The position numbers and the translations under genes are program-made. Of a stretch of DNA of 64,000 bases, positions 1-64,000 are shown piece by piece. The notes under the pieces were generated by a model that saw only the letters and a list, made by a program, of their open reading frames with translations, made no database searches and was not told the DNA's origin. Location of the stretch: IMG/VR virus record IMGVR_UViG_3300040856_003054, positions 62,001-126,000 of that record; one strand, given 5' to 3'. The DNA is from a virus. How positions within the stretch are numbered: position 1 is the first letter of the stretch; each line of letters starts with the position of its first letter.

Positions 1-1
1 A

Positions 2-178
2 GACCATATTTTTAGCAATATGAATATTATGACTGGATCTATGAAAGTTTCTAGTAAGGATTGGAAAGAAAAATATATTGCAGAGACAGAATTAAGAAAT
101 AAAGTGTTTCAAGAACAAGTAGTTCAAAAAATTGAAGCCAATAAGAATATCTCGACAAATGAAACTCACAAGAAATGA
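2..178 (+). CDS. C-terminal end of an unknown protein (5' truncated)
   Basis: An open frame enters from the left edge and stops at TGA 176-178, giving 58 residues. The segment is hydrophilic, rich in Lys, Glu and Asn, and ends in THKK. The start lies outside the window. The stop overlaps the next start codon (ATGA at 175), so it belongs to the same transcription unit as the genes that follow. No family is recognised. Confidence 0.6.
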   Translation, partial: DHIFSNMNIMTGSMKVSSKDWKEKYIAETELRNKVFQEQVVQKIEANKNISTNETHKK

Positions 179-474
179 TAATGATTGATGTATCTTCTCT
201 TTCCTATGAGGAAGTCCAAAACTTGGAAAAACAAATTAAAGAATACTATGAGTCCAGAAAAGGACTTCGTGGTTATAAGGTGACTTTCTGTGTCCTTTAT
301 AATCCAAAAAATCACGAAGAAGATATGCTTGTGAATGTAGAGGATTTTGATGAATGGTTGGTAGATGCTATTCCCGACCAAATTATGGGTCCTTTCAACC
401 TCAAAAACCCAGAAGAAGTGTTTTTGAAGTCGGTTGAAATTATGAACGATAAAGAAATTGAGGTATTCCAATGA
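175..474 (+). CDS. Small acidic protein of unknown function
   Basis: This gene encodes 99 residues. The start ATG overlaps the preceding stop by four bases; a second in-frame ATG at 181 is an alternative. The N-terminal half looks like a charged helix around residues 10-30, followed by an alternating hydrophobic strand (residues 33-42) and a Trp/Pro-containing middle. There is no membrane segment and no metal-binding motif. The opposite-strand frame over the same bases has no comparable context. I do not recognise the family. Confidence 0.75.
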   Translation: MIMIDVSSLSYEEVQNLEKQIKEYYESRKGLRGYKVTFCVLYNPKNHEEDMLVNVEDFDEWLVDAIPDQIMGPFNLKNPEEVFLKSVEIMNDKEIEVFQ

Positions 475-535
475 CTAAATGTATTCGTGACGGAAAACTT
501 GCCCTTATGTAAAATACGAAGAGATTGAAAAGTGA
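471..535 (+). pseudogene. Tiny frameshifted reading frame
   Basis: The ATG at 471 overlaps the previous stop (ATGA) and reads 13 codons to TAA 510-512. A -1 shift at the CCC run (502-504) would continue as PYVKYEEIEK and stop at TGA 533-535, which overlaps the GTG start of the next gene. The -1 frame therefore fits the chain of overlapping genes better than the unshifted one. It is either a one-base deletion, a sequencing error, or a frameshift site. The full product would be only about 21 residues. Confidence 0.35.
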
Positions 536-678
536 GTATTCTTGAAGATTTTAGAACTTGGTTGTGGATTATGAAAAATAACTATAATCCACATATGAGT
601 GAATATTTTTTCAATCGTGTTGGTTCTAACCTTCCAGAACAAACATTTATAAAAGCAGAGGAGATTGAAAATGATTGA
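532..678 (+). CDS. Short protein of unknown function, GTG start
   Basis: This gene encodes 48 residues. GTG is chosen because it overlaps a TGA stop (GTGA at 532-535) and there is no better ATG; the first internal Met is residue 14. The protein is rich in Trp, Tyr, Phe and Asn (WLWIM near residue 10) and has no clear membrane segment. Its 3' end overlaps the next gene by eight bases. No family is recognised. Confidence 0.5.
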   Translation: MSILEDFRTWLWIMKNNYNPHMSEYFFNRVGSNLPEQTFIKAEEIEND

Positions 679-826
679 AATCAAAAAATCTTATGTCTTG
701 GAACTAACAGAACAACAAGCAAAAGAACTCTATTGGATTTTGAGAGATGTAGATTTAGAAACTGATAATACACTAAATCTTGTTCATAACGAACTAAAAA
801 AATTATTTGATACGGGGGTACGATGA
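671..826 (+). CDS. Small protein, paralogue of the gene at 1202
   Basis: This gene encodes 51 residues. It begins MIEIKKSYVLELTEQQAKEL and ends LKKLFDTGVR. The gene at 1202 begins MIEVQKNYKITFTEDQARQL and ends LQKLFDTGIR, so the two are clear paralogues separated by two other small genes. The likely fold is a short beta strand followed by two helices (Leu/Glu/Lys-rich). Start and stop overlap neighbours in the ATGA style. Function is unknown. Confidence 0.7.
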   Translation: MIEIKKSYVLELTEQQAKELYWILRDVDLETDNTLNLVHNELKKLFDTGVR

Positions 827-1038
827 CTGAACAAAAACTTATTGAACTCTGGGGAGATGGAAGTGAGTTTGGAATGAATACTCTTGGTGCTGGTGTTATG
901 ACTGGTGCTCTCAATAATGCCTTTCGTGAGGTTGCTGTAAAGTTTGCTCAACGAGTTGCTGAAATTGAATATGAAAGAGGTTATAATGATGGATGGGGTA
1001 GAGAAAAATATTCTGGACTTGTAGGAGACCCACAATGA
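823..1038 (+). CDS. Small protein of unknown function
   Basis: This gene encodes 71 residues. It has a Gly-rich N-terminal third (residues 11-26) followed by an amphipathic Ala/Val/Glu helix (residues 30-52) and a Tyr/Gly/Trp C-terminal part. Its ATG overlaps the preceding stop by four bases, and its own stop overlaps the next ATG at 1035. No known motif is recognised. Confidence 0.7.
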   Translation: MTEQKLIELWGDGSEFGMNTLGAGVMTGALNNAFREVAVKFAQRVAEIEYERGYNDGWGREKYSGLVGDPQ

Positions 1039-1205
1039 CCCTTGTAGCAATCTTTCACCATCACTCTCAAAATCTTCCTATTGTAATGGAAGTATCTTCA
1101 ACTGAAAAGTTTCGTGATTGTTGCGATACAATTCCAACTGATTGGGCATACCTGATGAATAAAGAAACTGGAGAAATTACATACACTTATAGGAATAAAC
1201 TATGA
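1035..1205 (+). CDS. Small protein of unknown function
   Basis: This gene encodes 56 residues and overlaps both neighbours by four bases. The N-terminus carries an HHH run within AIFHHHSQN (residues 5-13). A CC pair (residues 29-30) and a C-terminal strand-turn-strand pattern (MNKETGEITYTY) follow. It resembles a small alpha/beta domain. No family is recognised; a metal-binding role for the His/Cys residues is only a possibility. Confidence 0.65.
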   Translation: MTLVAIFHHHSQNLPIVMEVSSTEKFRDCCDTIPTDWAYLMNKETGEITYTYRNKL

Positions 1206-1372
1206 TTGAAGTCCAAAAGAATTACAAAATTACATTCACCGAAGACCAAGCACGACAACTCTATCGTCTTTTACAATCATCATCAAAAGAATTCTCATAT
1301 GGGGAACGATTTGATGAACTGGGATTTCTTCACGATGAACTACAAAAACTATTTGATACGGGGATACGATGA
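1202..1372 (+). CDS. Small protein, paralogue of the gene at 671
   Basis: This gene encodes 56 residues and ends in LFDTGIR, matching LFDTGVR of the 671 gene; the N-terminal ten residues also align. Compared with that paralogue it has a slightly longer middle loop (SSSKEFSYGERFDELG). It overlaps both neighbours by four bases. A different frame over this stretch (1206-1391) is longer but lacks the paralogue support and breaks the overlap chain, so this frame is preferred. Confidence 0.7.
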   Translation: MIEVQKNYKITFTEDQARQLYRLLQSSSKEFSYGERFDELGFLHDELQKLFDTGIR

Positions 1373-1716
1373 AAGTTTATTCACTCTATAATAAAGAAAA
1401 AACATTTCTGGGAGCATTTCCTTCTAGAGATATGTGTGTAACTTATGCAAAGGTTCTACATCCTAATGCAGATGGTTGGGACTACGACATCCTTGAAGAG
1501 TATTTGAATAGGACACCTTATCAAATGTATACTCCTCCTTATACTACACCTAATACTATTCCTTGCGTTTCTCCTAATTCCACAAAGATTGTTCATAACT
1601 CTCATCCTAATGACCCAAAACCTCATTTTGATACTTATGGTGGAGTGAAAGCAGAACCTTATAAAGATGTGAGTTTAAGTTGGTATGGAGGTTATAGGGA
1701 CCATTTGGGATTATGA
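1369..1716 (+). CDS. Pro/Tyr/His-rich protein of unknown function
   Basis: This gene encodes 115 residues. The first 50 residues look like a small folded domain (strand-turn-strand, then helix with WDYDILEEYL). The rest is low-complexity and rich in Pro, Thr, Tyr, His and Asn (for example YTPPYTTPNTIP), probably disordered, ending in a WYGGYRDHLGL tail. The start overlaps the previous stop. I do not recognise it. Confidence 0.7.
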   Translation: MKVYSLYNKEKTFLGAFPSRDMCVTYAKVLHPNADGWDYDILEEYLNRTPYQMYTPPYTTPNTIPCVSPNSTKIVHNSHPNDPKPHFDTYGGVKAEPYKDVSLSWYGGYRDHLGL

Positions 1717-2003
1717 ACGAAACACTTAATAAGAACCTCACACTCATTCAAGAGGTTGCTACAAAGGCACTTGAAGAACACAAGAATTCCACAGAACGAT
1801 TTGGTGGTGTAAATTATGCTAACTTACGAGTGGTGGATGTATGGGTGAAGTATAGTATTCACGAAGAGGATTTGGAGTATGGTGTGTTGATTGAAGAATG
1901 CTCACCAACTGCTCACGATTTGGAGAGTTATATGGTATTATATCTTGTAGAAAATCTTCCCAAACACTTGGGATTGAATATAGCAGTGGAGTTGGATTGG
2001 TAA
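1713..2003 (+). CDS. Small acidic protein of unknown function
   Basis: This gene encodes 96 residues. The N-terminal helix is Leu/Thr/Glu-rich, followed by beta-like segments (VVDVWVKYSI, residues 40-49). It then has an acidic C-terminal half ending in VELDW. ATGA overlap upstream; the TAA stop shares its last base with the next ATG. The protein is soluble, with no recognised motif. Confidence 0.7.
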   Translation: MNETLNKNLTLIQEVATKALEEHKNSTERFGGVNYANLRVVDVWVKYSIHEEDLEYGVLIEECSPTAHDLESYMVLYLVENLPKHLGLNIAVELDW

Positions 2004-2158
2004 TGACTAATACCCAAAAAGCATTAGAACGAGTTATTATTGAACTTGATAGTTGGTGTGATAATTGGACTCCCACATCTTATAATGACCCTCGCATCAG
2101 TTTGAGACAGATTGCTGACCGTGCCCGTAATGTTTTAGAACAGGAGAAAAATGACTGA
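2003..2158 (+). CDS. Small helical protein of unknown function
   Basis: This gene encodes 51 residues. The start at 2003 shares one base with the preceding TAA. An in-frame upstream codon at 1898 exists but would overlap the previous gene by more than 100 bases, so the shorter form is preferred. Two predicted helices (ALERVIIELDSW and LRQIADRARNVLEQE) are separated by a Pro/Asn loop. It overlaps the next gene by eight bases. Confidence 0.65.
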   Translation: MTNTQKALERVIIELDSWCDNWTPTSYNDPRISLRQIADRARNVLEQEKND

Positions 2159-2597
2159 CTTTCAACCAAAACCACAACATCCCGAAGAAGTTGCCGATGG
2201 ACTTCGTAATGCTTTTAGACAAGCAAAGAAAGATGGTGTGATGGATGCTACTCCTTATATTAAACAAATGACTTATAAAACTGATATTGAAAAAACTGAA
2301 AAAGAAATTGTTGTCTTACAAAAGAAACTTGACCTCCTCAAAGAGATTGAGACACATAAATCTCAACCAAGAATGTATTTTGAACTTGGTGGTAAATTTG
2401 AGATTGTCTCTTATAATGGTGAGAATTATTATCGTCTGGAATATCCAACTGTTGTTATTTGGTATAAGAAAAAGAAACCTGATGCATACCGTTTGATTGC
2501 TGATGGTATGATGCTGGTTCGTATTACTGATGGTGAAACTCATCGTCTTCTTGAAGGACTTTGGTTTAATGAGGTGCGAAAGGGAAATTATGTCTGA
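2151..2597 (+). CDS. Coiled-coil protein with a domain shared with the gene at 3580
   Basis: This gene encodes 148 residues. Residues 45-68 form a Lys/Glu/Leu coiled coil. The C-terminal part (about 72-146) shares a pattern with the 3580 protein: QPRM, then YNGENYYRLEY, a basic/aromatic stretch, and LLEGLWFNEVRKG near the end; the other protein reads QPKM, YNGHTYLRIDY and ILEGLWFNQVKKG. The two are therefore paralogues by domain. Function is unknown. It overlaps the next start by eight bases. Confidence 0.75.
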   Translation: MTDFQPKPQHPEEVADGLRNAFRQAKKDGVMDATPYIKQMTYKTDIEKTEKEIVVLQKKLDLLKEIETHKSQPRMYFELGGKFEIVSYNGENYYRLEYPTVVIWYKKKKPDAYRLIADGMMLVRITDGETHRLLEGLWFNEVRKGNYV

Positions 2598-3156
2598 ACC
2601 ATTAAATCATAAATTGGATGTAAGTAAAATCAAAACACTCACAGATGTAAAGAATGTCTTTGAGTGTATGAATTTGTACTCTTATGCTGATGAAGACCAC
2701 GAAAAGTATGAACTTCTCAAAGAATACTTCACACTTCCAAATGAACCACAAGAACTCAAACTTGAACTACCACGCAAATCTTTGGAAGAAATCTCACAAG
2801 AATTTAATGAGAAGATTGATAAACAGATTGAGGATGTAGAATATAAGTTTGAACAACTGAAATATCGTCAAGAGTATCAGTTTAGTAAAAAGATTACCAG
2901 GATTATTGAGGATATTGAGTATGCTCGTGAGAATGGGAGACCCAGAGAAAAATCCACATTGGTTATGAACCATGATTCTCTTTCTGCGAATAGTTATGTT
3001 TCATCTAATTTTGTAATCAAATCAGGTGGTGAAGAAGTTGGATATTATACATTCGGTTCGGGATATTTTAGATATTATAAAAGAGATAAACCGAATTTTA
3101 TAGTGCGTTTTTGTATGAATAAACTTTTAGATTTTAGGTGGGTGGATGAGAAATGA
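2590..3156 (+). CDS. Protein with long charged coiled coil, unknown function
   Basis: This gene encodes 188 residues from the ATG at 2590, which overlaps the previous stop. An upstream in-frame codon at 2530 would overlap that gene much further and adds residues with no homologous look. Residues 60-120 are a charged helix/coiled coil rich in Glu, Lys and Gln. The C-terminal 60 residues are beta-like and aromatic (GYYTFGSGYFRYYKRD). No family is recognised. Confidence 0.7.
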   Translation: MSEPLNHKLDVSKIKTLTDVKNVFECMNLYSYADEDHEKYELLKEYFTLPNEPQELKLELPRKSLEEISQEFNEKIDKQIEDVEYKFEQLKYRQEYQFSKKITRIIEDIEYARENGRPREKSTLVMNHDSLSANSYVSSNFVIKSGGEEVGYYTFGSGYFRYYKRDKPNFIVRFCMNKLLDFRWVDEK

Positions 3157-3302
3157 CTTATCCATCTTATTGTTGCCCTAAATGCGGAGAACAGATAGGA
3201 TATATTGGAAGATTTTTTCAGTTTATTCGTATTCCATTACATCGGTGTAAGAAGAAACCTTATAAAGTCAAGGTGGGAAACTTTATTGTAAATGTAAAAT
3301 GA
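3153..3302 (+). CDS. Small putative zinc-ribbon protein
   Basis: This gene encodes 49 residues. The N-terminus holds CCPKCGEQ (Cys 7, 8 and 11), and residues 30-32 are HRC, giving a possible Cys/His metal site of the zinc-ribbon type. The rest is basic (KKKPYKVKV). It overlaps both neighbours by four bases. A nucleic-acid or protein-binding role is plausible for such ribbons but is inference only. Confidence 0.65.
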   Translation: MTYPSYCCPKCGEQIGYIGRFFQFIRIPLHRCKKKPYKVKVGNFIVNVK

Positions 3303-3451
3303 CTAAAATCCTACTCAAAATTCTTAAGTTCTTCTTCTCAAATGAACGGGAAGTTTCTCCCGGTGTTTTTTACTTGGGTGGATATCTTTATGAGAACCGA
3401 AATAAACCAACAACACCACCACCACTCAAATTGAAGAAGAGAGACACTTGA
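3299..3451 (+). CDS. Small basic protein of unknown function
   Basis: This gene encodes 50 residues. A short hydrophobic N-terminus (ILLKILKFFF, residues 4-13) may be an amphipathic or membrane-touching helix. A Gly/Tyr middle and a Pro/Lys tail follow. It overlaps the preceding gene by four bases. It is the last gene before a terminator-promoter junction. Confidence 0.6.
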   Translation: MTKILLKILKFFFSNEREVSPGVFYLGGYLYENRNKPTTPPPLKLKKRDT

Positions 3452-3463
3452 CGAACTGGCACA

Positions 3464-3498
3464 GGAGCATCCCACAGGTGCTCCTTTTGCCTTATAAT
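3464..3498 (+). promoter_or_regulatory. Composite terminator hairpin and -10 element
   Basis: GGAGCA (3464-3469) pairs with TGCTCC (3479-3484) and is followed by TTTT, a rho-independent terminator shape. A perfect -10 TATAAT lies at 3493-3498, directly followed by GACTTCATAC. The same layout and downstream bases recur at 5879-5912 and 7769-7802. Here I see no good -35 at 17 bases. Confidence 0.55.
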
Positions 3499-3579
3499 GA
3501 CTTCATACACACAGAAACCTTCCGTATTCCTTTTCCAACTCCTGGAACTAAATGTCCTGAAACTAAACTTGAAATTAAA

Positions 3580-4206
3580 ATGACTGACAAAATCACACTT
3601 GAACTGACAATTGAAGAACTCAAACTGCTTGATAAGTATGTTGAGTATGGTGAGGAAACAAAAGAGCTGTTTGATAAAGTCAAGCAAGCATATCCTCAAC
3701 CAAAAATGGAATATCAACAATCTGGAACTGTTGATAAGGTAGAGTATAATGGTCATACCTATCTTCGTATTGATTATGATAATGATAGTTGGTTTGGTGG
3801 TGTTTGGTGGAAACAAACTATTGAACGACACAAATGTCCTATGAATATCGTTACCGATGATGAAACCAGAAACATCTTGGAAGGTCTGTGGTTCAATCAG
3901 GTAAAGAAAGGTGTGATTGATGAACCAGAGCATTATGATGAAGTAGAGTGGGACGAGAAAGATAATCCAAAACCTATGGATGATGTGGTGAATAGGTTAA
4001 TTGAGAAACATAAATCTCAAAAACTCTGGAATATTTTGTCAAACAAATATGATTATATTTCAGCAACTTGTGATGATATTGTATCCGCAGTAGAAGAATG
4101 GTTGCCTGAACCACAATCTGCCGAAGGATCACAAAATGTAGATACTGAACTACTTGTTGATGGTTTCAACGATTGTGTGCGGAAAATGAAGGAGATGTTG
4201 AGATGA
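3580..4206 (+). CDS. Acidic protein, domain paralogue of the 2151 gene
   Basis: This gene encodes 208 residues from the ATG at 3580. The frame is open back to 3448, but that stretch contains the terminator and the -10 box, so an earlier start would not be on the transcript made here. N-terminal helices rich in Leu/Glu (residues 5-35) precede the shared domain (QPKM, YNGHTYLRIDY, ILEGLWFNQVKKG). An acidic 80-residue tail follows, with KPMDDVVNRLIEKH. Function is unknown. Confidence 0.7.
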   Translation: MTDKITLELTIEELKLLDKYVEYGEETKELFDKVKQAYPQPKMEYQQSGTVDKVEYNGHTYLRIDYDNDSWFGGVWWKQTIERHKCPMNIVTDDETRNILEGLWFNQVKKGVIDEPEHYDEVEWDEKDNPKPMDDVVNRLIEKHKSQKLWNILSNKYDYISATCDDIVSAVEEWLPEPQSAEGSQNVDTELLVDGFNDCVRKMKEMLR

Positions 4207-4430
4207 GATACAATCCAGCAGATTGGGACACCTATTCTTCAAAGCAAAGAAAAGAATGGTATTATAAACCATATGAAGAACAACGAGAGATTATAAACAA
4301 ATCATATCTCTCACTGATTACTGACGAAACTGGTAATCTTGATACTATAAAAATCCTTGAACTCATTATGGATTTACAAGACCGAGTAGAAGACCTTGAA
4401 ATAGAATGTGTGAGGAAGGATTATTATTGA
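4203..4430 (+). CDS. Small protein with C-terminal coiled coil (family of three)
   Basis: This gene encodes 75 residues. The start ATG at 4203 overlaps the prior stop. The C-terminal part DTIKILELIMDLQDRVEDLE looks like a short coiled coil. The next two genes share this design (IDYAALIGIIAELCDRIEQL, then INYYNLASILEDLY with VEALEKDK), so I read the three as a tandem paralogous set. Such proteins may oligomerise. No function is known to me. Confidence 0.65.
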   Translation: MRYNPADWDTYSSKQRKEWYYKPYEEQREIINKSYLSLITDETGNLDTIKILELIMDLQDRVEDLEIECVRKDYY

Positions 4431-4612
4431 TGACTAAACGCAACTTTACGCAAGAACTCTATTATTCCTATTATGAGGATATGGAGGATGGTAGAACAAC
4501 TGAAACGATTGATTATGCTGCTTTGATTGGTATTATCGCAGAGTTGTGTGATAGAATAGAGCAACTTGAAAAAGACAACAACCTCTTAAAATCCTACGCA
4601 TGGGAACAATGA
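4430..4612 (+). CDS. Small coiled-coil protein (second of three)
   Basis: This gene encodes 60 residues. The ATG shares one base with the preceding TGA. It has an N-terminal Tyr/Asp/Glu-rich segment (YYSYYEDMEDG), then a helix with regular Leu/Ile spacing ending in EQLEKDNNLL. It resembles both adjacent genes in the C-terminal helix. It is probably a duplicated family member; function is unknown. Confidence 0.65.
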   Translation: MTKRNFTQELYYSYYEDMEDGRTTETIDYAALIGIIAELCDRIEQLEKDNNLLKSYAWEQ

Positions 4613-4842
4613 CGAAACTATCACTCAAATGGAAACAAATCTTTGATGAAATCTCAACAGCAGATGAACATGTTGTTGGAAAAATCAATTACTATAACCT
4701 TGCTAGTATCTTGGAAGATTTGTATGTAGAAAATGCTGAACTCAAAGAACGAGTAGAAGCACTTGAAAAAGATAAGAACCAATGGTATCATCCAGAGAGT
4801 AGTGTAGCAATAAACAAAACTTACACTGATGGTTTGCTATGA
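4609..4842 (+). CDS. Small coiled-coil protein (third of three)
   Basis: This gene encodes 77 residues from the ATG at 4609 (ATGA overlap). Residues 28-60 form a heptad-like helix (LASILEDLY, then ELKERVEALEKDK). The gene shares the N/D-Y-x-x-L pattern and coiled coil with the two genes before it. Function is unknown. Confidence 0.65.
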   Translation: MTKLSLKWKQIFDEISTADEHVVGKINYYNLASILEDLYVENAELKERVEALEKDKNQWYHPESSVAINKTYTDGLL

Positions 4843-5066
4843 CTGAAGAAGACAAGTATGCTCTCAAAGAGTTTCTGCGTGGTGCTGGTGCATTTCTTCT
4901 TGCCTCTGCTGTCTTTCTTGCTTACTTTGCATCTGGTGATAAACCAATCAATGAAGCATCATTTGAAGTGGTTGATAAGTATGATAATCGTTGTAATGTA
5001 ATACGATATACTCCTAATAATTCTGCACGATATGTTTATTTCTTGGATTGTTCATCTAAATACTAA
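4839..5066 (+). CDS. Small single-pass membrane protein
   Basis: This gene encodes 75 residues. One hydrophobic segment (AGAFLLASAVFLAYFA, about residues 16-31) follows a charged N-terminus. The C-terminal domain has two Cys (CNVIRY and LDCSSKY), which could form a disulphide if it is outside the cytoplasm. The start overlaps the previous gene by four bases. The stop codon lies inside TAAATACTAATG, the left boundary of the HEG regulatory element that follows. Confidence 0.65.
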   Translation: MTEEDKYALKEFLRGAGAFLLASAVFLAYFASGDKPINEASFEVVDKYDNRCNVIRYTPNNSARYVYFLDCSSKY

Positions 5067-5067
5067 T

Positions 5068-5149
5068 GCCTTAACTGACCGCAATCTGTAAGGTGGGAGG
5101 AGAGAAATCTCCTCCTTTGTAATATAAATACTAATGCGGTTAGTTTAAG
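5068..5149 (+). promoter_or_regulatory. HEG switch element A: arm, terminator, late promoter, complementary arm
   Basis: The 5' arm CTTAACTGACCGCA (5070-5083) is complementary to TGCGGTTAGTTTAAG (5135-5149), allowing one G-U and one bulge. Local stem GCCTTA/TAAGGT (5068-5073 with 5088-5093) competes for part of the arm. A terminator hairpin GGAGGAGA-GAAA-TCTCCTCC (5096-5115) with a short T run follows. The late promoter TATAAATA is at 5123-5130. The 3' arm overlaps the AAGAG ribosome-binding region (5147-5151) of the HEG starting at 5159. Inference: only late transcripts, which lack the 5' arm, expose that site. Confidence 0.7.
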
Positions 5150-5158
5150 AGTAGAACT

Positions 5159-5854
5159 ATGGTAAATCCATATAGATTTTATACCTATGCTTATTTGCGT
5201 GAGGATGGAACTCCCTATTACATAGGCAAAGGTAAAGAAAATAGAGCATATAAGAAAGTTAAGGGTGAAGTTGGAAAACCAACTGACAAATCAAGAATAA
5301 TTTTTCTCAAACAAAATCTAACTGAAGAAGAAGCATTTAGACATGAAATCTACATGATTGCTGTGTTTGGGAGAATTGATTTGGGAACTGGCATTCTTCG
5401 CAATAAAACTGATGGTGGTGAAGGTTCTACTGGATTAAAAATGTCCGATGAAAGTAAACAAAAGATAAGTAAAATTCATAAAGGTAAAACTCTTTCTGAA
5501 AAACATAAACAAATACTTGAAAAACATAGAGTTAAAAAACATTCCAAACAAACTATAGAAAAACTAAAAAAATCAAAAATAGGAAATAAATGGAATGTTG
5601 GAAGAAAACTTTCAGAAGAACATAAAGAAAAAATAAGAAAATGGAACTTGAATAAAATTGTTAGTGAAGAAACTAAAATAAAAATAAGTCAGTCAAAAAA
5701 AGGAAAACCTCAAAGTGAAAATCAAAAAGAAGCAATTAAAATGTTATGTCAAAAAGTAAGAGGAACAAAATGGTGGAATGATGGGCAAATCAACAAAAGA
5801 AGTGTAGAATGTCCTGGTGATGGTTGGAATTTGGGTAGAGTTAGGTTGTCATAA
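5159..5854 (+). CDS. GIY-YIG homing endonuclease
   Basis: This gene encodes 231 residues. The GIY-YIG nuclease domain is at the N-terminus: YTYAYL (residues 8-13) and YYIGKG (20-25), with the conserved helix EEEAFRHEIYMI further on. NUMOD3-like DNA-binding repeats follow (SDESKQKISKIHKGKTLSEK and later copies). The C-terminus has a WWNDGQ and CPGDGWNLGR module seen in phage HEGs. Such free-standing enzymes cut unoccupied sites and spread by recombination. The N-terminus is nearly identical to that of the 28448 HEG, but the C-terminus differs. It is driven by element A and followed by a terminator-promoter. Confidence 0.93.
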   Translation: MVNPYRFYTYAYLREDGTPYYIGKGKENRAYKKVKGEVGKPTDKSRIIFLKQNLTEEEAFRHEIYMIAVFGRIDLGTGILRNKTDGGEGSTGLKMSDESKQKISKIHKGKTLSEKHKQILEKHRVKKHSKQTIEKLKKSKIGNKWNVGRKLSEEHKEKIRKWNLNKIVSEETKIKISQSKKGKPQSENQKEAIKMLCQKVRGTKWWNDGQINKRSVECPGDGWNLGRVRLS

Positions 5855-5878
5855 GGACACTTTACAAACTGGCACGGG

Positions 5879-5912
5879 GGCACTTGAAAACAGGTGCCTT
5901 TTGTTGTATAAT
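5879..5912 (+). promoter_or_regulatory. Terminator hairpin with overlapping sigma70 promoter
   Basis: GGCAC (5879-5883) pairs with GTGCC (5894-5898), followed by TTTT. The -35 TTGAAA (5884-5889) sits in the hairpin loop, and TATAAT (5907-5912) is the -10 with exactly 17 bases between. Termination of the upstream HEG transcript and initiation of the next unit are packed into 34 bases. A near-copy is at 7769-7802. Confidence 0.8.
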
Positions 5913-5934
5913 GACTTTATGAAACAAAAATCTT

Positions 5935-6528
5935 ATGACTGATAATCTCCCAGTTCCTGATGATTTGCCTTATTTAAATCTATCTCAAAGTGAATTGGAT
6001 GAATTGAGAAAATCAAAGAAAGAATTAACGGAATATGGTAAACAGAAGTTGAGAGAACTTATCTACAAAGAGGATATGCGAAAAATGGAAGATGCCGCAA
6101 AAGACCTTGTTCATAAAAATCTTACACACGAAGAGATGACCACAGGAGAACTTATGGACACTGAAAAGTTCCAAGAAGAACTTTCTGAACAGAAAGTATT
6201 TGATGCCGATAAGTTTGCGGAGGAAAATAGTATGGTAAGAAATCATCGTATCCTTGACCGATATAACATGTTCTACAATACTGAATGTTCTGGTCTCACT
6301 TGGGGTACACATATCACACCAGAGTTTCAACAGGCAATGGCATTAGAGTGTATGCTTGATGCGTTGAGGTATGAGAACTTTAACCATGAGTTTGATGTTG
6401 TTTCTACTGCTGACATCAATGCACTGATTGATGGATTGTATCAACAAGGTAAAGATTATCTGGAACGAGTGAAGACACTTCAACAACCGTCACAAGAGAG
6501 CACCAAAACTGATTTGGATGCTCTATAA
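5935..6528 (+). CDS. Acidic helical protein of unknown function
   Basis: This gene encodes 197 residues and is the first gene after a strong sigma70-type promoter (-10 at 5907-5912). It is mostly charged helix: residues 15-60 and 60-100 are rich in Glu, Lys and Asp. A more hydrophobic domain then runs from about 105 to 185 (LTWGTHITPEF, LECMLDALRYENF). The tail is Gln/Ser/Thr-rich. There is no signal peptide or membrane segment. Family not recognised. Confidence 0.75.
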   Translation: MTDNLPVPDDLPYLNLSQSELDELRKSKKELTEYGKQKLRELIYKEDMRKMEDAAKDLVHKNLTHEEMTTGELMDTEKFQEELSEQKVFDADKFAEENSMVRNHRILDRYNMFYNTECSGLTWGTHITPEFQQAMALECMLDALRYENFNHEFDVVSTADINALIDGLYQQGKDYLERVKTLQQPSQESTKTDLDAL

Positions 6529-6552
6529 TAGTATTATACACAATCAACCACA

Positions 6553-6810
6553 ATGATTTCTCCTTACAATGTAGTTCCTGGAACTGATATTGTTCATAGC
6601 ATCACTGATTGTTATGAACTCTGTGATGAAGCAGAAGGATGCACTCACACTGTAAAACTTAATGCGGATAATGGTGGTGTTTACTTGGAATCAATAGGAA
6701 AGCAACACGATAGTGAGCACAGAGGTATCACTGAATATATGACTATCTCAAACAAAGAACTTGCTATAGTAGTCGCAAAAAGGATTTTGGAATTGTACAA
6801 CGCAGTATAA
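6553..6810 (+). CDS. Small protein of unknown function
   Basis: This gene encodes 85 residues. It has two Cys in CYELCDEAEGC (residues 20-30) and a strand pair around residues 40-48. A C-terminal helix (NKELAIVVAKRILELYNAV) follows, as in small alpha/beta domains. The stop TAA lies within TATAAATA (6806-6813), so the gene end abuts HEG element B. No family is recognised. Confidence 0.7.
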   Translation: MISPYNVVPGTDIVHSITDCYELCDEAEGCTHTVKLNADNGGVYLESIGKQHDSEHRGITEYMTISNKELAIVVAKRILELYNAV

Positions 6811-6817
6811 ATAAAAA

Positions 6818-6915
6818 TGTCTGTTTGGACTGCAATCTCTACGGACAAGATTAGGTGCTCTTTGGGGCACCTTTTCTATTATAAAGTTTTATAAATAATA
6901 ATGCAGTCCAAATAG
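6818..6915 (+). promoter_or_regulatory. HEG switch element B
   Basis: The 5' arm CTGTTTGGACTGCA (6821-6834) is complementary over 14 bases, with one G-U, to TGCAGTCCAAATAG (6902-6915). Local stem TGTCTG/CGGACA (6818-6823 with 6842-6847) encloses most of the arm. Terminator AGGTGC/GCACCT (6853-6858 with 6867-6872) is followed by TTTTCT. The late promoter TATAAATA is at 6890-6897. The 3' arm ends seven bases before the ATG at 6923. It is nearly identical to element C apart from one compensated pair and a short insertion, yet drives a different nuclease family. Confidence 0.75.
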
Positions 6916-6922
6916 AATAGAA

Positions 6923-7744
6923 ATGACTAATCATAGTCCTAGAATTTATGTGTATAAAATCACATTTGAAGAAGTTCCTTATTATTACTATGGAGTCCAT
7001 AAGGAAAATAAGTTTGATGAATACTATATGGGTTCTCCTTATACTCATAAATGGGTTTGGGATTTTTATACACCTAAAAAACAAATACTTCAACTTTTTG
7101 AGTTTAGTGATGAAGGTTGGTCAGAAGCAAACGAAATAGAACAAAGATTGATTAGACCTGTATTCAATACAGATAAATGGTGTCTCAACGAAAATTGTGG
7201 TAGAGTAGTTTCTCTTAATATCTTAAGGGAAAATGGTAAAAAAGTTAGTGAAAAATATTCAAGTATAAATGGTAAAAAGAATGGAAAAAAATCTTATGAA
7301 CTTGGATTAGGAATTCACGGAAGAACCAAGGAGCAAAGAACTGAAGATTGTGGTAAAGGTGGGAAAATAATGGGAGAAAAACATAAAAAAGATGGAACTG
7401 GAATTTTTGCAATTACTTCAGAAGAAAGAACTGAAATCGGTAAAAGAATGGGAAAAATAAATTATGAACTTGGTATTGGTGTTCACGGAAGAACCAAAGA
7501 AAAAATGACCGAAGATGGGAAAAAGGGAGGTAAAATCACAGCAGAAAATCATAAAAGAAATAAAACAGGAATTTTTGGAATAGATGACGAACAAAAAAGA
7601 AAAAATAGTATAAAAGGTGGTAGAAGGACATCCTCTCAAAAATGGATGTGCCTTGAAACTGGTTATGTTAGTAATGCTGGTGGACTTTCTCATTATCAAA
7701 AGAAAAGAAATATAGACACATCTAAAAGAGTTAGAATATCATAA
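6923..7744 (+). CDS. Divergent GIY-YIG homing endonuclease
   Basis: This gene encodes 273 residues. The N-terminus has a divergent GIY-YIG signature, YKITF (residues 11-15) and YYYGVHK (21-27), followed by a Trp-rich region and an NEIEQRLI helix. The middle contains repeated Gly/Lys-rich DNA-binding units (LGIHGRTKEQRTED, then GVHGRTKEKMTED, with GKKGGKI blocks). The C-terminal module KWMCLETGYVSNAGGLSHYQ is shared with the 37726 HEG. It is driven by element B and followed directly by the terminator-promoter at 7769. Confidence 0.88.
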   Translation: MTNHSPRIYVYKITFEEVPYYYYGVHKENKFDEYYMGSPYTHKWVWDFYTPKKQILQLFEFSDEGWSEANEIEQRLIRPVFNTDKWCLNENCGRVVSLNILRENGKKVSEKYSSINGKKNGKKSYELGLGIHGRTKEQRTEDCGKGGKIMGEKHKKDGTGIFAITSEERTEIGKRMGKINYELGIGVHGRTKEKMTEDGKKGGKITAENHKRNKTGIFGIDDEQKRKNSIKGGRRTSSQKWMCLETGYVSNAGGLSHYQKKRNIDTSKRVRIS

Positions 7745-7768
7745 GGACACTTCTCAAACTGGAACAAG

Positions 7769-7802
7769 GGCACTTGAACTCAGGTGCCTTTTCTTGTATA
7801 AT
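7769..7802 (+). promoter_or_regulatory. Terminator hairpin with overlapping sigma70 promoter
   Basis: GGCAC (7769-7773) pairs with GTGCC (7784-7788), then TTTT. TTGAAC (7774-7779) and TATAAT (7797-7802) are 17 bases apart. It is nearly the same sequence as 5879-5912, including the GACTT after the -10, and follows a different HEG. Confidence 0.8.
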
Positions 7803-7823
7803 GACTTCATACGCAACAAACTG

Positions 7824-8048
7824 ATGAAGTGTAAAACTTGTAAACACTGGAATGGAAACTCACTAGGTATTGGAACTTGTAGTGGTCTTATTCCACAATT
7901 CAAGATTATTCCACTACCCCCTGTGATTGATAAGAAAGGAAACCCACAGAAGAAGAGCAAATTACTTCAAGTGCGTTCTGGAGTCAGTGGTGTGAATAAT
8001 CCTATGACTCCTGCTGATTTTTATTGTAAAAACTGGAGCAACAAATGA
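7824..8048 (+). CDS. Small cysteine-motif protein
   Basis: This gene encodes 74 residues from the ATG at 7824. The N-terminus is MKCKTCKHWNGNSLGIGTCS (Cys 3, 6 and 19), and the C-terminus has FYCKNW. Together they form a CxxCxHW...C...C pattern typical of small metal-binding phage proteins. The middle is Pro/Lys-rich. It overlaps the next gene by four bases. A structural zinc or iron site is likely; the partner is unknown. Confidence 0.75.
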   Translation: MKCKTCKHWNGNSLGIGTCSGLIPQFKIIPLPPVIDKKGNPQKKSKLLQVRSGVSGVNNPMTPADFYCKNWSNK

Positions 8049-8311
8049 AAATCGAATTCAAAGGACACTCACAAACTGACCGAGAAGTAGAACTCTCTCA
8101 ACAAGAATTACATACTCTTTTTGAGATTATGAGAGAAGAGTTCAAAGAACACATCACCTATGCTAGGTTCCGTAATTGTTATTCTCCAACTGCAACTGAA
8201 AAGTCTATCATAGATTTTTGCAATTCTCATAATGTTGACTGTGAATATGATCGTGATAGGGTAGCATTCTTTACTGCCATCCTCAATAACCTCAAGAATC
8301 CTTATCAATGA
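8045..8311 (+). CDS. Small protein of unknown function
   Basis: This gene encodes 88 residues and overlaps its neighbours by four bases on both sides. It starts with a short strand (KIEFKGHS), then a Glu-rich helix (LSQQELHTLFEIMREEFKEH) and a Cys/Tyr-containing C-terminal half. It is soluble. No family is recognised. Confidence 0.7.
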   Translation: MKIEFKGHSQTDREVELSQQELHTLFEIMREEFKEHITYARFRNCYSPTATEKSIIDFCNSHNVDCEYDRDRVAFFTAILNNLKNPYQ

Positions 8312-8484
8312 ACATTACATTTAAGCAGCATATTCTCTTGTTATCAGGGCTTACAGTGTTATATGATAGTGCTGAAAAAGTTGGTAACTCTGAAATGCAA
8401 CACGAAATTCTAGAACTTTCTGAGATTATTCAAGAGTATGCTGAAAGGAGACAAAGAGCAGATGAACGAAGAAAAGAATCCTGA
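8308..8484 (+). CDS. Short helical protein of unknown function
   Basis: This gene encodes 58 residues. It has an N-terminal hydrophobic stretch (ILLLSGLTVLY) followed by a continuous Glu/Gln/Arg helix (ILELSEIIQEYAERRQRADE). Its ATG overlaps the previous stop. It overlaps the 8462 gene by 23 bases. No family is recognised. Confidence 0.6.
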   Translation: MNITFKQHILLLSGLTVLYDSAEKVGNSEMQHEILELSEIIQEYAERRQRADERRKES

Positions 8485-8644
8485 TGAGATTGTCGTCAAG
8501 GACATTGATATGATTCACTTTGAGATGATGGATGATGGATTTCTCTGGTGCGGAATTTATCATAAGAATGGTCAAGTTGACCACTTTAATATCACATCAA
8601 AGAAGAATAAACTCTCTACTTTATGGATGCCTGATTGTGGGTAA
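8462..8644 (+). CDS. Small acidic protein of unknown function
   Basis: This gene encodes 60 residues from the ATG at 8462. An in-frame ATG at 8438 is possible, but the AGGAG at 8442-8446 lies downstream of it and fits 8462 better. It begins with Glu/Asp/Lys residues, then has beta-like segments around WCGIYHKNGQVDHFNI. The stop overlaps AATAAATA (8643-8650), a late-promoter match. Confidence 0.6.
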   Translation: MNEEKNPDEIVVKDIDMIHFEMMDDGFLWCGIYHKNGQVDHFNITSKKNKLSTLWMPDCG

Positions 8645-8736
8645 TAAATACTCTTACGATTAAGAAAAGATATAATGTCTCTTGCTCACATCCCTTGGGT
8701 AGTTTATAAATATAAATATAAAAAAATATGATCGTA
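8643..8736 (+). promoter_or_regulatory. Late promoters with complementary arms before the mosaic tail gene
   Basis: AATAAATA lies at 8643-8650. A second, stronger pair of overlapping late boxes (TATAAATATAAATA) lies at 8705-8718. TACGATTA (8655-8662) is complementary, with one G-U, to TGATCGTA (8729-8736), whose last base is the A of the start codon at 8736. The layout matches the HEG elements in miniature: arm, late promoter, complementary arm at the start site. No T-tailed hairpin is seen here. Confidence 0.55.
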
Positions 8737-10517
8737 TGGGATTAAACATAGGAATTACCAATGATTACTTATTGAATACCCCTAATGTTGCATCGGCAGT
8801 AGAAAAGTATGTTTTATGGGCAAAAGCAAGGCAGGGAGGTTCTCCTGGTCTTAAACCATCATTAGATTTAGACTTTGCAAGAAATAAGAGTCTTATCGAT
8901 AATGTTACTGGGCAGCAGTTGGTGGATTTCACCCGCGCTAGTAGTGGCACGTATGTCGGCAGCGATGGGCTGATTAAGACGGCGGTGACGAATTTGTTGG
9001 TGCGGAGTGAGGAGTTTGACAGTAATTGGGCAATTTTTGGCCTGAGTGTTACGGCAAATCAAGAGACAGCCCCAAGTGGGCTGCTAGCTGCTGATCTTAT
9101 TTCTATTGCTGGTTCCGGCCAAGGAATTTGGCAATTTATCACATGCACCCCTGGATTACAGTACACAGCGTCTGTTTATGTAAAACTCGGTACGCTTTCG
9201 GCTGCAGACTATAAAATCGCCGTGCGTGACGATACTGCCGGAGTGTTTATAGCAGCAGACATAACACCCACTCAAACACCGTCATCGACCGGCTGGACGC
9301 GAATTTCTTATACAGTGACAGCCCCTGCTGGGTGTACGACGCTTCGCTTTTACCCTTTCCGAAATACGACCAATGTTACGGGAACAATCTACCTCTGGGG
9401 CGCCCAACTAGAGCAGTCGTCTACTGTGGGTGAATACGTCCCCACCACCAGCACGATTAACAGTGCTCCACGGTTTGATCACGATCCCACCACGGGCGAG
9501 AGCTTGGGGCTGTTGGTGGAGGAAAGTAGGACGAATTTGTTGCTGCGGAGTGAGGAGTTTGATGATGCTTACTGGACAAAAACTCTTGTCACAATTGCCG
9601 CAAACGATGACACCGCTCCAAACGGGCAGATTTCCGCAGAAAAGATTACGCCGACCGTAGACAATGGTGGACACTTAGTACGCAGAGATGTTTCTGGCTT
9701 AACAGCAAATGCGGTTTACACGCTGTCTTTCTACGCAAAATCAGCGGGCTACTCAAGAGCCGGGCTGATTATAGGCACGACGGATCTTTCAACTCGGGCC
9801 ACGGCTGAGTTCAATCTTAATGCCGCGTCAGTAACTGCTCAATCAGGCCAATTAGCGACTTCGGTGGAAAGCGTTGGAGGCGGTTGGGTAAAGATTTCGC
9901 TGTCTGCTCAGAACATAAATACTACTACCTACAGATGCGAAATTAGGGTTTTGGGCTTAGGTGGCGTGACTGACTCTTATACCGGAGACGGCACATCTGG
10001 CATCTACCTCTGGGGCGCCCAACTAGAAGCCGGCGCCTTCCCCACCAGCTACATCCCCACCGAAGATGCCACGGTGACCCGCAGTGCTGACGTGGCCAGC
10101 GACACCACCAGAGGCGGCAACATCCGCAGCCTGTTCACGCAGTTCCGCAGCCCTGCATCAGGCACCAGGCCGGTGGTTTCGTTGGACGACAACACCGCCA
10201 ACGAGCGCATCGAGATCCTGACCAGCGGCACTGATCCGAAGCTGCTGGTAACGGCCGGCGGCAGCGCTGTGGCTGATCTGGATGCAGGCACCGTTGTGGC
10301 CAATGTGGCTGCCCGTGCTGCGGCTCGCTTCAACACCGACAACTACGCCATCAGTATCAACGGCGGCACGTCGCAGCTCGATACCTCCGGCACGCTGCCC
10401 ACCGTGAACCGCATCAGGATCGGCAGCAATCAAGCTGACAACTACCTGAACGGCACCATCGCACGGATCACCGGCTGGGACGTGGTGCTGCCCAACCTGC
10501 CACCGATTACCCAGTAG
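8736..10517 (+). CDS. Mosaic tail/receptor-binding protein with duplicated lectin-like modules
   Basis: This gene encodes 593 residues. The first about 57 residues are coded by AT-rich DNA like the phage; from about 8908 the DNA becomes markedly GC-rich. Two similar modules follow. Each begins TNLLVRSEEF or TNLLLRSEEF, contains a beta-rich jelly-roll-like domain (carbohydrate-binding type), and ends YLWGAQLE. A C-terminal LamG/concanavalin-like domain (about 460-590) includes NYLNGTIARITGWDVVL. This organisation fits tail-fibre or receptor-binding proteins that bind surface glycans. The late promoters upstream agree. Substrate is unknown; the call as a virion protein is inference. Confidence 0.75.
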   Translation: MGLNIGITNDYLLNTPNVASAVEKYVLWAKARQGGSPGLKPSLDLDFARNKSLIDNVTGQQLVDFTRASSGTYVGSDGLIKTAVTNLLVRSEEFDSNWAIFGLSVTANQETAPSGLLAADLISIAGSGQGIWQFITCTPGLQYTASVYVKLGTLSAADYKIAVRDDTAGVFIAADITPTQTPSSTGWTRISYTVTAPAGCTTLRFYPFRNTTNVTGTIYLWGAQLEQSSTVGEYVPTTSTINSAPRFDHDPTTGESLGLLVEESRTNLLLRSEEFDDAYWTKTLVTIAANDDTAPNGQISAEKITPTVDNGGHLVRRDVSGLTANAVYTLSFYAKSAGYSRAGLIIGTTDLSTRATAEFNLNAASVTAQSGQLATSVESVGGGWVKISLSAQNINTTTYRCEIRVLGLGGVTDSYTGDGTSGIYLWGAQLEAGAFPTSYIPTEDATVTRSADVASDTTRGGNIRSLFTQFRSPASGTRPVVSLDDNTANERIEILTSGTDPKLLVTAGGSAVADLDAGTVVANVAARAAARFNTDNYAISINGGTSQLDTSGTLPTVNRIRIGSNQADNYLNGTIARITGWDVVLPNLPPITQ

Positions 10518-10532
10518 TCGGCAACACTAATC

Positions 10533-10682
10533 ATGACTGAAGAACTCCTACCCATCGTTGCTGCAGAAATCGGGAATGGCATTGCTTGTGACCGACCAGA
10601 CAAAGAAACTGCCAGACGAGTTTTAGCCCATGTAGAAACGTGGCTGGCTGCTCAAACCACTACCCCTACCTCTCATGACTGA
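10533..10682 (+). CDS. Small protein in the GC-rich island
   Basis: This gene encodes 49 residues, starting MTEELLPIVAAEIGNGIACD and ending in a Thr-rich tail. It is GC-richer than the phage average. It lies 15 bases after the mosaic tail gene and overlaps the next gene by eight bases. The next gene starts with the same six residues and nearly the same bases, a local duplication of the start region. Function is unknown. Confidence 0.6.
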   Translation: MTEELLPIVAAEIGNGIACDRPDKETARRVLAHVETWLAAQTTTPTSHD

Positions 10683-10983
10683 AGAACTGCTCACACCCCC
10701 CACCCCCACGATGTTCCGCTTCCCAAATGCTGCTGTTGGCATGGCTGCGCTTGATGATGCTGGGCTACTTGATGACGACTTGAATCCCATCACCGCTAGT
10801 CATAACCACGCCCTAGATGTAATCGGCACCATCTCCCGTGGTGGTGAATGGGACGATGAAGGTAATGTCATCACTTCGCCTGAGGTGCTGGAGGGCTTTC
10901 ATTTGAACTACCAAGGACCGCTGCCGGATGGGTGGGACGCTTATGCGGTGTGGCCGGAGCAGCCGGTGAGGGCGTGGGCGTGA
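10675..10983 (+). CDS. Small protein in the GC-rich island, unknown function
   Basis: This gene encodes 102 residues, acidic, with a Pro/Thr N-terminus, an Ala/Leu/Asp helix (VGMAALDDAGLLDDD) and a Gly/Trp/Pro C-terminal part (LPDGWDAYAVWPEQPV). Its codon choice and GC content match the tail gene and not the AT-rich genes on either side, so it was probably acquired with it. It could be a tail-fibre accessory or assembly protein, but no motif shows this. Confidence 0.65.
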   Translation: MTEELLTPPTPTMFRFPNAAVGMAALDDAGLLDDDLNPITASHNHALDVIGTISRGGEWDDEGNVITSPEVLEGFHLNYQGPLPDGWDAYAVWPEQPVRAWA

Positions 10984-11023
10984 AACTGTCACACACAATA
11001 CACCATAAACCACAAAGACCTGC

Positions 11024-11029
11024 TATAAT
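11024..11029 (+). promoter_or_regulatory. Possible -10 element TATAAT
   Basis: A perfect TATAAT lies seven bases before the ATG at 11036. No convincing -35 is present at 16-18 bases. If used, the transcript would be almost leaderless. Confidence 0.35.
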
Positions 11030-11035
11030 ATCATT

Positions 11036-11272
11036 ATGAAATACCTGAACTCTAAATGGGAAATGATTGTGTGGGGATTTGAACTATTCCAGAATGCAAT
11101 CTATTTTCGGTTGACATTAGAGGATAACATTGATAGATTATCCTTCTTTGAAGAACTCTCTGCTGGGTATATTGAAATGACTGATGAGTATCTAATGTCT
11201 CAACCCGACTTTGACCCATATAATCTATCGGGTAGAGATTCTTATTATTCTTATGTGATGAGTCAAAAGTGA
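11036..11272 (+). CDS. Small aromatic protein of unknown function
   Basis: This gene encodes 78 residues, rich in Tyr, Phe, Trp and Glu. It contains FFEELSAGYIEMTDEY (about 38-53), which loosely parallels FWMSLNQGYMDMNY in the next gene, so the two may be distant paralogues. AT content returns to the phage norm here. No membrane segment or motif is recognised. Confidence 0.65.
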   Translation: MKYLNSKWEMIVWGFELFQNAIYFRLTLEDNIDRLSFFEELSAGYIEMTDEYLMSQPDFDPYNLSGRDSYYSYVMSQK

Positions 11273-11493
11273 TGGACTTTCCAGTGTTCTTAAATAAATG
11301 GATAATCTCCAATAAGTTTCTTAAGTATACTCCATTCTGGTGGTGGTACAGGTTAATATCTCATCAAGGTTTTCGCTTTGATGATTATTATGTGTGGAAG
11401 GAGTTTTGGATGTCCTTAAATCAAGGATATATGGATATGAACTATAAATGGGAGTTTGAACAATATTGGAGTGTAAAACCTAAACATAAATAA
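11272..11493 (+). CDS. Small aromatic protein, possible paralogue of preceding gene
   Basis: This gene encodes 73 residues. The ATG at 11272 shares one base with the preceding TGA; a GTG at 11269 is the alternative start. It is rich in Trp, Tyr and Phe (FWWWYRL near residue 23). The GYMDMNY segment echoes GYIEMTDEY of the 11036 gene. The stop lies within CATAAATA (11485-11492), the left edge of element C. Confidence 0.6.
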   Translation: MDFPVFLNKWIISNKFLKYTPFWWWYRLISHQGFRFDDYYVWKEFWMSLNQGYMDMNYKWEFEQYWSVKPKHK

Positions 11494-11496
11494 TGA

Positions 11497-11583
11497 TGTC
11501 TGTTTGGACGGCAATCTCTACAGACAAAGATTAGGTGCTTTCGGGCACCTTTTCTATTATAAATAATAATGCCGTCCAAATAG
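11497..11583 (+). promoter_or_regulatory. HEG switch element C
   Basis: The 5' arm CTGTTTGGACGGCA (11500-11513) is complementary over 14 bases (one G-U) to TGCCGTCCAAATAG (11570-11583). Local stem TGTCTG/CAGACA (11497-11502 with 11521-11526) is perfect. Terminator AGGTGC/GCACCT (11533-11538 with 11545-11550) is followed by TTTTCT. TATAAATA is at 11558-11565. The HEG start is at 11591. Relative to element B, T6831-A6905 has become G11510-C11573, a compensatory change. Confidence 0.78.
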
Positions 11584-11590
11584 AATAAAG

Positions 11591-12226
11591 ATGAACTATC
11601 TAAAGATTTATTGTAATCTTATCAGGAAAGCAGAGAATAGAACTCCACCTGAAGGTTATACGGAAAAACACCACATATTTCCTAAAAGTATTTTTGGAGA
11701 TAATGATAGAGTTGTAATATTAAGTGGAAGAGAGCATTATATTGCTCACGCATTATTAGAAAAAGCATTTATAAAAAGGTATGGTGGAAATCACAAAAAA
11801 ACTAAAAAGATGTCTTTTGCTTTTTGGTGTATGAATAACCAAAAATCAAAAAATACTTATTTAAATTCTTATTTTTATGAAAGTTCCCGAATGAGAGTTA
11901 GTGGGGAAAATAATATAGCAAAAGACCCAATTATTCGTAAAAAAATAAGTGAGAAAAAACGAGGAAAAAATCATCATCAATATGGAAAACCACATTCCCA
12001 GGAAACTAAAAATAAGATAAGTAAAAAGAGGAGTGGAAAAAATAATCATATGTCTAAACATTGGAAAATTACATTTTCCAATGGAAATGAAATTGTATTG
12101 TGTGGATTATATAAATGGTCCAGGGAAAATGGATATTGTGCTACTCATATTATTGGAGTTTGTCGTGGAAAAAGAAACTATCATAAAGATATTGTGTCAG
12201 TTGAAGAACTGGCACAAATTTCTTGA
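11591..12226 (+). CDS. HNH homing endonuclease
   Basis: This gene encodes 211 residues. The HNH-type core is in the N-terminal third: EKHHIFPKS (residues 25-33) and RVVILSGREHYIAHALL (40-56). NUMOD3-like repeats follow (IRKKISEKKRGKNHHQYGK, then a second copy). The C-terminal DNA-recognition module begins WKITFSNGNEIVLCGLYKW and ends HKDIVSVEEL, and is shared with the GIY-YIG enzyme at 28448. The N-terminal 90 codons are nearly identical in DNA to the 26451 HEG. It is expected to cut intronless or HEG-less sites and spread the cassette. Confidence 0.92.
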   Translation: MNYLKIYCNLIRKAENRTPPEGYTEKHHIFPKSIFGDNDRVVILSGREHYIAHALLEKAFIKRYGGNHKKTKKMSFAFWCMNNQKSKNTYLNSYFYESSRMRVSGENNIAKDPIIRKKISEKKRGKNHHQYGKPHSQETKNKISKKRSGKNNHMSKHWKITFSNGNEIVLCGLYKWSRENGYCATHIIGVCRGKRNYHKDIVSVEELAQIS

Positions 12227-12275
12227 ATAAAACACTTAAAATATGTTATTATGAAGAACACTAAAAAAGAAAAAA

Positions 12276-12506
12276 ATGAAAAATTTTCTGCTCACATTAT
12301 GGTATTTTCCATCACATTTATGGTATAATTATAAATCTTGGAGATATGAGCAAAAATGTATAAAATACTTTGGAGCGAAACCTGAAAAGATTCTTCTACC
12401 AAAAGAACAATTCGATGCTCTTGTAGAACGATTAAATCAACCATCAGACCCTAAAGTAGTTGAAAGATTAAAAGAGATTATGTCTAAAAAGGCTCCGTGG
12501 GAATAA
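12276..12506 (+). CDS. Small protein with antitoxin-like C-terminal tail
   Basis: This gene encodes 76 residues. The N-terminal half is aromatic and hydrophobic (LLTLWYFPSHLWY). The C-terminal half, LPKEQFDALVERL then QPSDPKVVERLKEIM and KKAPWE, resembles the toxin-contacting tail of DUF1778/TacA-type antitoxins (pattern F-D-x-L-V-x-x-L, P-x-P, then a terminal APW[ED]). No ribbon-helix-helix DNA-binding domain precedes it. I infer it could act as a stand-alone neutralising peptide, but this rests on pattern memory. The TAA shares its last base with the next ATG. Confidence 0.6.
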   Translation: MKNFLLTLWYFPSHLWYNYKSWRYEQKCIKYFGAKPEKILLPKEQFDALVERLNQPSDPKVVERLKEIMSKKAPWE

Positions 12507-12667
12507 TGAAAGAATACTTTGAAAAACTAAAAAAGAGAGCAGGAGTTATTATTCTGTTCGGCCAAATGTGTATTATCATCTATCAACTTGGCACATTAGA
12601 ATCAAAGAAGGTTACTATCTGTCAACCTGATACTTACCAGCAACGGATTATTTGTGTAGAGCAGTGA
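12506..12667 (+). CDS. Small single-pass membrane protein
   Basis: This gene encodes 53 residues. The charged N-terminus (KEYFEKLKKR) is followed by one hydrophobic helix (VIILFGQMCIIIYQLG, about 14-29). A short polar tail with two Cys (TICQPD and RIICVEQ) follows. The likely topology places the tail outside the cytoplasm. It is coupled to the preceding gene by TAATG overlap and to the next by GTGA overlap. Function is unknown. Confidence 0.6.
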   Translation: MKEYFEKLKKRAGVIILFGQMCIIIYQLGTLESKKVTICQPDTYQQRIICVEQ

Positions 12668-12837
12668 ACGATAAATCTAAAATCTTCTACAATGTCTGGT
12701 GCAATGCGTACCAAAGACGAACCATATATAAAGGAACCGACAGAGAACACAGAGAGCACGAAACTGTGCGAATGTGTCTTGATATGAAAGATGTAAAGTT
12801 CTACCAATTTGATAGTGAGAGACCCAGATATGTTTAG
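12664..12837 (+). CDS. Small protein of unknown function, GTG start
   Basis: This gene encodes 57 residues from GTG at 12664, which overlaps the preceding TGA; an upstream TTG at 12652 is less likely. It is polar and basic, with segments YNVWCNAYQRRTIYKG and VKFYQFDSERPRYV suggesting beta strands. It overlaps the next gene by eight bases. No family is recognised. Confidence 0.55.
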   Translation: MNDKSKIFYNVWCNAYQRRTIYKGTDREHREHETVRMCLDMKDVKFYQFDSERPRYV

Positions 12838-13216
12838 TAAGCCTCTTCTTGGAACCAATACAAAGAAAACTAAACTTTCTTGGATTGAGTATATCTGGAA
12901 CTCGTGTATTATTCAGGGGTGGTATAATTGCTGGTATTCCTTTAAGAACTGGGCCGATTTGATGGGCGATAATTACCAAGAATACGCTTTATTAGTATCT
13001 GATGACCCATTGGAGCAATGTATCTTATATTTCTGGGATAGTTTGGAAGATGAGATTTATCCAAAACACTTTTTGGATAGTTTACTTCAAATGGTAGACG
13101 ATATTGAAACTGGCAAAGAAAAAGTATATCCACTTGATGAAGATTTCTTTGATAGAATGAAAGAACTTACTGATGGTATTGCTGTAAACCTTAACGAAAA
13201 GTTGGAGGAAGAGTGA
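12830..13216 (+). CDS. Acidic protein of unknown function
   Basis: This gene encodes 128 residues from the ATG at 12830. The N-terminal third is aromatic and Cys-containing (WIEYIWNSCIIQGWYNCWYS). The remainder is acidic helix (LEQCILYFWDSLEDE, LLQMVDDIETGKE). No membrane segment is clear, although the Trp-rich patch may be interface-seeking. Function is unknown. Confidence 0.65.
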   Translation: MFSKPLLGTNTKKTKLSWIEYIWNSCIIQGWYNCWYSFKNWADLMGDNYQEYALLVSDDPLEQCILYFWDSLEDEIYPKHFLDSLLQMVDDIETGKEKVYPLDEDFFDRMKELTDGIAVNLNEKLEEE

Positions 13217-13217
13217 A

Positions 13218-13604
13218 GTGGGACTTTATGATGAGATTCGTTCTTCTTATGATTTGGGAGAACAATTCACAAATGTAGAAATGCAAACCAAAGGTCTTGC
13301 GTGTGCAATGACTCGTTATTGGATTTCTCCTGATGGTTATTTGTATGAATTGACTTATAGAGAAACTCACGACTTTGCAGAAATTGGTGAAGATGATGAA
13401 AGGTACGATCCTAAAAAGTTATTTTTGAATTTTGAGTGGATTCCAACAGGAAAGAATGGTAAAGTTGAACCGTGTTATGTGACTGATTATGTTGAGGTTT
13501 ATCCTGCAACTTGGAATCAATCTTGGGAATCTTGGCCCCGACTAAAATTACACTTCAAACTGGGAAAACTACAAGATTATGAAAACATCACAGGACAACG
13601 TTGA
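13218..13604 (+). CDS. Conserved cyanophage-type protein (MGLYDEIRSSYDLG family)
   Basis: This gene encodes 128 residues with a GTG start one base after the previous TGA. The sequence begins MGLYDEIRSSYDLGEQFTN, then has TRYWISPDGYLYELTYRETHDF and, near the C-terminus, LHFKLGKLQDYE. I recall this pattern as a widespread small family in cyanophages with a beta-rich fold, often next to the family of the following gene, as here. No biochemical role is known to me. Confidence 0.75.
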   Translation: MGLYDEIRSSYDLGEQFTNVEMQTKGLACAMTRYWISPDGYLYELTYRETHDFAEIGEDDERYDPKKLFLNFEWIPTGKNGKVEPCYVTDYVEVYPATWNQSWESWPRLKLHFKLGKLQDYENITGQR

Positions 13605-13905
13605 ACTATTCCCTTATGAGTCGTTCGGTGTAAGATTAGAACACATAAACGAAAAAAGAATCTGTTGGTTCAAGGACGATTATGAGTTGCAAAAATACCT
13701 AGAAAGGTATAAACTGGATAAGAGAACTATTAAACTTGATTATCGTGATGGAGAACCCACTAAACCCAGTCAAAAACGTAAGAGAAGTGTGGAGCAAAAA
13801 CCTGAACCAAAGAGTAAAGGAAGTTCAGGTACAAGTAAAGGACGAACCACCCGCATGGATCCCACTCGCAACACTACTGGCACTACAAAACGCAAGAAAA
13901 AATGA
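13579..13905 (+). CDS. Conserved small protein with basic disordered tail
   Basis: This gene encodes 108 residues and overlaps the preceding gene by 26 bases. The N-terminal 50 residues contain ESFGVRLEHINEKRICWF and a helix (YELQKYLERYKLDKR), a combination I recall in cyanophage genomes. The C-terminal 50 residues are Lys/Arg/Ser/Thr-rich low complexity, ending TTKRKKK, so they may bind nucleic acid. The alternative frame 13736-13918 is a shadow of this tail. Confidence 0.7.
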   Translation: MKTSQDNVELFPYESFGVRLEHINEKRICWFKDDYELQKYLERYKLDKRTIKLDYRDGEPTKPSQKRKRSVEQKPEPKSKGSSGTSKGRTTRMDPTRNTTGTTKRKKK

Positions 13906-14063
13906 CGGAGCAAACTAAACTCATTCTTGCTCTAATGCAGATTGATAATCTTACAAATCTTTTGGAAGGTAATCAATATCAAAAATTTTTATACAGCAAA
14001 TTAATTTCTACGCGAATTGAACTACAGAGGCAATTGAGTCATTATGGAAAGACAGTGGTATGA
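13902..14063 (+). CDS. Short conserved helical protein
   Basis: This gene encodes 53 residues. It starts MTEQTKLILALMQIDNLTNL and continues LLEGNQYQKFLYSKLISTRI, two helices. I recall similar short proteins in cyanophages, function unknown. It is ATGA-coupled to the previous gene and overlaps the next by 20 bases. Confidence 0.65.
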   Translation: MTEQTKLILALMQIDNLTNLLEGNQYQKFLYSKLISTRIELQRQLSHYGKTVV

Positions 14064-14259
14064 TGATAAAGCATTTTATGTGGAGGGAAAGAAGTATGGA
14101 TTATGGGATTCATATGATAAAGATGGCAAATGTATTATTACCTCACTAACCGAAGAAGAGTGTGTTAAAGCTACGCGATTTATGTTGAAACTCAAACAAG
14201 AGAATAAACTAAATGAAGTAGGGAACACCTATTCTGGCACCGTAGATGGAAAACTTTAG
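14044..14259 (+). CDS. Small protein of unknown function
   Basis: This gene encodes 71 residues. The N-terminal half is beta-like and aromatic (AFYVEGKKYGLWDSYDKDGK) and is followed by a helix (EEECVKATRFMLKLKQEN). It overlaps both neighbours (20 and 14 bases). No family is recognised. Confidence 0.65.
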   Translation: MERQWYDDKAFYVEGKKYGLWDSYDKDGKCIITSLTEEECVKATRFMLKLKQENKLNEVGNTYSGTVDGKL

Positions 14260-14455
14260 AGCAGGAAACAATGTAAAATTCATTGGTTGTTCAAAGGAAC
14301 AGATTGCTTGGGGTAATAATGATGACCCCACAGGTATTTTGATTGTGGGTGACAAGTATTATGTGGAAAAGGTAGAAGTTCACTCACAACACACAAAGTT
14401 GACATTGCGAGGAATATGCGGTAGATTCAATAGTGTATGTTTTGAAAAAGTATGA
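14246..14455 (+). CDS. Small beta-rich protein of unknown function
   Basis: This gene encodes 69 residues, predominantly strand-forming: NNVKFIGCS, ILIVGDKYYVEKVEVHS, TKLTLRGICGRF, CFEKV. This looks like a small barrel (SH3-like) fold with three Cys. It overlaps the previous gene by 14 bases and the next by four. Function is unknown. Confidence 0.65.
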   Translation: MENFRAGNNVKFIGCSKEQIAWGNNDDPTGILIVGDKYYVEKVEVHSQHTKLTLRGICGRFNSVCFEKV

Positions 14456-14580
14456 CAGTAAGAACTTTCGTTGATAAGAATGGAAATGAGTGGAGTTGGG
14501 AAGAAACTCCAGAAGTCCTTGAAGCACTGAAGAATCTCCATGAAATTAAGAATGACACAAAAACAACAGATGTGGGCTAA
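14452..14580 (+). CDS. Very short protein of unknown function
   Basis: This gene encodes 42 residues. It starts with a strand-turn-strand (VRTFVDKNGNEWSWEETP) and a short helix (EVLEALKNLHEI). ATGA overlap with the previous gene; it overlaps the next by 29 bases. Its small size leaves some doubt, but the overlap pattern supports translation. Confidence 0.5.
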   Translation: MTVRTFVDKNGNEWSWEETPEVLEALKNLHEIKNDTKTTDVG

Positions 14581-14713
14581 TATCTTCCAGTGTGCTATTC
14601 AAAGGTCTGATATTTACTTCAAAGAAAAAGATCTAGATCGACACGCAAGAGAACACACAACAGTCACATTAGCACTTCAAAAAGGTGAACAATTTTGGAA
14701 AGAACTACTGTAG
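14552..14713 (+). CDS. Short helical protein of unknown function
   Basis: This gene encodes 53 residues, starting MTQKQQMWANIFQCAIQRSD. It is amphipathic helix throughout and ends KGEQFWKELL. An internal Met (residue 7) is an alternative start. It overlaps its neighbours at both ends. No family is recognised. Confidence 0.5.
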   Translation: MTQKQQMWANIFQCAIQRSDIYFKEKDLDRHAREHTTVTLALQKGEQFWKELL

Positions 14714-14865
14714 AATATCCATACCACGTTCTTGATGAAACAACTCCTTGGAATTCGTGGTTGGAATATTCTGAAATATGTCATCAACTTAATGTTCCTG
14801 GACAACCATCTCTGGGACGTTTTATGTCATTTAGACGTTATTTGAAATCTGCTGGACTATTATAA
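14695..14865 (+). CDS. Short protein with probable TTG start
   Basis: The frame encodes 56 residues if read from TTG at 14695, which has AAGGTG about eight bases upstream. No ATG or GTG is available in a suitable place, and the first in-frame Met is late. The sequence (VEYPYHVLDETTPWNSWLEY, LNVPGQPSLGRFMSFRRYL) looks like a real small domain, perhaps helix-turn-helix-like near the C-terminus. The TAA shares a base with the next ATG. Confidence 0.5.
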   Translation: MERTTVEYPYHVLDETTPWNSWLEYSEICHQLNVPGQPSLGRFMSFRRYLKSAGLL

Positions 14866-15089
14866 TGATTAAAAGATTTGTCAAATGGTTTATCACACCA
14901 TCAAAAAAACCTATCGTTGAAGATATTGATTTGTATGCTAAAATTGTAGAACTGGAGAATCGTATTGCTAATCTAGAAGAAGAAAACATTGAGACAAATA
15001 ATGTGCTCTATGAACTTGGAAACTCTATTGATGCTGTTGATGTCCGTATAGATATTCTATCACTTGAGACATTTACTAAAAATGTATGA
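14865..15089 (+). CDS. Small coiled-coil protein
   Basis: This gene encodes 74 residues. The basic/aromatic N-terminus (MIKRFVKWFITPSKK) could associate with membrane. Residues 23-68 form a Leu/Ile/Glu/Asn coiled coil (YAKIVELENRIANLEEENIE). It overlaps its neighbours by one base upstream and eight downstream. It is similar in style to the 4203-4842 family but not clearly homologous. Confidence 0.6.
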   Translation: MIKRFVKWFITPSKKPIVEDIDLYAKIVELENRIANLEEENIETNNVLYELGNSIDAVDVRIDILSLETFTKNV

Positions 15090-15291
15090 AAATCTATCAC
15101 AGTATGAACGAGCACTCGCAAGGTTTGGTGATAAAGTGGGCCTCATTGCAGGACTTGAAATCGCGGATAAGATCTCACCAGAAGATGCTTATCAACAAAT
15201 CAAGGAACTTTACAAAGAACTTAAGAAACTCCGTAAGAAAGAAAGAAGAATCTGGGGAAATACTGGAATCGGGACTACGAAAGTGCGCTAA
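15082..15291 (+). CDS. Small helical protein of unknown function
   Basis: This gene encodes 69 residues from the ATG at 15082. A codon at 15064 is in frame but adds only six residues inside the previous gene. It has an Ala/Gly-containing helix (RALARFGDKVGLIAGLEIA) and a very basic C-terminal helix (YKELKKLRKKERRI). The middle of the gene overlaps the next frame. Confidence 0.6.
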   Translation: MYENLSQYERALARFGDKVGLIAGLEIADKISPEDAYQQIKELYKELKKLRKKERRIWGNTGIGTTKVR

Positions 15292-15406
15292 CTGTGGAGA
15301 GGTAAAACCACTTGACATCGAGCACTTTCAGGTGGTAAAATATTTTCATCAGGGATTTTCATTCTACTGCAACGAGTGTAACAAACCCAAACCAAGAGAT
15401 GATTGA
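15185..15406 (+). CDS. Small zinc-finger-like protein, start uncertain
   Basis: The last 45 residues are convincing: CANCGEVKPLDIEHF and FYCNECNKPKPRDD form a CxxC...CxxC ribbon. The frame is open back to 15086, but its upstream part overlaps the 15082 gene. The nearest ATG giving a moderate overlap is 15185; no ATG or GTG occurs close to 15291, so the true start may be a rarer codon. A nucleic-acid or protein-binding role is typical of such ribbons. Confidence 0.5.
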   Translation: MLINKSRNFTKNLRNSVRKKEESGEILESGLRKCANCGEVKPLDIEHFQVVKYFHQGFSFYCNECNKPKPRDD

Positions 15407-15408
15407 TT

Positions 15409-16071
15409 ATGACAGACTTTGACTACAAAAAGTATTCACTTGAGAATCTTGAGAAGTGGATGAGTGATGCTTTGATTTCGGCAGAAGCAACACCAAAAGA
15501 AATCTATGATATTATTCACAAAGTCGTAGAAGAAGAGTATTATTATTTCAAACATCAAACTGGTCGTTGTTATGAACTTCTAGCACTTCTGAAAGGTAAT
15601 GGTAAAGAACATCTAACTTGTGATAAAGATGATAAGTCTCCCGAGTGTCAAAATGCCTGGAACGATTTCTGGGAAGAGTATTATTATCCTGAAGAGCATC
15701 AGAAACACACTGAAGAAGTAAAAGATAACGGTATGCGTCCTTGGGGGCATAGTGATTTGGAATACATGATTGCCAATCCAACTTTGACCGAAGATCGTGT
15801 TAGTAACTTTCCTGGAGAGCAATACACTGAAGAAGAACTGAATGCGATGTGTGATTCTGCTAAAAAGGAAGATAAAGTAGTAAAGTGGCAACTACCTGTT
15901 CAAGTTGATGGATTGAGTGGTGAGTGTTTTGTGGAGTTCCCTGATGATTTGTTAGAAGCAGCAAATCTTAAAGAAAACGACCTTGTGAGCTGGATTGACC
16001 GTGGCGACGGTAGTTTTGAATTAAGAAAAGTAACTAAACCTATTGGAATGGAGGAAAGTAAATGTCACTAA
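15409..16071 (+). CDS. Protein with C-terminal AbrB/MazE-like domain
   Basis: This gene encodes 220 residues from the ATG at 15409, preferred over TTG 15403. The N-terminal about 110 residues are acidic helix with aromatic patches (EEEYYYFKHQTGRCYELLAL). The C-terminal part, about 165-213, reads WQLPVQVDGLSGECFVEFP, then DDLLEAANLKENDLVSWIDR and GDGSFELRKV. This is the swapped-hairpin AbrB/MazE pattern common in small cyanophage proteins. AbrB-like domains bind DNA as dimers; the function here is unproven. Confidence 0.72.
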   Translation: MTDFDYKKYSLENLEKWMSDALISAEATPKEIYDIIHKVVEEEYYYFKHQTGRCYELLALLKGNGKEHLTCDKDDKSPECQNAWNDFWEEYYYPEEHQKHTEEVKDNGMRPWGHSDLEYMIANPTLTEDRVSNFPGEQYTEEELNAMCDSAKKEDKVVKWQLPVQVDGLSGECFVEFPDDLLEAANLKENDLVSWIDRGDGSFELRKVTKPIGMEESKCH

Positions 16072-16286
16072 GTAAACAAACACTAGATCATTTATTAGAA
16101 GCAGAGAGTCATCTTCGTGCTGCTATTAAATCCGCTGCTACAAATGAAAAACCTTTAGTAGTTAAACAACTATCACAACTTCTTCTTGATATCGAACAGT
16201 GTAAAAAGTTTGAAGATTTGATGGATATTCTTGAGAATCGTAAACCTGGAAGTAGTGGTTCTTTTGGTTCATTCTTTAATGATTAA
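16062..16286 (+). CDS. Conserved small helical protein
   Basis: This gene encodes 74 residues. It starts MSLSKQTLDHLLEAESHLRA and ends LENRKPGSSGSFGSFFND, a combination I recall as a conserved cyanophage family of unknown function. It is an all-helical body with a Gly/Ser/Phe tail. It overlaps the preceding gene by ten bases. Confidence 0.7.
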   Translation: MSLSKQTLDHLLEAESHLRAAIKSAATNEKPLVVKQLSQLLLDIEQCKKFEDLMDILENRKPGSSGSFGSFFND

Positions 16287-16378
16287 AAAGTATTATCACA
16301 CTCTTAAGAGAATATTAAGAAACATCACATCTTGCTTAAATAGTGTTAGGATTTGCTGATAAACGCGGGAGCAAAGGT

Positions 16379-16543
16379 ATGACTCTTCCATCAAAGGGAC
16401 AAAGGAATCTTACTGACGATGAGTGGCAAGAAATGGATGCTCTTAGAAAAGTCATCAGTCAAAGACCACAAGCACTTGTGCCAGAGAAGATGGAAAAGTT
16501 TTCTGAATATATGGTGCGAAGTTTAAGGGAGATGGGAAATTGA
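16379..16543 (+). CDS. Conserved small protein (MTLPSKGQR family)
   Basis: This gene encodes 54 residues from the ATG at 16379, which has GGGAGCAAAGGT just upstream; a GTG at 16343 would add 12 residues. The sequence MTLPSKGQRNLTDDEWQEMD and the C-terminal PEKMEKFSEYMVRSLREMG match a pattern I recall in many cyanophages. No function is known. A terminator follows immediately. Confidence 0.7.
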   Translation: MTLPSKGQRNLTDDEWQEMDALRKVISQRPQALVPEKMEKFSEYMVRSLREMGN

Positions 16544-16546
16544 TAG

Positions 16547-16574
16547 AGAGGGTCAGCAATGACCCTCTTTTTTT
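16547..16574 (+). terminator. Rho-independent terminator
   Basis: Perfect stem AGAGGGTCA/TGACCCTCT (16547-16555 with 16560-16568), loop GCAA, followed by a T run to 16574. It closes the small-gene operon. It is followed directly by CTAAATA (16575-16581), a late-promoter-like sequence for the next gene. Confidence 0.9.
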
Positions 16575-16581
16575 CTAAATA
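16575..16581 (+). promoter_or_regulatory. Probable late promoter (CTAAATA)
   Basis: CTAAATAC follows the terminator T run by one base, 19 bases before the ATG at 16600. It is one mismatch from the TATAAATA late box used elsewhere in the window. Confidence 0.5.
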
Positions 16582-16599
16582 CTTGAAAAGGATAATAAA

Positions 16600-18309
16600 A
16601 TGGTAAAGGGAAACGTTGGCAATACTAAAGAATATGTCCAATGTTTAGCATTTGCTTACTTTGCAAATCACAAATATCCAAACAAAAAAGAAGATCAAGA
16701 AGAACATAAATTATCTTTTTACAATCTTTTTGTCACCTCTTCAGATAGAAAGGAATTTAATATCGAAAAATTAAATCTCCGAGAATATAAAAGTCATTTG
16801 GGTAATAGATTTCCTTATATAAGAACTACAAGAGATTTTAAAACAAAAGTTAATCAAAAAGGAAAGATTACTGCAGATACTACAGTACAAAAAGTATATG
16901 ATGTTGCACTGGAACTTTATAAATCTAAAGTTATTGGTCAAAATTGGGAAAATTATGAATTTTTAGATCAAACTGATATTTTTACACAAACTGTAAAAGA
17001 TGCTGCATTGAATAAAATTAAGGAGGTTTTGGGAATAACCTTTAAACTTGATATGCTTGCAAGTTTTGATATGTTTGTTGTTCATAAGAAAAAAAAGCAA
17101 ACTATATTAAATGAAATAAACACTTATATATTAAATGCAAGTGATTCGACAATATTAAAAAATTATAGTTTAAATCAGCATACTTATAGAACCATATTAA
17201 ATCGTCATTTCAAATCAACGACAAATACAAGGTCTTTAGTGGCAATTTCTCTTAAATTGCCAGGAACTGTTGAACAAAAAAAATATATAAACATAATTGG
17301 AACTGAAAATGTAAAAAAAGAATTATCTGACTACATTGATCCGTATACGAAGTTTTTAACTTTAGCAATATCTTCTAAACCAAATGAATTAAAATCCTTA
17401 ATTGAAAATTTGATAAAAATAGAATATGGTCAATTTAGAACTGGATCAAATGTGTTGACTTGGGAATTGCCAGTAACTTTTAGGTATAAAGTAGCCGCAC
17501 AAAAAGTATTTGGTAGGGATATAGAACCTTTGAGTGACATGGACTATAAGATAGTGTTTCTTGCCCAAGGATATGGTGCTGGATGGAATGGATTTGTTAA
17601 AGTTGGAAAGCAGGGACCACCTTGGACAGGTGGTGGGGCAGCATCAACATTCGAATTTTTTTATGAACAATATCCAGAATACTCTCTTGTTATTCAAAAG
17701 TTGGTGCAGTTAAGAGCAAAAGCTTTCAATTATGTTTTAACTGGTAAAGAAAATGGAAGAATAGATGATTCTACGTTTTCAACTAAATTAAAAACATCTT
17801 ATCGAGCAGCACTAAGAGAAATAACAACTAGAAAAATATTAGTTAATAGTCGTACTGCCAAATATGACAAAATTGAAGAATTTTTTAATCTTTATGATAA
17901 AGAAACTGGTAATAAAGATAGTATAACAATGTACTATGTTGCTGTTATTAATTTGGTTAGAGGAAAAGTTAAATCTTCAATTAAAATAACAGATAATTAT
18001 GCAAGTTTTAGTATGTTCGTTGGACAAAAAAAAGAAAGAAAAGCAACAACGTCTGAAACTCAGGAAAGAATAAAAGCACATTATGCACATGCGCAACTTG
18101 CATGGTTTACTTTCATTGGAGGGAAAAGCTATCAAGCATATCTTAAACAAAGAATGTTTTTGACAATATATGGAGTCATTAGTAAAAAGGGATATAAAAT
18201 TTTCGATTACAACAAAAATATCAGTACTGTTAAAAGTGCAATTACTGCATCAATTAAAAAAATGCCCAAAGCAGCATTTGATTCTGCTCCCCACTTGTTA
18301 CTGTCGTAA
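16600..18309 (+). CDS. Large protein of unknown function, probably late
   Basis: This gene encodes 569 residues and is the largest unassigned gene outside the structural block. The sequence is Lys/Asn/Ile-rich. It begins NVGNTKEYVQCLAFAYFANH, has a distinctive Gly-rich stretch in the middle (YGAGWNGFVKVGKQGPPWTG and GGGAAS, about residues 327-350), and a helical Lys-rich C-terminal third. There is no membrane segment, signal peptide or recognised catalytic motif. It stands alone between a terminator/late-type promoter and a new promoter, so it may be a virion or late accessory protein. Its codon use is more AT-rich than the helicase genes that follow. Confidence 0.75.
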   Translation: MVKGNVGNTKEYVQCLAFAYFANHKYPNKKEDQEEHKLSFYNLFVTSSDRKEFNIEKLNLREYKSHLGNRFPYIRTTRDFKTKVNQKGKITADTTVQKVYDVALELYKSKVIGQNWENYEFLDQTDIFTQTVKDAALNKIKEVLGITFKLDMLASFDMFVVHKKKKQTILNEINTYILNASDSTILKNYSLNQHTYRTILNRHFKSTTNTRSLVAISLKLPGTVEQKKYINIIGTENVKKELSDYIDPYTKFLTLAISSKPNELKSLIENLIKIEYGQFRTGSNVLTWELPVTFRYKVAAQKVFGRDIEPLSDMDYKIVFLAQGYGAGWNGFVKVGKQGPPWTGGGAASTFEFFYEQYPEYSLVIQKLVQLRAKAFNYVLTGKENGRIDDSTFSTKLKTSYRAALREITTRKILVNSRTAKYDKIEEFFNLYDKETGNKDSITMYYVAVINLVRGKVKSSIKITDNYASFSMFVGQKKERKATTSETQERIKAHYAHAQLAWFTFIGGKSYQAYLKQRMFLTIYGVISKKGYKIFDYNKNISTVKSAITASIKKMPKAAFDSAPHLLLS

Positions 18310-18347
18310 AACTGGCACACCGACGACCCTGTTGGGATTTGGTGTGC

Positions 18348-18353
18348 TATACT
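18348..18353 (+). promoter_or_regulatory. Possible -10 TATACT after inverted repeat
   Basis: CACACC and GGTGTG flank a 21-base stretch (about 18317-18346), then TATACT follows 22 bases before the ATG at 18375. No good -35 is seen. It may combine termination of the 16600 gene with initiation of the next. Confidence 0.4.
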
Positions 18354-18374
18354 AAGAATGTTCTGAGAATTCCA

Positions 18375-18548
18375 ATGAAATTCCATTTTACCAACAGGGA
18401 AGAAGCAGTTTCGTCGGTGTATGATTCTGTTAGTTTGATTGTTGACTGTTATTCTAAGGATTCTATGTTGGATAATTACCTCGACCAAGAAACGATTGAC
18501 AAATTGAGGTTTATTCTCAACGATATTGGTGAAGGTATCATCAAATAA
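18375..18548 (+). CDS. Small protein of unknown function
   Basis: This gene encodes 57 residues from the ATG at 18375; codons upstream in frame lie before the -10 box. An N-terminal strand (KFHFTNREEA) and two helices (VYDSVSLIVDCY, ETIDKLRFILNDIGEGI) are visible. It is acidic. No family is recognised. Confidence 0.6.
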   Translation: MKFHFTNREEAVSSVYDSVSLIVDCYSKDSMLDNYLDQETIDKLRFILNDIGEGIIK

Positions 18549-18576
18549 TGTTCACTTAAACAACTGGCACACACTC

Positions 18577-18606
18577 TTGCCACAGCACCTGATTTCTGAT
18601 ATTATT
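18577..18606 (+). promoter_or_regulatory. Sigma70-like promoter for helicase cluster
   Basis: TTGCCA (18577-18582), 17 bases, TATTAT (18601 region, 18600-18606). It lies 20 bases before the ATG at 18627 and starts the helicase-methyltransferase unit. Confidence 0.6.
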
Positions 18607-18626
18607 ACTTTATTGATTCTTAATTC

Positions 18627-19853
18627 ATGCTTTCTCTTCGACCTCAACAGCAAGAGTTTATGTTTCTCTCTGGTCAGCACGATAAGATGCTGACCGTTGC
18701 TCCTACCAGTGCTGGTAAGAGTATTATGATGATTGCTGATGCTCAACGTCAACTGCAAAGCAATCCTGATTCTACAATTCTGATCGTTGCACCAAAACTA
18801 CTTTTGTGCAATCAACTCTCTGATGAGTTTGAGAAGTTTATTCCTAACACTCACATTATTCATATGCACAGTGGAGACACTGAGCACACTCGCATCACTA
18901 ACTTCCTAGAACTTGCTTATCATTGGGAAACAACTCCAGGTTCTAAGACAATCTTTACAACTTATCATTCTCTGCATAAAATTGCACAAGCAGAGATTGA
19001 TATTGATGTGACTTATCTTGATGAAGCACACAATGCAACCAATCGTCGTTTCTTTGATTCTGTCAAAAGTATCAGCAAGAGTTCCAAACGATTCTATTCT
19101 CTGACTGCGACTCCTAAGTTCAGTCAGTCAAGTCGTCCTGGCAATAATGATGCTGAGGTTTTTGGTAGCAAGATCTTCAGTGTCAAAGCACCAGATCTGA
19201 TTGAGAATGGTAGCATCCTTGCACCTAAGGTTTCTGTTGTGCAAGTATCTGCTGCACGGGAAAAGGATAGTGCAGCAGAACGAGACTTCTATACTCTCTG
19301 TGATACTATTCTCAATGAGGATGACATGGATAAAGTTCTGGTTGTTGCACCAAATACTAAGGTTTTGAATCAGATGCTATCAACCACTGCTCTCATTCCT
19401 GAGATGCGGAACAATGGTTATGATGTGCTTTGGATTACTTCAAAGCACGGTGCCTTTGTGAATGGTAAGAAAGTTGCGAGGTCTGAGTTTCTTCATACTC
19501 TTTCCGAATATGGTGCAGATCCTTCTCGCAAATTTGTTGTCTTCCACATTGGTATTCTGACTGAAGGTATTAGTGTGCCTGGTATTCAATCCTGCATCTT
19601 TATGCGAAATCAGAACTTTGTGTCTACTGTGCAGAGTATTGGTCGTTGCATCCGTGTACATCAAAAAGACACTGAACGTATGAAGAATGGGAACTTGATT
19701 CCTGGTGATTTTGATAACTATGTCAAACCTTTTGGTAAAGTTGTGATTCCAGTGTATAATAATCGTGTTGGTATTGCTACTGCACGTCGAGTTGAGAGTG
19801 TTGTGCAGGAAGTATTTGTCAACGGTAATTTTGTTGCTGATTATGTAAAATGA
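18627..19853 (+). CDS. SF2 DEAH-box helicase
   Basis: This gene encodes 408 residues. Superfamily 2 motifs appear in order: motif I APTSAGKS (residues 25-32), motif II DEAH (132-135), motif III LTATP (159-163), and motif VI QSIGRCIR (336-343). The compact size and motif spacing resemble the UvsW-like and Res-type DNA helicases of T4-like phages, which branch-migrate DNA or resolve recombination and replication intermediates. Whether this is the functional UvsW equivalent cannot be told from sequence inspection alone. It overlaps the next gene by four bases. Confidence 0.88.
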   Translation: MLSLRPQQQEFMFLSGQHDKMLTVAPTSAGKSIMMIADAQRQLQSNPDSTILIVAPKLLLCNQLSDEFEKFIPNTHIIHMHSGDTEHTRITNFLELAYHWETTPGSKTIFTTYHSLHKIAQAEIDIDVTYLDEAHNATNRRFFDSVKSISKSSKRFYSLTATPKFSQSSRPGNNDAEVFGSKIFSVKAPDLIENGSILAPKVSVVQVSAAREKDSAAERDFYTLCDTILNEDDMDKVLVVAPNTKVLNQMLSTTALIPEMRNNGYDVLWITSKHGAFVNGKKVARSEFLHTLSEYGADPSRKFVVFHIGILTEGISVPGIQSCIFMRNQNFVSTVQSIGRCIRVHQKDTERMKNGNLIPGDFDNYVKPFGKVVIPVYNNRVGIATARRVESVVQEVFVNGNFVADYVK

Positions 19854-20026
19854 GTTCTAAATCTGGATTTATAACATCTGATAACTATGCTGCAGTACCT
19901 TGGGGAAAGAGGTATGTTATCCTTTACAATGGACAGCAGTTGACTGATGTAAAAACTGTCCTTCAAGCACAAAAGTTTATCAAGCAGCACCGTACCACTC
20001 CTCAAAGTGGCACAGTGTTTGTTTGA
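19850..20026 (+). CDS. Small protein of unknown function
   Basis: This gene encodes 58 residues and is ATGA-coupled to the helicase. Strand segments (YAAVPWGKRYVILYNGQ) are followed by a helix (VKTVLQAQKFIKQH). It is basic and could be a helicase accessory or DNA-binding protein, but nothing in the sequence proves it. Confidence 0.6.
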   Translation: MSSKSGFITSDNYAAVPWGKRYVILYNGQQLTDVKTVLQAQKFIKQHRTTPQSGTVFV

Positions 20027-20049
20027 TATCCCTTCTTTTACTCTATAAT
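20023..20049 (+). promoter_or_regulatory. Possible promoter
   Basis: TTGATA (20023-20028) and TATAAT (20044-20049) are separated by 15 bases, shorter than ideal. The ATG of the next gene is 24 bases downstream of the -10. Confidence 0.45.
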
Positions 20050-20072
20050 TACTTTGTCCTCCACCAAAAACA

Positions 20073-22358
20073 ATGCAAAGAAAAAATCTTTGGGACCAAA
20101 TCATTTCCCAAGCAATTCCTTCAGATAAAAACGGTGTTCTTTTTCTAAATCAAGAAATCAAAGATCTTGCAGACAAATATCCTTGCGGATTTTATGGTTT
20201 TACTAAACTCAGTGCATTTCTCAACAATGAATATAAGTGTGGTCAAACTGAAAAGTTTGCTGCTGAGAGGGTTCATGATCAACGTACAGCATCTGAACGC
20301 GAAGAGTATGTAATTGTTAGTTGGATTCCATCTCCTCTTGCAAAGATTAGTTCTCAGGATCAGCGTATTCTTCTTGAACTGCACAATCTCAAGCGTTGTA
20401 CCTTGAGTAATGTTCTGGACTCTAATCGAACTTCAAAAGAGTGGGCAGTATTTCCTGATGATAATCCAGAGGAGATCTGGAGGAAGTATCTTGGTAGTAA
20501 TGCAACCAAATTTGATCTTGGACTGACCATTTGGCAACTTGAAGCGATGGATCAGATCTTTACCTTTCTTGGTGAAGGTAAGAAAAAGATCATGGCAGAA
20601 CTTGCTGCGCGATTTGGTAAGACTCTGGAATATCTTTCCTTGTTTGTTGCCAGCAAGTACAAAGTTATGGTTGTCGGAACCTATTACTTGACTGCACTCT
20701 CTTCCTTTGAGAAAGAGGTTTGTCGATATAAAGAGTTTTCTGATTTTGTTGTCCTTGAATTAGGATCGGAAACTTTTGAAGAAGATTTTGAGTATAATCT
20801 CAATCAGAATAAAAAGATTGTTGTTCTTGTCTCTCTTTGTGGTGATAAAGAAGTTGACCATAGTGTGCGCAACCAAAACGCATATATCATTGAACAATTC
20901 TCCAACAAAATCACCATCATTGATGAAGCAGACTATGGAGCACATACCGAGAGTTGTGTTCCCTTTGTAAATCGCATTGGTCACGGCGCACCTGTAATTC
21001 TCACTACAGGAACCAATAGCGAACGTGCAAGGGGTTTCCATACTGATGTTGATGCTTTCTTCAGGGTTACTTACCTTGATATGCTCATGAAAGCAGGTAC
21101 AAAACTGAGGATTAAAAATGCGATTGTCAATCAATTTAAGCGAGCAGATAAATTTGAAAGGAATCTTGCAAAGGTTCAATTCTATCGTTATGATTGGAGT
21201 CGCTTTTTGTCTTATATTGATGGTCATGAAGTAGAACTCAATCCTTCATTTGCAAAGTGTTCCACAGATGTTTGTAAAAATTCTGGATTCTGGATTGGTC
21301 TATATCAATCCTTCATGGGCGTAAGTCCAATTATGGATGTAAATGATTATAGTCTCTTTAATTGTCTTGAGAACGACACTGCAAAATCAGTTATCCAATT
21401 TACAAGTATGGATAATAAACAGTTGGATGCTCTTGAATCTATTGCAAAACCAATTCTAGATTCTCGCTATGATGTTTATGCTATTCATGGGGAAAAAATC
21501 AAAGGGAAAGACGCAGAACAATTTGTGAAGGATAAGATTCGAATTGCAGAATCTAAGGGCAAACATGTTTGGATTATTGCATGTAATATGTGCCAACGTT
21601 CCTTTAGTATTCCTGAGATCAATGTTGTCATTCTAACCTATGATAATGGTGACACTGGCGCCACTGTGCAAAAAATGAGTCGTGCTTTGACTGCTGGTGA
21701 CAGTAGAAAAATTGGTCACATTGTCTCTATTTCGATTGATGGAAGTAGAGATGATAAAGTTACCACAATGATTATTGATACGGCAAAAGAAGTTGCTGAT
21801 CATGAGGGAATTGATGTTGTTACTGCACTTCGTAAAGTCATGAAGTCTCTTCCAATTTTCCAAATGGGAGAGGATGGTTATAATATTCGACTTGAACCTG
21901 ATGAGTATTCTAAGGAAATTTTCTCATCCTCTAATTCTCATCAACTTATTACCAATAATGCAAATTTTTTCCTGGATGATAATGGATATGAAGTTCTGTT
22001 AAAGTGTTCCAATGTCATCAAAAAACTTGATAAAAACAAAGTAGATGCTGCATTTGAACCTGGGAAAACTTATTTAACAAAAAGGGAGAATAGTCCTTCC
22101 CAAAGGACTAAAGATGAGATTGCAGAACTTCGTAAAACTCTCAGGAACATTGTAGATCGCATTGATTATTGTGTTCGACAGATTTCTAAAGTTGAACGTA
22201 AGATTGATTATGCAAAGTTTGTTTCTATTCTAGAGCAGAAGAAGTATGTGAGTGAAATCATTGGCATTGATTCTTCTGAACTACAAATTCTTGTGAATGA
22301 CAATTACATTTGTAAAGATCTCTTTTCAATCTATCTTGAATGTGTGGTGAGCAAATGA
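20073..22358 (+). CDS. Large SF2 helicase/translocase, restriction-enzyme-like
   Basis: This gene encodes 761 residues. It has a Walker A variant AARFGKT (178-184) within MAELAARFGKT, motif II DEAD (284-287), a motif III-like LTTGTN (about 312), and a motif VI-like QKMSRAL (533-539). The RFGKT form of motif I is the one I associate with the helicase subunits of restriction-like and phage SF2 enzymes. N-terminal 170 residues and C-terminal 190 (coiled, RTKDEIAELRKTLRNIVDRI) are extra domains. It overlaps the methyltransferase-like gene by four bases, suggesting a joint complex. Confidence 0.8.
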   Translation: MQRKNLWDQIISQAIPSDKNGVLFLNQEIKDLADKYPCGFYGFTKLSAFLNNEYKCGQTEKFAAERVHDQRTASEREEYVIVSWIPSPLAKISSQDQRILLELHNLKRCTLSNVLDSNRTSKEWAVFPDDNPEEIWRKYLGSNATKFDLGLTIWQLEAMDQIFTFLGEGKKKIMAELAARFGKTLEYLSLFVASKYKVMVVGTYYLTALSSFEKEVCRYKEFSDFVVLELGSETFEEDFEYNLNQNKKIVVLVSLCGDKEVDHSVRNQNAYIIEQFSNKITIIDEADYGAHTESCVPFVNRIGHGAPVILTTGTNSERARGFHTDVDAFFRVTYLDMLMKAGTKLRIKNAIVNQFKRADKFERNLAKVQFYRYDWSRFLSYIDGHEVELNPSFAKCSTDVCKNSGFWIGLYQSFMGVSPIMDVNDYSLFNCLENDTAKSVIQFTSMDNKQLDALESIAKPILDSRYDVYAIHGEKIKGKDAEQFVKDKIRIAESKGKHVWIIACNMCQRSFSIPEINVVILTYDNGDTGATVQKMSRALTAGDSRKIGHIVSISIDGSRDDKVTTMIIDTAKEVADHEGIDVVTALRKVMKSLPIFQMGEDGYNIRLEPDEYSKEIFSSSNSHQLITNNANFFLDDNGYEVLLKCSNVIKKLDKNKVDAAFEPGKTYLTKRENSPSQRTKDEIAELRKTLRNIVDRIDYCVRQISKVERKIDYAKFVSILEQKKYVSEIIGIDSSELQILVNDNYICKDLFSIYLECVVSK

Positions 22359-23200
22359 CTTTTCTTACTATTGAACAATACCAAAAGTATTTCTCCTGTG
22401 ATGAGAATACTTTGATTCTTGGTTCTCCTCAAATTGCACTAATTGCCGATCTTCTTGGTGAAAAGTTTGTCTATGCTTCTACCATTGATGATGTGAATAA
22501 GAAGTATGATCGGGTTTTGATTGATGTTGAGGAGGGGAAACAATATCGTAACATCAAACAAAAAACTGAGAAAACATGGTACAATGATGCTGTAAAGTGT
22601 CTGAGTAAGACTGGTGTATTGATTGGAGCATTTCCAAGGAAAGTTTGCTCTTCATTTTCCTCTTCCACTCAAGCACATCGAAGAGGTGTTATCAAACAAT
22701 CTGGTTATGATATTACCATGATTGAAAACGATAGAATGATTGTGAAAAATAATTCACAGTCTCTCTCTACCATTCAATATGGGAACAAGACAATTACTTT
22801 GGACACTAAAAAAGTACCAATCCTTCACACATACAACGAAAAGCATTATAATTACTTAATGCAAACTGATCTCTCAAAATCTATTGAGAAATACTCTCTT
22901 CCAGGTAAAAAAATTCGCAACATTGAAGGAGACAAAAAGGAAATAAATGAGATGGGTAAAGAAGGTCTATTGATCTTCACAAATTGTCGCTCTCTTAAAG
23001 TTATTAAACTTGAAGATGTTGATAAATTGAGTTCCGCTGCAGATTGTCATTTGTTCCCATCTGTAAAGGAAAGAGATCTCTACTATAATGCTCTTTTGTC
23101 TCTAAAGGTTCAAGAATTTGCAATGAATCTTTCTCATTATCAACCAATCAATGTTAAAATGAGATCATACCTGTTCAATCCAAATATTTTTTCGCTGTAG
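22355..23200 (+). CDS. Methyltransferase-like protein, catalytic motif unclear
   Basis: This gene encodes 281 residues from the ATG at 22355. An alternating strand/helix pattern (NTLILGSPQIALIADLLGEK, then YDRVLIDVEEGKQY, and LSKTGVLIGAFPRK) resembles a Rossmann-type methyltransferase core. However, I see no NPPY/DPPY motif: the corresponding strand ends DVEEG. It is coupled to the RFGKT helicase and followed four bases later by a Dam-type methylase. It could be a specificity or degenerate methylase subunit, or a divergent enzyme on a different substrate. The call is tentative. Confidence 0.45.
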   Translation: MTFLTIEQYQKYFSCDENTLILGSPQIALIADLLGEKFVYASTIDDVNKKYDRVLIDVEEGKQYRNIKQKTEKTWYNDAVKCLSKTGVLIGAFPRKVCSSFSSSTQAHRRGVIKQSGYDITMIENDRMIVKNNSQSLSTIQYGNKTITLDTKKVPILHTYNEKHYNYLMQTDLSKSIEKYSLPGKKIRNIEGDKKEINEMGKEGLLIFTNCRSLKVIKLEDVDKLSSAADCHLFPSVKERDLYYNALLSLKVQEFAMNLSHYQPINVKMRSYLFNPNIFSL

Positions 23201-23204
23201 TTTT

Positions 23205-24041
23205 ATGAAATATACATCCACAAGTTTATATCGCTATGCTGGTGGTAAAAACAAAATGAAAGATGAGATCATTAAGATCATTGATGAGGTTCATCCAAAT
23301 CTAGAAAGAATGATGTCACCTTTCATGGGTGGTGGATGTATCGAACTCTCACTTGCAGCAAGAGGTGTAAAGGTTCAAGCATATGACTTGTTCCGACCTC
23401 TTGCTGATTTTTGGGAGATTCTTACAACTGAAGGTGGAAAAAGAATTGCAGAAGAAGCAGCAAAGCACTATCCAGTGAGAGATAGAGAACACTACAAATC
23501 ATTTCTACCACTGCTTGAGAGTGACGATAAGTTCACTCGGGCGTGGTCTTTTTATATTTCTATCAAATGTGCATTTAGCGGAGATCTTGGTCACACATCA
23601 GAATCATCAAGAAAGAATCTCTGTGCTGCGAGTTTGATTAAACTTGCAGGATTCCATAATCCAAACTTCTCATTCTCTTTTGGAGATTGCTTTGAGACAA
23701 TACCAAAGCATCAGAATGACTTTTTATACTTGGATCCACCATACTATAAGACAACTTCATACTATTATGGTATTGATGGAAGCACACATGAAGGATTCAA
23801 TCACGATAAACTTGCAGAGATCTTGAAAGAACATGAAGGTGGATTTGTGATGTCTTATGACAACACAGATTATCTCAAAGAACTCTACAAGGATTGGACA
23901 GAGTTTCGCTATCTTGAATTTGATTATCAGATGGCGGGTGATGTAAGTCGTAGGGGTAAAAAGACCGAACTTATTCTCATTAAAGAACCCAAAATCAAAC
24001 CAGAATCTAATGTAAATGTCTTGGAGAGTTTATTGTATTGA
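23205..24041 (+). CDS. DNA N6-adenine methyltransferase (Dam/D12 class)
   Basis: This gene encodes 278 residues, the usual length for the family. Motifs: YAGGKNK (11-17; motif X), PFMGGG (39-44; motif I, SAM binding) and DPPY (177-180; motif IV, catalytic). The middle region, about 75-150, is the target-recognition part. It methylates adenine in a short, here unknown, site, giving protection from restriction or marking phage DNA. It follows the methyltransferase-like gene after four bases and ends just before a terminator. Confidence 0.93.
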   Translation: MKYTSTSLYRYAGGKNKMKDEIIKIIDEVHPNLERMMSPFMGGGCIELSLAARGVKVQAYDLFRPLADFWEILTTEGGKRIAEEAAKHYPVRDREHYKSFLPLLESDDKFTRAWSFYISIKCAFSGDLGHTSESSRKNLCAASLIKLAGFHNPNFSFSFGDCFETIPKHQNDFLYLDPPYYKTTSYYYGIDGSTHEGFNHDKLAEILKEHEGGFVMSYDNTDYLKELYKDWTEFRYLEFDYQMAGDVSRRGKKTELILIKEPKIKPESNVNVLESLLY

Positions 24042-24098
24042 GGACACTTGGAGAAGTGTCCTACAGGTGCTTGAGGGGGTCGCAGGAGACCCTATAAT
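24042..24098 (+). promoter_or_regulatory. Hairpins and sigma70 promoter
   Basis: A perfect hairpin GGACACTT/AAGTGTCC with loop GGAG (24042-24061) follows the methylase stop. TTGAGG (24071-24076), 16 bases and TATAAT (24093-24098) form a promoter. GGGTC/GACCC (24077-24081 with 24088-24092) folds within its spacer. The layout is terminator plus promoter, as at 5879 and 7769. Confidence 0.65.
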
Positions 24099-24124
24099 AC
24101 AAAGGTAATCGACAGGACACTTCA

Positions 24125-24538
24125 ATGGCGACCAGAGGAAGAATCGGCATCGAACTCAAAAATGGTTCGGTGCTTTCTGTTTATCACCATTGGGACTCAT
24201 ATGAATCTTGGTTGGGTCGTATTCTGAACACTCACTACAACACCCGTCAGAAAGTTGCTGAACTAATTGATGGGGGTGATATGAGTTCCTGCTGGTCTGA
24301 TGATCGTTGGGATGATAGTGCTGATGGTTCTTATGGTCCTCAATACTACTCCCAAAGGGGCGAAGATCGCCCACCACGACTTGATGCTAACCTTGCAGAG
24401 TATTTGCTCCCTGATGGTGCAGAAGAGTTCCACTACATTTTTCGTAACGGTGAATGGGTGTGCTATAATATGAATCAGTTTGATGATTCCAAACTACCTG
24501 AAATCGTCGAAATTCCTTCTGCTGCTCTTTACGTTTGA
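24125..24538 (+). CDS. Conserved phage protein (MATRGRIGIEL family)
   Basis: This gene encodes 137 residues and is the first gene after the promoter. The start MATRGRIGIELKNGSVLSVY with HHWDSY and GRIL is a pattern I recall in many unrelated phages as a small domain of unknown function. The middle is Asp/Ser/Trp-rich (CWSDDRWDDSADGSYG) and the C-terminus is beta-like. There is no catalytic motif that I can name. Confidence 0.72.
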   Translation: MATRGRIGIELKNGSVLSVYHHWDSYESWLGRILNTHYNTRQKVAELIDGGDMSSCWSDDRWDDSADGSYGPQYYSQRGEDRPPRLDANLAEYLLPDGAEEFHYIFRNGEWVCYNMNQFDDSKLPEIVEIPSAALYV

Positions 24539-24546
24539 ACATTATC

Positions 24547-24789
24547 ATGGAAACTATGGAATTGAACGAAACCAACTATTGCGATCAGCAACCTGTCACA
24601 GTGGAGTTTACTTTTGAAGAACATGATCTTCTCAATGACATTCTGTGTCATGCTTCTGATGGAATGTATGTAGCATGTCCAAATTATCATGAACTTCCAG
24701 AAGATTCTGAATTTGTGCAACGATTCAAGATGCTTGAACAACTCAGGCATAAATCTAATCAACTTTGGGCACAACGATTTGGTAACTGA
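24547..24789 (+). CDS. Small acidic helical protein
   Basis: This gene encodes 80 residues from the ATG at 24547; Met 4 (24556) is an alternative. It has a beta strand (VTVEFTFEE), then helices with His and Cys (HDLLNDILCHASDG, FKMLEQLRHKSNQLW). It is acidic and soluble. No family is recognised. Confidence 0.65.
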   Translation: METMELNETNYCDQQPVTVEFTFEEHDLLNDILCHASDGMYVACPNYHELPEDSEFVQRFKMLEQLRHKSNQLWAQRFGN

Positions 24790-24792
24790 TTC

Positions 24793-24984
24793 ATGAAAAC
24801 TTCTACTGCTCTTGGTGTTGCTTTTGGTGTACTTGTTCTTGCTGTTGCAGGACTATTTTTCCAAGCATGGATACTTGGAATTATTCTTTCTTGGTTTAGT
24901 GTCTCGTTGACATTCTGGCAAAACTTTCTTATTATTCTTCTTGCCAATATGATTACTTACAACTCTGGAGGTTCTTCTAAGTGA
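24793..24984 (+). CDS. Small two-pass membrane protein
   Basis: This gene encodes 63 residues, almost entirely hydrophobic: ALGVAFGVLVLAVAGLFF (6-23) and a second helix (SLTFWQNFLIILLANMI, 38-54). The tail is Gly/Ser-rich. It is GTGA-coupled to the next gene, also a membrane protein. Three tiny membrane genes lie in a row here, which hints at one membrane function, perhaps superinfection exclusion or lysis control, but this is inference. Confidence 0.65.
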   Translation: MKTSTALGVAFGVLVLAVAGLFFQAWILGIILSWFSVSLTFWQNFLIILLANMITYNSGGSSK

Positions 24985-25139
24985 ATCGTAAATATGTCGC
25001 ATCATTTGTATTAGGTTTTCTTGCTATTATTGGATGGAATGTGTTTCTAATCCAACGCGATGAGCGACTTTATGATTCATACTATCGCGCAAAAGCGATA
25101 GAGAATCTTCAGAAACCTCCATCTGCAGAGATTCGGTGA
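24981..25139 (+). CDS. Small single-pass membrane protein, GTG start
   Basis: This gene encodes 52 residues from GTG overlapping the prior TGA. One hydrophobic segment (ASFVLGFLAIIGWNVFLI, 7-24) is followed by a charged helix (RDERLYDSYYRAKAIENLQK). Probable topology is N-terminus in, although orientation is uncertain. It is coupled to the next gene through GTGA. Confidence 0.6.
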   Translation: MNRKYVASFVLGFLAIIGWNVFLIQRDERLYDSYYRAKAIENLQKPPSAEIR

Positions 25140-25246
25140 TTTACTTTCTTCTCATCTCTGCAGCATTTGGATGGTGCTTTACTGTCCTATTCTCAAAACA
25201 CTTCAACTATCTGGACGAGAACAATGATTCCCAAAAGCATCCGTGA
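25136..25246 (+). CDS. Tiny membrane protein, GTG start
   Basis: This gene encodes 36 residues from GTG overlapping the previous stop. It is hydrophobic for residues 2-20 (IYFLLISAAFGWCFTVLF), then has a polar tail. Its size makes it the least certain of the three membrane genes, but the GTGA coupling and composition support it. Confidence 0.5.
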   Translation: MIYFLLISAAFGWCFTVLFSKHFNYLDENNDSQKHP

Positions 25247-25361
25247 CCTTATCAAAAAAGCAGAAATGGACAAAGTAGCAGAAGAGTTTTGGAAAGAGAT
25301 TGAGGCAGAAGCAGCGGCAAGAGAAGTAACCGTAGAATACTATTTGGCCGAGTTCTATTAA
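25224..25361 (+). CDS. Short acidic helical protein
   Basis: This gene encodes 45 residues from the ATG at 25224, overlapping the previous gene by 23 bases. It is Glu/Ala/Lys-rich helix (IRDLIKKAEMDKVAEEFWKE then IEAEAAARE). No function is recognised. Confidence 0.55.
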   Translation: MIPKSIRDLIKKAEMDKVAEEFWKEIEAEAAAREVTVEYYLAEFY

Positions 25362-25363
25362 CT

Positions 25364-25391
25364 TGACAAGCAACACTTTTAATTCTAAACT
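25364..25391 (+). promoter_or_regulatory. Sigma70-like promoter
   Basis: A perfect -35 TTGACA (25364-25369), 16 bases, and TAAACT (25386-25391). It lies right after the stop of the 25224 gene and 24 bases before the ATG at 25415. Confidence 0.7.
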
Positions 25392-25414
25392 TGAGAGGTA
25401 ATTTACACAAACAA

Positions 25415-25654
25415 ATGGCACAAAAGTTCTTGTATATCGTCGATCACTTTTGCAACTTTCCCCGTTCAGAATATGGTGGAATTTGGAATGTTATTGCAGA
25501 AGATGACGATGAATGTTTCGATTTGATTAAAGATTATGATGATGGTTTCAACGAAGAATATTATGTAAATCTTCGTGAAAAAGTAGTCAATGCAAGAACT
25601 TATGCTCTTGCTGAAGATGTAGAATCCACTATTGTTGAAAGTTTCACCACCTGA
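25415..25654 (+). CDS. Conserved small acidic protein
   Basis: This gene encodes 79 residues from the ATG at 25415; an in-frame TTG at 25391 lies inside the -10 box and is excluded. The pattern FLYIVDHFCNFPRSEYGGIW followed by NVIAEDDDECFDLI is one I recall in cyanophage small proteins. The C-terminus is helical (LREKVVNARTYALAEDVES). Function is unknown. Confidence 0.7.
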   Translation: MAQKFLYIVDHFCNFPRSEYGGIWNVIAEDDDECFDLIKDYDDGFNEEYYVNLREKVVNARTYALAEDVESTIVESFTT

Positions 25655-25656
25655 TT

Positions 25657-25824
25657 ATGACACAAAATGTTGCCCACTCGAACAAAATGTTGGTTGATTT
25701 GAAAGAACAATACCAAGCACAAATCAGTCGCCTTCAGAATAAAATCAGTGAGCAAGAGCAGGAAATCTTGAAACTTAAAACACTGATTTCTCTTCTATCT
25801 GTTGAAAGAGAATATGACGTGTGA
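25657..25824 (+). CDS. Short coiled-coil protein
   Basis: This gene encodes 55 residues. Nearly the whole chain is a coiled coil (LKEQYQAQISRLQNKISEQE then QEILKLKTLISLLSVER). It likely forms dimers or trimers. It starts two bases after the previous stop and overlaps the next gene by 11 bases. Confidence 0.6.
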   Translation: MTQNVAHSNKMLVDLKEQYQAQISRLQNKISEQEQEILKLKTLISLLSVEREYDV

Positions 25825-26104
25825 AGTTCCTCCTCTACCCTATTCCCCCCCAGAGGGGTATTTTTATGAAGCAGAAGAGTTCAAGAGGAATGTTGTTAGT
25901 ATCTGGTTATGTAATACTCACAAGTTTGTCTATAATGGTGGTGTTCAAACCAGAACTATTCACTCTTTTTACAACACCAAAACCAGAGAATACTTTGCCC
26001 CAATCAATAGTAAGACCATTGGTGCTTGTGTAAATATCAAGGAAACGCGGAATTACTCTGCGATGCCGATTAAATATATCGGATTGGAGCAGTTCTTTGT
26101 ATGA
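25814..26104 (+). CDS. Small protein of unknown function
   Basis: This gene encodes 96 residues from the ATG at 25814. The N-terminus is Pro-rich (CEVPPLPYSPPEGYFYEAEE), then beta-like segments (NVVSIWLCNTHKFVYNGG, TRTIHSFYNTKTREYFAPI) and MPIKYIGLEQFF at the end. It is basic. ATGA overlap with the next gene. No family is recognised. Confidence 0.65.
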   Translation: MTCEVPPLPYSPPEGYFYEAEEFKRNVVSIWLCNTHKFVYNGGVQTRTIHSFYNTKTREYFAPINSKTIGACVNIKETRNYSAMPIKYIGLEQFFV

Positions 26105-26367
26105 CAGAATACATTCCAAAAATCAATGATTATGTTGTATGGACAAAAGGTGTTGAAGGTTGGATTTATTTTGTGGATGAAGAATACATCACCATTGAGT
26201 ATATTGTTCGCCCAAAAAATAAAGTAAACTATCGCGCTTGTCCTATTCATGCAAATGAAAGATTGCTTGTGGTTTGTTATAAGGAACAATGGAACGAATT
26301 AGAATACATCAAGTCCCGTCAATCAATCTATGAAGAAGAGGAAAACTGCTTGGCGATTGTAAGTTAG
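26101..26367 (+). CDS. Conserved small beta-rich protein
   Basis: This gene encodes 88 residues. The sequence PKINDYVVWTKGVEGWIYF, then EYITIEYIVRPKNK and LLVVCYKEQWNELEYIKSR, matches a small cyanophage family I recall, with an SH3-like strand pattern. Function is unknown. The stop is followed by HEG element D. Confidence 0.7.
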   Translation: MTEYIPKINDYVVWTKGVEGWIYFVDEEYITIEYIVRPKNKVNYRACPIHANERLLVVCYKEQWNELEYIKSRQSIYEEEENCLAIVS

Positions 26368-26378
26368 TATTGTGGGCA

Positions 26379-26446
26379 GCAACATTGCGGGGGCGTAAGG
26401 TTGTGTAAGTCCCACTTTTATGGTATAAATAATAATACCCCCGCAA
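26379..26446 (+). promoter_or_regulatory. HEG switch element D
   Basis: TTGCGGGGG (26385-26393) is perfectly complementary to CCCCCGCAA (26438-26446), five to eight bases before the HEG start codons (26451 or 26454). A local stem GCAAC/GTTGT (26379-26383 with 26400-26404) encloses the 5' arm. The late promoter TATAAATA is at 26424-26431. It lacks the compact terminator hairpin of the others; instead GTGGG (26372-26376) can pair with CCCAC (26411-26415) before TTTT. Confidence 0.68.
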
Positions 26447-26450
26447 AAGA

Positions 26451-27227
26451 ATGATGAACTATCTAAAAGTTTATTGTAACCTCATCAGGAAAGCAGAGAA
26501 TAGAACTCCACCTGAAGGTTATACGGAAAAACATCATATATTTCCAAAGAGCATTTATGGAAATAACAATAGAGTTGTAATTTTCACTGCAAGAGAGCAC
26601 TATATTGCTCACGCATTATTGGAAAAAGTTTGTATCCAAAGGTATGGATTGAAAGATAAAAGAACTATAAAAATGATTTATGCCCATAGTGGAATGAAAG
26701 GTAATAATGGTTATATCAATTCCACTTTATATGAAGGTGCAAGAAAAAGAAGAAGTGATAATATGAAAGGAAAACCTTTGTATATTCCAACTGAAAAGCA
26801 TAAAGAAGAAATCAGACAAAGAAGATTGGGAACCAAAGCATCCGAAGAAACAAAAAGAAAAATGAGCGAATCGCATAGAGGTAAAAAATGTCCTCCAAGA
26901 AGTGAAGAATGGAAAAAAAGGGTGGGTGAGAGAATGAAAAAATATGTTGGAGAAAAAAATCCTTTTTATGGAAAAAAACATACAGAAGAAACTAAAAGAA
27001 AGATAAGTGATTCGAAAAAAGGTAAAAAGTATGATAAGAAAATAATAAAAAAATCAAAATACTTATGCAAAGTTAAAAATTCCAAAGGAGAAGTATTTTC
27101 TACCACAAATTTAAAAAATTTTTGTAGAGAAAATAATCTAAACCCCAGTTGCATGTATAGAATAATATCTGGCAAACAAATTCAACATAAAGGATGGGAA
27201 ATTGTTGAAAGAATTAAAATAGAATGA
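26451..27227 (+). CDS. HNH homing endonuclease
   Basis: This gene encodes 258 residues from ATG 26451 (or 257 from ATG 26454). The N-terminal HNH domain is almost the same as in the 11591 enzyme: EKHHIFPKS and RVVIFTAREHYIAHALL. Several NUMOD3-like repeats follow (EEIRQRRLGTKASEETKRKM, ETKRKISDSKKGKK). The C-terminal module is different from that enzyme: KSKYLCKVKNSKGEVFSTTN and NFCRENNLNPSCMYRIISGK, a NUMOD1-like helix-turn-helix. It is driven by element D; the stop overlaps the next ATG. Confidence 0.92.
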   Translation: MMNYLKVYCNLIRKAENRTPPEGYTEKHHIFPKSIYGNNNRVVIFTAREHYIAHALLEKVCIQRYGLKDKRTIKMIYAHSGMKGNNGYINSTLYEGARKRRSDNMKGKPLYIPTEKHKEEIRQRRLGTKASEETKRKMSESHRGKKCPPRSEEWKKRVGERMKKYVGEKNPFYGKKHTEETKRKISDSKKGKKYDKKIIKKSKYLCKVKNSKGEVFSTTNLKNFCRENNLNPSCMYRIISGKQIQHKGWEIVERIKIE

Positions 27228-27493
27228 AAAAGAAAAAAGGATTTCTTTATTATGTTTACTGTGCTTTGGGTGAAAAATCTCATCCACATTGCAACAAAAC
27301 AGCAGATAGAGTTGCTCTTATTCGTTTATTGATTACTCTACAAATTTTAATCACTAATGGTTTTATTGTTGCTAATGCCATCCGACATTGGAATGATAAA
27401 ACAACCATCCAAGTTGTGATTGATTCTTCAACTCTTCCAGAATATCAAACACCAGAAGCAATAAAAACTAATAAATCCTTTGAGTTCGAATAA
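27224..27493 (+). CDS. Conserved small membrane protein
   Basis: This gene encodes 89 residues. The N-terminus has a Cys/His motif (YCALGEKSHPHCNKTADRVA, residues 11-30), then a hydrophobic helix (LIRLLITLQILITNGFIVAN, about 32-51) and a polar tail. I recall the CALGE...HxxCNKxAD plus membrane helix design from cyanophages; no role is known. The stop overlaps AATAAATA (27489-27496), the promoter of the next gene. Confidence 0.68.
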   Translation: MKKKKGFLYYVYCALGEKSHPHCNKTADRVALIRLLITLQILITNGFIVANAIRHWNDKTTIQVVIDSSTLPEYQTPEAIKTNKSFEFE

Positions 27494-27496
27494 ATA
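27489..27496 (+). promoter_or_regulatory. Late promoter AATAAATA
   Basis: It matches the NATAAATA late box and lies 16 bases before the ATG at 27513, overlapping the preceding stop codon. Confidence 0.6.
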
Positions 27497-27512
27497 ATCA
27501 AAAACAAGAAAG

Positions 27513-27929
27513 ATGCTGACATTTAGAGAGTTCTACGAAATCTGTGAAGGTAAGAAACCTGATACTCCTCCACACGCAGTTCCTGGGACTGTGAATAGAG
27601 ATTCTAGTGGCACTCTAACATATACTCTTCAGCGTTATGATGGACCAAAGGTTAAACCATCAAAGAAAGAAATTGAGAACCAAGTATTAGACCAGAGTGG
27701 TAGAAACAAAGTAGAAAAACATGCCAAGAGAGTGGCAAAGTCAATTAAAAAAATTGAAGAAGATATTGAAACAAGACGTAGAGAGTTGAGACAGAGACAA
27801 AAAGATCAAATGTCAGCACAAAGAGAACGTGTTGCAGGTTATCATGCAGCACAACAAGAGAAAAAAGAAAAGGAATCAGAAAGAGAAGAACTTAAAAAAG
27901 AAATCAAGAGAGAACTCAAGGACAGTTGA
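27513..27929 (+). CDS. Candidate internal head protein with capsid-targeting-like N-terminus
   Basis: This gene encodes 138 residues. The N-terminus MLTFREFYEICE followed by Gly matches the T4 capsid-targeting sequence of internal proteins (M-x-T-[YF]-x-E-F...E), where the head protease gp21 cuts after [IL]-x-E. Here the cut would follow ICE at residue 12. The rest is a very charged Lys/Arg/Glu/Gln helix, as expected for small DNA-associated internal proteins. A late-type promoter precedes it. The targeting role is inference by analogy. Confidence 0.6.
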   Translation: MLTFREFYEICEGKKPDTPPHAVPGTVNRDSSGTLTYTLQRYDGPKVKPSKKEIENQVLDQSGRNKVEKHAKRVAKSIKKIEEDIETRRRELRQRQKDQMSAQRERVAGYHAAQQEKKEKESEREELKKEIKRELKDS

Positions 27930-27968
27930 GGAACCGTCCACCATTCTCACACAAGCACCTTAATCTCC

Positions 27969-27976
27969 TGTATATT
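27969..27976 (+). promoter_or_regulatory. Extended -10-like promoter (TGTATATT)
   Basis: TG followed by TATATT (27971-27976), 27 bases before the ATG at 28003. It resembles TGTATATT at 33867-33874. No good -35. Confidence 0.4.
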
Positions 27977-28002
27977 ACATTTGTTCAGTTGAGGAACACC
28001 AA

Positions 28003-28134
28003 ATGAATCACTTTGATGATATTCAGGTTGAAGAACTTGAAAACTTTGACTTTTGTTTTGATGGTCTCTTCGATGAAGAAGAGAAAGATGCACAATCTTT
28101 CAACTCTTACCTGAACTCTAACATTGATTATTGA
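28003..28134 (+). CDS. Tiny very acidic protein
   Basis: This gene encodes 43 residues rich in Asp, Glu, Phe and Asn (VEELENFDFCFDGLFDEEEK). The acidic charge might mimic DNA, but this is speculation. It starts 27 bases after a -10-like box. The next gene begins two bases after its stop. Confidence 0.55.
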   Translation: MNHFDDIQVEELENFDFCFDGLFDEEEKDAQSFNSYLNSNIDY

Positions 28135-28136
28135 TT

Positions 28137-28343
28137 ATGACTGACACTGTTAATGTTCTTCCTCACATCCGAGAACTGAAAGATACTTGGCGTCGTCAAG
28201 ATTTCAGTTTCACTAAATCGCAGAAAGAAGAATACGATCTCTTGATTGCTGCTCGTCGTGAAAGGGTAAAACAACATTATAAAGAAGGAAAAGTTTGCAC
28301 AATCAGCAAATCTGCAATGGACAAACTTAAAGAAGATAACTAA
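28137..28343 (+). CDS. Conserved small basic helical protein
   Basis: This gene encodes 68 residues from the ATG at 28137. The pattern WRRQDFSFTKSQKEEYDLLI followed by AARRERVKQHYKEGKV is one I recall in cyanophages, function unknown. It is mostly helical and basic. The stop TAA lies in TAAATAATGATG, the left edge of element E. Confidence 0.68.
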   Translation: MTDTVNVLPHIRELKDTWRRQDFSFTKSQKEEYDLLIAARRERVKQHYKEGKVCTISKSAMDKLKEDN

Positions 28344-28350
28344 ATAATGA

Positions 28351-28435
28351 TGCCTGAAGTTGACTGACATCTCTACAGGCAGAGGAGGAGCAGAAATGCT
28401 CCTTTTCTTGTATAAATACTTAAGTCAGTCAACTT
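28351..28435 (+). promoter_or_regulatory. HEG switch element E
   Basis: AAGTTGACTGAC (28357-28368) is perfectly complementary to GTCAGTCAACTT (28424-28435). Local stem TGCCTG/CAGGCA (28351-28356 with 28376-28381) is perfect and holds the 5' arm in its loop. Terminator AGGAGCA-GAAA-TGCTCCT (28386-28403) is followed by TTTCTT. The late promoter TATAAATA is at 28411-28418. AAGAG (28436-28440), the likely ribosome-binding site for the ATG at 28448, directly abuts the 3' arm. Confidence 0.78.
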
Positions 28436-28447
28436 AAGAGCAGAACT

Positions 28448-29140
28448 ATGGTCAAAAATCCATATAGATTTTATACCTATGCCTATTTGCGTGAGGATAG
28501 AACTCCTTATTACATAGGTAAGGGTAGTGGAAGAAGAATATATGATAAAAATGGAAGACCTTGTGGTAAACCGAAAGATAAATCCAGAATTATTTTCTTA
28601 AAGCAAAATCTAACCGAAGAAGAAGCATTCAAACACGAAATCTATATGATTTCTGTGTTTGGTAGAAAAGATTTGGGGACAGGTATTCTTCATAATAAAA
28701 CCGATGGAGGTGATGGAGTTTCTGGGGTAATAGTTAGTGAAGAAACAAGAGAAAAATTAAGAAAATCATCTACAAAATATAATAATGAAGGTCAAAGAAA
28801 ATTGGCAAACAAAAAAACTCATAAAAATTATTATCTAAAGAATAAAGAAAAAATATCACGATACTATAAAGAAAAATATAAGAAAATGAGTTCTGATTTG
28901 GAATGGATGGAGAATCAAAGATTAAAACAAAGAATACCTAAAGAAAATCAAAAAACAAATAGATTGTGGAAAACTTGGAAAATAACTTTCAGTGATGGTA
29001 GAATATTGGAAATGACTGGATTATATAATTGGTGTAAAAATAATGGATATAGTGATGGGTTAGTTTATCAGGTAGCAAAAGGCACCAGAAATAAACATAA
29101 AGATATTGTGTCAGTAGAACAACTGACCACTTACTCTTGA
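28448..29140 (+). CDS. GIY-YIG homing endonuclease (domain hybrid)
   Basis: This gene encodes 230 residues. The GIY-YIG domain has YTYAYL and YYIGKG, nearly identical to the 5159 enzyme through about residue 95. The middle is a Lys/Tyr/Asn-rich linker (YYLKNKEKISRYYKEKYKKM). The C-terminus, WKITFSDGRILEMTGLYNW to HKDIVSVEQL, is the same module as in the HNH enzyme at 11591. The gene is thus a hybrid of a GIY-YIG catalytic head and a recognition module otherwise seen on an HNH head. It is driven by element E. Confidence 0.92.
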   Translation: MVKNPYRFYTYAYLREDRTPYYIGKGSGRRIYDKNGRPCGKPKDKSRIIFLKQNLTEEEAFKHEIYMISVFGRKDLGTGILHNKTDGGDGVSGVIVSEETREKLRKSSTKYNNEGQRKLANKKTHKNYYLKNKEKISRYYKEKYKKMSSDLEWMENQRLKQRIPKENQKTNRLWKTWKITFSDGRILEMTGLYNWCKNNGYSDGLVYQVAKGTRNKHKDIVSVEQLTTYS

Positions 29141-29165
29141 TTTTATTCCCAATACCCGATATACT
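29137..29165 (+). promoter_or_regulatory. Sigma70-like promoter
   Basis: TTGATT (29137-29142), 17 bases, TATACT (29160-29165); it overlaps the HEG stop and lies 21 bases before the ATG at 29187. Confidence 0.65.
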
Positions 29166-29186
29166 GAAAATGTCAGATACATAAAA

Positions 29187-30086
29187 ATGACTAAAAATCT
29201 TCACCTTGAACATCCTTGTGATAGCATCCTGACAGGAGATTTAAGTGTCTTGGATTGGTTTCATGAACCCAACTCCACTATCAGCACTAAGATGGATGGA
29301 AGTCCAGCATTAGTTTATGGAACTAATCCTGCAAATGGAAAGTGGTTCTGTGGAACAAAAAGTGTATTCAACAAAATAAAGATTAAAATAGCACACTCTC
29401 ATGAAGAAATTGATCAGTTTTACACTGGGAAGGTAGCAGAAATCCTACATCTTTGTTTTGACTATCTTCCTCGTACAAAATCAATTATTCAATGTGACTG
29501 GATCGGTGTAGGAGGTTCTCAAGAATACAAACCAAATACTATTACTTATCGTTTTCCGCAGGTAGTTAAAGAGAAAATCATTGTCGCACCTCACACAACT
29601 TATGGTGGCGGTGATGATCTCCGTGATGTATTTGCTGCTCCTCTGTGCAGCAAACTAATCAGCACAAAACACTGCAAATTCGTGCAACCTCAAGTGGAAC
29701 TGAATCCTTATCGTGAAGATTTGGAGGATGTGTGTAAGTTTGCCAAGCAAATGAGCACTCTATGTGAGTTTGTGACTGCTCGCAAAGCATTAGAAATCAA
29801 AAAGGAAATAAACAACTGCATTAGGGAGCAACGGGTCGTCAATGAAGATGAAATTGCAGAAAAATGTGATTGTGATAGAAATTTGATTAGGTTGTGGAAG
29901 TTAGTGTATTCAATCAAGACAGACATGTTCATGTTCATTCACGAAATGGATCAGATTGAATGTTCTATCAACGGTGAAGATAGTTTCCATGAGGGTTATT
30001 GTATCTCAAACAAATACGGTATGTATAAAGTCGTAGATAGAGAAGTTTTCTCATACAATAATTTCGTGACACCTAAAACTTGGTAG
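29187..30086 (+). CDS. Ligase-like covalent nucleotidyltransferase
   Basis: This gene encodes 299 residues. Motif I K-M-D-G-S-P (35-40) is preceded by strands, the KxDG pattern of DNA/RNA ligases and capping enzymes, where Lys is adenylylated. Near the end EGY (269-271) resembles motif IV, and YKVVD (280-284) resembles motif V. The intervening NPANGKWFCGTKSVFN segment fits motif III. I recall related phage proteins labelled DUF6267. It may seal nucleic acid or modify another substrate; the target is unknown. A tandem hairpin terminator overlaps its end. Confidence 0.7.
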   Translation: MTKNLHLEHPCDSILTGDLSVLDWFHEPNSTISTKMDGSPALVYGTNPANGKWFCGTKSVFNKIKIKIAHSHEEIDQFYTGKVAEILHLCFDYLPRTKSIIQCDWIGVGGSQEYKPNTITYRFPQVVKEKIIVAPHTTYGGGDDLRDVFAAPLCSKLISTKHCKFVQPQVELNPYREDLEDVCKFAKQMSTLCEFVTARKALEIKKEINNCIREQRVVNEDEIAEKCDCDRNLIRLWKLVYSIKTDMFMFIHEMDQIECSINGEDSFHEGYCISNKYGMYKVVDREVFSYNNFVTPKTW

Positions 30087-30121
30087 GTGTCTTTAGACCA
30101 CCTTCGGGTGGTCTTTTTTTT
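30068..30121 (+). terminator. Tandem hairpins, second a strong terminator
   Basis: GACACCTA/TAGGTGTC (30068-30075 with 30084-30091) spans the stop codon. AGACCACC-TTCG-GGTGGTCT (30095-30114) is a perfect 8-bp stem with a UUCG tetraloop and a seven-T run. Very likely rho-independent. Confidence 0.92.
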
Positions 30122-30128
30122 ATAAATA
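30121..30128 (+). promoter_or_regulatory. Late promoter TATAAATA
   Basis: A perfect TATAAATA directly follows the terminator T run, 21 bases before the ATG at 30150. Confidence 0.8.
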
Positions 30129-30149
30129 TCTAAAAAAGTATTGGGTAAA

Positions 30150-30953
30150 ATGGCATCAAATAAGACATTTGCGGAGTTCATGGAGATTTGTGAGAAGTTT
30201 TCGATGGCAGCAGACACATCGAAACCACAATCAGCAAAACCAACTAAACTTCCAAAAAGTCGTGAAAGAAATGTAGGAACGCACGATGATTGGAAAGATA
30301 AAGTACCAACTGAATGGAATGATACGACAACTGAACAAAAAAAGAAAAATAAATTAAGATCAAGAGCAAGTGCAGTTGTTGGTACACAGCAAAGACAAGA
30401 TGTTGAAACTGGTGTAAGAAAAGAGGAAGCACAGTTAGATGAACTTCGTATCACAAGAATGTCGCCAGAGAAGCAAGAAGTAAAGAGACGTGCTAAAAAC
30501 ATCAAAGACATTAGAACAAAGAGAGAAACACTTGCTGCATTGATGAGACATGCAGAACTTCAAAAGAAAGGATTGGCAGATGAAGTTGAGTATGATGGTG
30601 AGAATGTTGATGAAGTATTGATGGTAACTCCTGCAAGAAAGAAACCAACCAAGAAAGTTGTAAAGAGTGTTGTCAAGATAGAAAAACCAGATCCAAGTGA
30701 TCCTGATTATGTAAGAAAGCAGAGAGCATATGTCAAATCAAAGCAGCAAGAGGAAATGGTTGACTATGAAAGATTAAGAAGTGGTGCAGAAGCAGCAACT
30801 GATAGAGCAGCAGCAGTAAAGAAAGCAAAACAACAAAGACAACAAAGTGATGCAGAAGCAGCAAGAAGTGCATTTAGAACAAAAGGTGTTCCATTTAGTG
30901 ATGCAAAAGGTTCTGGTCACATTGTAAATGGTAAGAAAGTATATGCCAGTTGA
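30150..30953 (+). CDS. Candidate internal head protein with capsid-targeting-like N-terminus
   Basis: This gene encodes 267 residues from the ATG at 30150; the in-frame TTG at 30141 adds three residues. The N-terminus NKTFAEFMEICE shares T-F-x-E-F-x-E-I-C-E with the 27513 protein and resembles the T4 capsid-targeting sequence with an [IL]-x-E cleavage site (after residue 15). The rest is highly charged and Lys/Arg/Glu/Ala-rich with disordered and helical stretches. The C-terminus GSGHIVNGKKVYAS repeats in the next gene. A clear late promoter supports a virion role. Function after injection is unknown. Confidence 0.65.
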   Translation: MASNKTFAEFMEICEKFSMAADTSKPQSAKPTKLPKSRERNVGTHDDWKDKVPTEWNDTTTEQKKKNKLRSRASAVVGTQQRQDVETGVRKEEAQLDELRITRMSPEKQEVKRRAKNIKDIRTKRETLAALMRHAELQKKGLADEVEYDGENVDEVLMVTPARKKPTKKVVKSVVKIEKPDPSDPDYVRKQRAYVKSKQQEEMVDYERLRSGAEAATDRAAAVKKAKQQRQQSDAEAARSAFRTKGVPFSDAKGSGHIVNGKKVYAS

Positions 30954-30970
30954 GATTCTGTCACATCATC

Positions 30971-30999
30971 TTGTTTTTTGAGTCAAAATCTGTTATTCT
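30971..30999 (+). promoter_or_regulatory. Sigma70-like promoter
   Basis: TTGTTT (30971-30976), 17 bases, TATTCT (30994-30999); 22 bases before the ATG at 31022. Confidence 0.55.
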
Positions 31000-31021
31000 A
31001 ATCAAGTAGCAAAACTTTTTC

Positions 31022-31183
31022 ATGAATCCTTCCGAAATCCGTAAAGTAGCACGACTTCTTGAATATGAAGATGATTGTCGTGCAGCACGTCAGGAGTTTA
31101 TGGAACATGGTGTAAGATTTTATGATAAATTTGGAACTGGTCACATTGTTGATGGTGTGAAGAAATATACTGAGAAGTATTGA
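31022..31183 (+). CDS. Small protein sharing its C-terminus with the upstream late gene
   Basis: This gene encodes 53 residues. The N-terminal helix (IRKVARLLEYEDDCRAARQE) is followed by GTGHIVDGVKKYTEKY, which closely resembles GSGHIVNGKKVY at the end of the 30150 protein, in DNA as well as protein. I infer a short 3' duplication. Function is unknown. Confidence 0.6.
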   Translation: MNPSEIRKVARLLEYEDDCRAARQEFMEHGVRFYDKFGTGHIVDGVKKYTEKY

Positions 31184-31213
31184 GTGTGACAATCCGAAAG
31201 GTGTCACCCAAAA

Positions 31214-31242
31214 TGAGCACAGCATCCTAAATCGTGTATTGT
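31214..31242 (+). promoter_or_regulatory. Promoter of the TGAGCA-17-TATTnT class
   Basis: TGAGCA (31214-31219), 17 bases, TATTGT (31237-31242), with TG directly upstream of the -10. The AATGAGCACAGCA block is shared with copies at 33395, 34984 and 39183. Confidence 0.6.
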
Positions 31243-31267
31243 ATCTGTATTGAAGCAAATCACTCCC

Positions 31268-31504
31268 ATGCCTTCCTTCATTCAACACACAACCAATCCA
31301 ACCTTTGTTGAAGTTGGTGTAGAGTTCTTTCTTCCCACTGATTCTACTTCCTGGATTCCGAATGGTTTTGACATGGTAGAGTTTTGTGTGGATGCAGATG
31401 AACTCGAAGATGATCGTTATGCTACACTTGAAGAGGTTGCAGAACAATTCTGCAAGAAAATCGGTGTAGTGTTTTCTCAAGTAATCGAATCGGATTTGTG
31501 GTGA
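31268..31504 (+). CDS. Small acidic protein of unknown function
   Basis: This gene encodes 78 residues from the ATG at 31268, 26 bases after the -10. The middle is beta-like (TFVEVGVEFFLPTDSTSWIP), and the end is an acidic helix (RYATLEEVAEQFCKKIGV). No family is recognised. Confidence 0.65.
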   Translation: MPSFIQHTTNPTFVEVGVEFFLPTDSTSWIPNGFDMVEFCVDADELEDDRYATLEEVAEQFCKKIGVVFSQVIESDLW

Positions 31505-31506
31505 TT

Positions 31507-31599
31507 ATGGCAACTTGTGGAATCTTAGTGCTCCTTGCATACTCTCTGGGTGCATTGCAAATTATAGTTTTGCATCGACTGCTCAGGGACAATCCCTGA
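31507..31599 (+). CDS. Tiny membrane peptide
   Basis: This gene encodes 30 residues: one hydrophobic helix (ILVLLAYSLGALQIIVL, 6-22) and a short polar end. It starts two bases after the previous stop. The small size leaves doubt. Confidence 0.4.
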   Translation: MATCGILVLLAYSLGALQIIVLHRLLRDNP

Positions 31600-31609
31600 A
31601 GTGTCCACC

Positions 31610-31644
31610 AGACGCACCAGAATCGTCTCTAGTGCGTCTATAAT
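31610..31644 (+). promoter_or_regulatory. Hairpin overlapping a -10 element
   Basis: AGACGCAC (31610-31617) and GTGCGTCT (31632-31639) are perfectly complementary. The last T begins TATAAT (31639-31644), followed by GACTTTG. It has the same TATAATGACTT form as 3493, 5907 and 7797, without a clear -35. Confidence 0.5.
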
Positions 31645-31672
31645 GACTTTGTTGAATCAAACCACGCAACTC

Positions 31673-31894
31673 ATGGTTTTCCACTATACGACCAACTGGA
31701 AAGAGAATAAGGTGTGCCAGATGTTCATTCAGGAGGTTACACCAGAGTTTCAAGAAGGTGACAACAAATACGTTGCTATTGCTCTCAATCCCGAAACAAA
31801 CAAGAGCATGGTGATGTCGAAACCCCGCAGTCATTATGATACACTGCAATGGGTTCGTAAGTGGTGTGGTTCCTTTTGTATTCTTCCTGCCTGA
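31673..31894 (+). CDS. Small protein of unknown function
   Basis: This gene encodes 73 residues from the ATG at 31673, chosen because the earlier in-frame ATG at 31643 overlaps the -10 box. Beta-like segments (VFHYTTNWKENKVCQMFIQE, KYVAIALNPETNKSMVM) precede a short helix and a Cys-containing end. No family is recognised. Confidence 0.6.
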   Translation: MVFHYTTNWKENKVCQMFIQEVTPEFQEGDNKYVAIALNPETNKSMVMSKPRSHYDTLQWVRKWCGSFCILPA

Positions 31895-31925
31895 TTCTTT
31901 TCACTCAACTCACCATCATTTACTT

Positions 31926-32075
31926 ATGACTACCAAAACTTGGGTTGTTAAACTTGAGATTGCGATTGATGAGAATAGTCATCCTCGCAAGTTTATCCCT
32001 GATGCTATTGCTGAATGTCTGAATCTTGAAGAAGGTGAAGACATTATTGATTACAACTTTGTGTGTCTTGATTGA
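31926..32075 (+). CDS. Small acidic protein of unknown function
   Basis: This gene encodes 49 residues from the ATG at 31926. It has an N-terminal strand (KTWVVKLEIAIDE), a helix (IPDAIAECLNL), and an acidic end. Its stop overlaps the next ATG by one base (TGATG). No family is recognised. Confidence 0.6.
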   Translation: MTTKTWVVKLEIAIDENSHPRKFIPDAIAECLNLEEGEDIIDYNFVCLD

Positions 32076-32236
32076 TGAAAAACTATCGAGTTCGTGTTGA
32101 AACTAACGATGGATGTGTCACTATCTGGCATGAGAAATCGAAAGCAAAAAGCGCAGACAAATTGATTCTCAATCGTGTCTACAATCAACTCTGTGGACTA
32201 AACATTAAAGAAATCTCTGTTAATCCTTCTGTTTGA
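32075..32236 (+). CDS. Small basic protein of unknown function
   Basis: This gene encodes 53 residues. It begins with two strands (YRVRVETNDGCVTIWHEK), then a basic helix (SKAKSADKLILNRVYNQLCG) and a terminal strand. A beta-beta-alpha-beta order is suggested. Function is unknown. Confidence 0.6.
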   Translation: MKNYRVRVETNDGCVTIWHEKSKAKSADKLILNRVYNQLCGLNIKEISVNPSV

Positions 32237-32239
32237 ATC

Positions 32240-32716
32240 ATGGCAACTTGGAGAGCAAAGTGTTGGTTAGGTTCTTCTTCTGGTTATCAAGAACTGGAAG
32301 TGCAATCTAACACAACCTACGGAGCAAAAGAGCAGTTTAAGAGAATCTATGGTGCAGAGCAAATCATCAACCTTCGGGAAGTTCGTGGAGAATCTACATC
32401 AGGTTCTGGAATTGGTGATGTTGGAGGAACTGTGGGTTTGATTGGTTTGGTTGCACTTTGTTGGGCATTTGTATCATTTACACCGTGGATTCTCATGGGT
32501 TTGGGTGGTGCTTTTGGAACTTGGGTTGGTGAACAAGTAACAGGACAAAGCATCGAAGAGTATAATGAACGTGATGATGGTTTGGGTAACAAACGAGCAT
32601 CAGTTGTTGTTGCGCTTGCTCTCATTCTAGGTGGAATTGGTTTTGTGAAAGGTGATGAAATCAAAAAAGGTTTTGATGCTGATAGTGTTCCTGCTGAGGT
32701 GAAGAAAACTAAATGA
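32240..32716 (+). CDS. Membrane protein with N-terminal soluble domain
   Basis: This gene encodes 158 residues. The N-terminal domain (CWLGSSSGYQELEVQSNTTY, GAKEQFKRIYGAEQIINLRE) is a pattern I recall in phage and bacterial small proteins. Three hydrophobic segments follow: GGTVGLIGLVALCWAFVSF (about 60-78), PWILMGLGGAFGTWVG (80-95) and SVVVALALILGGIGFV (118-133). A Lys-rich tail follows. Likely sits in the host inner membrane; role unknown. Confidence 0.7.
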   Translation: MATWRAKCWLGSSSGYQELEVQSNTTYGAKEQFKRIYGAEQIINLREVRGESTSGSGIGDVGGTVGLIGLVALCWAFVSFTPWILMGLGGAFGTWVGEQVTGQSIEEYNERDDGLGNKRASVVVALALILGGIGFVKGDEIKKGFDADSVPAEVKKTK

Positions 32717-32922
32717 TTATCACACCAGATAAACTAAAACTAATCAATGCACTTTCTGCAGAGTATGAGTATCTGTGCCATGATGACTTTGACCCAGATG
32801 TTGATACAACACCTGAAGAATACAATAAGATGCTGAGAAAAATGTCCTATGAAGAATTGATCGAAGAGGCAAGTATTGGTGAAGAATATACCCTTGAAGA
32901 TTACCTAGGAACTTGGTTATGA
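32713..32922 (+). CDS. Small very acidic protein
   Basis: This gene encodes 69 residues, rich in Asp, Glu, Tyr and Leu (EYEYLCHDDFDPDVDTTPEE), ending in an acidic helix. ATGA overlap with the preceding gene and ATGA overlap with the next. No family is recognised. Confidence 0.62.
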   Translation: MIITPDKLKLINALSAEYEYLCHDDFDPDVDTTPEEYNKMLRKMSYEELIEEASIGEEYTLEDYLGTWL

Positions 32923-33119
32923 ACTACACTGACATCACAACACTTGAGAATTGCCCCGAGTGTGGTGCTAACTGGGTTGATAAACGCATCCCTGAAGAAC
33001 TCTGGGATCGCTATTCTCCTCCCTATTTCTATAGTCGTGTGATAGGAGTTGAGTTGCTCCATGAAGATCGAATCAATCATTGGTTGTGCCCTGATTGTAA
33101 CCACAAGTTTCCCCGATGA
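32919..33119 (+). CDS. Small zinc-ribbon protein
   Basis: This gene encodes 66 residues from the ATG at 32919. CPECGANW (residues 9-16) and CPDCNHKF (near the C-terminus) give two CxxC pairs, a treble-clef or zinc-ribbon-like site. The middle YSPPYFYSRVIGVELL segment is one I recall in conserved cyanophage proteins. Function is unknown. Confidence 0.72.
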   Translation: MNYTDITTLENCPECGANWVDKRIPEELWDRYSPPYFYSRVIGVELLHEDRINHWLCPDCNHKFPR

Positions 33120-33370
33120 TTTACTCTAACCTCTCAAAGATTCGTCCTAAACTAAGGACAACTGGACGTGTTTCAGGCAATTTCGGAAAATTGAAAGTTG
33201 TCGCTGGTTCATCACTCAATGAGATCGGTGGTGATGGTAACATAGGTGCCACACAAGATGAGTACCTGAATCGTCTTTATTATGCTTTTGATAACACCAC
33301 AGACACTAAACTTCAGCAGTTTCTCTATCAAGAAATCAAAAAGATTCACGTTCAAAGAGGAACCTGGTGA
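33116..33370 (+). CDS. Small protein of unknown function
   Basis: This gene encodes 84 residues. The N-terminal half is basic and Gly/Ser-rich (KIRPKLRTTGRVSGNFGKLK), and the C-terminal half is helical (EYLNRLYYAFDN, LQQFLYQEIKKIH). ATGA-coupled to the zinc-ribbon gene. No family is recognised. Confidence 0.65.
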   Translation: MIYSNLSKIRPKLRTTGRVSGNFGKLKVVAGSSLNEIGGDGNIGATQDEYLNRLYYAFDNTTDTKLQQFLYQEIKKIHVQRGTW

Positions 33371-33394
33371 CAGTTGTAGAAGTGTCACAATAAA

Positions 33395-33423
33395 TGAGCA
33401 CAGAGACCAAAATCATGTATTAT
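33395..33423 (+). promoter_or_regulatory. Promoter of the TGAGCA-17-TATTnT class
   Basis: TGAGCA (33395-33400), 17 bases, TATTAT (33418-33423), followed by TAAAGAGTCAAAG. A hairpin GTGACA/TGTCAC (33367-33372 with 33383-33388) spans the stop of the previous gene. Confidence 0.6.
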
Positions 33424-33448
33424 TAAAGAGTCAAAGCAATTCAAGCAC

Positions 33449-33802
33449 ATGACTACTGCTTTCGCTGACTTCGTTGCACAGCAAGATGCAAAGAACACAA
33501 TCCAACTTAACATTGTTAAGTATTGTCTGATGCTGTGTGATGCTCTTGGACATGATGCTCCTGATGGGTATCACTACTCTCTAGATTCTTCTGGTCGCAA
33601 GTATCACAAAGTATTCATGCACATTGGTGATCGTAGGGATTCTATTCATGCTTTTATTGATAAGCAAACTGGTTCTGTGTATAAACCAGCAAGTGTAAAA
33701 GCGCCTGCAAAAGGTCAGCGTTACAATGTGCTGAGTATTGAATCTCGTGAGCAAATGTTTGAGCGTTGCGATTGGTCAGGATCTTATCTTTACGCACGTT
33801 GA
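33449..33802 (+). CDS. Protein of unknown function
   Basis: This gene encodes 117 residues, the single gene after its promoter. Helical N-terminus (FADFVAQQDAKNTIQLNIVK), a His/Asp middle (CDALGHDAPDGYHYS), and strand pairs later (VFMHIGDRRDSIHAFIDKQT). Balanced charge, no membrane segment. No family is recognised. Confidence 0.68.
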   Translation: MTTAFADFVAQQDAKNTIQLNIVKYCLMLCDALGHDAPDGYHYSLDSSGRKYHKVFMHIGDRRDSIHAFIDKQTGSVYKPASVKAPAKGQRYNVLSIESREQMFERCDWSGSYLYAR

Positions 33803-33866
33803 TACAAACTAAAGGGTGTGACAATCAAATCTCTGGCACACTCGATGGTTTTCCTCCCCAAAATCC

Positions 33867-33874
33867 TGTATATT
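33867..33874 (+). promoter_or_regulatory. Extended -10-like promoter
   Basis: TG plus TATATT (33869-33874), followed by AAAAGAGTCAAA as in the neighbouring promoters; 25 bases before the ATG at 33899. The -35 is not recognisable. Confidence 0.45.
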
Positions 33875-33898
33875 AAAAGAGTCAAAAACAACAACGAC

Positions 33899-34183
33899 AT
33901 GACCACTGCAACCGCTTCCCGCACTTTTGTTCATCAGTCTGTGAATAGCAGCGCAATCTCTCAACTCTCTGTGATCTCTGGTGAGATTGAAGGAACCTAT
34001 GATCTGCTGGTGATTTTTAACAGCAACCCCGACAAAGTGTATCATTATGCTTTTGAGGATGATGGTGCTGCTGCTCGCTGGATTGATCTTCTGAGTGATG
34101 AAGAATCCCGCAATGCAACATCTTGGGGTCGTGAATTGCATCGTGCATTGAAGCACGGTGACCTCGAAACTGTCGAGGTGTGA
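33899..34183 (+). CDS. KTSC-like domain protein
   Basis: This gene encodes 94 residues from the ATG at 33899. Its layout, SSAISQLSVISGEIEGTYD, then LLVIFNSNPDKVYHYAF and a Ser/Arg-rich helix with RELHRALKHGD, matches the KTSC domain pattern (short beta sheet plus helix) found in phage and bacterial proteins of uncertain, possibly RNA-related, role. It is flanked by its own promoter and a hairpin-containing promoter region. Confidence 0.65.
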   Translation: MTTATASRTFVHQSVNSSAISQLSVISGEIEGTYDLLVIFNSNPDKVYHYAFEDDGAAARWIDLLSDEESRNATSWGRELHRALKHGDLETVEV

Positions 34184-34209
34184 CAATCTGAAAACCCGCA
34201 CAAGGGGGA

Positions 34210-34238
34210 TTGCAAAGTCCCCCATTACCTGCAATACT
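34210..34238 (+). promoter_or_regulatory. Promoter TTGCAA-17-AATACT
   Basis: TTGCAA (34210-34215), 17 bases, AATACT (34233-34238), followed by TAAAGAGTCAAAG. GGGGGA/TCCCCC (34204-34209 with 34218-34223) brackets the -35, so a hairpin may compete with promoter or terminator function. Confidence 0.6.
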
Positions 34239-34264
34239 TAAAGAGTCAAAGGAATCGCAACCAA

Positions 34265-34528
34265 ATGACTGAGTTTCCAACACTCCAATCCAAAGATGGG
34301 ACGATGATTGTATCATTCTATCCCATCAAAGTTCCATTTGGTAACATCAGCGAAACCTGGACACTTAAGGTTCTTGAGTGGGAGGGTATTGAGACAATCT
34401 CCAAGAAATGTATCAACAAAGCAGATCGAATCCGTGAGATTGCTGATCGTCTTGCCCATGATTATGTTGTTGTCAAAGATAACACGAATCTCCCCCAACT
34501 TGCCAACCCTATGATGGGTGCTTGCTGA
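34265..34528 (+). CDS. Small protein of unknown function
   Basis: This gene encodes 87 residues. Strand-rich N-terminus (TMIVSFYPIKVPFGNISETW, TLKVLEWEG) and a helix (KADRIREIADRLAHDYVV). Likely a small alpha/beta domain. Followed by two more genes at two-base spacing, each preceded by TGATTATG. Confidence 0.65.
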   Translation: MTEFPTLQSKDGTMIVSFYPIKVPFGNISETWTLKVLEWEGIETISKKCINKADRIREIADRLAHDYVVVKDNTNLPQLANPMMGAC

Positions 34529-34530
34529 TT

Positions 34531-34716
34531 ATGAAGTTCATTGGTAACTGCATTAACTCTTTTGATGAGAATGGTGATTGTATCATCCCTTCACTTCCAT
34601 TCGCAAATGTTACTGAATTTGCTCAACTTGTGGAAGAAAGTGATAATGTAGAGATTGGTGATTTTATCATTCAATACGACGAAGAAACCGACGTTCATTC
34701 GTTCTACTTTAACTGA
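34531..34716 (+). CDS. Small acidic protein of unknown function
   Basis: This gene encodes 61 residues from the ATG at 34531. It has two Cys (FIGNCINSF, GDCIIPS), an acidic helix (TEFAQLVEESDNVE) and a terminal strand pair. The start follows the previous stop by two bases. Function is unknown. Confidence 0.62.
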   Translation: MKFIGNCINSFDENGDCIIPSLPFANVTEFAQLVEESDNVEIGDFIIQYDEETDVHSFYFN

Positions 34717-34718
34717 TT

Positions 34719-34925
34719 ATGCAATTCCAAGTTACTGAAATTGAGTTCGATTTCACTGATGATCTTGATGATGAAGCACTTGATGTTGAAACCCAAGATG
34801 AAATCTACGATGAAGTGATTGGTAGTTTCTGGGAAGCAGATGATGAAGATGACCTCATCGAAGAACTAACATCTGCCTTTGGTTGGTGCATCAAATCCAT
34901 TGATTATCGTCACATTCTAAAATGA
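34719..34925 (+). CDS. Conserved very acidic small protein
   Basis: This gene encodes 68 residues. It starts MQFQVTEIEFDFTDDLDDEA, and the C-terminus SAFGWCIKSIDYRHIL is a pattern I recall in cyanophage families, with WEADDEDDLIEEL between. The strong negative charge could mimic nucleic acid; that is speculation. It is followed by a hairpin and promoter. Confidence 0.7.
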   Translation: MQFQVTEIEFDFTDDLDDEALDVETQDEIYDEVIGSFWEADDEDDLIEELTSAFGWCIKSIDYRHILK

Positions 34926-34953
34926 GAATCGCACTGTGGAAAGTGTAAAGAAT

Positions 34954-35012
34954 GTGTGCCAGTCAAATCACTGGCACACAAAATGAGCACAGCACCCCAG
35001 ATGGTGTATTCT
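34954..35012 (+). promoter_or_regulatory. Hairpin followed by TGAGCA-class promoter
   Basis: A perfect 10-bp hairpin GTGTGCCAGT/ACTGGCACAC (34954-34963 with 34970-34979) is followed by TGAGCA (34984-34989), 17 bases and TATTCT (35007-35012). A shortened relative of the hairpin precedes the promoter at 39596. Confidence 0.65.
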
Positions 35013-35037
35013 TAAGAAGTCGAGAGGAACACACCCG

Positions 35038-35355
35038 ATGGCAGTCACCAAAACCGCAAGCAGCAATCGAGTCCACGATAACATCGACGAGAACGATGTT
35101 TGTATCATCAACCTGGGACGCAAGCACAACTTTAACATTCTCCCAGTTGTGATGCGTCAGGAGACCGAAAAAGCAATCCAGTTTGGTTCGATTCTCACGC
35201 CACGTCACTCTATCTGGTTTCCGAAGAAAGCACTGCGTGAGTGTAAAGAAGTGCCTGGAACTTTCACGATTGCGCCTTGGTTTTCTTTCGATTCTTGGGG
35301 TTGCTTGTTTCTGAGCAGCAACATGCGTCGTTCGATGTCTACTCTGGAGTTCTGA
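35038..35355 (+). CDS. Protein of unknown function
   Basis: This gene encodes 105 residues, basic. Strand-like segments (DVCIINLGRKHNFNILPVVM, GSILTPRHSIWF, GTFTIAPWFSFDSWGCLFL) indicate a beta-rich fold. It heads a run of closely spaced small genes up to 36143. No family is recognised. Confidence 0.66.
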   Translation: MAVTKTASSNRVHDNIDENDVCIINLGRKHNFNILPVVMRQETEKAIQFGSILTPRHSIWFPKKALRECKEVPGTFTIAPWFSFDSWGCLFLSSNMRRSMSTLEF

Positions 35356-35358
35356 ATC

Positions 35359-35544
35359 ATGACTGCATTTGTAACACCAAAGAGCAAGAAAGCACGCAAC
35401 CGATTCTGTAACTTAATGGGACAAGAATCGGAGTGTGTGATTGAACAAAACAAAGGTGATCGTGTGTTTCTGCGATCACTGAATGGTAAAAACTTCTTCT
35501 GGGTTAATCTTCTCAACGATTCTGATTGGAGCATTGAACTATGA
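35359..35544 (+). CDS. Small basic protein of unknown function
   Basis: This gene encodes 61 residues. Basic N-terminus (TPKSKKARNRFCNLMGQ), then strands (GDRVFLRSLNGKNFFWVN). It may bind nucleic acid by charge, but no motif proves that. ATGA overlap with the next gene. Confidence 0.62.
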   Translation: MTAFVTPKSKKARNRFCNLMGQESECVIEQNKGDRVFLRSLNGKNFFWVNLLNDSDWSIEL

Positions 35545-35726
35545 CTTTTGTTGATGCACTTTTTGCTTCTGGTTATGATTATGACAAATACGTTGGTGCA
35601 TTTATGAAAGAAGAATCCAATGGTGATTTGCATACTTATCTTAATGTAGAAGATGATGAATGGATCTATGAAAAGTGTGATGCTGATGATAATGTTCTGT
35701 CTACCGTTCCTTTCACTCTGAACTGA
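35541..35726 (+). CDS. Small acidic protein of unknown function
   Basis: This gene encodes 61 residues, rich in Asp, Tyr and Glu (SGYDYDKYVGAFMKEESNGD), with strands towards the end (EWIYEKCDADDNVLSTVPF). Overlaps the previous gene by four bases. Function is unknown. Confidence 0.62.
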   Translation: MTFVDALFASGYDYDKYVGAFMKEESNGDLHTYLNVEDDEWIYEKCDADDNVLSTVPFTLN

Positions 35727-35728
35727 TC

Positions 35729-35953
35729 ATGAATCTCTACATTCTCAATGAAGTGCTGTATGATTACACTGATGGAATGTGTGTGATTGCAGCAGAATCT
35801 ATGGGTCGATGTGAACAACTTTTTATGAAAGAGTTTAGTGGTGATTATAATAAAGAAGAGCGACAAAAAGAGTTCAGTGCTGCACCAATTAAAGTGATTG
35901 AAGGTATCAATCATCCTGAAGGAATTGTAAGTTATGTGTATGGAGGTGGTTGA
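35729..35953 (+). CDS. Conserved small protein (MNLYILNEVL family)
   Basis: This gene encodes 74 residues. The start MNLYILNEVLYDYTDGMCVI and the end YVYGGG fit a family I recall in cyanophages, a small alpha/beta domain with a helix (ESMGRCEQLFMKEF) in the middle. No function is known. The next gene starts two bases after its stop. Confidence 0.7.
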   Translation: MNLYILNEVLYDYTDGMCVIAAESMGRCEQLFMKEFSGDYNKEERQKEFSAAPIKVIEGINHPEGIVSYVYGGG

Positions 35954-35954
35954 G

Positions 35955-36143
35955 ATGAATCAAGCACAACTCATCAATTCGATTGAACAACAACTTGAAA
36001 ATCTGATGCACTTTGATGGTGATCTTGCCGATGATTTTGAGTTAATGTTGTATGATGATCAAGAGCAACCAATTATCAAGAACTTCACACCACAAGTGTT
36101 AGAACAACTCACTCAAATTGTCTATGAACTTGATAACAACTGA
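35955..36143 (+). CDS. Small acidic helical protein
   Basis: This gene encodes 62 residues from the ATG at 35955; the upstream in-frame ATG at 35934 would overlap the previous gene. Helices (QAQLINSIEQQLENLMHF, TPQVLEQLTQIVYELDN) flank an acidic loop. A structured intergenic region follows. Confidence 0.62.
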   Translation: MNQAQLINSIEQQLENLMHFDGDLADDFELMLYDDQEQPIIKNFTPQVLEQLTQIVYELDNN

Positions 36144-36383
36144 TTTTTCTGTGATTTCCTTGTAGCGCATGACCCAACCTACCATGCCACTGAAATTGCA
36201 GAAAAATCACGTTTCTGCTTAAGTGGTGGACTGCGATCTCAGCGAGTCGCATGGTGAGATCTGACAGGATACCAGCAGCAAGCATCAAATCTCACCAGTG
36301 TGCCAATTCAATCTCCGCACACTATTGCTTGATTTCTCATCCGATTCATGGGATTCTATAGAAGTCGAAAGGAACACAACCAC
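36144..36383 (+). other. Structured non-coding region with promoter
   Basis: These 240 bases hold no supportable gene. They contain several perfect stems: GCAGAAA/TTTCTGC (36198-36204 with 36212-36218), TGCGA/TCGCA (36232-36236 with 36247-36251) and GGTGAGAT/ATCTCACC (36253-36260 with 36289-36296). A possible promoter TTGATT (36329-36334), 17 bases, GATTCT (36352-36357) lies before the ATG at 36384. The hairpins could be a small RNA or a leader; nothing decides between them. Confidence 0.5.
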
Positions 36384-36560
36384 ATGACCAACGAAATTCT
36401 TCAATCTCTCCCACAGTTTATTCTTGAGATGGATGCTGATTGGGAGATGGTTTGTGACTTTGTTTTGTCACAAGATTCGTCCATGAGATTTGTTAGTGCT
36501 GAAAGTGATTCTCTATGGTTAGCAGTTGAGAAACTTTTCCTGGAGGAGATTGATGCCTGA
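36384..36560 (+). CDS. Small acidic protein of unknown function
   Basis: This gene encodes 58 residues from the ATG at 36384 (upstream AAAGGAA). It is helical and acidic (LQSLPQFILEMDADWEMVCD, LWLAVEKLFLEEIDA). It overlaps the next gene by eight bases. No family is recognised. Confidence 0.62.
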   Translation: MTNEILQSLPQFILEMDADWEMVCDFVLSQDSSMRFVSAESDSLWLAVEKLFLEEIDA

Positions 36561-36744
36561 AATGTTTGCTGTTCAACCTAAGTCATTTGGTGAGTTTGAT
36601 GATTATTCTGCAGAGTATTGTTCAAGTTATGATGATGCTCAAGATGTTGCATTTGATTGGTCTATCAGTGAAGGTGGAGCACCAATGATCATCTGGAGAA
36701 TTACATCGAACAATCCTATTCGCTGGTCTGAGGTGATTGCCTGA
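36553..36744 (+). CDS. Small acidic protein of unknown function
   Basis: This gene encodes 63 residues from the ATG at 36553, which has a good AGGAG site at 36543-36547. Acidic/aromatic middle (FGEFDDYSAEYCSSYDDAQD), then MIIWRITSNNP near the end. The stop overlaps the next ATG by one base. Function is unknown. Confidence 0.62.
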   Translation: MPEMFAVQPKSFGEFDDYSAEYCSSYDDAQDVAFDWSISEGGAPMIIWRITSNNPIRWSEVIA

Positions 36745-36875
36745 TGTTCACTATTAAGTATCAAACTCCTTACAATCAATGTGAGTGGAGAACACAAAGT
36801 TTCTCTACACTTGAAGAAGCAAAGAGAATGGTAGAGTTCTATCGTTCTTGTGGATCACCTGCCCAACTTGTTTGA
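36744..36875 (+). CDS. Conserved short protein
   Basis: This gene encodes 43 residues. The pattern YQTPYNQCEWRTQSFSTLEE followed by AKRMVEFYRSCGSPAQLV is one I recall in many cyanophages. Beta-beta-alpha order is likely. No function is known. Confidence 0.66.
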   Translation: MFTIKYQTPYNQCEWRTQSFSTLEEAKRMVEFYRSCGSPAQLV

Positions 36876-36878
36876 ATT

Positions 36879-37175
36879 ATGACAACTGCAATCTTTGATT
36901 CTGCTTTCTTCGGTTATTCTAATCTGCCTGATTTGATTGAGGTTAATGATCAAAAACTGATTCCAATTAAAACTCTAAAGGTATTTCAAAAAGGAACACA
37001 TTTTGTTCAGTATGCTTGCAAAGTTCTAAAGATTCAGATTCATCGACCAGTCAAAGGTTTGTTGTGTGTAGAAGATCAGTATGCTCAAGTTCTTGAGTAT
37101 TTGTATCTGAATTATAGCAATCCTTCTGGACGTAATGATGCACAAGCAATTCTAAATGTGTTTTCTATTCAATGA
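36879..37175 (+). CDS. Protein of unknown function
   Basis: This gene encodes 98 residues. Strand and helix alternate (LIEVNDQKLIPIKTLKVFQK, VQYACKVLKIQIHRP, DQYAQVLEYLYLNY). Basic/neutral and soluble. ATGA overlap with the next gene. No family is recognised. Confidence 0.65.
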   Translation: MTTAIFDSAFFGYSNLPDLIEVNDQKLIPIKTLKVFQKGTHFVQYACKVLKIQIHRPVKGLLCVEDQYAQVLEYLYLNYSNPSGRNDAQAILNVFSIQ

Positions 37176-37336
37176 TCAAATCTCTTCTGAATCTGATACC
37201 AGTCAAACACGGATCTTATACTCAAGAAGGTAATCAGATTCGTCGAACATTCTCATTTGGTTATAGTTACATTATCACCACATGTAAGACATCAAAAGAA
37301 GCACAACGTATCGTAAATCAATTCAATTTGTTATGA
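37172..37336 (+). CDS. Small basic protein of unknown function
   Basis: This gene encodes 54 residues. Strand segments (RRTFSFGYSYIITTC) and a terminal helix (SKEAQRIVNQFNLL) give a beta-beta-alpha pattern similar in order to the 36744 gene. Overlaps its neighbours by four bases. Confidence 0.6.
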   Translation: MIKSLLNLIPVKHGSYTQEGNQIRRTFSFGYSYIITTCKTSKEAQRIVNQFNLL

Positions 37337-37470
37337 CTAAAACAAGTTTCTATCAAGGTCAATCGTATTCTAAGTTTGATGCCTATTATGAAGAGGAAGA
37401 TTGTGAGCACGATGATTATATGAGTGCAGAAGATTACGAACGTCGTGAATACTATCGGACTCATGATTGA
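37333..37470 (+). CDS. Small acidic Tyr-rich protein
   Basis: This gene encodes 45 residues with an unusually high share of Tyr, Asp and Glu (FDAYYEEEDCEHDDYMSAED). Probably disordered or partner-binding. ATGA overlap upstream, eight-base overlap downstream. Confidence 0.55.
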   Translation: MTKTSFYQGQSYSKFDAYYEEEDCEHDDYMSAEDYERREYYRTHD

Positions 37471-37630
37471 AACTGATTTCTTTATTCTGAATGGTGAACA
37501 GTATCAAGAGTATTATACTGAAGCAACAAAGGTAGGTGTTACTCTTGATTACTATTTGATGGAGTTTACGGATACTGAAGGACCAGATGTTGTATATGAT
37601 GGAGAGAATTGGGTTGAGATTAGTGAATAA
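37463..37630 (+). CDS. Small acidic protein of unknown function
   Basis: This gene encodes 55 residues from the ATG at 37463. FFILNGEQYQEYYTEATKVG and VTLDYYLMEFTDTEG are recognisable segments, and YYLMEF resembles the end of the 25224 protein (VEYYLAEFY), so both may share a short C-terminal helix. The stop lies in AATAAATA (37626-37633), the left edge of element F. Confidence 0.6.
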   Translation: MIETDFFILNGEQYQEYYTEATKVGVTLDYYLMEFTDTEGPDVVYDGENWVEISE

Positions 37631-37637
37631 ATAGTGA

Positions 37638-37719
37638 TGCTTAAATGAGTCGCATCTTTAAGTAGAGAGGGGGCAGAAATGCTCCTTTTCTTGTATAAAT
37701 AATACTGCGACTCTTTAAG
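37638..37719 (+). promoter_or_regulatory. HEG switch element F
   Basis: The 5' arm CTTAAATGAGTCGCA (37640-37654) is complementary, with one bulged T, to TGCGACTCTTTAAG (37706-37719). A local stem CTTAAA/TTTAAG (37640-37645 with 37657-37662) shares part of the arm. Terminator hairpin with GAAA loop (37669-37686) is followed by TTTCTT. The late promoter TATAAATA is at 37694-37701. The HEG starts at 37726. Confidence 0.74.
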
Positions 37720-37725
37720 ACAAGA

Positions 37726-38490
37726 ATGAATAACAAGTATTACACTTACGCCTATTTGCGTGAAGATGGAACTCCCTATTATATTGGAAAAGGAGAAGGG
37801 AATCGTGCATATAAAAAGCAACATAATTGCCCTGTTCCAAAAGATAGAAATCGCATCATCTTTCTTAAACAAAATCTTTGTGAAGAAGAAGCACTTAGAC
37901 ACGAAACTTATCTAATAGCAGTTCTTGGTAGGAAAGATTTAGGAACTGGAATCTTACGCAATTTGACTGATGGTGGAGAAGGTGTGAGTGGAGTTGTTTG
38001 GACTGAAGAAAGGAGAAAAAGTTTTAGTGAATATAAAAAGAAAAATCCATCTATTATGTCTGATGAATATATTGAAAGATTGAGAAGAAGGATGAAAAAC
38101 TTCAGTCACACTGATGAAGCAAAGGATAAAATAAGCAGAGCAAATAGTGGTAGAAAATGGGATGAAGATAGTAGGAAAAGAGGAAGTATTGCACAAAAAG
38201 AAAGATATAAAAAAGGCAACAATTCTCTTGCTAATCTCACTCCAGAAAAGAGAAAGGAAATTGTGCAAAAGTCAAATGAAACTAATAAGAAAAATGGAAC
38301 AGGCGCCTGGGGTTTAAGTGAAGAAGAAAGAAGAGAAAGAGCAAAGAAAAACTATCACAAAACTCTTGGAGTTGTTAATTCTACAATGTGGAAATGTTTA
38401 GTAACTGGAAAGATTACAAATGCAGGAGCATTGACAGGTTATCAGAAAGCAAGAGGAATTGATATTTCATTAAGAGAGAAAATTGTATAA
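37726..38490 (+). CDS. GIY-YIG homing endonuclease
   Basis: This gene encodes 254 residues. The GIY-YIG head has YTYAYL (6-11) and YYIGKG (18-23), plus EEEALRHETYLIAV. The middle contains NUMOD3-like units (AKDKISRANSGRKWDEDSRK) and an NGTGAWGLSEEERRERAKKN segment like that in the 6923 enzyme. The C-terminal module WKCLVTGKITNAGALTGYQK is also that of the 6923 enzyme. So its head matches the 5159/28448 type and its tail the 6923 type. It is driven by element F and followed by a long non-coding stretch. Confidence 0.92.
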   Translation: MNNKYYTYAYLREDGTPYYIGKGEGNRAYKKQHNCPVPKDRNRIIFLKQNLCEEEALRHETYLIAVLGRKDLGTGILRNLTDGGEGVSGVVWTEERRKSFSEYKKKNPSIMSDEYIERLRRRMKNFSHTDEAKDKISRANSGRKWDEDSRKRGSIAQKERYKKGNNSLANLTPEKRKEIVQKSNETNKKNGTGAWGLSEEERRERAKKNYHKTLGVVNSTMWKCLVTGKITNAGALTGYQKARGIDISLREKIV

Positions 38491-38957
38491 AATCTTTGTT
38501 TTTATGGTCAAATAGTGCTAAAAAGTAATAAAAACGTTAATAAATGTATTTTTAAATGTATATGAATGTTTTTAATCGCTGATAATTATTCTTATTAAAT
38601 GGTGATAATAATACTGATTCGTATCAGATAGTAGGTGTTTATTGTCTTATAAATGTCTCTCTGAGTCCTTATTTGACCTTTTAAATGTGCTCAGGTCTTG
38701 TGATTATGCCCTTATAAAGTATCAATTAAACTCCTTAAATGTCTTATAAATGTGTCGAGGTCTTGTGATCTTAGGCCCCACTGTAACACGAACGACCCCA
38801 AAATGTCAAGCACCCCGAAATAAAACTCCACAACCCCGTCATAAAACCCACACAGACCCCGCAAAAACATCACCAGACCCCCATAAATACGCTCAACCCC
38901 CTTGACATAAAACCCACAGCATCTTAGAGTATTTCTATACACATCAGGAGCACACTT
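38491..38957 (+). other. Long non-coding region: AT-rich half, then phased C-tracts
   Basis: These 467 bases carry no convincing gene. The first half (to about 38770) is AT-rich with repeated TAAATGT and a direct repeat AGGTCTTGTGAT (38693-38704 and 38758-38769). The second half is almost free of G on this strand, with seven C4-5 tracts starting near 38776, 38796, 38813, 38834, 38857, 38878 and 38897. Spacings are 17 to 23 bases, about two helical turns, with A-tracts between. The region could be an origin, a bent-DNA regulatory site or a boundary between transcription units. A minus-strand frame at 38712-38942 merely reflects the repeats. Confidence 0.6.
38902..38930 (+). promoter_or_regulatory. 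Sigma70-like promoter downstream of phased tracts
   Basis: TTGACA (38902-38907), 17 bases, TAGAGT (38925-38930). It lies 27 bases before the ATG at 38958, with AGGAG at 38946-38950 as the ribosome-binding site. Confidence 0.7.
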
Positions 38958-39131
38958 ATGTCAGTTGCGTATTCTCAAGCACAGAAGCAGCGTTATAGGG
39001 TCACTCTAGATCTATCAGTGTTCGGTGACTTCGACCCACATCAGATTGACTGGGAGAAGTTATTTAAGTTAGAACCTGCAGAGAAGTGTGATGCTTATGT
39101 TGAGGACCTAAGTGTACCTGATAAGTGGTAA
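38958..39131 (+). CDS. Conserved small protein (YRVTLDL family)
   Basis: This gene encodes 57 residues. The pattern YRVTLDLSVFGDFDPHQIDW followed by KLFKLEPAEKCDAYVEDLS is one I recall in cyanophages, function unknown. A good AGGAG (38946-38950) sits eight bases before the ATG. It is the first gene downstream of the long non-coding region. Confidence 0.7.
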   Translation: MSVAYSQAQKQRYRVTLDLSVFGDFDPHQIDWEKLFKLEPAEKCDAYVEDLSVPDKW

Positions 39132-39182
39132 GTTGCTCTGATTGTTGATACCATGTGCCAAAAGTACTAGTGTCACAATAAA

Positions 39183-39211
39183 TGAGCACAGCACCCAAAA
39201 TCATGTATTCT
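39183..39211 (+). promoter_or_regulatory. Promoter of the TGAGCA-17-TATTnT class
   Basis: TGAGCA (39183-39188), 17 bases, TATTCT (39206-39211); 27 bases before the ATG at 39238. The bases from AATGAGCACAGCACC to ATG-TATTCT closely match the copies at 34984 and 33395. Confidence 0.62.
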
Positions 39212-39237
39212 ATAAGGGTCGAGATCACCACACAGCA

Positions 39238-39552
39238 ATGCGCAAGATCGAAACCCTGATGAATGAAGCAGTGACTGAAGCACTGAACTGGAAAAGTGGC
39301 AACACTGAGGTGAAAACAGATCTTTCAAATAACTCCCGTGTGTTTCTTCACGGCAACCATATTGCAACCATTGGTGAGGGTTTCATTCAGTTATTTGATG
39401 GAGGTTGGCGTACAGCAACGACTAAATCACGCCTCAATTCTTTACTCTTTGCTCACGGTGCTGATGATAAAGTATTCCAGAAGAAAGGAGAGTGGTTTGT
39501 GTCAACTAACAGCGGCACAGTTAAGTTCACCACTGGTATGATTCTCTGGTGA
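39238..39552 (+). CDS. Conserved phage protein of unknown function
   Basis: This gene encodes 104 residues from the ATG at 39238; the open frame upstream covers the promoter. Helix (MRKIETLMNEAVTEALNW), then strands (SRVFLHGNHIATIGEGFIQL) and WRTATTKSRLNSLL, a pattern I recall in several phages as a small alpha/beta protein. Basic. The function is not known to me. Confidence 0.68.
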   Translation: MRKIETLMNEAVTEALNWKSGNTEVKTDLSNNSRVFLHGNHIATIGEGFIQLFDGGWRTATTKSRLNSLLFAHGADDKVFQKKGEWFVSTNSGTVKFTTGMILW

Positions 39553-39563
39553 TTGTTTATACC

Positions 39564-39624
39564 TTGTGCCAGTCAGATCTCTGGCACAAGACCCCTTGAG
39601 ATCTCCACCGATCTCTGCAATACT
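39564..39624 (+). promoter_or_regulatory. Hairpin followed by sigma70-like promoter
   Basis: TTGTGCCAG/CTGGCACAA (39564-39572 with 39581-39589) folds perfectly. TTGAGA (39596-39601), 17 bases, AATACT (39619-39624) follows, then TAAAGAGTCAAAG as at 34233-34250. Confidence 0.65.
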
Positions 39625-39647
39625 TAAAGAGTCAAAGAACGACACCG

Positions 39648-39956
39648 ATGCAACTCCAAGACCTCTACAAAAACATCACCCTCACTGAGGAACTTGCACT
39701 GGAAAACTATCAGCAACGCAATGGGGTTGTTGATTATAAACTGCCTGGGGAGTGTAATCATTACTTCGCAAAGTATGATTTGAATGGCACTCGCATCGGT
39801 GAGATCTGCCTGACCTGTAAAGTTGCCAAGAGTGTAAAAGGTCAGTTGCGTTATACTTTCCAGATCGACGGTAAGAGAGTTTCAAAGGCGCAGATTGATC
39901 ACTCTATGATCTATCGGGGCGCGATTGAAGGTTATGCTCCTGGCACCTACTTCTGA
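39648..39956 (+). CDS. Protein with Cys/His metal-binding pattern
   Basis: This gene encodes 102 residues. ECNHYFAKYDLNGTRIGEIC then LTCK (about 35-57) contains a CxH...CxxC set that could bind zinc. A basic C-terminal half follows (GKRVSKAQIDHSMIYRG). Single gene between two promoters. Family not recognised. Confidence 0.65.
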   Translation: MQLQDLYKNITLTEELALENYQQRNGVVDYKLPGECNHYFAKYDLNGTRIGEICLTCKVAKSVKGQLRYTFQIDGKRVSKAQIDHSMIYRGAIEGYAPGTYF

Positions 39957-39988
39957 GGTGTGACAATCGGGGAACTGGTCAGAACCCC

Positions 39989-40017
39989 TTGACCTGATCC
40001 CCCAGATACCATAAGAT
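39989..40017 (+). promoter_or_regulatory. Sigma70-like promoter
   Basis: TTGACC (39989-39994), 17 bases, TAAGAT (40012-40017), 46 bases before the ATG at 40064. A GGGGGGAGG run follows in the leader (40027-40035). Confidence 0.62.
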
Positions 40018-40063
40018 AGGTTCATCGGGGGGAGGAAACGAACCCCACACAATCTTCACTCTC

Positions 40064-40315
40064 ATGAGCACCACTTTCCAGACCAACATCACCGACACCA
40101 ACTATAACGGTTGGACCAATTATGAAACCTGGAATGTATCTCTGTGGATTCAGAATGATCCTGGTTTGTATTATTTCGCCAAGGATTGTGAGTCCTACGA
40201 TGATCTGATCTCTGGTCTTTATGATTGTGGTTCTACTGAAACCCCTGACGGTGTGAAGTGGAATGATTCTAAGATCAACCACATTGAGATCAACGAAATG
40301 CTGGAAGATCTCTGA
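40064..40315 (+). CDS. Conserved phage protein (WTNYETWN family)
   Basis: This gene encodes 83 residues. YNGWTNYETWNVSLWIQND (about residues 14-32) is a strong signature I recall from many phages (DUF7249-like), followed by an acidic helix and DGVKWNDSKINHIEINEML. No enzyme activity has been linked to this signature as far as I know. Confidence 0.78.
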   Translation: MSTTFQTNITDTNYNGWTNYETWNVSLWIQNDPGLYYFAKDCESYDDLISGLYDCGSTETPDGVKWNDSKINHIEINEMLEDL

Positions 40316-40351
40316 TCTCCAGTCACACCAACCCCACCACACTTTCCTCTC

Positions 40352-40543
40352 ATGACTGTTACCCAGTTCGCAACACTGTCTAACATCGACCTTGCAATTG
40401 CTGAGGTTCAAGGTAAAGTTAAGGTGACACGGTTAGCAACAGTGAAACCCCGTAAGTCTGACCTGATAATGACACAAACTAAGGGGAATCGTTGTAGAAC
40501 TAACCGTAGCAGTGGCACTAACTTTGTGACACAAGTTCGCTGA
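40352..40543 (+). CDS. Small basic protein of unknown function
   Basis: This gene encodes 63 residues. It starts with a helix (LSNIDLAIAEVQGKV), then is Lys/Arg/Thr-rich (KPRKSDLIMTQTKGNRCRTN). The gene has a 36-base gap before it and an ATG after CTCTC without a clear ribosome-binding site, so it is less certain than its neighbours. Confidence 0.45.
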   Translation: MTVTQFATLSNIDLAIAEVQGKVKVTRLATVKPRKSDLIMTQTKGNRCRTNRSSGTNFVTQVR

Positions 40544-40616
40544 GTTAGTGACACAAACAGTCCTGAGTATGACTCTAAACTACTCACACACAGTTCTCTA
40601 CTCTTTCTTCTACATT

Positions 40617-40754
40617 ATGACCCGCTCGATTGCACTTTCTCTTCTGAATCAAGCATCTAACGGCACTGAACTTCTGTCCATTCTGGATGTTATCATGAGT
40701 GATGAATCTGCGGTAAGTAACAACGAACCCACTGCAGATAGCATCGAGTTCTGA
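40617..40754 (+). CDS. Short conserved protein
   Basis: This gene encodes 45 residues from the ATG at 40617; the frame is open further up, but earlier codons look non-coding. The helix IALSLLNQASNGTELLSILD and acidic tail (NEPTADSIEF) resemble short cyanophage proteins I recall. A large stem follows the stop. Confidence 0.55.
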   Translation: MTRSIALSLLNQASNGTELLSILDVIMSDESAVSNNEPTADSIEF

Positions 40755-41024
40755 TCGTTAACTGGGTGGGGATTTAGGTATTCTTTCTCCCCGCCCTCAG
40801 TTATATCATGAATTAGATGTTTGAGTGATTATAATTAAACAGTGGTGATTGATTGTTTATTCGTGCAATCGCAGTTTATTCGTATTCTTATTCGCAGTTA
40901 ATTTATATCGTTGTTTATTGTTTATATCGGGCGATGCGGTTATAAAAATCGATAACTACCCTAACCTACACTGTATGTCTTTTTCGACCTCTAAATATCA
41001 ATCTCATAAAAATTTTCCGAAGGT
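40755..41024 (+). other. Non-coding region with large stem and TTATTCG repeats
   Basis: After the stop, AACTGGGTGGGGA and TCCCCGCCCTCAGTT (about 40760-40803) form an imperfect GC stem without a T run. The next 130 bases are AT-rich, with repeated TTTATTCG and CGCAGTT motifs (40857-40905). CTCTAAATATC (40990-41000) resembles a late box. No gene is seen. It could be a terminator plus a regulatory or origin-like stretch. Confidence 0.45.
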
Positions 41025-41186
41025 ATGACAGCACTCAAAAACCGCCACCATAGAAATCCTTATTGGAATTTTTGGAGAGTGATACTCGCAGGTTGGATAA
41101 TCAGATATCCAAAGACAATGAGTAGAGTGATACTAGTTCCTCTTGGGTTTTTGATAGTACTGATATATAATGCGATAGTAAATTAA
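41025..41186 (+). CDS. Small membrane protein
   Basis: This gene encodes 53 residues. Basic N-terminus (KNRHHRNPYWNFWR), amphipathic VILAGWIIRYPKTMSR, then a hydrophobic helix (VILVPLGFLIVLIYNAIV, 35-52). The design is one I recall in cyanophages. Start has GAAGGT immediately upstream, unusually close. Confidence 0.58.
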   Translation: MTALKNRHHRNPYWNFWRVILAGWIIRYPKTMSRVILVPLGFLIVLIYNAIVN

Positions 41187-41220
41187 GATTTGCGCAAAAA
41201 ATTCCGGAGATATTTTTCAT

Positions 41221-41412
41221 ATGGAAAAGGTCTATCACATCTATGCAAAAGATAGATGTTTATTTCATTCAGTAAAAGAAGATGAATTCATAACAACTTG
41301 GAATACCCTCAATAATATGGTTGGTTTAATGAAAACCGACTATAGTGTTGAGGATTTATCGTATGAAGAATTGACTGTAAATAAAGACACAATATTGAAT
41401 TCATCGCATTGA
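41221..41412 (+). CDS. Conserved small acidic protein
   Basis: This gene encodes 63 residues. MEKVYHIYAKDRCLFHSVKE and DLSYEEL near residue 45 fit a small cyanophage family I recall; beta-beta-alpha order. GGAGA (41205-41209) is the ribosome-binding site. The stop lies within the TTGACA of the next promoter. Confidence 0.66.
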   Translation: MEKVYHIYAKDRCLFHSVKEDEFITTWNTLNNMVGLMKTDYSVEDLSYEELTVNKDTILNSSH

Positions 41413-41438
41413 CAAAGACATATATACACTGTTAAAAT
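41409..41438 (+). promoter_or_regulatory. Sigma70-like promoter with extended -10
   Basis: TTGACA (41409-41414), 18 bases, TAAAAT (41433-41438), with TGT just before the -10. It lies 25 bases upstream of the ATG at 41463. Confidence 0.68.
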
Positions 41439-41462
41439 TGACATTGAAGGTTTATTTCTCTT

Positions 41463-42233
41463 ATGGCAAAAGGATTTACTGTTAAAGCTGCTGCTCCCAC
41501 AAAAAAGACAGAAGCAGAGTGGGATTATGGTGCAATTAAAGAACGAATGAAAGGTAAGACAATTGTATTTTGTCTTCCTGGTCGTGGATGTTCTTTTATC
41601 TTTCTGAAGAACTTTGTGCAACTGTGCTTTGATATGGTACAGAATGGAATGAGTATTCAGATTTCTCAAGATTATTCTTCGATGGTTAACTTTGCACGCT
41701 GTAAAGTATTAGGTGCAAATGTTCTCCGTGGTCCGAAGCAAATTCCTTGGGACGGTAAACTACAATATGATTATCAACTTTGGATTGATAGTGACATTGT
41801 ATTCACCACAGAAAAGTTCTGGCAATTGTGTGACGTTGCATTTCCTGCAGAAGGTGAGGATCGTCCTATCAGTGCTGGATGGTATGCAACAGAAGATGGT
41901 CACACAACCTCAGTAGCACACTGGTTGGAAGAAGATGATTTCCGCAAGAATGGTGGAGTCATGAACCACGAAACTGTGGAATCGATCAGCAAGCGTAAGA
42001 AGCCATTCACTGTGGACTACACAGGTTTTGGATGGGTGCTCATTAAGAAGGGTGTCTTTGAGAACCTTGAGTATCCTTGGTTTGCTCCGAAGATGCAAGT
42101 CTTTGAGTCCGGAGCTGTTCAGGATATGTGTGGAGAGGATGTATCATTCTGTCTTGATGCAATTGAAAAGGGTTATGAGATCTGGTGCGATCCTCGTATC
42201 AGAGTGGGACATGAAAAAACTCGTATTATCTGA
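41463..42233 (+). CDS. Glycosyltransferase-like protein
   Basis: This gene encodes 256 residues. WIDSDIVF (107-114) is a DxD-type motif (metal and nucleotide-sugar binding), preceded by strand/helix pattern GKTIVFCLPGRGCSFIFLKN. It is followed by conserved-looking TVDYTGFGWVLIKKGVFE and GEDVSFCLDAIEKGYEIW, as in GT2/GT-A folds. Related proteins sit next to baseplate genes in T4-like cyanophages, as I recall. It may glycosylate DNA, a virion protein or host glycans; the substrate cannot be read from sequence. Confidence 0.72.
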   Translation: MAKGFTVKAAAPTKKTEAEWDYGAIKERMKGKTIVFCLPGRGCSFIFLKNFVQLCFDMVQNGMSIQISQDYSSMVNFARCKVLGANVLRGPKQIPWDGKLQYDYQLWIDSDIVFTTEKFWQLCDVAFPAEGEDRPISAGWYATEDGHTTSVAHWLEEDDFRKNGGVMNHETVESISKRKKPFTVDYTGFGWVLIKKGVFENLEYPWFAPKMQVFESGAVQDMCGEDVSFCLDAIEKGYEIWCDPRIRVGHEKTRII

Positions 42234-42382
42234 TGAAACAATACAACGTACTTTACAAAGGACGTAAAATTTATACAAACCTCAGTGCAGAAGAGTGTAC
42301 TGAGGTTCTTCAAGAACTTTCTGAGCGTTTTTACTCGGAAGAGGATTTTGATCTAAATTTAATTGAAATGGAGGAAGTTTAA
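42233..42382 (+). CDS. Conserved small acidic protein
   Basis: This gene encodes 49 residues. QYNVLYKGRKIYTNLSAEEC then EVLQELSERFYSEEDFD, a strand-strand-helix pattern I recall in cyanophages. The ATG shares one base with the preceding TGA, and the TAA shares one base with the next ATG. AGGAAG at 42372 serves the next gene. Confidence 0.66.
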   Translation: MKQYNVLYKGRKIYTNLSAEECTEVLQELSERFYSEEDFDLNLIEMEEV

Positions 42383-42516
42383 TGGCACTCAAAGGTAATC
42401 TGTTCCAATCTGGAGCACCTAAGAAAACACGTCAAGGTTGTTCTTCTCGTACACTACTCAGTGCGACCTCTCGTAATGGTCGTAAAAAGAAGTATCGTGG
42501 ACAAGGTAAAGGTTAA
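42382..42516 (+). CDS. Conserved tiny basic protein
   Basis: This gene encodes 44 residues with many Lys/Arg, Gly and Ser (SGAPKKTRQGCSSRTLLSAT, then RKKKYRGQGKG). I recall similar very short basic proteins in nearly all T4-like cyanophages; they could bind nucleic acid. ATG overlaps the previous TAA. Confidence 0.68.
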   Translation: MALKGNLFQSGAPKKTRQGCSSRTLLSATSRNGRKKKYRGQGKG

Positions 42517-42542
42517 ATATTAATAGATCTGTAAGTTGATAC

Positions 42543-43160
42543 ATGTACCATCTCGATTCCAATGATGAATGGAAATCGATTCATGTAGAAGATTTGTGGG
42601 TATATAACAAACTGATCTTAAATACTCATCTAAGACATCTCTGTGGACCTACAGGGGTGTCTGTTCCATATTCAGGATATTATATCGTCCGACCAAGTAT
42701 TAATTTACTTGGGATGGGAAGATTTTCTCGTATAGAGTGGATTGATAAAGAAACAGAACACTTTCATCCAGCAGAGTTTTGGTGTGAAATTTTTAAAGGT
42801 GAACACATGAGTGTTGATTTTCACTATAAAAAGTCATCATTAGTTGTAATTGGAGAAAGAGAATTGGAAGATCCATTCTATAAGTGGAAAAAATGGCATA
42901 AGATAGATAGAGAAGTAGAGTTTCCTGGAATATTAAATGATTTAAAGGGAGATTATGAGTGGATAAACTGCGAATTCATTGATAATAATCTCATAGAAGT
43001 GCATTTTAGAAGAAATCCTGACTTTAGATACGGAAATTCCGTTGCCATTCCTGTTTGGATTGGAGAAAAAGTAGAAGAAAAAGAAAATTTAACATTTGTA
43101 GAAGAGAAAGATTACTTAAGAGAAGGTTTTTATATCAATAACGGGATAGTAACCCCGTAA
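42543..43160 (+). CDS. Conserved phage protein, possibly ATP-grasp-like
   Basis: This gene encodes 205 residues. DLWVYNKLILNTHLRHLCGP and GVSVPYSGYYIVRPSINLLG are followed by GMGRFSRIEW, HFHPAEFWCEIFKGEH and later NCEFIDNNLIEVHFRRNPDF. I recall this pattern as a conserved protein of T4-like cyanophages. The lysine/strand layout and the final E-x-H-x-R-x-N-P segment vaguely resemble ATP-grasp enzymes. The assignment is uncertain. Confidence 0.65.
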   Translation: MYHLDSNDEWKSIHVEDLWVYNKLILNTHLRHLCGPTGVSVPYSGYYIVRPSINLLGMGRFSRIEWIDKETEHFHPAEFWCEIFKGEHMSVDFHYKKSSLVVIGERELEDPFYKWKKWHKIDREVEFPGILNDLKGDYEWINCEFIDNNLIEVHFRRNPDFRYGNSVAIPVWIGEKVEEKENLTFVEEKDYLREGFYINNGIVTP

Positions 43161-43193
43161 AAAGTTCTGATCTAACAAATCAGGAGCAAAGAG

Positions 43194-43448
43194 ATGACCA
43201 AAAAAGTCGATAAAGACCAAAATTTCATGAAAAATGAGTGGGGAACTGAATTTTTATCATCAGAATATGGTTGGGAGGAGAAAATCCAGAAGCAAAAGAT
43301 GCTTCGAGAGATTGCAAATGATGATGCAACACCAAAAAAACACGATTTTATGGTTCAAAATGAGTTACATGCAAAAATTCGTAACGATGAGGACTATGAT
43401 GATTGGGAATATGGAACAGAACCTCTTTATGAATCAAAAAATCTCTAA
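43194..43448 (+). CDS. Small charged protein of unknown function
   Basis: This gene encodes 84 residues with a good upstream AGGAGCAAAGAG. Acidic and basic residues alternate (QKQKMLREIANDDATPKKHD, RNDEDYDDWEYGTEP). It lies just before the late promoter of the baseplate operon. Function is unknown. Confidence 0.66.
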   Translation: MTKKVDKDQNFMKNEWGTEFLSSEYGWEEKIQKQKMLREIANDDATPKKHDFMVQNELHAKIRNDEDYDDWEYGTEPLYESKNL

Positions 43449-43454
43449 TAAATA
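43447..43454 (+). promoter_or_regulatory. Late promoter AATAAATA for the baseplate operon
   Basis: NATAAATA match overlapping the preceding stop, 20 bases before the gp25 start at 43475. Confidence 0.7.
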
Positions 43455-43474
43455 AGATAGATTTATAATTTTCC

Positions 43475-43876
43475 ATGCCTGTAGAACGGGTAAGTAAAGG
43501 TTTCAAAGACATTAGCGCATCATTTCAGGTCAATCCGTTGACCTATGATTTGATTGCGATTAAAAACGAAACTGCAATTGCCCGTTCAGTTCGTAATCTT
43601 GTCTTGACTGCACAAGGAGAAAGATTTTTTAATCCTATTCTTGGATCAAAGGTAAGTAGATTATTATTTGAAAGTGTTGATGAGATAACAGCATCTGCAA
43701 TTCAAGAAGAAATCACAACAACGATCAATAATTTTGAACCAAGAGTTAATTTACTATCAGTAGATGTCTCTCCAGATTATGATAATGGAGAATTTAATGT
43801 AACCGTCAGATATGAAATTGTTGGAATTGATGTATTACCTCAACAATTATCATTTGCATTACAACCAACACGCTAA
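43475..43876 (+). CDS. 25: Baseplate wedge subunit gp25
   Basis: This gene encodes 133 residues, the size of T4 gp25 (132). GPW/gp25 family features: ARSVRNLVLTAQGERFFNP near residues 36-54 and the EPR triplet in NNFEPRVNLLSVDV (about 88-101), which in contractile systems anchors the sheath-initiating core bundle. The next gene is gp6, the partner in the wedge. Under late promoter control. The stop overlaps the next ATG. Confidence 0.95.
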   Translation: MPVERVSKGFKDISASFQVNPLTYDLIAIKNETAIARSVRNLVLTAQGERFFNPILGSKVSRLLFESVDEITASAIQEEITTTINNFEPRVNLLSVDVSPDYDNGEFNVTVRYEIVGIDVLPQQLSFALQPTR

Positions 43877-45777
43877 TGACATTAGTAAATTTCGCTAATT
43901 TAGATTTCGATCAAATCAAAACTTCGATTAAGGACTACCTTAGATCGAATTCAAATTTTACTGATTATGATTTTGAAGGGTCAAATCTATCAGTAATTAT
44001 TGATGCGCTTGCATACAATACTTACATTACCTCATATAACGCAAATATGGTTGCGAATGAGGTATTCATTGATAGTGCAACTTTAAGAGAGAATGTAGTA
44101 TCTCTTGCGAGAAATATTGGATATGTTCCAAGATCAAAAAGATCTGCAAGAGCAAAGATATCCTTCTTTGTTGATACAAGCAACTTTACTAATGTCCCTA
44201 CTCAATTGACACTTAAGGGTGGTCTAGTATGTACGACACGCTCTTTTGGAGATGAAAGTTACTCTTTTATTATACCATCAGATATAACAGTTCCAGTTAC
44301 AGATAATATTGCAGAGTTCAATGATATTGAAGTATATGAAGGAACAAGAATTACAGAGAATTTTACGATAAATTCCTTTGATTTAAATCAAAGGTATATT
44401 CTAAGCAATGCTGGTATTGATACTAGAACATTATCAGTTAGCGTTAGACCGAGTGAACTATCCACCGTTTCTAGAAAATATAATCTTGCAGATAGCTTAT
44501 TTGATGTAACTCCACAATCGGCAGTATTTTTCATTCAAGAAGTAGAAGATGAAAGATATGAATTAATTTTTGGTGATGGTGTATTTGGCGTTCGACTTGA
44601 AGAGCCAAATTATATCACCGTTAGTTATACTGTATCAAATGGAGATAATGCAAATAATCTTTCATCTTTTGTTTTTAGCGGTACAATCGTAGATCAGAGT
44701 GAAAGAGTAATCACCTCTGGAATCTCTCTTATAACCACCGTAGAAGCGTCTACATTGGGTTCTGAGATAGAAACGGTAGAATCTATCAAAAAGTATGCAA
44801 CTAGAATATATGCTTCTAGAAACAGAGCAGTAACAGCAGCAGATTATGAAGCATTGATTCCAACGATTTATCCCGAAACTGAATCAGTGTCGGTTTATGG
44901 TGGAGAAGAACTAACTCCTCCTCAATTTGGAAAAGTTTTTATTAGTATCAAACCATATAATGATAGATATCTTTCCAATTTAATCAAGGATAATATAAAA
45001 AGAGAACTTAGACAATATGCAGTTGCCGGTATTATTCCAGAGATTATAGATCTTAAGTACCTTTATGTTGAAGCAACAGCAAATGTTTATTACAATACCA
45101 ATCTTGCACCATCTGCAAACTTTGTAAAGAGTATCATATCATCAAATGTCAATACATATGCAGATTCTACCGAACTTAATAAGTTTGGTGCTAGATTTAA
45201 GTATAGTAAGTTTCTGAATATTATTGATGGAAGTCACGAATCAGTTACTTCAAATATCACAAACATAATTATCCGCAGGGATCTAAGAGCAGTTTTAAAT
45301 ACCTTTGCAGAGTATGAAATTTGCTTTGGTAACAGATTTCATATTAAAAACGTGAATGGATATAATATAAAATCATCTGGATTTAGAATCAGTGGAATAT
45401 CTGATACTGTTTATATGTCAGATGTACCAAACTCAAATATGCGAACGGGTTCGATTAATATTTTCAAGTTAAATTCTCCTACAGAACCACAAATTGTAAA
45501 ACGAAATGTGGGAGTTATTGACTATATTAAAGGTGAGATAAAACTTTATCCGATTAATATTATATCCACTGAAATAAACAGAGGAACACCAATTATTGAA
45601 ATATCAACATCACCGTATTCAAATGATGTTATTGGATTGCAGGATCTTTATTTGCAACTAGATATTAATAACACTTTGATTAATATGGTTTCAGATAGCA
45701 TAGAATCTGGAGCTGATGTTTCAGGAACAAATTATAATGTTTCATCAAGTTACTCAAACGGAATTTACATAAGATAA
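43876..45777 (+). CDS. 6: Baseplate wedge subunit gp6
   Basis: This gene encodes 633 residues (T4 gp6: 660). The N-terminus MTLVNFANLDFDQIKTSIKD, followed by IIDALAYNTYITSYNANMVA and SLARNIGYVPRS, is characteristic of gp6/J-like baseplate proteins. A baseplate_J-type core (about 230-420) follows. It forms the inner baseplate ring with gp25 and gp53 in T4. The order gp25-gp6 with a one-base overlap supports the call. Confidence 0.93.
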   Translation: MTLVNFANLDFDQIKTSIKDYLRSNSNFTDYDFEGSNLSVIIDALAYNTYITSYNANMVANEVFIDSATLRENVVSLARNIGYVPRSKRSARAKISFFVDTSNFTNVPTQLTLKGGLVCTTRSFGDESYSFIIPSDITVPVTDNIAEFNDIEVYEGTRITENFTINSFDLNQRYILSNAGIDTRTLSVSVRPSELSTVSRKYNLADSLFDVTPQSAVFFIQEVEDERYELIFGDGVFGVRLEEPNYITVSYTVSNGDNANNLSSFVFSGTIVDQSERVITSGISLITTVEASTLGSEIETVESIKKYATRIYASRNRAVTAADYEALIPTIYPETESVSVYGGEELTPPQFGKVFISIKPYNDRYLSNLIKDNIKRELRQYAVAGIIPEIIDLKYLYVEATANVYYNTNLAPSANFVKSIISSNVNTYADSTELNKFGARFKYSKFLNIIDGSHESVTSNITNIIIRRDLRAVLNTFAEYEICFGNRFHIKNVNGYNIKSSGFRISGISDTVYMSDVPNSNMRTGSINIFKLNSPTEPQIVKRNVGVIDYIKGEIKLYPINIISTEINRGTPIIEISTSPYSNDVIGLQDLYLQLDINNTLINMVSDSIESGADVSGTNYNVSSSYSNGIYIR

Positions 45778-45783
45778 GAGAAT

Positions 45784-48700
45784 ATGTCAGAAACAAGAGT
45801 AAAAATTCAATCCATTATTGAGAATCAAATTCCGGATTTTATTGCCGAAGAATCTCCTCTTTTAATTGAGTTTTTAAAGCAATATTATATTTCTCAGGAA
45901 TATCCTGGAGGTTCTTCTGATTTAATACAAAATATTGATAAGTATACTAAACTTAACGAAATTTCAAAATCTGAAGAATCAACCATTTTACTTTCGGATA
46001 TATCTTTTTCTGATACTACTATTACAGTAAGAGATCCTATTTTTACAAAAGGATTTCCTGATAGATACGGTATTATTCAAGTTGATAATGAAATTATCAC
46101 TTATACTAGTAAAACTCTTACAACTTTTGAGGGTTGTATTCGTGGATTTAGTGGAGTAACTTCATATACAAAACCAAACAGACCAGAAGAACTTGTATTT
46201 ACTTCCTCTGTAGCAGAAGACCACTTAGCAGGCGCAATTGTTTATAATTTAAGTTCTCTATTCTTGCAGCAGTTTTTGCGAAAAATAAAATATCAGTTTA
46301 TTCCTGGGTTTTCCGATAGATCTTTTGATTCAAATTTGAATGAAAATTTATTCATCAAACAATCTAAAGATTTTTATGATTCGAAAGGAACAGATAAATC
46401 TTTTAAAATTTTATTTGCTGCATTGTATGGAGAAAATGTAGAGGTAATTAAACCAAGAGATTACTTGTTTAAACCTTCGGATGCAGGGTATCGAAGAACA
46501 AAAGATCTTGTAGTCGAGTCATTGTTAGGAAATCCATTAGATCTTTTGAATAAAACTCTTTATCAGGATGAATATTCTGATTATGGAATTGAAGAATCTT
46601 ACGCATCTATTACAGATGTAGAGAAAATTTTCTTAGGTGGAAAAGAGTACTTTAAATTAAGTTTTGACTCGGATTTTGATAAAGATATTATTCTTGATGG
46701 TTCACTTTATGGTAATTTTTCGCTTCATCCAAAAACAATTAATATTTCTTCGGTATCTGCAGGATCAACTATATTAGATGTTGATTCCACCATTGGGTTT
46801 CCCACATCAGGAACAATTATAACAAAATATTCCAATGGTTCTGAGGCATCTTTAACTTATAATGGCAAATCAGTAACTCAATTTTATAATGTAATCAACA
46901 TAAGTTCGGAAATTTCTTCTGGAGAAGAAATTAGATTAGATGTGTATGCATATGGTTATTCTGGTATAACAACTGAAAATAAAATAACAGTAAGGGTGGG
47001 ATCAGTTTTAGAAGAAGTTGAAATATTAGAAAATACTTATCTATTTGAAAAAAATGATACTGCTAGAATTAAAACTTTAGGAATTTCTTTGGATAATGCA
47101 AAAACATCCAATTGGATTGAAAATATTGCAAATAATTACAAAGTAGCATCATTTTTATTGCAAGATATATCTAATTATACTTACGATTTAACTCTTTATG
47201 ACAATCACAATTTTAGAATTGGTGATAAATTAAATATTATTAGTAGTAACTCCGAATCTAATGATAGTATTGTAATAGATGTTCTTGATGAGAAAAGAAT
47301 TTCTATTAGAGGTCAAGGTCAATTAAATTCCAATTTATCTTATATTGTTAGTAGATATATTTTAAAACCAAATTCTTCATTATATTCATATTTAGATAAT
47401 GGCACTGCAAATATACAAAACGTATACACAAATTATTTTGATGAAGTTTTAGTCGCTTCTTCTTCTATACCTTTTTATTATGATCAACTTTTAAATCCTT
47501 TTGATAAGAAAGTTACATTTTCTGGAAATTTCAGTGGTATTGTATTACAAATAACATCCAGCGGAAGAGATCATGGTTTTTATACAGGAGATAAAGTTTA
47601 TTATTCTCCTGGAAAAATTGTTACTAGTACAACAGGTGTTGATGGAGAAATCGTCAATGTAACTACAGAAAGTAAATTTCCAGAACTTGTTGAGGGATTA
47701 TATTACGTTAAGAGAGTTAACTCTACTAGCATTAGTTTATCAAAAAGTCCATCAAGTTTAGCAAATAATGAATTTATTTCTGTCTCTGGTACAGTTACTT
47801 CTAATACAATATCGTATTATGATTTTGCAAATAAGAGTTTACAACCTCAGAACATTCTGAGAGAAGTAACTAATCCAGTAAATAAGAGTGGTAATTATGA
47901 AACAAATCCCGGAAAAATTGGTATTCTTGTTAATGGAGTAGAAATCCTAAATTACAAATCTGCAGAAACCATTTTCTATGGTCAGATTGATAATTTAGAG
48001 GTATCTTCAAGGGGAAGTGGATATGATGTGTTAAATCCTCCTAGTTTGGACATATCGGATCCTCAAGGTATTGGAGCAACAGGTATTTGTGCAGTAAATG
48101 GATCTCTGCAAAGAATTGAAATAATTGATCCTGGTTTTGACTATGTGAATAAACCATTTGTCACGATTACTGGAGGAAATGGTAAAAATGCTTTAGCAGA
48201 AATTAATATGGTTTCTGTTGAACATAATTCATTCTTTAATGCAGAATCATCTTCAGCTAATGTAAATCTATTTACTGATACGATTGGATTTGCTACTTAT
48301 CATAAGTTTAGAGATTATGAAAGAGTCATCTACCTGCCAGATGGTCAAAAAGGTATTGCAGGTCTAACTACTGAAGCATCTTACTACGTTTCAGTAATCG
48401 ATGGATTCAATGTAAAACTTCATGAAAAAGAAAGTGAAGCAATATCTGGAATCAACACAGTCAATCTCAATGATTATGGAACAGGTATCCATAGATTTAA
48501 AGCAGCAGTTAGAAAAGAGGTCATTTCTGACATCATTGTAACTAATTCTGGTGAAGGATATCAAAATAAAGAAAGAAGTATATCAGTTTCAGGAATTAGT
48601 ACTGCATTAAGCACAATTAATATTGAATCTCATGGTTATTTGACAGGTGAGGAAATAGTATACTCAACTAATGGTGCTGTAATTAGTGGACTAAACACTG

Positions 48701-51700
48701 CTTCTCAGTATATTGTCAAAAAAATTGATGAAAATTCCTTTAAATTAGCATCTGTTGGATTGGGAACAACATCAAAAACATATTATCTTGAGACAGAACA
48801 GTTTATAAAATTTGGTTCAACTGGTTCTGGTACGCATACATTCAACTATACACCTATAGATGTAAACATAACTGGAAATATTGGCGTATCTACTCTTTTC
48901 GGTCAAGATTTTTCCGCAAAAATTCAACCAATCTTTAGAGGAAGCATTGATTCTGTTTATTTGACTACAAAAGGATCAAATTATGGTTCTGAAGAGGTTA
49001 TTAACTACAATAGACAACCTATTTTTGACCTAATAAGTGGAACTGGTGCAGAATTAATCACTATAGTTAATAATCAAGGAAAAATTGCCGAAGTTTTGGT
49101 ATCAAGACCTGGTTCTGGTTATAACAGTCCTCCAAATTTATTAATCAATGGAAAAGGTAATTATGCAAAACTAACACCTATTATTGAAAATGGACAATTA
49201 GTTGAAGTTAAAGTAATAAACGGTGGAATTGGGTATGATGGCGGAACTACTATAGATGCTATTCCTGCTGGACAAAATTGTAGATTATTTGCAAATATTC
49301 AAAAGTGGACTGTCAATTTATTCCAAAAATATTTTAATATACTTGGAGATGATGATGGAGTTGTTACATTATCTGATAGAGATTCTTACGGTTTACAATA
49401 TTGCCATTTATATTCTCCGAGAAAGTTGAGACAGTCATTATATGCAAAATCTCAAGATGGTAGTAATGTTAGTAATGTAATTGATGATTTAACTTTATAT
49501 GGTATAACAGACCTGCGAGAAGTAAATAATGAAGAAATATCCTCTACATATCATTCTCCAATAATTGGTTGGTCATATGATGGCAATCCAATTTATGGCC
49601 CTTATGGATATTCAACTCCAACGGGTGGAACTGCAAAGTCAATGGTTTCTGGTTATGAATTAGTTTCAAAACCGAATAGACCTTCTCTAACTTATTTTGC
49701 ACAAGGTTTCTTCAATGAAGATTATGAATTCAAAGGAAATGGTGATTTGGATGAGCATAATGGTAGATTTTGCATAACTCCAGATTTTCCAAATGGAGTT
49801 TATGCATATTTTTCAACTATCAGTTCTGGTTCTGTAGACACAGATGGTCCTTTTAGAGGATATAAAAGACCAACTTATCCATATTTAATTGGAACAAGTT
49901 TCTATTCACAACCAAATAGTTTTAACTTCAGTAAAGAATCCAATCAAGATGAATATAAGTTTGATAGTTTTAAGTGGTTCAGAAGTACTCTCAACTATGC
50001 TCTGAAGAGTTCAAATAGTTCTTACAACTATATCTTCAATCCAGATAAAGTTAAAAATCAAACAGTAAATGTAAATTATGCATCAAGAGGAAAAGTAGAA
50101 ACTATCGGAATTTTAACTGGTGGCACAAACTACAATGTTGGTGATAGATTAATATTTGATAATTCAGGAACTGGTGGATTAAATGCTGCAGCGAAGGTAG
50201 AAAAAGTTTTTAGTAAAGATGTAACCAATGTAAGTGCATCAACAACTTCTTTCTCCTCAGTAGAATTTTCTACTTTAGATGGTTCTGGTCAAATTATAGG
50301 ATTTACCACTGCTCCACATGGACTCAAGAATCTTGAGTTAGTCAATGTATCTGGATTAAACACCTACTTCTCAAAAATAGAAGGGACTTATAATATTGGA
50401 GTTCGGACAGATAACTTCATCACTACTCTAGGCATATCAACAATTGGTGTAACTGGACTTACTACCTACTTCTATTTGTCAGGAATTCTAGATTTTCCTT
50501 ATATTAGAGAAAATGACATTCTTGGAATTGGAACTCAAGAAAAAGTAAAAGTTCTTAACGTAGATTCTACTTCTGGAAGAATTAGAGTACTAAGAGGGTA
50601 TGATTCAACAGTAAGTTCTGCATACACGGCAACCACACCACTTTATGAAGATCCTAGAAAGTTCAGAATTAATACTGGATTCAAAACGGATTATGCATAT
50701 TCAGTAAATAGAGAAATTTATTTTAATCCTCAAGAATCTGTAGGTATCGGAACTAGTGCATCTGTAGGCGTTGGAACTATTGTTGTATTTTCACTTCCAG
50801 GTGTTGGTGTTACTCAGGTATTTGTTCCTTATCAATCAATTTATCTACCAAATCATCAGTTAAGAACTGGTGAAAAGGTAAATTACTCAACAAATGGAGG
50901 ATCTGAAATTCTTGTATTTGATGGCATTTCTTCTTTCTCTTTGCCACAGACACAAGATCTTTATGTTGCAAATATTTCAAATAATTTCATAGGTGTTTCG
51001 ACCGTTAAGATTGGTCTTGGAAGCACAGGTTTCGTCGGAGTTGGAACAACAAACTCGGTTGGACTTCTATTCTTTGATAATTTTGGTACTGGAGATTATC
51101 ATAGTTTCACTACAAGAAGAGAATCCATTATCGGTGAAATATCTAAAAATATTGTTACAGTTGCAACAGCATCAACACATGGTCTCTCAGTTGGAGATAC
51201 TGTTGATATGGTTTCTGTACCAAAAGATACCGAAACTATTGTAGTGAAGTATAATGATAATAGTAGAAGAGTAGTATTTAAACCCCAATCATTCTTAGCA
51301 ATTAATGTTGATACAAGCGAAGATACAATTTACATAGAAAATCACGGTTTCAAAAATGGTGATAAAGTTGTTTATACTTCAGCATCTCCTTCAGGTGGAT
51401 TATCCAACGAAGGAATATACTACATTCTATACTATACAAAAGATAAGGTACGCCTATGTTCTACGAAATATGATCTAAACTTGAATGTTCCAAATTATGT
51501 GAACATAACCAGTGCTTCGGATGGTACTTTATCTCTAATTAATCCTCAACTCAACATATACAGAAATAAGGTAGTTGTATTTGATCTTTCTGATTCTTCT
51601 CTCTCTTATTTGAGTGGGCCCACTTTATACTCTGCTTTTGATCTCAATTTCTACAAAGATGCTGATTATAAGTATGAATTTGAAGGGACTGGAATATCTA

Positions 51701-54700
51701 GAAATTTTGAAGTAATTAGAAGTGGTAGAGTTGGTATTGATACAACTGCTAGAGTTTCAATATTACTGAATGATAGTGTTCCTGATAATTTCTTTTATAG
51801 TTTAGAAAATATAAATGAAGATTTTATCGGAGACATTAAGAAAGAGATAATTGTAGATACTGAAGTTTATAATCATAATCAAATTAATATAATATCCAGC
51901 AAATATACTGGATCTCATAGAATTACTGGTATTGGAACAACAAATGCATTTACCTTTGACTTGACCGATTATCCAGAAACAGATTCATATGATCAGATAA
52001 CATCAAATCTTTATTATGAAACAAACTCTTCTACTGCTTATGGTGCAATATCTAGAGTTAATATTATTAATGGTGGTTACAATTATCAATTTACTCCAGG
52101 AATCAGTACAGTAATTAGCAATCATGGATCGGGTGCTATTTTTGAAGTGCAAAGTAACTCAATAGGAAGTATCATTAAGGATGAAATAGAAGATATTGGA
52201 TTTGATTATCCAACTGACTTAACATTAAGTCCTTCCTTAAACCTCCCCGAAATACTTCAGATTGAACCACTGGCATCTTTTGTTGATATTACCATTCTCT
52301 CTGCAGGTAAAAACTACTTAACTCCACCTGGACTTGTTGTAATTGATGGTTTCACTAAAAAAGTTGTTTCTGATGTCGATTTAAGATATGAAATTGGCGC
52401 AACTAAAGTTATAATTGTTAAGAATACTTATGGAATGTATAATACAACTCCTACAATTATTCCTATCAATAATTCTAATGGTGTTGGTATTAATACAATA
52501 TCATATAACTCAACTACCAAAGACGTAACTGTTGGATTTAATACTGGATTCAGTGATGTATTTCCATTCTCAGTTGGTGATGAAGTATTAATTGAAAATA
52601 CAAGTGTTGGCGTTGGTTCTACAGCAAAAGGATATAATTCATCTGCTTATGATTACAAATTATTCACTGTTACTTCGGTAAATTCTGCTCTTGGGGGAAA
52701 TACTGGATCTATAACTTATAACTTATCAGATTATCTATTTGCAGGTGAATTTCCCGGTATTCCTGATTTGAGTGTTTCTACTGGTAGAGTAGTTAATAGT
52801 AATGATTTTCCAATTTTTGACATAAAACTCAAGAAAAATGATTTCTTTGTTGGAGAATCTGCCATTTCTCAATCAGGAATTGGTATCGTAGAGAGTTGGA
52901 ACAACAAAATTGAGTATCTTAAAGTTTCAACTGATAGTGATTTGTTAGTTGGAGAAACTTTGACTGGTCAATCATCAAACACTAGAGGTGTTATAAAGAA
53001 AAAAATTGACTTTAACTCATTTATTAAACTATCAGCAATTTCAAAAGTTAATAAGGGATGGATTTATGATACTGGATTCCTCAACAATAATGTACAGAGA
53101 ATAGCGGATAATAACTACTACCAATACTTCTCATATTCTCTCAAATCAAGAGTTCCTCTTGAAACTTGGAACGATTCTGTTCAATCGTTGAATCATACAT
53201 CAGGATTCTTGAAATTCTCTGACTTAATGATTGAAAACCAAGATGTGGATATAACATCCGCTAAGGTATTTACAGAAGATAGTATTGCTGATTTAACTGT
53301 AGATATTGTCGGAAAGGGAAATCTAAATTGCGTTTACACTTTTGATCTTGCAACTGAAAAAACAACAAGAATCGGAAATGGATTGGTTTCTAATGAAATT
53401 ATCTTACAAAATAGAGTTTTAACCGATTATTTTGAGTCAATAGGTAACCGAGTTCTAATTATTGATGATATTAGTGATCAGTTTAATAGTAATCCAAGAT
53501 CAACTAGATTCAGTACAGTCGATGAATTTGAATTGGCATCCGCAAGAACTAAAAAATACTTTACTTATGTAAGAGATAAGAGATTTACTGCAGAAAGACA
53601 AATCCTAATTGTTTCTCTTCTACATGATGGTACTTATGGTTATTTAAATCAGTATGGAAGAGTCGAAACTTATATAGATTTGGGATCTTTTGACTTTAAT
53701 ATAAGTGGAACACTCGGCCAACTTAATTTCTATCCAATTAAATATTCAGTTAATGATTATGATATTTCTTTAGTTTCTCATGATCTTAAAAGTAATATTT
53801 CTGGTATAGGTCAAAGTTCTCTTGGCAATATTGTTGATTTAAAATCAAGTCAATCTACTATTCCATCCGGATCTTCTTCTGCAACCAATATTGTTTCAAT
53901 AGCAAATACATATAGATCTGCAAAAGTTTTGGTTGAAATTGGATTTGTTGATGGTTCTTATTATGAATTTGATGAAATAAATTTACTTCAAGATGGAACT
54001 AATGTTGATATTGTTGATTATGGGCAGATAACAGATAATACTATCACAAATCCATATGGTATTCCAGGTCTAGGAACTTATATTCCGTATATTGACGGAT
54101 CTAATATAAAAATTGACTTTAAACCAAATTCAGTTCTTGGAGTTGGTGTAACAATTAATACATTAACTATTTCGATTGCAAGTTCTATTTCTTCACCAAT
54201 AGGCATAGGGACAGAAGAACTTATTACTGGATATATTAGTTCAGGAATTTCTTCTATTACTGCTTCAGTATCTCCTGTTGAAAATATAATTACAGAGTAT
54301 CCAAATAACCATGCGTGTGCTTATTACATAGTAAGTGTTGAAGATACTACAAACCAAAAATATCAAATGTCAGAGGTTATTGTAATTGATGATGGTAATG
54401 ACACATCAATTACGGAGTATGGAATAATACAAACGCATTCATCACTTGGAGCAGTTGGTGCAGCTGTTAGTACAAATGGAACACAATTGACATTCACACC
54501 AGAACCAAATATTGATGTTCAAGTGAGGGTTTTTCAAAATGCACTAAGTTTAGAAAAGATTAATGTTGATCAGAATTCTATAGATTTTACTAATGCAGAA
54601 ATTACTAGTAATTTTGGAATTTATGAAGGAACTGATAGATCTGTGAAGAGAAGTTTTGATCTTACTCACAATCAAAGTCCAATTTTCTTAAGATATTTTG

Positions 54701-57700
54701 ATGGCAATGATTCCTCCATAGTAAGCGTTGGATCTGGCACAATTACAATACCAGATCACTTCTTTGTAACTGGTGAAGAAGTTAAATATATCTATGCAGG
54801 TGCTGGCACAACACAGGCAATTGGTATTGCACAAACGTCTGTTGTTGGTATAGGGACAACCGACAAATTACCACAAACAGTTTATGTTGTAAAAGTAAAT
54901 GAAAGCACTATTAAATTATCAGGAAGTGCGGAGGATGCTTTAAAAGGAAATCCAAATACATTTGACATTACTTCTGTTGGCATTGACACTTCACATTCTT
55001 TTGTAGCAGTCAATCAAAATACTAAAAACATTATTGCAATTGATAATTATATACAATCTCCGATTGTTTCTACTGCGATAACTACAACATTGTCAAAAGA
55101 CGCTTCTACTGCGGATAATCGTCTTACTTTCTCTGGAATAACTTCTTTCTTTGGTGGCAATTTAATTCAGATTAATGATGAAATTATGAAGATTAACACT
55201 GTTGGTCTTGGAAGCACCAATGTTATTTTGGTTGATCGACCTTGGATGGGAACTGGATTATCAACACACTCTACAGGAGATTTGGTTCGTGTTATTGAAG
55301 GTAATTATAATATTGTTGAGAATACAATACACTTTGCAGAAGCACCTTATGGTCCAACTCCAATAGGTTCTATAACAAATCCACCAAATGATAGAGATTG
55401 GACGGGAATAACAACTCATTCTACTTTCCAAGGTAGAACCTTCCTGAGAAGGGGTACACCTAATACCACACAAGAAACCTACGAATCAAATTATATCTTT
55501 GATGGAATTTCAAACCAGTTCACTGGAATTGGTAAGACATTCACTCTCACTACCAACAATCAAAATATAACAGGTTTCTCCACAAATAATGCAGTCGTAC
55601 TTATTAATGGCGTATTTCAAGGACCTCAAGGAGCGCAAGCAGAACTTGAAGATTATACTTTAGTAGAAAGTGTAGGCATTTCTAGCATTAGATTCACTGG
55701 AACTGCATCATCTGTTGGTTATGATATCAATAGCGGAAATATTCCTGTTGGTGGAGTAATAGTTTCAGTTGGTTCAACATCAGGATTTGGTTTACAACCA
55801 CTAGTCGCTGCTGGAGGTACTGCAACTGTTTCTGTAGGAGGAACAATTTCATCTATTAGTATTGGTAATAGTGGTTCTGGTTATAGAATTGGTATTCAGA
55901 CAGTGGTTAATGTTGGAGTTCAAACCTCAAGTACAGGAACTCCAAATATTGAGTTTATTGGAACTGCATCTGTCAGTAATGGACACGTAATTGGAGTGAC
56001 CATAACAAATCCAGGATTCGGTTATACTTCATCAAATCCACCATTAGTTATTTTTGATTATCCACTCTCATATACCAATATTCCGCTCATTTACAGCTCT
56101 TCCTCATCCCAAGGAATAGGAACAGAAGCAAAAGTAGATATTGTTGTTGGTCAAGGATCTAGTGTAATAGATTTTACAATCAAGAATACTGGATATGGAT
56201 ATGGCCAAAATGAAATTTTAACCATGGAAATTGGAGGTAATATTGGAATTCCCACTGATACATCAAAACCATATTCAGAGTTCCAAATTGTAATTAATAA
56301 AACTTACAATGACTTTTTCTCTGGATGGACTCTTGGCCAACTTGAGGTCCTTGATAGTTTTGAAGATTTATTCAATGGAGTGACAAAGAAGTTTCCACTC
56401 AAACTTAATGATAGTTTGGTCACTATTCGCTCCGCAAAGGGTTCAAATATTGATGTTAAATCAACATTATTAATATTCCTTAACGATATTCTTCAGAAAC
56501 CCGGTGAAGCATATTTCTTTGAAGGTGGAAGTGTAGTTGAATTTAGTGAAGCACCTAAGGAAGGTGATACAGTGAAGGTTATATTCTACAAAGGTAGTGG
56601 AGACATTGATGTTATTTTCAGAGATATTCTTGAAACAATCAAAGTTGGTGATGAAGTTACATTAAATTATGAACCGGGATTTGATCAAGGATTTGGACTT
56701 CAACAAGAAGAAAGAGTTATTACTGGCATTAATACAACTGATTCACTAGAAACTAATCCATATTCAGGTCCAGGTATCACAACAGACGATACTCTAATAA
56801 GACCAATCAAGTGGTGCAAACAAACCTTTGATAAGATTATTAATGGAAGAATTGTTGGAAAAGATAGAATTCAGTACGAACCACTTATCAATCCATCTTC
56901 TTACTTGATTAGTGCTGTTGGATTTGGTTCGACAACAATTTATGTTGATAATATCAAACCATTCTTTGATGCACAAAATGAAAGTCCATTACTTAGTTTC
57001 CAAAATCAAGTTACCTTTGTTTCTCAGAATTCTTTAGTTGCATCTTCTGCAACATCAGTTGTTTCTATTTCAGGTACAATAACTTCAATTGATATCGTTG
57101 AAGGTGGTTATGGATATTCATCCGCACCGATAGTGACAATTGAAAATCCAGTAGGACTTGCAGTTTCGTATAGAGCAACAGCAACTTCTACGATTTCCTC
57201 TGGAGTTGTTGATTCCATACAGATTGTAAATCCTGGTATTGGTTATACAATTACAAACCCACCTTCTGTTCTTATTGAACCGCCAACATTATCTAAGGAA
57301 ACTATTGATGTTAATGTTTATTCTGGAGACTCTGGAATTCTTGTTGGAGTTGGAACAACAACTTTAACTACAATATTTGATTTGTATATTCCAACAGATT
57401 CCTTCTTAAGAGATAATACTCTAGTTGGTTCCGCAATTACAGTAAGTGGAATATCTACGGGAGATTTCTTCATAGTTTATAATTCAAATATTGGAAGTAT
57501 ATCAACATCTATTAACTCATATGACTCTTCTGATAATATAATTGGTGTCGGCACACAGTATATCGATAACGTATATCAGGTTTCTAATGTAGAAACTATC
57601 CAATCTAATGTTATTGGAGTGGGAACTACAGCGATTAGAAGAGTTTACATTAAATCTGGAATTACTACAACATTTGACTCCATATATTCTGGATTTTCTA

Positions 57701-57864
57701 CTTCAAATTATCATGGAAATTATAGTTGGGGCAAAATTGAATTGTCTAATCCAATTCAAACTCTTAATTTTGAATCATATACCTTAAATGGTATTGGTGG
57801 AATATCTACATCAACTTTAGTGAATAGAAGTTCACCTCTTAAATATTTGAATTATACATCATAG
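45784..57864 (+). CDS. Giant baseplate/tail structural protein with YHYH domain
   Basis: This gene encodes 4026 residues and fills 12 kb between gp6 and gp8, where T4 has gp7. The N-terminus (about 1-240: ESPLLIEFLKQYYISQEYPG, SLFLQQFLRKIKYQFIPGFS) looks like a wedge-binding domain. A YHYH-type domain lies near 1200-1300 (LQYCHLYSPRKL, SPIIGWSYDGNPIYGPYGYS). At least ten loosely repeated beta units bear a GxGY or GxxY turn (near 744, 1103, 1143, 2097, 3363, 3413, 3468, 3776 and 3818, for example), often followed by NPP. Function: large peripheral baseplate wedge or fibre-like protein, by position. A gp7 equivalence is inference. Confidence 0.8.
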   Translation: MSETRVKIQSIIENQIPDFIAEESPLLIEFLKQYYISQEYPGGSSDLIQNIDKYTKLNEISKSEESTILLSDISFSDTTITVRDPIFTKGFPDRYGIIQVDNEIITYTSKTLTTFEGCIRGFSGVTSYTKPNRPEELVFTSSVAEDHLAGAIVYNLSSLFLQQFLRKIKYQFIPGFSDRSFDSNLNENLFIKQSKDFYDSKGTDKSFKILFAALYGENVEVIKPRDYLFKPSDAGYRRTKDLVVESLLGNPLDLLNKTLYQDEYSDYGIEESYASITDVEKIFLGGKEYFKLSFDSDFDKDIILDGSLYGNFSLHPKTINISSVSAGSTILDVDSTIGFPTSGTIITKYSNGSEASLTYNGKSVTQFYNVINISSEISSGEEIRLDVYAYGYSGITTENKITVRVGSVLEEVEILENTYLFEKNDTARIKTLGISLDNAKTSNWIENIANNYKVASFLLQDISNYTYDLTLYDNHNFRIGDKLNIISSNSESNDSIVIDVLDEKRISIRGQGQLNSNLSYIVSRYILKPNSSLYSYLDNGTANIQNVYTNYFDEVLVASSSIPFYYDQLLNPFDKKVTFSGNFSGIVLQITSSGRDHGFYTGDKVYYSPGKIVTSTTGVDGEIVNVTTESKFPELVEGLYYVKRVNSTSISLSKSPSSLANNEFISVSGTVTSNTISYYDFANKSLQPQNILREVTNPVNKSGNYETNPGKIGILVNGVEILNYKSAETIFYGQIDNLEVSSRGSGYDVLNPPSLDISDPQGIGATGICAVNGSLQRIEIIDPGFDYVNKPFVTITGGNGKNALAEINMVSVEHNSFFNAESSSANVNLFTDTIGFATYHKFRDYERVIYLPDGQKGIAGLTTEASYYVSVIDGFNVKLHEKESEAISGINTVNLNDYGTGIHRFKAAVRKEVISDIIVTNSGEGYQNKERSISVSGISTALSTINIESHGYLTGEEIVYSTNGAVISGLNTASQYIVKKIDENSFKLASVGLGTTSKTYYLETEQFIKFGSTGSGTHTFNYTPIDVNITGNIGVSTLFGQDFSAKIQPIFRGSIDSVYLTTKGSNYGSEEVINYNRQPIFDLISGTGAELITIVNNQGKIAEVLVSRPGSGYNSPPNLLINGKGNYAKLTPIIENGQLVEVKVINGGIGYDGGTTIDAIPAGQNCRLFANIQKWTVNLFQKYFNILGDDDGVVTLSDRDSYGLQYCHLYSPRKLRQSLYAKSQDGSNVSNVIDDLTLYGITDLREVNNEEISSTYHSPIIGWSYDGNPIYGPYGYSTPTGGTAKSMVSGYELVSKPNRPSLTYFAQGFFNEDYEFKGNGDLDEHNGRFCITPDFPNGVYAYFSTISSGSVDTDGPFRGYKRPTYPYLIGTSFYSQPNSFNFSKESNQDEYKFDSFKWFRSTLNYALKSSNSSYNYIFNPDKVKNQTVNVNYASRGKVETIGILTGGTNYNVGDRLIFDNSGTGGLNAAAKVEKVFSKDVTNVSASTTSFSSVEFSTLDGSGQIIGFTTAPHGLKNLELVNVSGLNTYFSKIEGTYNIGVRTDNFITTLGISTIGVTGLTTYFYLSGILDFPYIRENDILGIGTQEKVKVLNVDSTSGRIRVLRGYDSTVSSAYTATTPLYEDPRKFRINTGFKTDYAYSVNREIYFNPQESVGIGTSASVGVGTIVVFSLPGVGVTQVFVPYQSIYLPNHQLRTGEKVNYSTNGGSEILVFDGISSFSLPQTQDLYVANISNNFIGVSTVKIGLGSTGFVGVGTTNSVGLLFFDNFGTGDYHSFTTRRESIIGEISKNIVTVATASTHGLSVGDTVDMVSVPKDTETIVVKYNDNSRRVVFKPQSFLAINVDTSEDTIYIENHGFKNGDKVVYTSASPSGGLSNEGIYYILYYTKDKVRLCSTKYDLNLNVPNYVNITSASDGTLSLINPQLNIYRNKVVVFDLSDSSLSYLSGPTLYSAFDLNFYKDADYKYEFEGTGISRNFEVIRSGRVGIDTTARVSILLNDSVPDNFFYSLENINEDFIGDIKKEIIVDTEVYNHNQINIISSKYTGSHRITGIGTTNAFTFDLTDYPETDSYDQITSNLYYETNSSTAYGAISRVNIINGGYNYQFTPGISTVISNHGSGAIFEVQSNSIGSIIKDEIEDIGFDYPTDLTLSPSLNLPEILQIEPLASFVDITILSAGKNYLTPPGLVVIDGFTKKVVSDVDLRYEIGATKVIIVKNTYGMYNTTPTIIPINNSNGVGINTISYNSTTKDVTVGFNTGFSDVFPFSVGDEVLIENTSVGVGSTAKGYNSSAYDYKLFTVTSVNSALGGNTGSITYNLSDYLFAGEFPGIPDLSVSTGRVVNSNDFPIFDIKLKKNDFFVGESAISQSGIGIVESWNNKIEYLKVSTDSDLLVGETLTGQSSNTRGVIKKKIDFNSFIKLSAISKVNKGWIYDTGFLNNNVQRIADNNYYQYFSYSLKSRVPLETWNDSVQSLNHTSGFLKFSDLMIENQDVDITSAKVFTEDSIADLTVDIVGKGNLNCVYTFDLATEKTTRIGNGLVSNEIILQNRVLTDYFESIGNRVLIIDDISDQFNSNPRSTRFSTVDEFELASARTKKYFTYVRDKRFTAERQILIVSLLHDGTYGYLNQYGRVETYIDLGSFDFNISGTLGQLNFYPIKYSVNDYDISLVSHDLKSNISGIGQSSLGNIVDLKSSQSTIPSGSSSATNIVSIANTYRSAKVLVEIGFVDGSYYEFDEINLLQDGTNVDIVDYGQITDNTITNPYGIPGLGTYIPYIDGSNIKIDFKPNSVLGVGVTINTLTISIASSISSPIGIGTEELITGYISSGISSITASVSPVENIITEYPNNHACAYYIVSVEDTTNQKYQMSEVIVIDDGNDTSITEYGIIQTHSSLGAVGAAVSTNGTQLTFTPEPNIDVQVRVFQNALSLEKINVDQNSIDFTNAEITSNFGIYEGTDRSVKRSFDLTHNQSPIFLRYFDGNDSSIVSVGSGTITIPDHFFVTGEEVKYIYAGAGTTQAIGIAQTSVVGIGTTDKLPQTVYVVKVNESTIKLSGSAEDALKGNPNTFDITSVGIDTSHSFVAVNQNTKNIIAIDNYIQSPIVSTAITTTLSKDASTADNRLTFSGITSFFGGNLIQINDEIMKINTVGLGSTNVILVDRPWMGTGLSTHSTGDLVRVIEGNYNIVENTIHFAEAPYGPTPIGSITNPPNDRDWTGITTHSTFQGRTFLRRGTPNTTQETYESNYIFDGISNQFTGIGKTFTLTTNNQNITGFSTNNAVVLINGVFQGPQGAQAELEDYTLVESVGISSIRFTGTASSVGYDINSGNIPVGGVIVSVGSTSGFGLQPLVAAGGTATVSVGGTISSISIGNSGSGYRIGIQTVVNVGVQTSSTGTPNIEFIGTASVSNGHVIGVTITNPGFGYTSSNPPLVIFDYPLSYTNIPLIYSSSSSQGIGTEAKVDIVVGQGSSVIDFTIKNTGYGYGQNEILTMEIGGNIGIPTDTSKPYSEFQIVINKTYNDFFSGWTLGQLEVLDSFEDLFNGVTKKFPLKLNDSLVTIRSAKGSNIDVKSTLLIFLNDILQKPGEAYFFEGGSVVEFSEAPKEGDTVKVIFYKGSGDIDVIFRDILETIKVGDEVTLNYEPGFDQGFGLQQEERVITGINTTDSLETNPYSGPGITTDDTLIRPIKWCKQTFDKIINGRIVGKDRIQYEPLINPSSYLISAVGFGSTTIYVDNIKPFFDAQNESPLLSFQNQVTFVSQNSLVASSATSVVSISGTITSIDIVEGGYGYSSAPIVTIENPVGLAVSYRATATSTISSGVVDSIQIVNPGIGYTITNPPSVLIEPPTLSKETIDVNVYSGDSGILVGVGTTTLTTIFDLYIPTDSFLRDNTLVGSAITVSGISTGDFFIVYNSNIGSISTSINSYDSSDNIIGVGTQYIDNVYQVSNVETIQSNVIGVGTTAIRRVYIKSGITTTFDSIYSGFSTSNYHGNYSWGKIELSNPIQTLNFESYTLNGIGGISTSTLVNRSSPLKYLNYTS

Positions 57865-57872
57865 AAATAACT

Positions 57873-57880
57873 AATAAATA
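57873..57880 (+). promoter_or_regulatory. Late promoter AATAAATA
   Basis: AATAAATAAATA (57873-57884) contains two overlapping late boxes after the stop of the giant gene, 14-18 bases before the ATG at 57898. Confidence 0.65.
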
Positions 57881-57897
57881 AATAAAAACTCTGCAAA

Positions 57898-59466
57898 ATG
57901 TCTGCAATAATTACTGATCAACTTCGTATATTAAATGCAAAGAATTTTATAGCAGGAGTTGCTTCCACTAGTAACTCCTATTATTCTTTTGTTGGATTAC
58001 CAAATCCTACTGATTATAATGTTGATTGGAATACCAGTCCACCATCACCAGTGGATAATTTTAATCAAGAGAACAATCATTGGGATACAATGATTGCGAT
58101 GAAAAAGATATCTAAGACAGATGTAAGACAAGTAATTAGAAAAATTACTTGGACATCTGGCGTTACTTATGATATGTATCGTCATGATATCAGTGCAACA
58201 AATCCTTCACAACCATCGAATGCTGTAGATTTATATTCTGCAAACTACTATGTTCTGAACAGCGACTATAGAGTTTATATTTGTCTACAGAATGGATCTT
58301 CTCCAGAAAATCCATCAGGAAGACCTTCGCTTGATGAACCAACATTCACCGACTTAGAACCAAGAGAAGCAGGCACTAGTGGTGATGGTTATGTTTGGAA
58401 GTATCTTTATACAATTAGTCCAAGTGACATTGTAAAGTTTGATTCAACAAACTATATGCCAGTTCCTCCCGACTGGGAAACCAGTTCTAGAGAGGCGGCA
58501 GTTAGAAATAATGCATCAACAAGTGGTCAATTAAAAATTGTTACGATCACAAATAGAGGTGTTGGATTAGGAACTGCAAATAGAACTTATACAAGAGTAC
58601 CAATTCGTGGTGATGGTTCTGGCGCAGAAGCAACGGTCGTAATTAATAATGATTCAAAAGTTGAAAGTGTAACAGTTTCTAATGGTGGTTCTGGATATAC
58701 TTTTGGAACTCTGGATTTAGTTGGCGGTAACGTTCCAACTGGCACAACATCTCCGGTCTTTAATGTTATTATTCCACCTCAAGGAGGACACGGAGCAGAC
58801 GTTTATAAAGAGTTGGGTGCCTACAACGTTCTTCTATATTCAAGAATTGAAAATGATACAGAAAATCCAGATTTCATTACCGGAAATCAAATTGCAAGAG
58901 TTGGTATTGTTGAAAGTCCATTAAGTTATGATTCTGATAGCATTTTAACCTTAGATAAAGCAAGCGCAGTTTATGCACTCAAACTTTCCGGAATTGGATA
59001 TAGTTCTGTTGTTTTTAACGCAGACACTCAAATTACGCAAACAATTGGTGTTGGATCAACTGCTTTTGGAAGAGTAATTTCATATGATCAAAGCACAGGT
59101 GTACTGAAGTATTGGCAAGATAGATTCCATTGTGGTTTTAATACCAATGGAACTCAAAATGCAGCACCAACATATGGATTTACGATGCATAGATTTACCG
59201 CCGACATTGGAAGCGGTGGTTCTTTCAACATTCTGGGTGGAAGTGCAACACTTGCTATCCAAACTACATTTGGAAGTGAAAGTAATCCTGGTATTAGTAC
59301 CATAATAAATAGTAGGACATACTACTTGGGTCAACAATTTATTAAAGGTGTGTCTCAACCAGAAGTTCAAAAGTACTCTGGAAATATTATTTACGTTGAC
59401 AATAGACCATCAATTACTCGGTCAACAAACCAAAAAGAAGATATCAAAGTTATTTTGCAATTCTAA
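57898..59466 (+). CDS. 8: Baseplate wedge subunit gp8
   Basis: This gene encodes 522 residues, longer than T4 gp8 (334). The N-terminus (FVGLPNPTDYNVDWNTSPPS), the middle GDGYVWKYLYTISP (T4: DGYVWEYLFEIPP), and the C-terminus YSGNIIYVDNRPSITRSTNQ ending IKVILQF all match the gp8 pattern. It adds a GxGY-type beta insertion (NGGSGYTFGTLDLVGG, about 262-277) like those of the giant protein. gp8 joins wedge subunits in T4. Follows a late promoter. Confidence 0.9.
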   Translation: MSAIITDQLRILNAKNFIAGVASTSNSYYSFVGLPNPTDYNVDWNTSPPSPVDNFNQENNHWDTMIAMKKISKTDVRQVIRKITWTSGVTYDMYRHDISATNPSQPSNAVDLYSANYYVLNSDYRVYICLQNGSSPENPSGRPSLDEPTFTDLEPREAGTSGDGYVWKYLYTISPSDIVKFDSTNYMPVPPDWETSSREAAVRNNASTSGQLKIVTITNRGVGLGTANRTYTRVPIRGDGSGAEATVVINNDSKVESVTVSNGGSGYTFGTLDLVGGNVPTGTTSPVFNVIIPPQGGHGADVYKELGAYNVLLYSRIENDTENPDFITGNQIARVGIVESPLSYDSDSILTLDKASAVYALKLSGIGYSSVVFNADTQITQTIGVGSTAFGRVISYDQSTGVLKYWQDRFHCGFNTNGTQNAAPTYGFTMHRFTADIGSGGSFNILGGSATLAIQTTFGSESNPGISTIINSRTYYLGQQFIKGVSQPEVQKYSGNIIYVDNRPSITRSTNQKEDIKVILQF

Positions 59467-59472
59467 GGAATT

Positions 59473-62400
59473 ATGTCTCAAGAAACCAACCTCAACGTAG
59501 CTCCATACTTTGACGATTACAATGAACCAGTAATTGGCGGTAAAGATAACAATTATTACAAAGTTCTATTTAAACCCGGATATCCAGTTCAAGCAAGAGA
59601 ATTAACAACATTACAATCTATTCTACAAAATCAAGTAGAACAGTTTGGTAATCACTTCTTCAAAGAAGGTGCAAAGGTAATTCCAGGTAACTTAACTTAT
59701 ATTCAAAATTATTATGCAGTACAAGTTGAAAGTAATTTCTTAGGTATTCCCGTATCATTATATCTTGATAACTTAGTAGGAACTCAAATCCGAGGTGAAA
59801 ATTCTGGTGTTGTTGCAATTATCAGAAAAGTAATTACGTCAGAGGAGTCGGAAAGAGGAAATATTACACTTTATGTTGACTATTATCAGTCAAATCAAAA
59901 TAACCTTTCCACAAGAGATTTTGAAGATGGCGAAAATTTAATTACTGACTCAAATATTGCTTTTGGTAATACTTTTATTTCTGCTGGAGAGGGATTTGCA
60001 AGAACAATCGCTACTAATTCTACTGCGATTGGTTCTGCATTTGCATTAGGCGCAGGAGTTTACTTTATCAGAGGTTATTTGGTTGATGTTGCTGATGAAA
60101 CTCTAATCCTGGACCAATATACCAATACTCCAAGTTATAGAGTAGGTTTTGATGTTATTGAGGAAATTATATCCGCAGATGTTGATCCTAATCTAAATGA
60201 TAATGCAAATGGTTTTAATAACTTTGCAGCACCAGGTGCTGATAGATTAAAAATAACAGCACAACTATCAAAAAAACCAATAGATTCGTTTGATTATCCA
60301 AACTTTATTGAACTTGCAAATGTAAAAGATGGTGTCCTCAGAAAAATAAACAAAAATACTGAGTACAATCTTTTAGCAGATGAGTTTGCAAGAAGGACCT
60401 TTGATGAATCTGGCCATTACTATATTAAAGCATTTAATACTTATTGTAGAGAAAGTTTAAATGATGGAAAGGGAAATAATGGAATTTATTTGGAGAATCA
60501 ATTAACTTCTTCTGGAACTTTACCCTCCGAAGATTCTTTAGTTTATAAAATCAGTCCAGGAAAAGCGTATGTAAGAGGATATGAAGTAGAAACGATTGCT
60601 CCAATTTTCTTAGATGCACCAAAAACAAGAACAACTAAGTTATTGGAAAATCAATCCGTTAACTTTAGTTTTGGATTTTCTTTAAATCTGAACAGAGTTT
60701 CTGGATCTCCTTCTATTGGAATTAATACTTCTTCAACTATTAGTTTAAGAAATGAAAGAGTTGGTTTAAGTTCATATACTCCTGCAGGAAAAGAGATAGG
60801 AATTGCAAGAGTTTATGATTTTGCTCTAGAATCTGGTGGATATGAGTTAGAAAATCAAAATATCAATAGATGGGATATTTCTTTATTTGATGTTCAAACA
60901 TATGGTGACTTAACACTTAACCAACCAATTACACTGAATACTCCAACTTACATTAGAGGTGATTCTAGTGGTGCTACTGCATTCCTAAAGAATAATGTAT
61001 CTGTTGGAACTGCGCTCACAGTTTATCAAATTTCAGGAAACTTTATTAATGGTGAGAAACTAGTATTTGATAGTACTAATGATACTAGAGTAAGTATTGG
61101 TTTTACGAACTATGGCATTTCTGAAGTAAAATCTTTATATGCAAATGTAGGTGCATCAAAAACTTTCTCTGCAGATACTTTACAATCAGTTTCTGCATTA
61201 GTTGGTAATGGCAATGCTACTATTACAGGTTTTTCTGCAGGTGTAGCAACAGTAACGAGTCCAACAGTTGCTTTTCCTGGAATTGTAACTACCGGTAATT
61301 TGATTCAGTACACAAGACCTGGGTTTACTGTAAAATCATTTGCAAAAGTTGATGAAGTTTTAACAAATTCTATTATCGTCAGTGGTATTACTACAGTAAC
61401 TGGAGTTTGTGATGGTGGATTACCTGCATCATCAACTACCGTGAATGATCTTTCTGTTCTTTATACAAGACTTCCAGGAACACAAAACGACGAAAAATTA
61501 TTCTCAACTCTTCCTAAGTCAAATGTCAATTCTGTAGATTTGACCGGTTCAACAATAATAATAAGAAAAGAGTTCAGCACTTCTATCGTAGATAACTCTA
61601 CATCACCAATAACTGCAGATTCTAATGAGGTATTTTTACCTTTTGATGAAGAGAGATATGTTTTAACTAGATCTGACGGAACTATTGAAGTACTGACAGA
61701 AGATAGATTTCAATATTTCAATGGTTCTAATGAAATTGTAATCAATGGTTTAGGTAGTAACGATGCGAATTGTAAACTTATTGCGACTCTTAGAAAAAGT
61801 TCAATAACTTCTAAAGTTAAGAGAAAGGCACGTATAGAATCTTTAGTTGTAAATAAATCTAAGTATGATTATTCGGGAACTGGTTCAACATCAAAAAATG
61901 ATGGTTTAGTTTTCGGAGATTATCCATTTGGAACAAGAGTTCAGGATGAAAAAATTTGTTTAAATGTTCCTGACGTTATTAAGATACATGCGATTTATGA
62001 ATCAACTAATACATCAGATCCAGTATTACCCAGTATAACTGTTGGTTCTTTAGATGGACCTAGTTCCACGACTAGTGATTTAATTATTGGAGAAGAATTT
62101 GTTGGAACAATTAGTGGTGCAAGAGCACTTCTTGCCGAAAGATTAGATAGTTCTAAAGTATCATTTGTATATTTAAACGAAAGCGTCTTTAGTGATGGAG
62201 AAGTTGTCGAATTTTTAGAATCTAGTGTTAATGGAATTTCTTTTGCATTAAACCAAGGAAGTAAAAATATAACAAGTAACTATAATTTTAATAATGGACA
62301 GAAATTAACTCATTATGATTATAGTTATATTTTAAGAAAACAAAATGTAAAAGAACCTTTGAGAAAATTAAGAATTATATATTCTCAAGCTTTCTACGAT

Positions 62401-64000
62401 TCATCAGATAGTGGCGATATAACTACAGCAAGTTCATATGATAGTTTTGATTATGGAAAAGAAGTGCAGTTGGTGGATATATTCAGAAACACTGATATGT
62501 TGGACGCCAGGCCAAGGGTCAGCAACTATGCAGTTGCTGAAGGAATAAGATCTCCATTTGAATTTGAAGGAAGATCATTTACAGGTGGAAACCATAGTTC
62601 AGATCATGTGTTAGCATCTGATGAGTCTGAAACAATAGCATTTACGTATTATTTGCCAAGAATTGACAGAATTTATCTTACTAGAGATGGTAGTTTTCAG
62701 TTAAAATTAGGCGAGCCCTCTGATAATCCAAAGCTTCCAGAAGAAGTATCTAATGGATTAAATATTGCAAATATTGCTTTACCACCATATCTTTATAATG
62801 TAAGAGATGTAGAAATAACTTTTGTTGACCATAAGAGATATCAAATGAGTGATATCTTTAGATTGGAAAACAGAATCAAGAATCTTGAGTATTATACTAG
62901 TTTGTCTCTTCTTGAGAACAATACGGCAAATCTATTCATTTCAGATTCTGTTGGTTTCAATAGATTTAAGTCAGGATTCTTAATTGATAATTTTTCTTCT
63001 GTCGGCGTACAAGATAATAGTATAGGTGTAAAAAATAGCGTAGACCTAGAGAATGGTCAATTGAGACCATCTCATTATACAACTTCATTGAATTTGGAGA
63101 TTGGTTCTGATGCCATAACAGGAATTGGAACAACGACAAATGCAAATCAAGATAGAAAATATTTAAACAATATCCTGGGGACAAATATTAAGAGAACGGG
63201 CGATGTTATTAGTTTAGATTATGACGATACTGTTTGGTTAGAACAACCATTTGCTACAAGAGTTGAAAACGTAACTCCATACCTAGTAAAAACTTGGGAA
63301 GGAACAATTCAACTAGAACCCACTGTCGATGTTTGGATTGATGTTAATCTTTTAGAAATTAGGGATGTTAGAGTTGAAGGTTCGTTCCAAGGTGTAGCGG
63401 AAGCCCTAAGAGCAGAGATCCAAGACACTGCTGATGGTTCAAGATTGGGAGTTAGCCCAATAATTTGGAACTCTTGGGAAACAAATAACATAAGACAAAA
63501 TCTTGGAATGACTTTGACAGCGAGTATGGACACTACTCAAAACAGTTTCCAAACTGGCGCAAGAACTAAAGAAGGAACACCTATAGTTCAAACAGACACA
63601 ACATCAACTCTCAATATTGGTGGAAGTGTAAGTCTCACAACCAATTTAGATCAAAGAAGAACAGGTGTTCAGCATACGGTTAGAGAACAAATTAATACAG
63701 AATCTCTTGGTGATAGAGTTATTAGTAGAAATATTATTCAATTCATGCGTTCAAGAAACATTGAATTTACTGCAAGACGCATGAAACCAAATACTCAATT
63801 ATATACATTCTTTGATGGTGTAGATGTATCCAGCTTCTGTACGCCAAAATTACTTGAAATTGAAATGACATCAGGAACATTCTTGATTGGTGAAGGTGTT
63901 TTTGCAGAATCTGGCGTTTTCCAAACAGTTGAGGGTGTTGATCCCAATTCTCTACCATATATTGAGTTTAGACTTGCTACACCAAATCATAAATATGGAC
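59473..64000 (+). CDS. Large baseplate-associated structural protein (DUF4815-like), 3' truncated by window
   Basis: At least 1509 residues; the frame from ATG 59473 is open to the window end. The N-terminus has NLNVAPYFDDYNEP, NYYKVLFKPGYPVQARELTT and LQSILQNQVEQFGNHFFKEG, the DUF4815 start found in phage structural proteins. Later features are IRGYLVDVADETLIL, PGKAYVRGYEVET, YQMSDIFRLENRIKNLEYY and LSLLENNTANLF. Position after gp8 suggests a baseplate or tail-fibre attachment role (T4 has gp9/gp10 here). AGGAATT precedes the start. The C-terminus is not visible. Confidence 0.85.
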   Translation, partial: MSQETNLNVAPYFDDYNEPVIGGKDNNYYKVLFKPGYPVQARELTTLQSILQNQVEQFGNHFFKEGAKVIPGNLTYIQNYYAVQVESNFLGIPVSLYLDNLVGTQIRGENSGVVAIIRKVITSEESERGNITLYVDYYQSNQNNLSTRDFEDGENLITDSNIAFGNTFISAGEGFARTIATNSTAIGSAFALGAGVYFIRGYLVDVADETLILDQYTNTPSYRVGFDVIEEIISADVDPNLNDNANGFNNFAAPGADRLKITAQLSKKPIDSFDYPNFIELANVKDGVLRKINKNTEYNLLADEFARRTFDESGHYYIKAFNTYCRESLNDGKGNNGIYLENQLTSSGTLPSEDSLVYKISPGKAYVRGYEVETIAPIFLDAPKTRTTKLLENQSVNFSFGFSLNLNRVSGSPSIGINTSSTISLRNERVGLSSYTPAGKEIGIARVYDFALESGGYELENQNINRWDISLFDVQTYGDLTLNQPITLNTPTYIRGDSSGATAFLKNNVSVGTALTVYQISGNFINGEKLVFDSTNDTRVSIGFTNYGISEVKSLYANVGASKTFSADTLQSVSALVGNGNATITGFSAGVATVTSPTVAFPGIVTTGNLIQYTRPGFTVKSFAKVDEVLTNSIIVSGITTVTGVCDGGLPASSTTVNDLSVLYTRLPGTQNDEKLFSTLPKSNVNSVDLTGSTIIIRKEFSTSIVDNSTSPITADSNEVFLPFDEERYVLTRSDGTIEVLTEDRFQYFNGSNEIVINGLGSNDANCKLIATLRKSSITSKVKRKARIESLVVNKSKYDYSGTGSTSKNDGLVFGDYPFGTRVQDEKICLNVPDVIKIHAIYESTNTSDPVLPSITVGSLDGPSSTTSDLIIGEEFVGTISGARALLAERLDSSKVSFVYLNESVFSDGEVVEFLESSVNGISFALNQGSKNITSNYNFNNGQKLTHYDYSYILRKQNVKEPLRKLRIIYSQAFYDSSDSGDITTASSYDSFDYGKEVQLVDIFRNTDMLDARPRVSNYAVAEGIRSPFEFEGRSFTGGNHSSDHVLASDESETIAFTYYLPRIDRIYLTRDGSFQLKLGEPSDNPKLPEEVSNGLNIANIALPPYLYNVRDVEITFVDHKRYQMSDIFRLENRIKNLEYYTSLSLLENNTANLFISDSVGFNRFKSGFLIDNFSSVGVQDNSIGVKNSVDLENGQLRPSHYTTSLNLEIGSDAITGIGTTTNANQDRKYLNNILGTNIKRTGDVISLDYDDTVWLEQPFATRVENVTPYLVKTWEGTIQLEPTVDVWIDVNLLEIRDVRVEGSFQGVAEALRAEIQDTADGSRLGVSPIIWNSWETNNIRQNLGMTLTASMDTTQNSFQTGARTKEGTPIVQTDTTSTLNIGGSVSLTTNLDQRRTGVQHTVREQINTESLGDRVISRNIIQFMRSRNIEFTARRMKPNTQLYTFFDGVDVSSFCTPKLLEIEMTSGTFLIGEGVFAESGVFQTVEGVDPNSLPYIEFRLATPNHKYG

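Follow-up and report, generated by a model that had tools for sequence, protein, structure and literature searches.

Six homing endonuclease (HEG) genes in one viral genome fragment are each preceded by two complementary sequence arms with a late promoter box between them, and the question is what this arrangement does. The preliminary description proposed a late-only switch, in which RNA reading through from upstream would hide the ribosome-binding site (RBS). We have re-examined the arms in the window, i.e. the whole 64,000-nt stretch analysed, which comprises positions 62001–126000 of a 136-kb viral record (G000) of T4-like cyanophage character.

Endonuclease genes and elements of the window

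The six ORFs located 3' of the elements encode free-standing endonucleases of the HNH and GIY-YIG types (Table 1), one of which (6923) has no match in the profile libraries (Pfam, phrog). The same HEG families are present in the related cultured Synechococcus phage S-SRM01. No further members of the six families were found in the window by tblastn. The NUMOD3 protein 5159 also has a match to phrog_15526 (function unknown), the family matched by 28448.

N- and C-terminal parts are shuffled among the HEGs 5159, 6923, 11591, 28448, and 37726; in particular, a C-terminal domain is common to the HNH protein 11591 and the GIY-YIG-type protein 28448 (45% identity over 77 aa). In addition, the 3' flanks of HEGs 5159 and 6923 share a stretch of ~75 nt (window 5852–5930 and 7742–7820), which reads TAAGGACACTT..CAAACTGG..GGGCACTTGAA..CAGGTGCCTTTT.TTGTATAATGACTT and in which a TATAAT box accompanies a terminator-like hairpin, giving the impression of a 3' module that moves with the HEGs too. 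Two GIY-YIG-type HEGs, L286 of phage B23 and L288 of phage Sf-CH5, are publicly annotated as "translation initiation factor 2", which is probably a misannotation.

All six elements with complementary arms around TATAAATA were found where the preliminary description had placed them, and its distance of 5–13 nt between the 3' arm and the HEG AUG is true for nearly all relatives. It was also right that complementarity is kept as the arms vary, but not that four copies differ, as all six arm sequences do. The loop–leader helices of 6818 and 11497 (the focal element) comprise 15 bp with one G-U, 11 of them being contiguous Watson-Crick pairs; their arms are distinguished by a single base pair, in which both bases have changed. 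In the focal element the helix runs on into TAGA with one G-U. The helices of the other elements comprise 11 bp with one G-U (5068), 12 bp (28351), 9 bp (26379), and 8 bp plus 6 bp across a bulge (37638).

Table 1. Coordinates of the elements and endonuclease genes in the window.
Feature	Position	Strand	Remarks
P1, late box ATAAATA of the predicted sRNA, focal element	11486..11492	+	TAAATA box here in 135/137 relatives
Hairpin 1 (TGTCTG...CAGACA), focal element	11497..11526	+	covarying stem
Guide, focal element	11503-11513	+	loop of hairpin 1, TTTGGACGGCA
Intrinsic terminator, focal element	11533..11555	+	AGGTGCTTTCGGGCACCTTTTCT; predicted sRNA 3' end; terminator-like in 137/137 relatives
P2, late box of the HEG mRNA, focal element	11558..11565	+	TATAAATA
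Leader arm, focal element	11570..11580	+	TGCCGTCCAAA; complements loop; covariation
HNH homing endonuclease with NUMOD3	11591..12226	+	Pfam NUMOD3, phrog_655
Class-I element	5056..5145	+	P1 5056, hairpin 1 5068-5094, terminator 5096-5120, P2 5123-5130, leader arm 5135-5145
GIY-YIG-type homing endonuclease with NUMOD3	5159..5854	+	phrog_314 homing endonuclease
Class-I element	6807..6912	+	P1 6807, hairpin 1 6818-6847, terminator 6853-6877, P2 6890-6897, leader arm 6902-6912
Putative GIY-YIG-like homing endonuclease	6923..7744	+	C-terminal domain common to 37726
Class-II element	26372..26446	+	nested hairpin and T run 26372-26420, P2 26424-26431, leader arm 26438-26446
HNH homing endonuclease with NUMOD3	26451..27227	+	N-terminal part 55% identical to 11591
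Class-I element	28340..28435	+	P1 28340, hairpin 1 28351-28381, terminator 28387-28408, P2 28411-28418, leader arm 28424-28435
GIY-YIG-type homing endonuclease	28448..29140	+	phrog_15526; N-terminal part 73% identical to 5159
Class-I element	37627..37719	+	P1 37627, hairpin 1 37638-37664, terminator 37670-37691, P2 37694-37701, leader arm 37706-37719 (bulged helix)
GIY-YIG-type homing endonuclease	37726..38490	+	phrog_314 homing endonuclease

Anatomy and covariation

In the flanks of ~30 related loci the parts follow one order: P1 (nTAAATA), hairpin 1, an intrinsic terminator, P2 (TATAAATA), the leader, and the AUG. In class-I loci, the loop of hairpin 1 corresponds to the 5' arm and the leader to the 3' arm. 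The preliminary description had overlooked P1, the hairpin around the 5' arm, and the terminator between the arms. As the 5' arm lies in a hairpin that extends from its own late box to a terminator, the natural product would be a separate late small RNA (sRNA), and the late-only switch, with read-through RNA hiding the RBS, is not supported in the form proposed.

To describe the class, we picked 137 elements solely by a TAAATA box and a helix between its upstream and downstream sides. P1 is present in 135 of them, compared with 8/137 in the adjacent 26-nt control window and 0–3 further upstream; a terminator-like hairpin with a T run is present in all 137, compared with 59/685 shuffles. P2 reads TATAAATA in 126/137 elements and, as in the T4 I-TevI type, is a late box immediately 5' of the HEG; P1 is less strict, and the spacing between the two varies from 61 to 86 nt. 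Transcript starts were taken from the late-box consensus: five nucleotides and then a purine follow P1 in 132/135 cases and P2 in 131/135, which would place the 5' ends at the base of hairpin 1 (sRNA) and where the complementary leader begins (HEG mRNA). The class-I sRNAs fold with z of about −3.4 to −5.7 (focal hairpin and terminator, −24 kcal/mol, z −5.1), while the focal leader by itself is almost without structure. Judged by sequence against these controls, the predicted RNA appears to have an independent promoter and terminator. The design, with re-matched letters, recurs in well over 100 related virus sequences, including those of cultured viruses. At L049 (− strand), L150, L158, L165, L166, and L174, an additional late-box-like sequence and what remains of a short CCTGAA..-type hairpin are located just 5' of P1, which could reflect stacking or duplication of elements.

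When 90 class-I elements are aligned, 92% of the cells of the loop–leader helix are paired, and at most positions both sides have changed (at column 25/125, CG 44, UA 40, GC 6, broken 0). The whole structure is 87% paired, compared with 38–50% when partners are slid by 1–3 columns, and hairpin 1 and the terminator also covary. The check proposed earlier, a search for covarying pairs, thus gave strong covariation. Related sequences inflate such counts, and for this reason leader-swap and one-base-guide tests were added. A helix score of ≥25 is reached with the own leader at about 198 of 1203 TAAATA sites, and at 6 after swapping leaders between sites. Where guides are one base apart, the leader has nearly always changed at the matching base (10 comparisons without and 26 with other leader changes; in 3 it is unchanged yet paired), and pairing is kept in 40 of 42 comparisons.

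A covariance model built without the loop–leader pairs (R1) matches 24 of 25 related records, one of the 24 weakly. In the whole G000 record it finds nine strong class-I copies, to which the 26379 type has to be added; this corrects the six copies of the preliminary description. Nearly all of the 64 elements used in a duplex test come from R1 searches. The cognate duplex (RNAduplex) is the best in its own genome for 64/64 elements (tied best for two identical pairs), with a mean of −22.5 kcal/mol, compared with −9.3 for non-cognate pairs, in a set that is not fully arm-blind, as the primary-sequence positions of R1 include the arms. The focal cognate duplex has −26.4 kcal/mol. The guides are therefore specifically complementary to the mRNA leader, and covariation keeps them so; the earlier view that the complementarity acts at the RNA level, is linked to HEGs, and involves late boxes is supported.

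A YUNR motif occurs in 52/64 guides, compared with 33 expected in shuffles, a count that is descriptive only, as the copies are related. In the window, the six loops have no further trans targets beyond the level of shuffles. The data give no support for avoidance of like guides within a genome (2 identical pairs, compared with 0.7 expected by permutation), and an antisense system of the incompatibility type was rejected on these grounds. Two class-I elements of G000, at 51855–51957 and 67057–67159 (window 5057–5159), have identical guides and leaders in front of different GIY-YIG HEGs; because of this identity their sRNAs should cross-regulate.

Association with endonucleases and mobility

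An HEG-type ORF follows each of the 64 elements. Three of these ORFs are members of other nuclease families, namely L231 (HNH-like; it matches Endonuclease_7 weakly, below the cutoff), L263 (HNH), and L275 (GIY-YIG). An exact search for the terminator and P2 string, which is agnostic of HEGs, yielded 51 distinct elements. All have P1 as well as a guide that is complementary; an HEG follows 50 of these, and the remaining one runs off its contig. Several N-terminal nuclease types have the guide TTTGGACGGCA in front of them, and therefore module and nuclease are exchanged.

Three sites in cultured phages can be compared in occupied and empty states. The site between gp43 and uvsX is occupied in S-B68 and empty in S-H34 and S-N03; that before the DNA primase gene is occupied in MC09 and empty in MA10 and S-H34, with flanks 94–100% identical; and that in a clamp-loader gene is occupied in S-N03 and empty in MA01. 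At all three, the inserted DNA holds P1, the hairpin, the terminator, P2, and the HEG, and no TAAATA box is present at the empty junctions. Therefore, P1 is not a promoter of the neighbouring gene. As these inserts show, P1, the sRNA, the terminator, P2, and the HEG arrive as one unit. The guides have no match to the three empty sites beyond shuffles, and we rejected on this basis a role of the guide as a homing-target match or in an OMEGA-like RNA-guided nuclease.

The second scaffold (class II) is used by 26379 and roughly a dozen related elements, among them one in cultured Sf-CH5. Its nested hairpin, GTGGGC(A/G)GCAAC-loop-GTTGCGTAAGTCCCAC, carries the guide in the loop and usually has T residues on its 3' side, and the leader complements the loop. 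No P1 late box is visible for 26379 in the window. The logic is that of class I on a different scaffold. The use of two scaffolds with the same HEG families suggests that function, not sequence, is under selection. In the class-II loci L095, L099, and L123, TATAAT overlaps or precedes the P2 box (e.g. TATAATAAATA), which suggests combined sigma70/late promoters. Two relatives of the same HNH HEG have a layout clearly unlike class I: at L044:350-407, an I-TevI-like arrangement, in which a single long hairpin 5' of the AUG encloses TATAAATA, replaces the sRNA unit, and L040:2440-2500 has a similar, less perfect one.

Proposed regulation, its alternatives and precedents

We consider it probable that each element is a two-transcript unit in a mobile HEG cassette, in which loop–leader pairing would hold the nuclease low late in infection. 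P1 would start an RNA of ~55–60 nt at the 5' base of hairpin 1, to be ended by the intrinsic terminator, and P2 would start the HEG mRNA, whose first ~10–17 nt would complement the hairpin 1 loop and often also its 5' stem strand. Contact of loop and leader would yield a duplex ending about 5–13 nt before the AUG, which would block ribosome loading and possibly also mark the mRNA for decay. The nuclease would thereby be kept low at a time when phage genomes are many. We infer the production of both RNAs, their 5' ends, and the timing of repression from the boxes and folds, and assume, by analogy, repression of HEG translation in trans as the outcome. As P1 and P2 are both late boxes, escape of the HEG would need differing strength or RNA stability. 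Upon terminator read-through, loop–leader pairing could also form in cis, and such a pseudoknot is possible as a second layer.

A switch acting in cis only, where the 5' arm of read-through RNA would pair with the leader and conceal the start region, and P2 RNA, lacking that arm, would be translated late, seems improbable to us. The arms are able to pair in cis, and such switches are established: T4 I-TevI and SegB and Aeh1 MobE have late-promoter RBS hairpins on read-through RNA (PMC2988022). These systems resemble ours in that base pairing controls the HEG start region beside a late promoter; however, theirs is one hairpin that holds the promoter and hides the RBS, whereas our first arm forms the loop of a distinct hairpin that has a late box and a terminator to itself, and we rejected a single read-through hairpin of the I-TevI type on these grounds. 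A cis-only switch needs neither P1, present in 135/137 elements, nor a conserved hairpin over the 5' arm, and the terminator would halt read-through before the leader. Moreover, P1 belongs to the inserted cassette, not to a neighbour, and the true I-TevI layout in the relative L044 looks different.

There is little chance that sRNA pairing instead activates or stabilises the HEG mRNA, e.g. by protecting its 5' end. Pairing at the extreme predicted 5' end could shield the mRNA, and the arm stops a few nucleotides short of the AUG, not on it; still, the focal leader, being nearly unstructured, offers nothing to open, and the duplex falls inside the stretch that a ribosome usually covers. It is hardly credible that the arms serve the HEG as an operator or a recombination site at the DNA level and pair as RNA only incidentally: although I-TevI binds an operator over its own late promoter (PMC2988022), the arms are free to change as long as complementarity is kept, G-U pairs are present, the P1–P2 spacing varies, one guide precedes several nuclease families, and the guides do not match the three empty sites beyond shuffles.

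A full-text search of open-licence literature found no antisense RNA paired with free-standing HEGs, which may have been described elsewhere; it returned the T4 HEG hairpins, CfrI of S-PM2, and general phage sRNAs. Antisense control of a transposase is exerted by IS10/Tn10 RNA-OUT on RNA-IN. As in our two-transcript unit, a short hairpin RNA pairs through its loop with the 5' end of the mRNA for the enzyme of a mobile element; we also draw the likeness, predicted for our elements, that ribosome binding is blocked and the enzyme becomes scarcer as copies rise. RNA-OUT is encoded on the strand opposite its target, whereas our sRNA is a separate complementary copy located 5' of its target on that target's strand; it has a late box and a terminator to itself, and the enzyme in question is a homing endonuclease. 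The elements are not IS10 RNA-OUT itself, as the sRNA and the HEG share a strand and do not overlap.

C4 is an antisense RNA of bacteriophages P1 and P7. It also lies upstream on the strand of its target, with short complementary stretches near the target gene start. Unlike our sRNA, C4 is processed from the transcript of its target and controls an antirepressor, whereas here two transcripts are implied by the terminator and the pair of late boxes, in a multi-copy family with ever-changing guides. C4 is cited in PMC12197685. The HEG unit, by analogy, would function like IS10 RNA-OUT and resembles C4 in position, being a member of neither. Another non-coding RNA beside a cyanophage homing endonuclease, CfrI of S-PM2, differs in being ~225 nt long and antisense to psbA (PMC12197685), and S-PM2 has no match to our model.

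No Rfam family was matched in the window at gathering score, only weak chance-level matches being present. Model searches of T4, Aeh1, S-PM2, P-SSM2, and Syn9 found no true element: a weak match in T4 (E 0.03) was just a terminator with a late box behind it, and one in Syn9 (E 0.02) had no element by eye and no HEG. There were no matches to a DNA pattern for the GIY-type terminator, to the exact terminator/P2 string in cellular genomes, or to a first rigid pattern in the phage's own genome.

A wider reading, which we regard as unlikely, is that the swappable antisense modules silence both their own HEG and any incoming cassette with the same guide, on at least two unrelated sRNA scaffolds, and would thus provide RNA-level exclusion between the selfish elements of co-infecting phages. 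The elements can be tested in cultured phages, namely S-B68 (Synechococcus WH 7803), MC09 and S-N03 (MW02), S-SRM01, and B23. Together they make up a large natural collection of hairpins and cognate leaders, some of these pairs being one compensated base apart, which is useful for studies of the evolution of RNA specificity and for orthogonal riboregulators. For the phages themselves, a class of free-standing HEGs that spans the GIY-YIG and HNH families seems to carry a matched antisense RNA in its mobile cassette.
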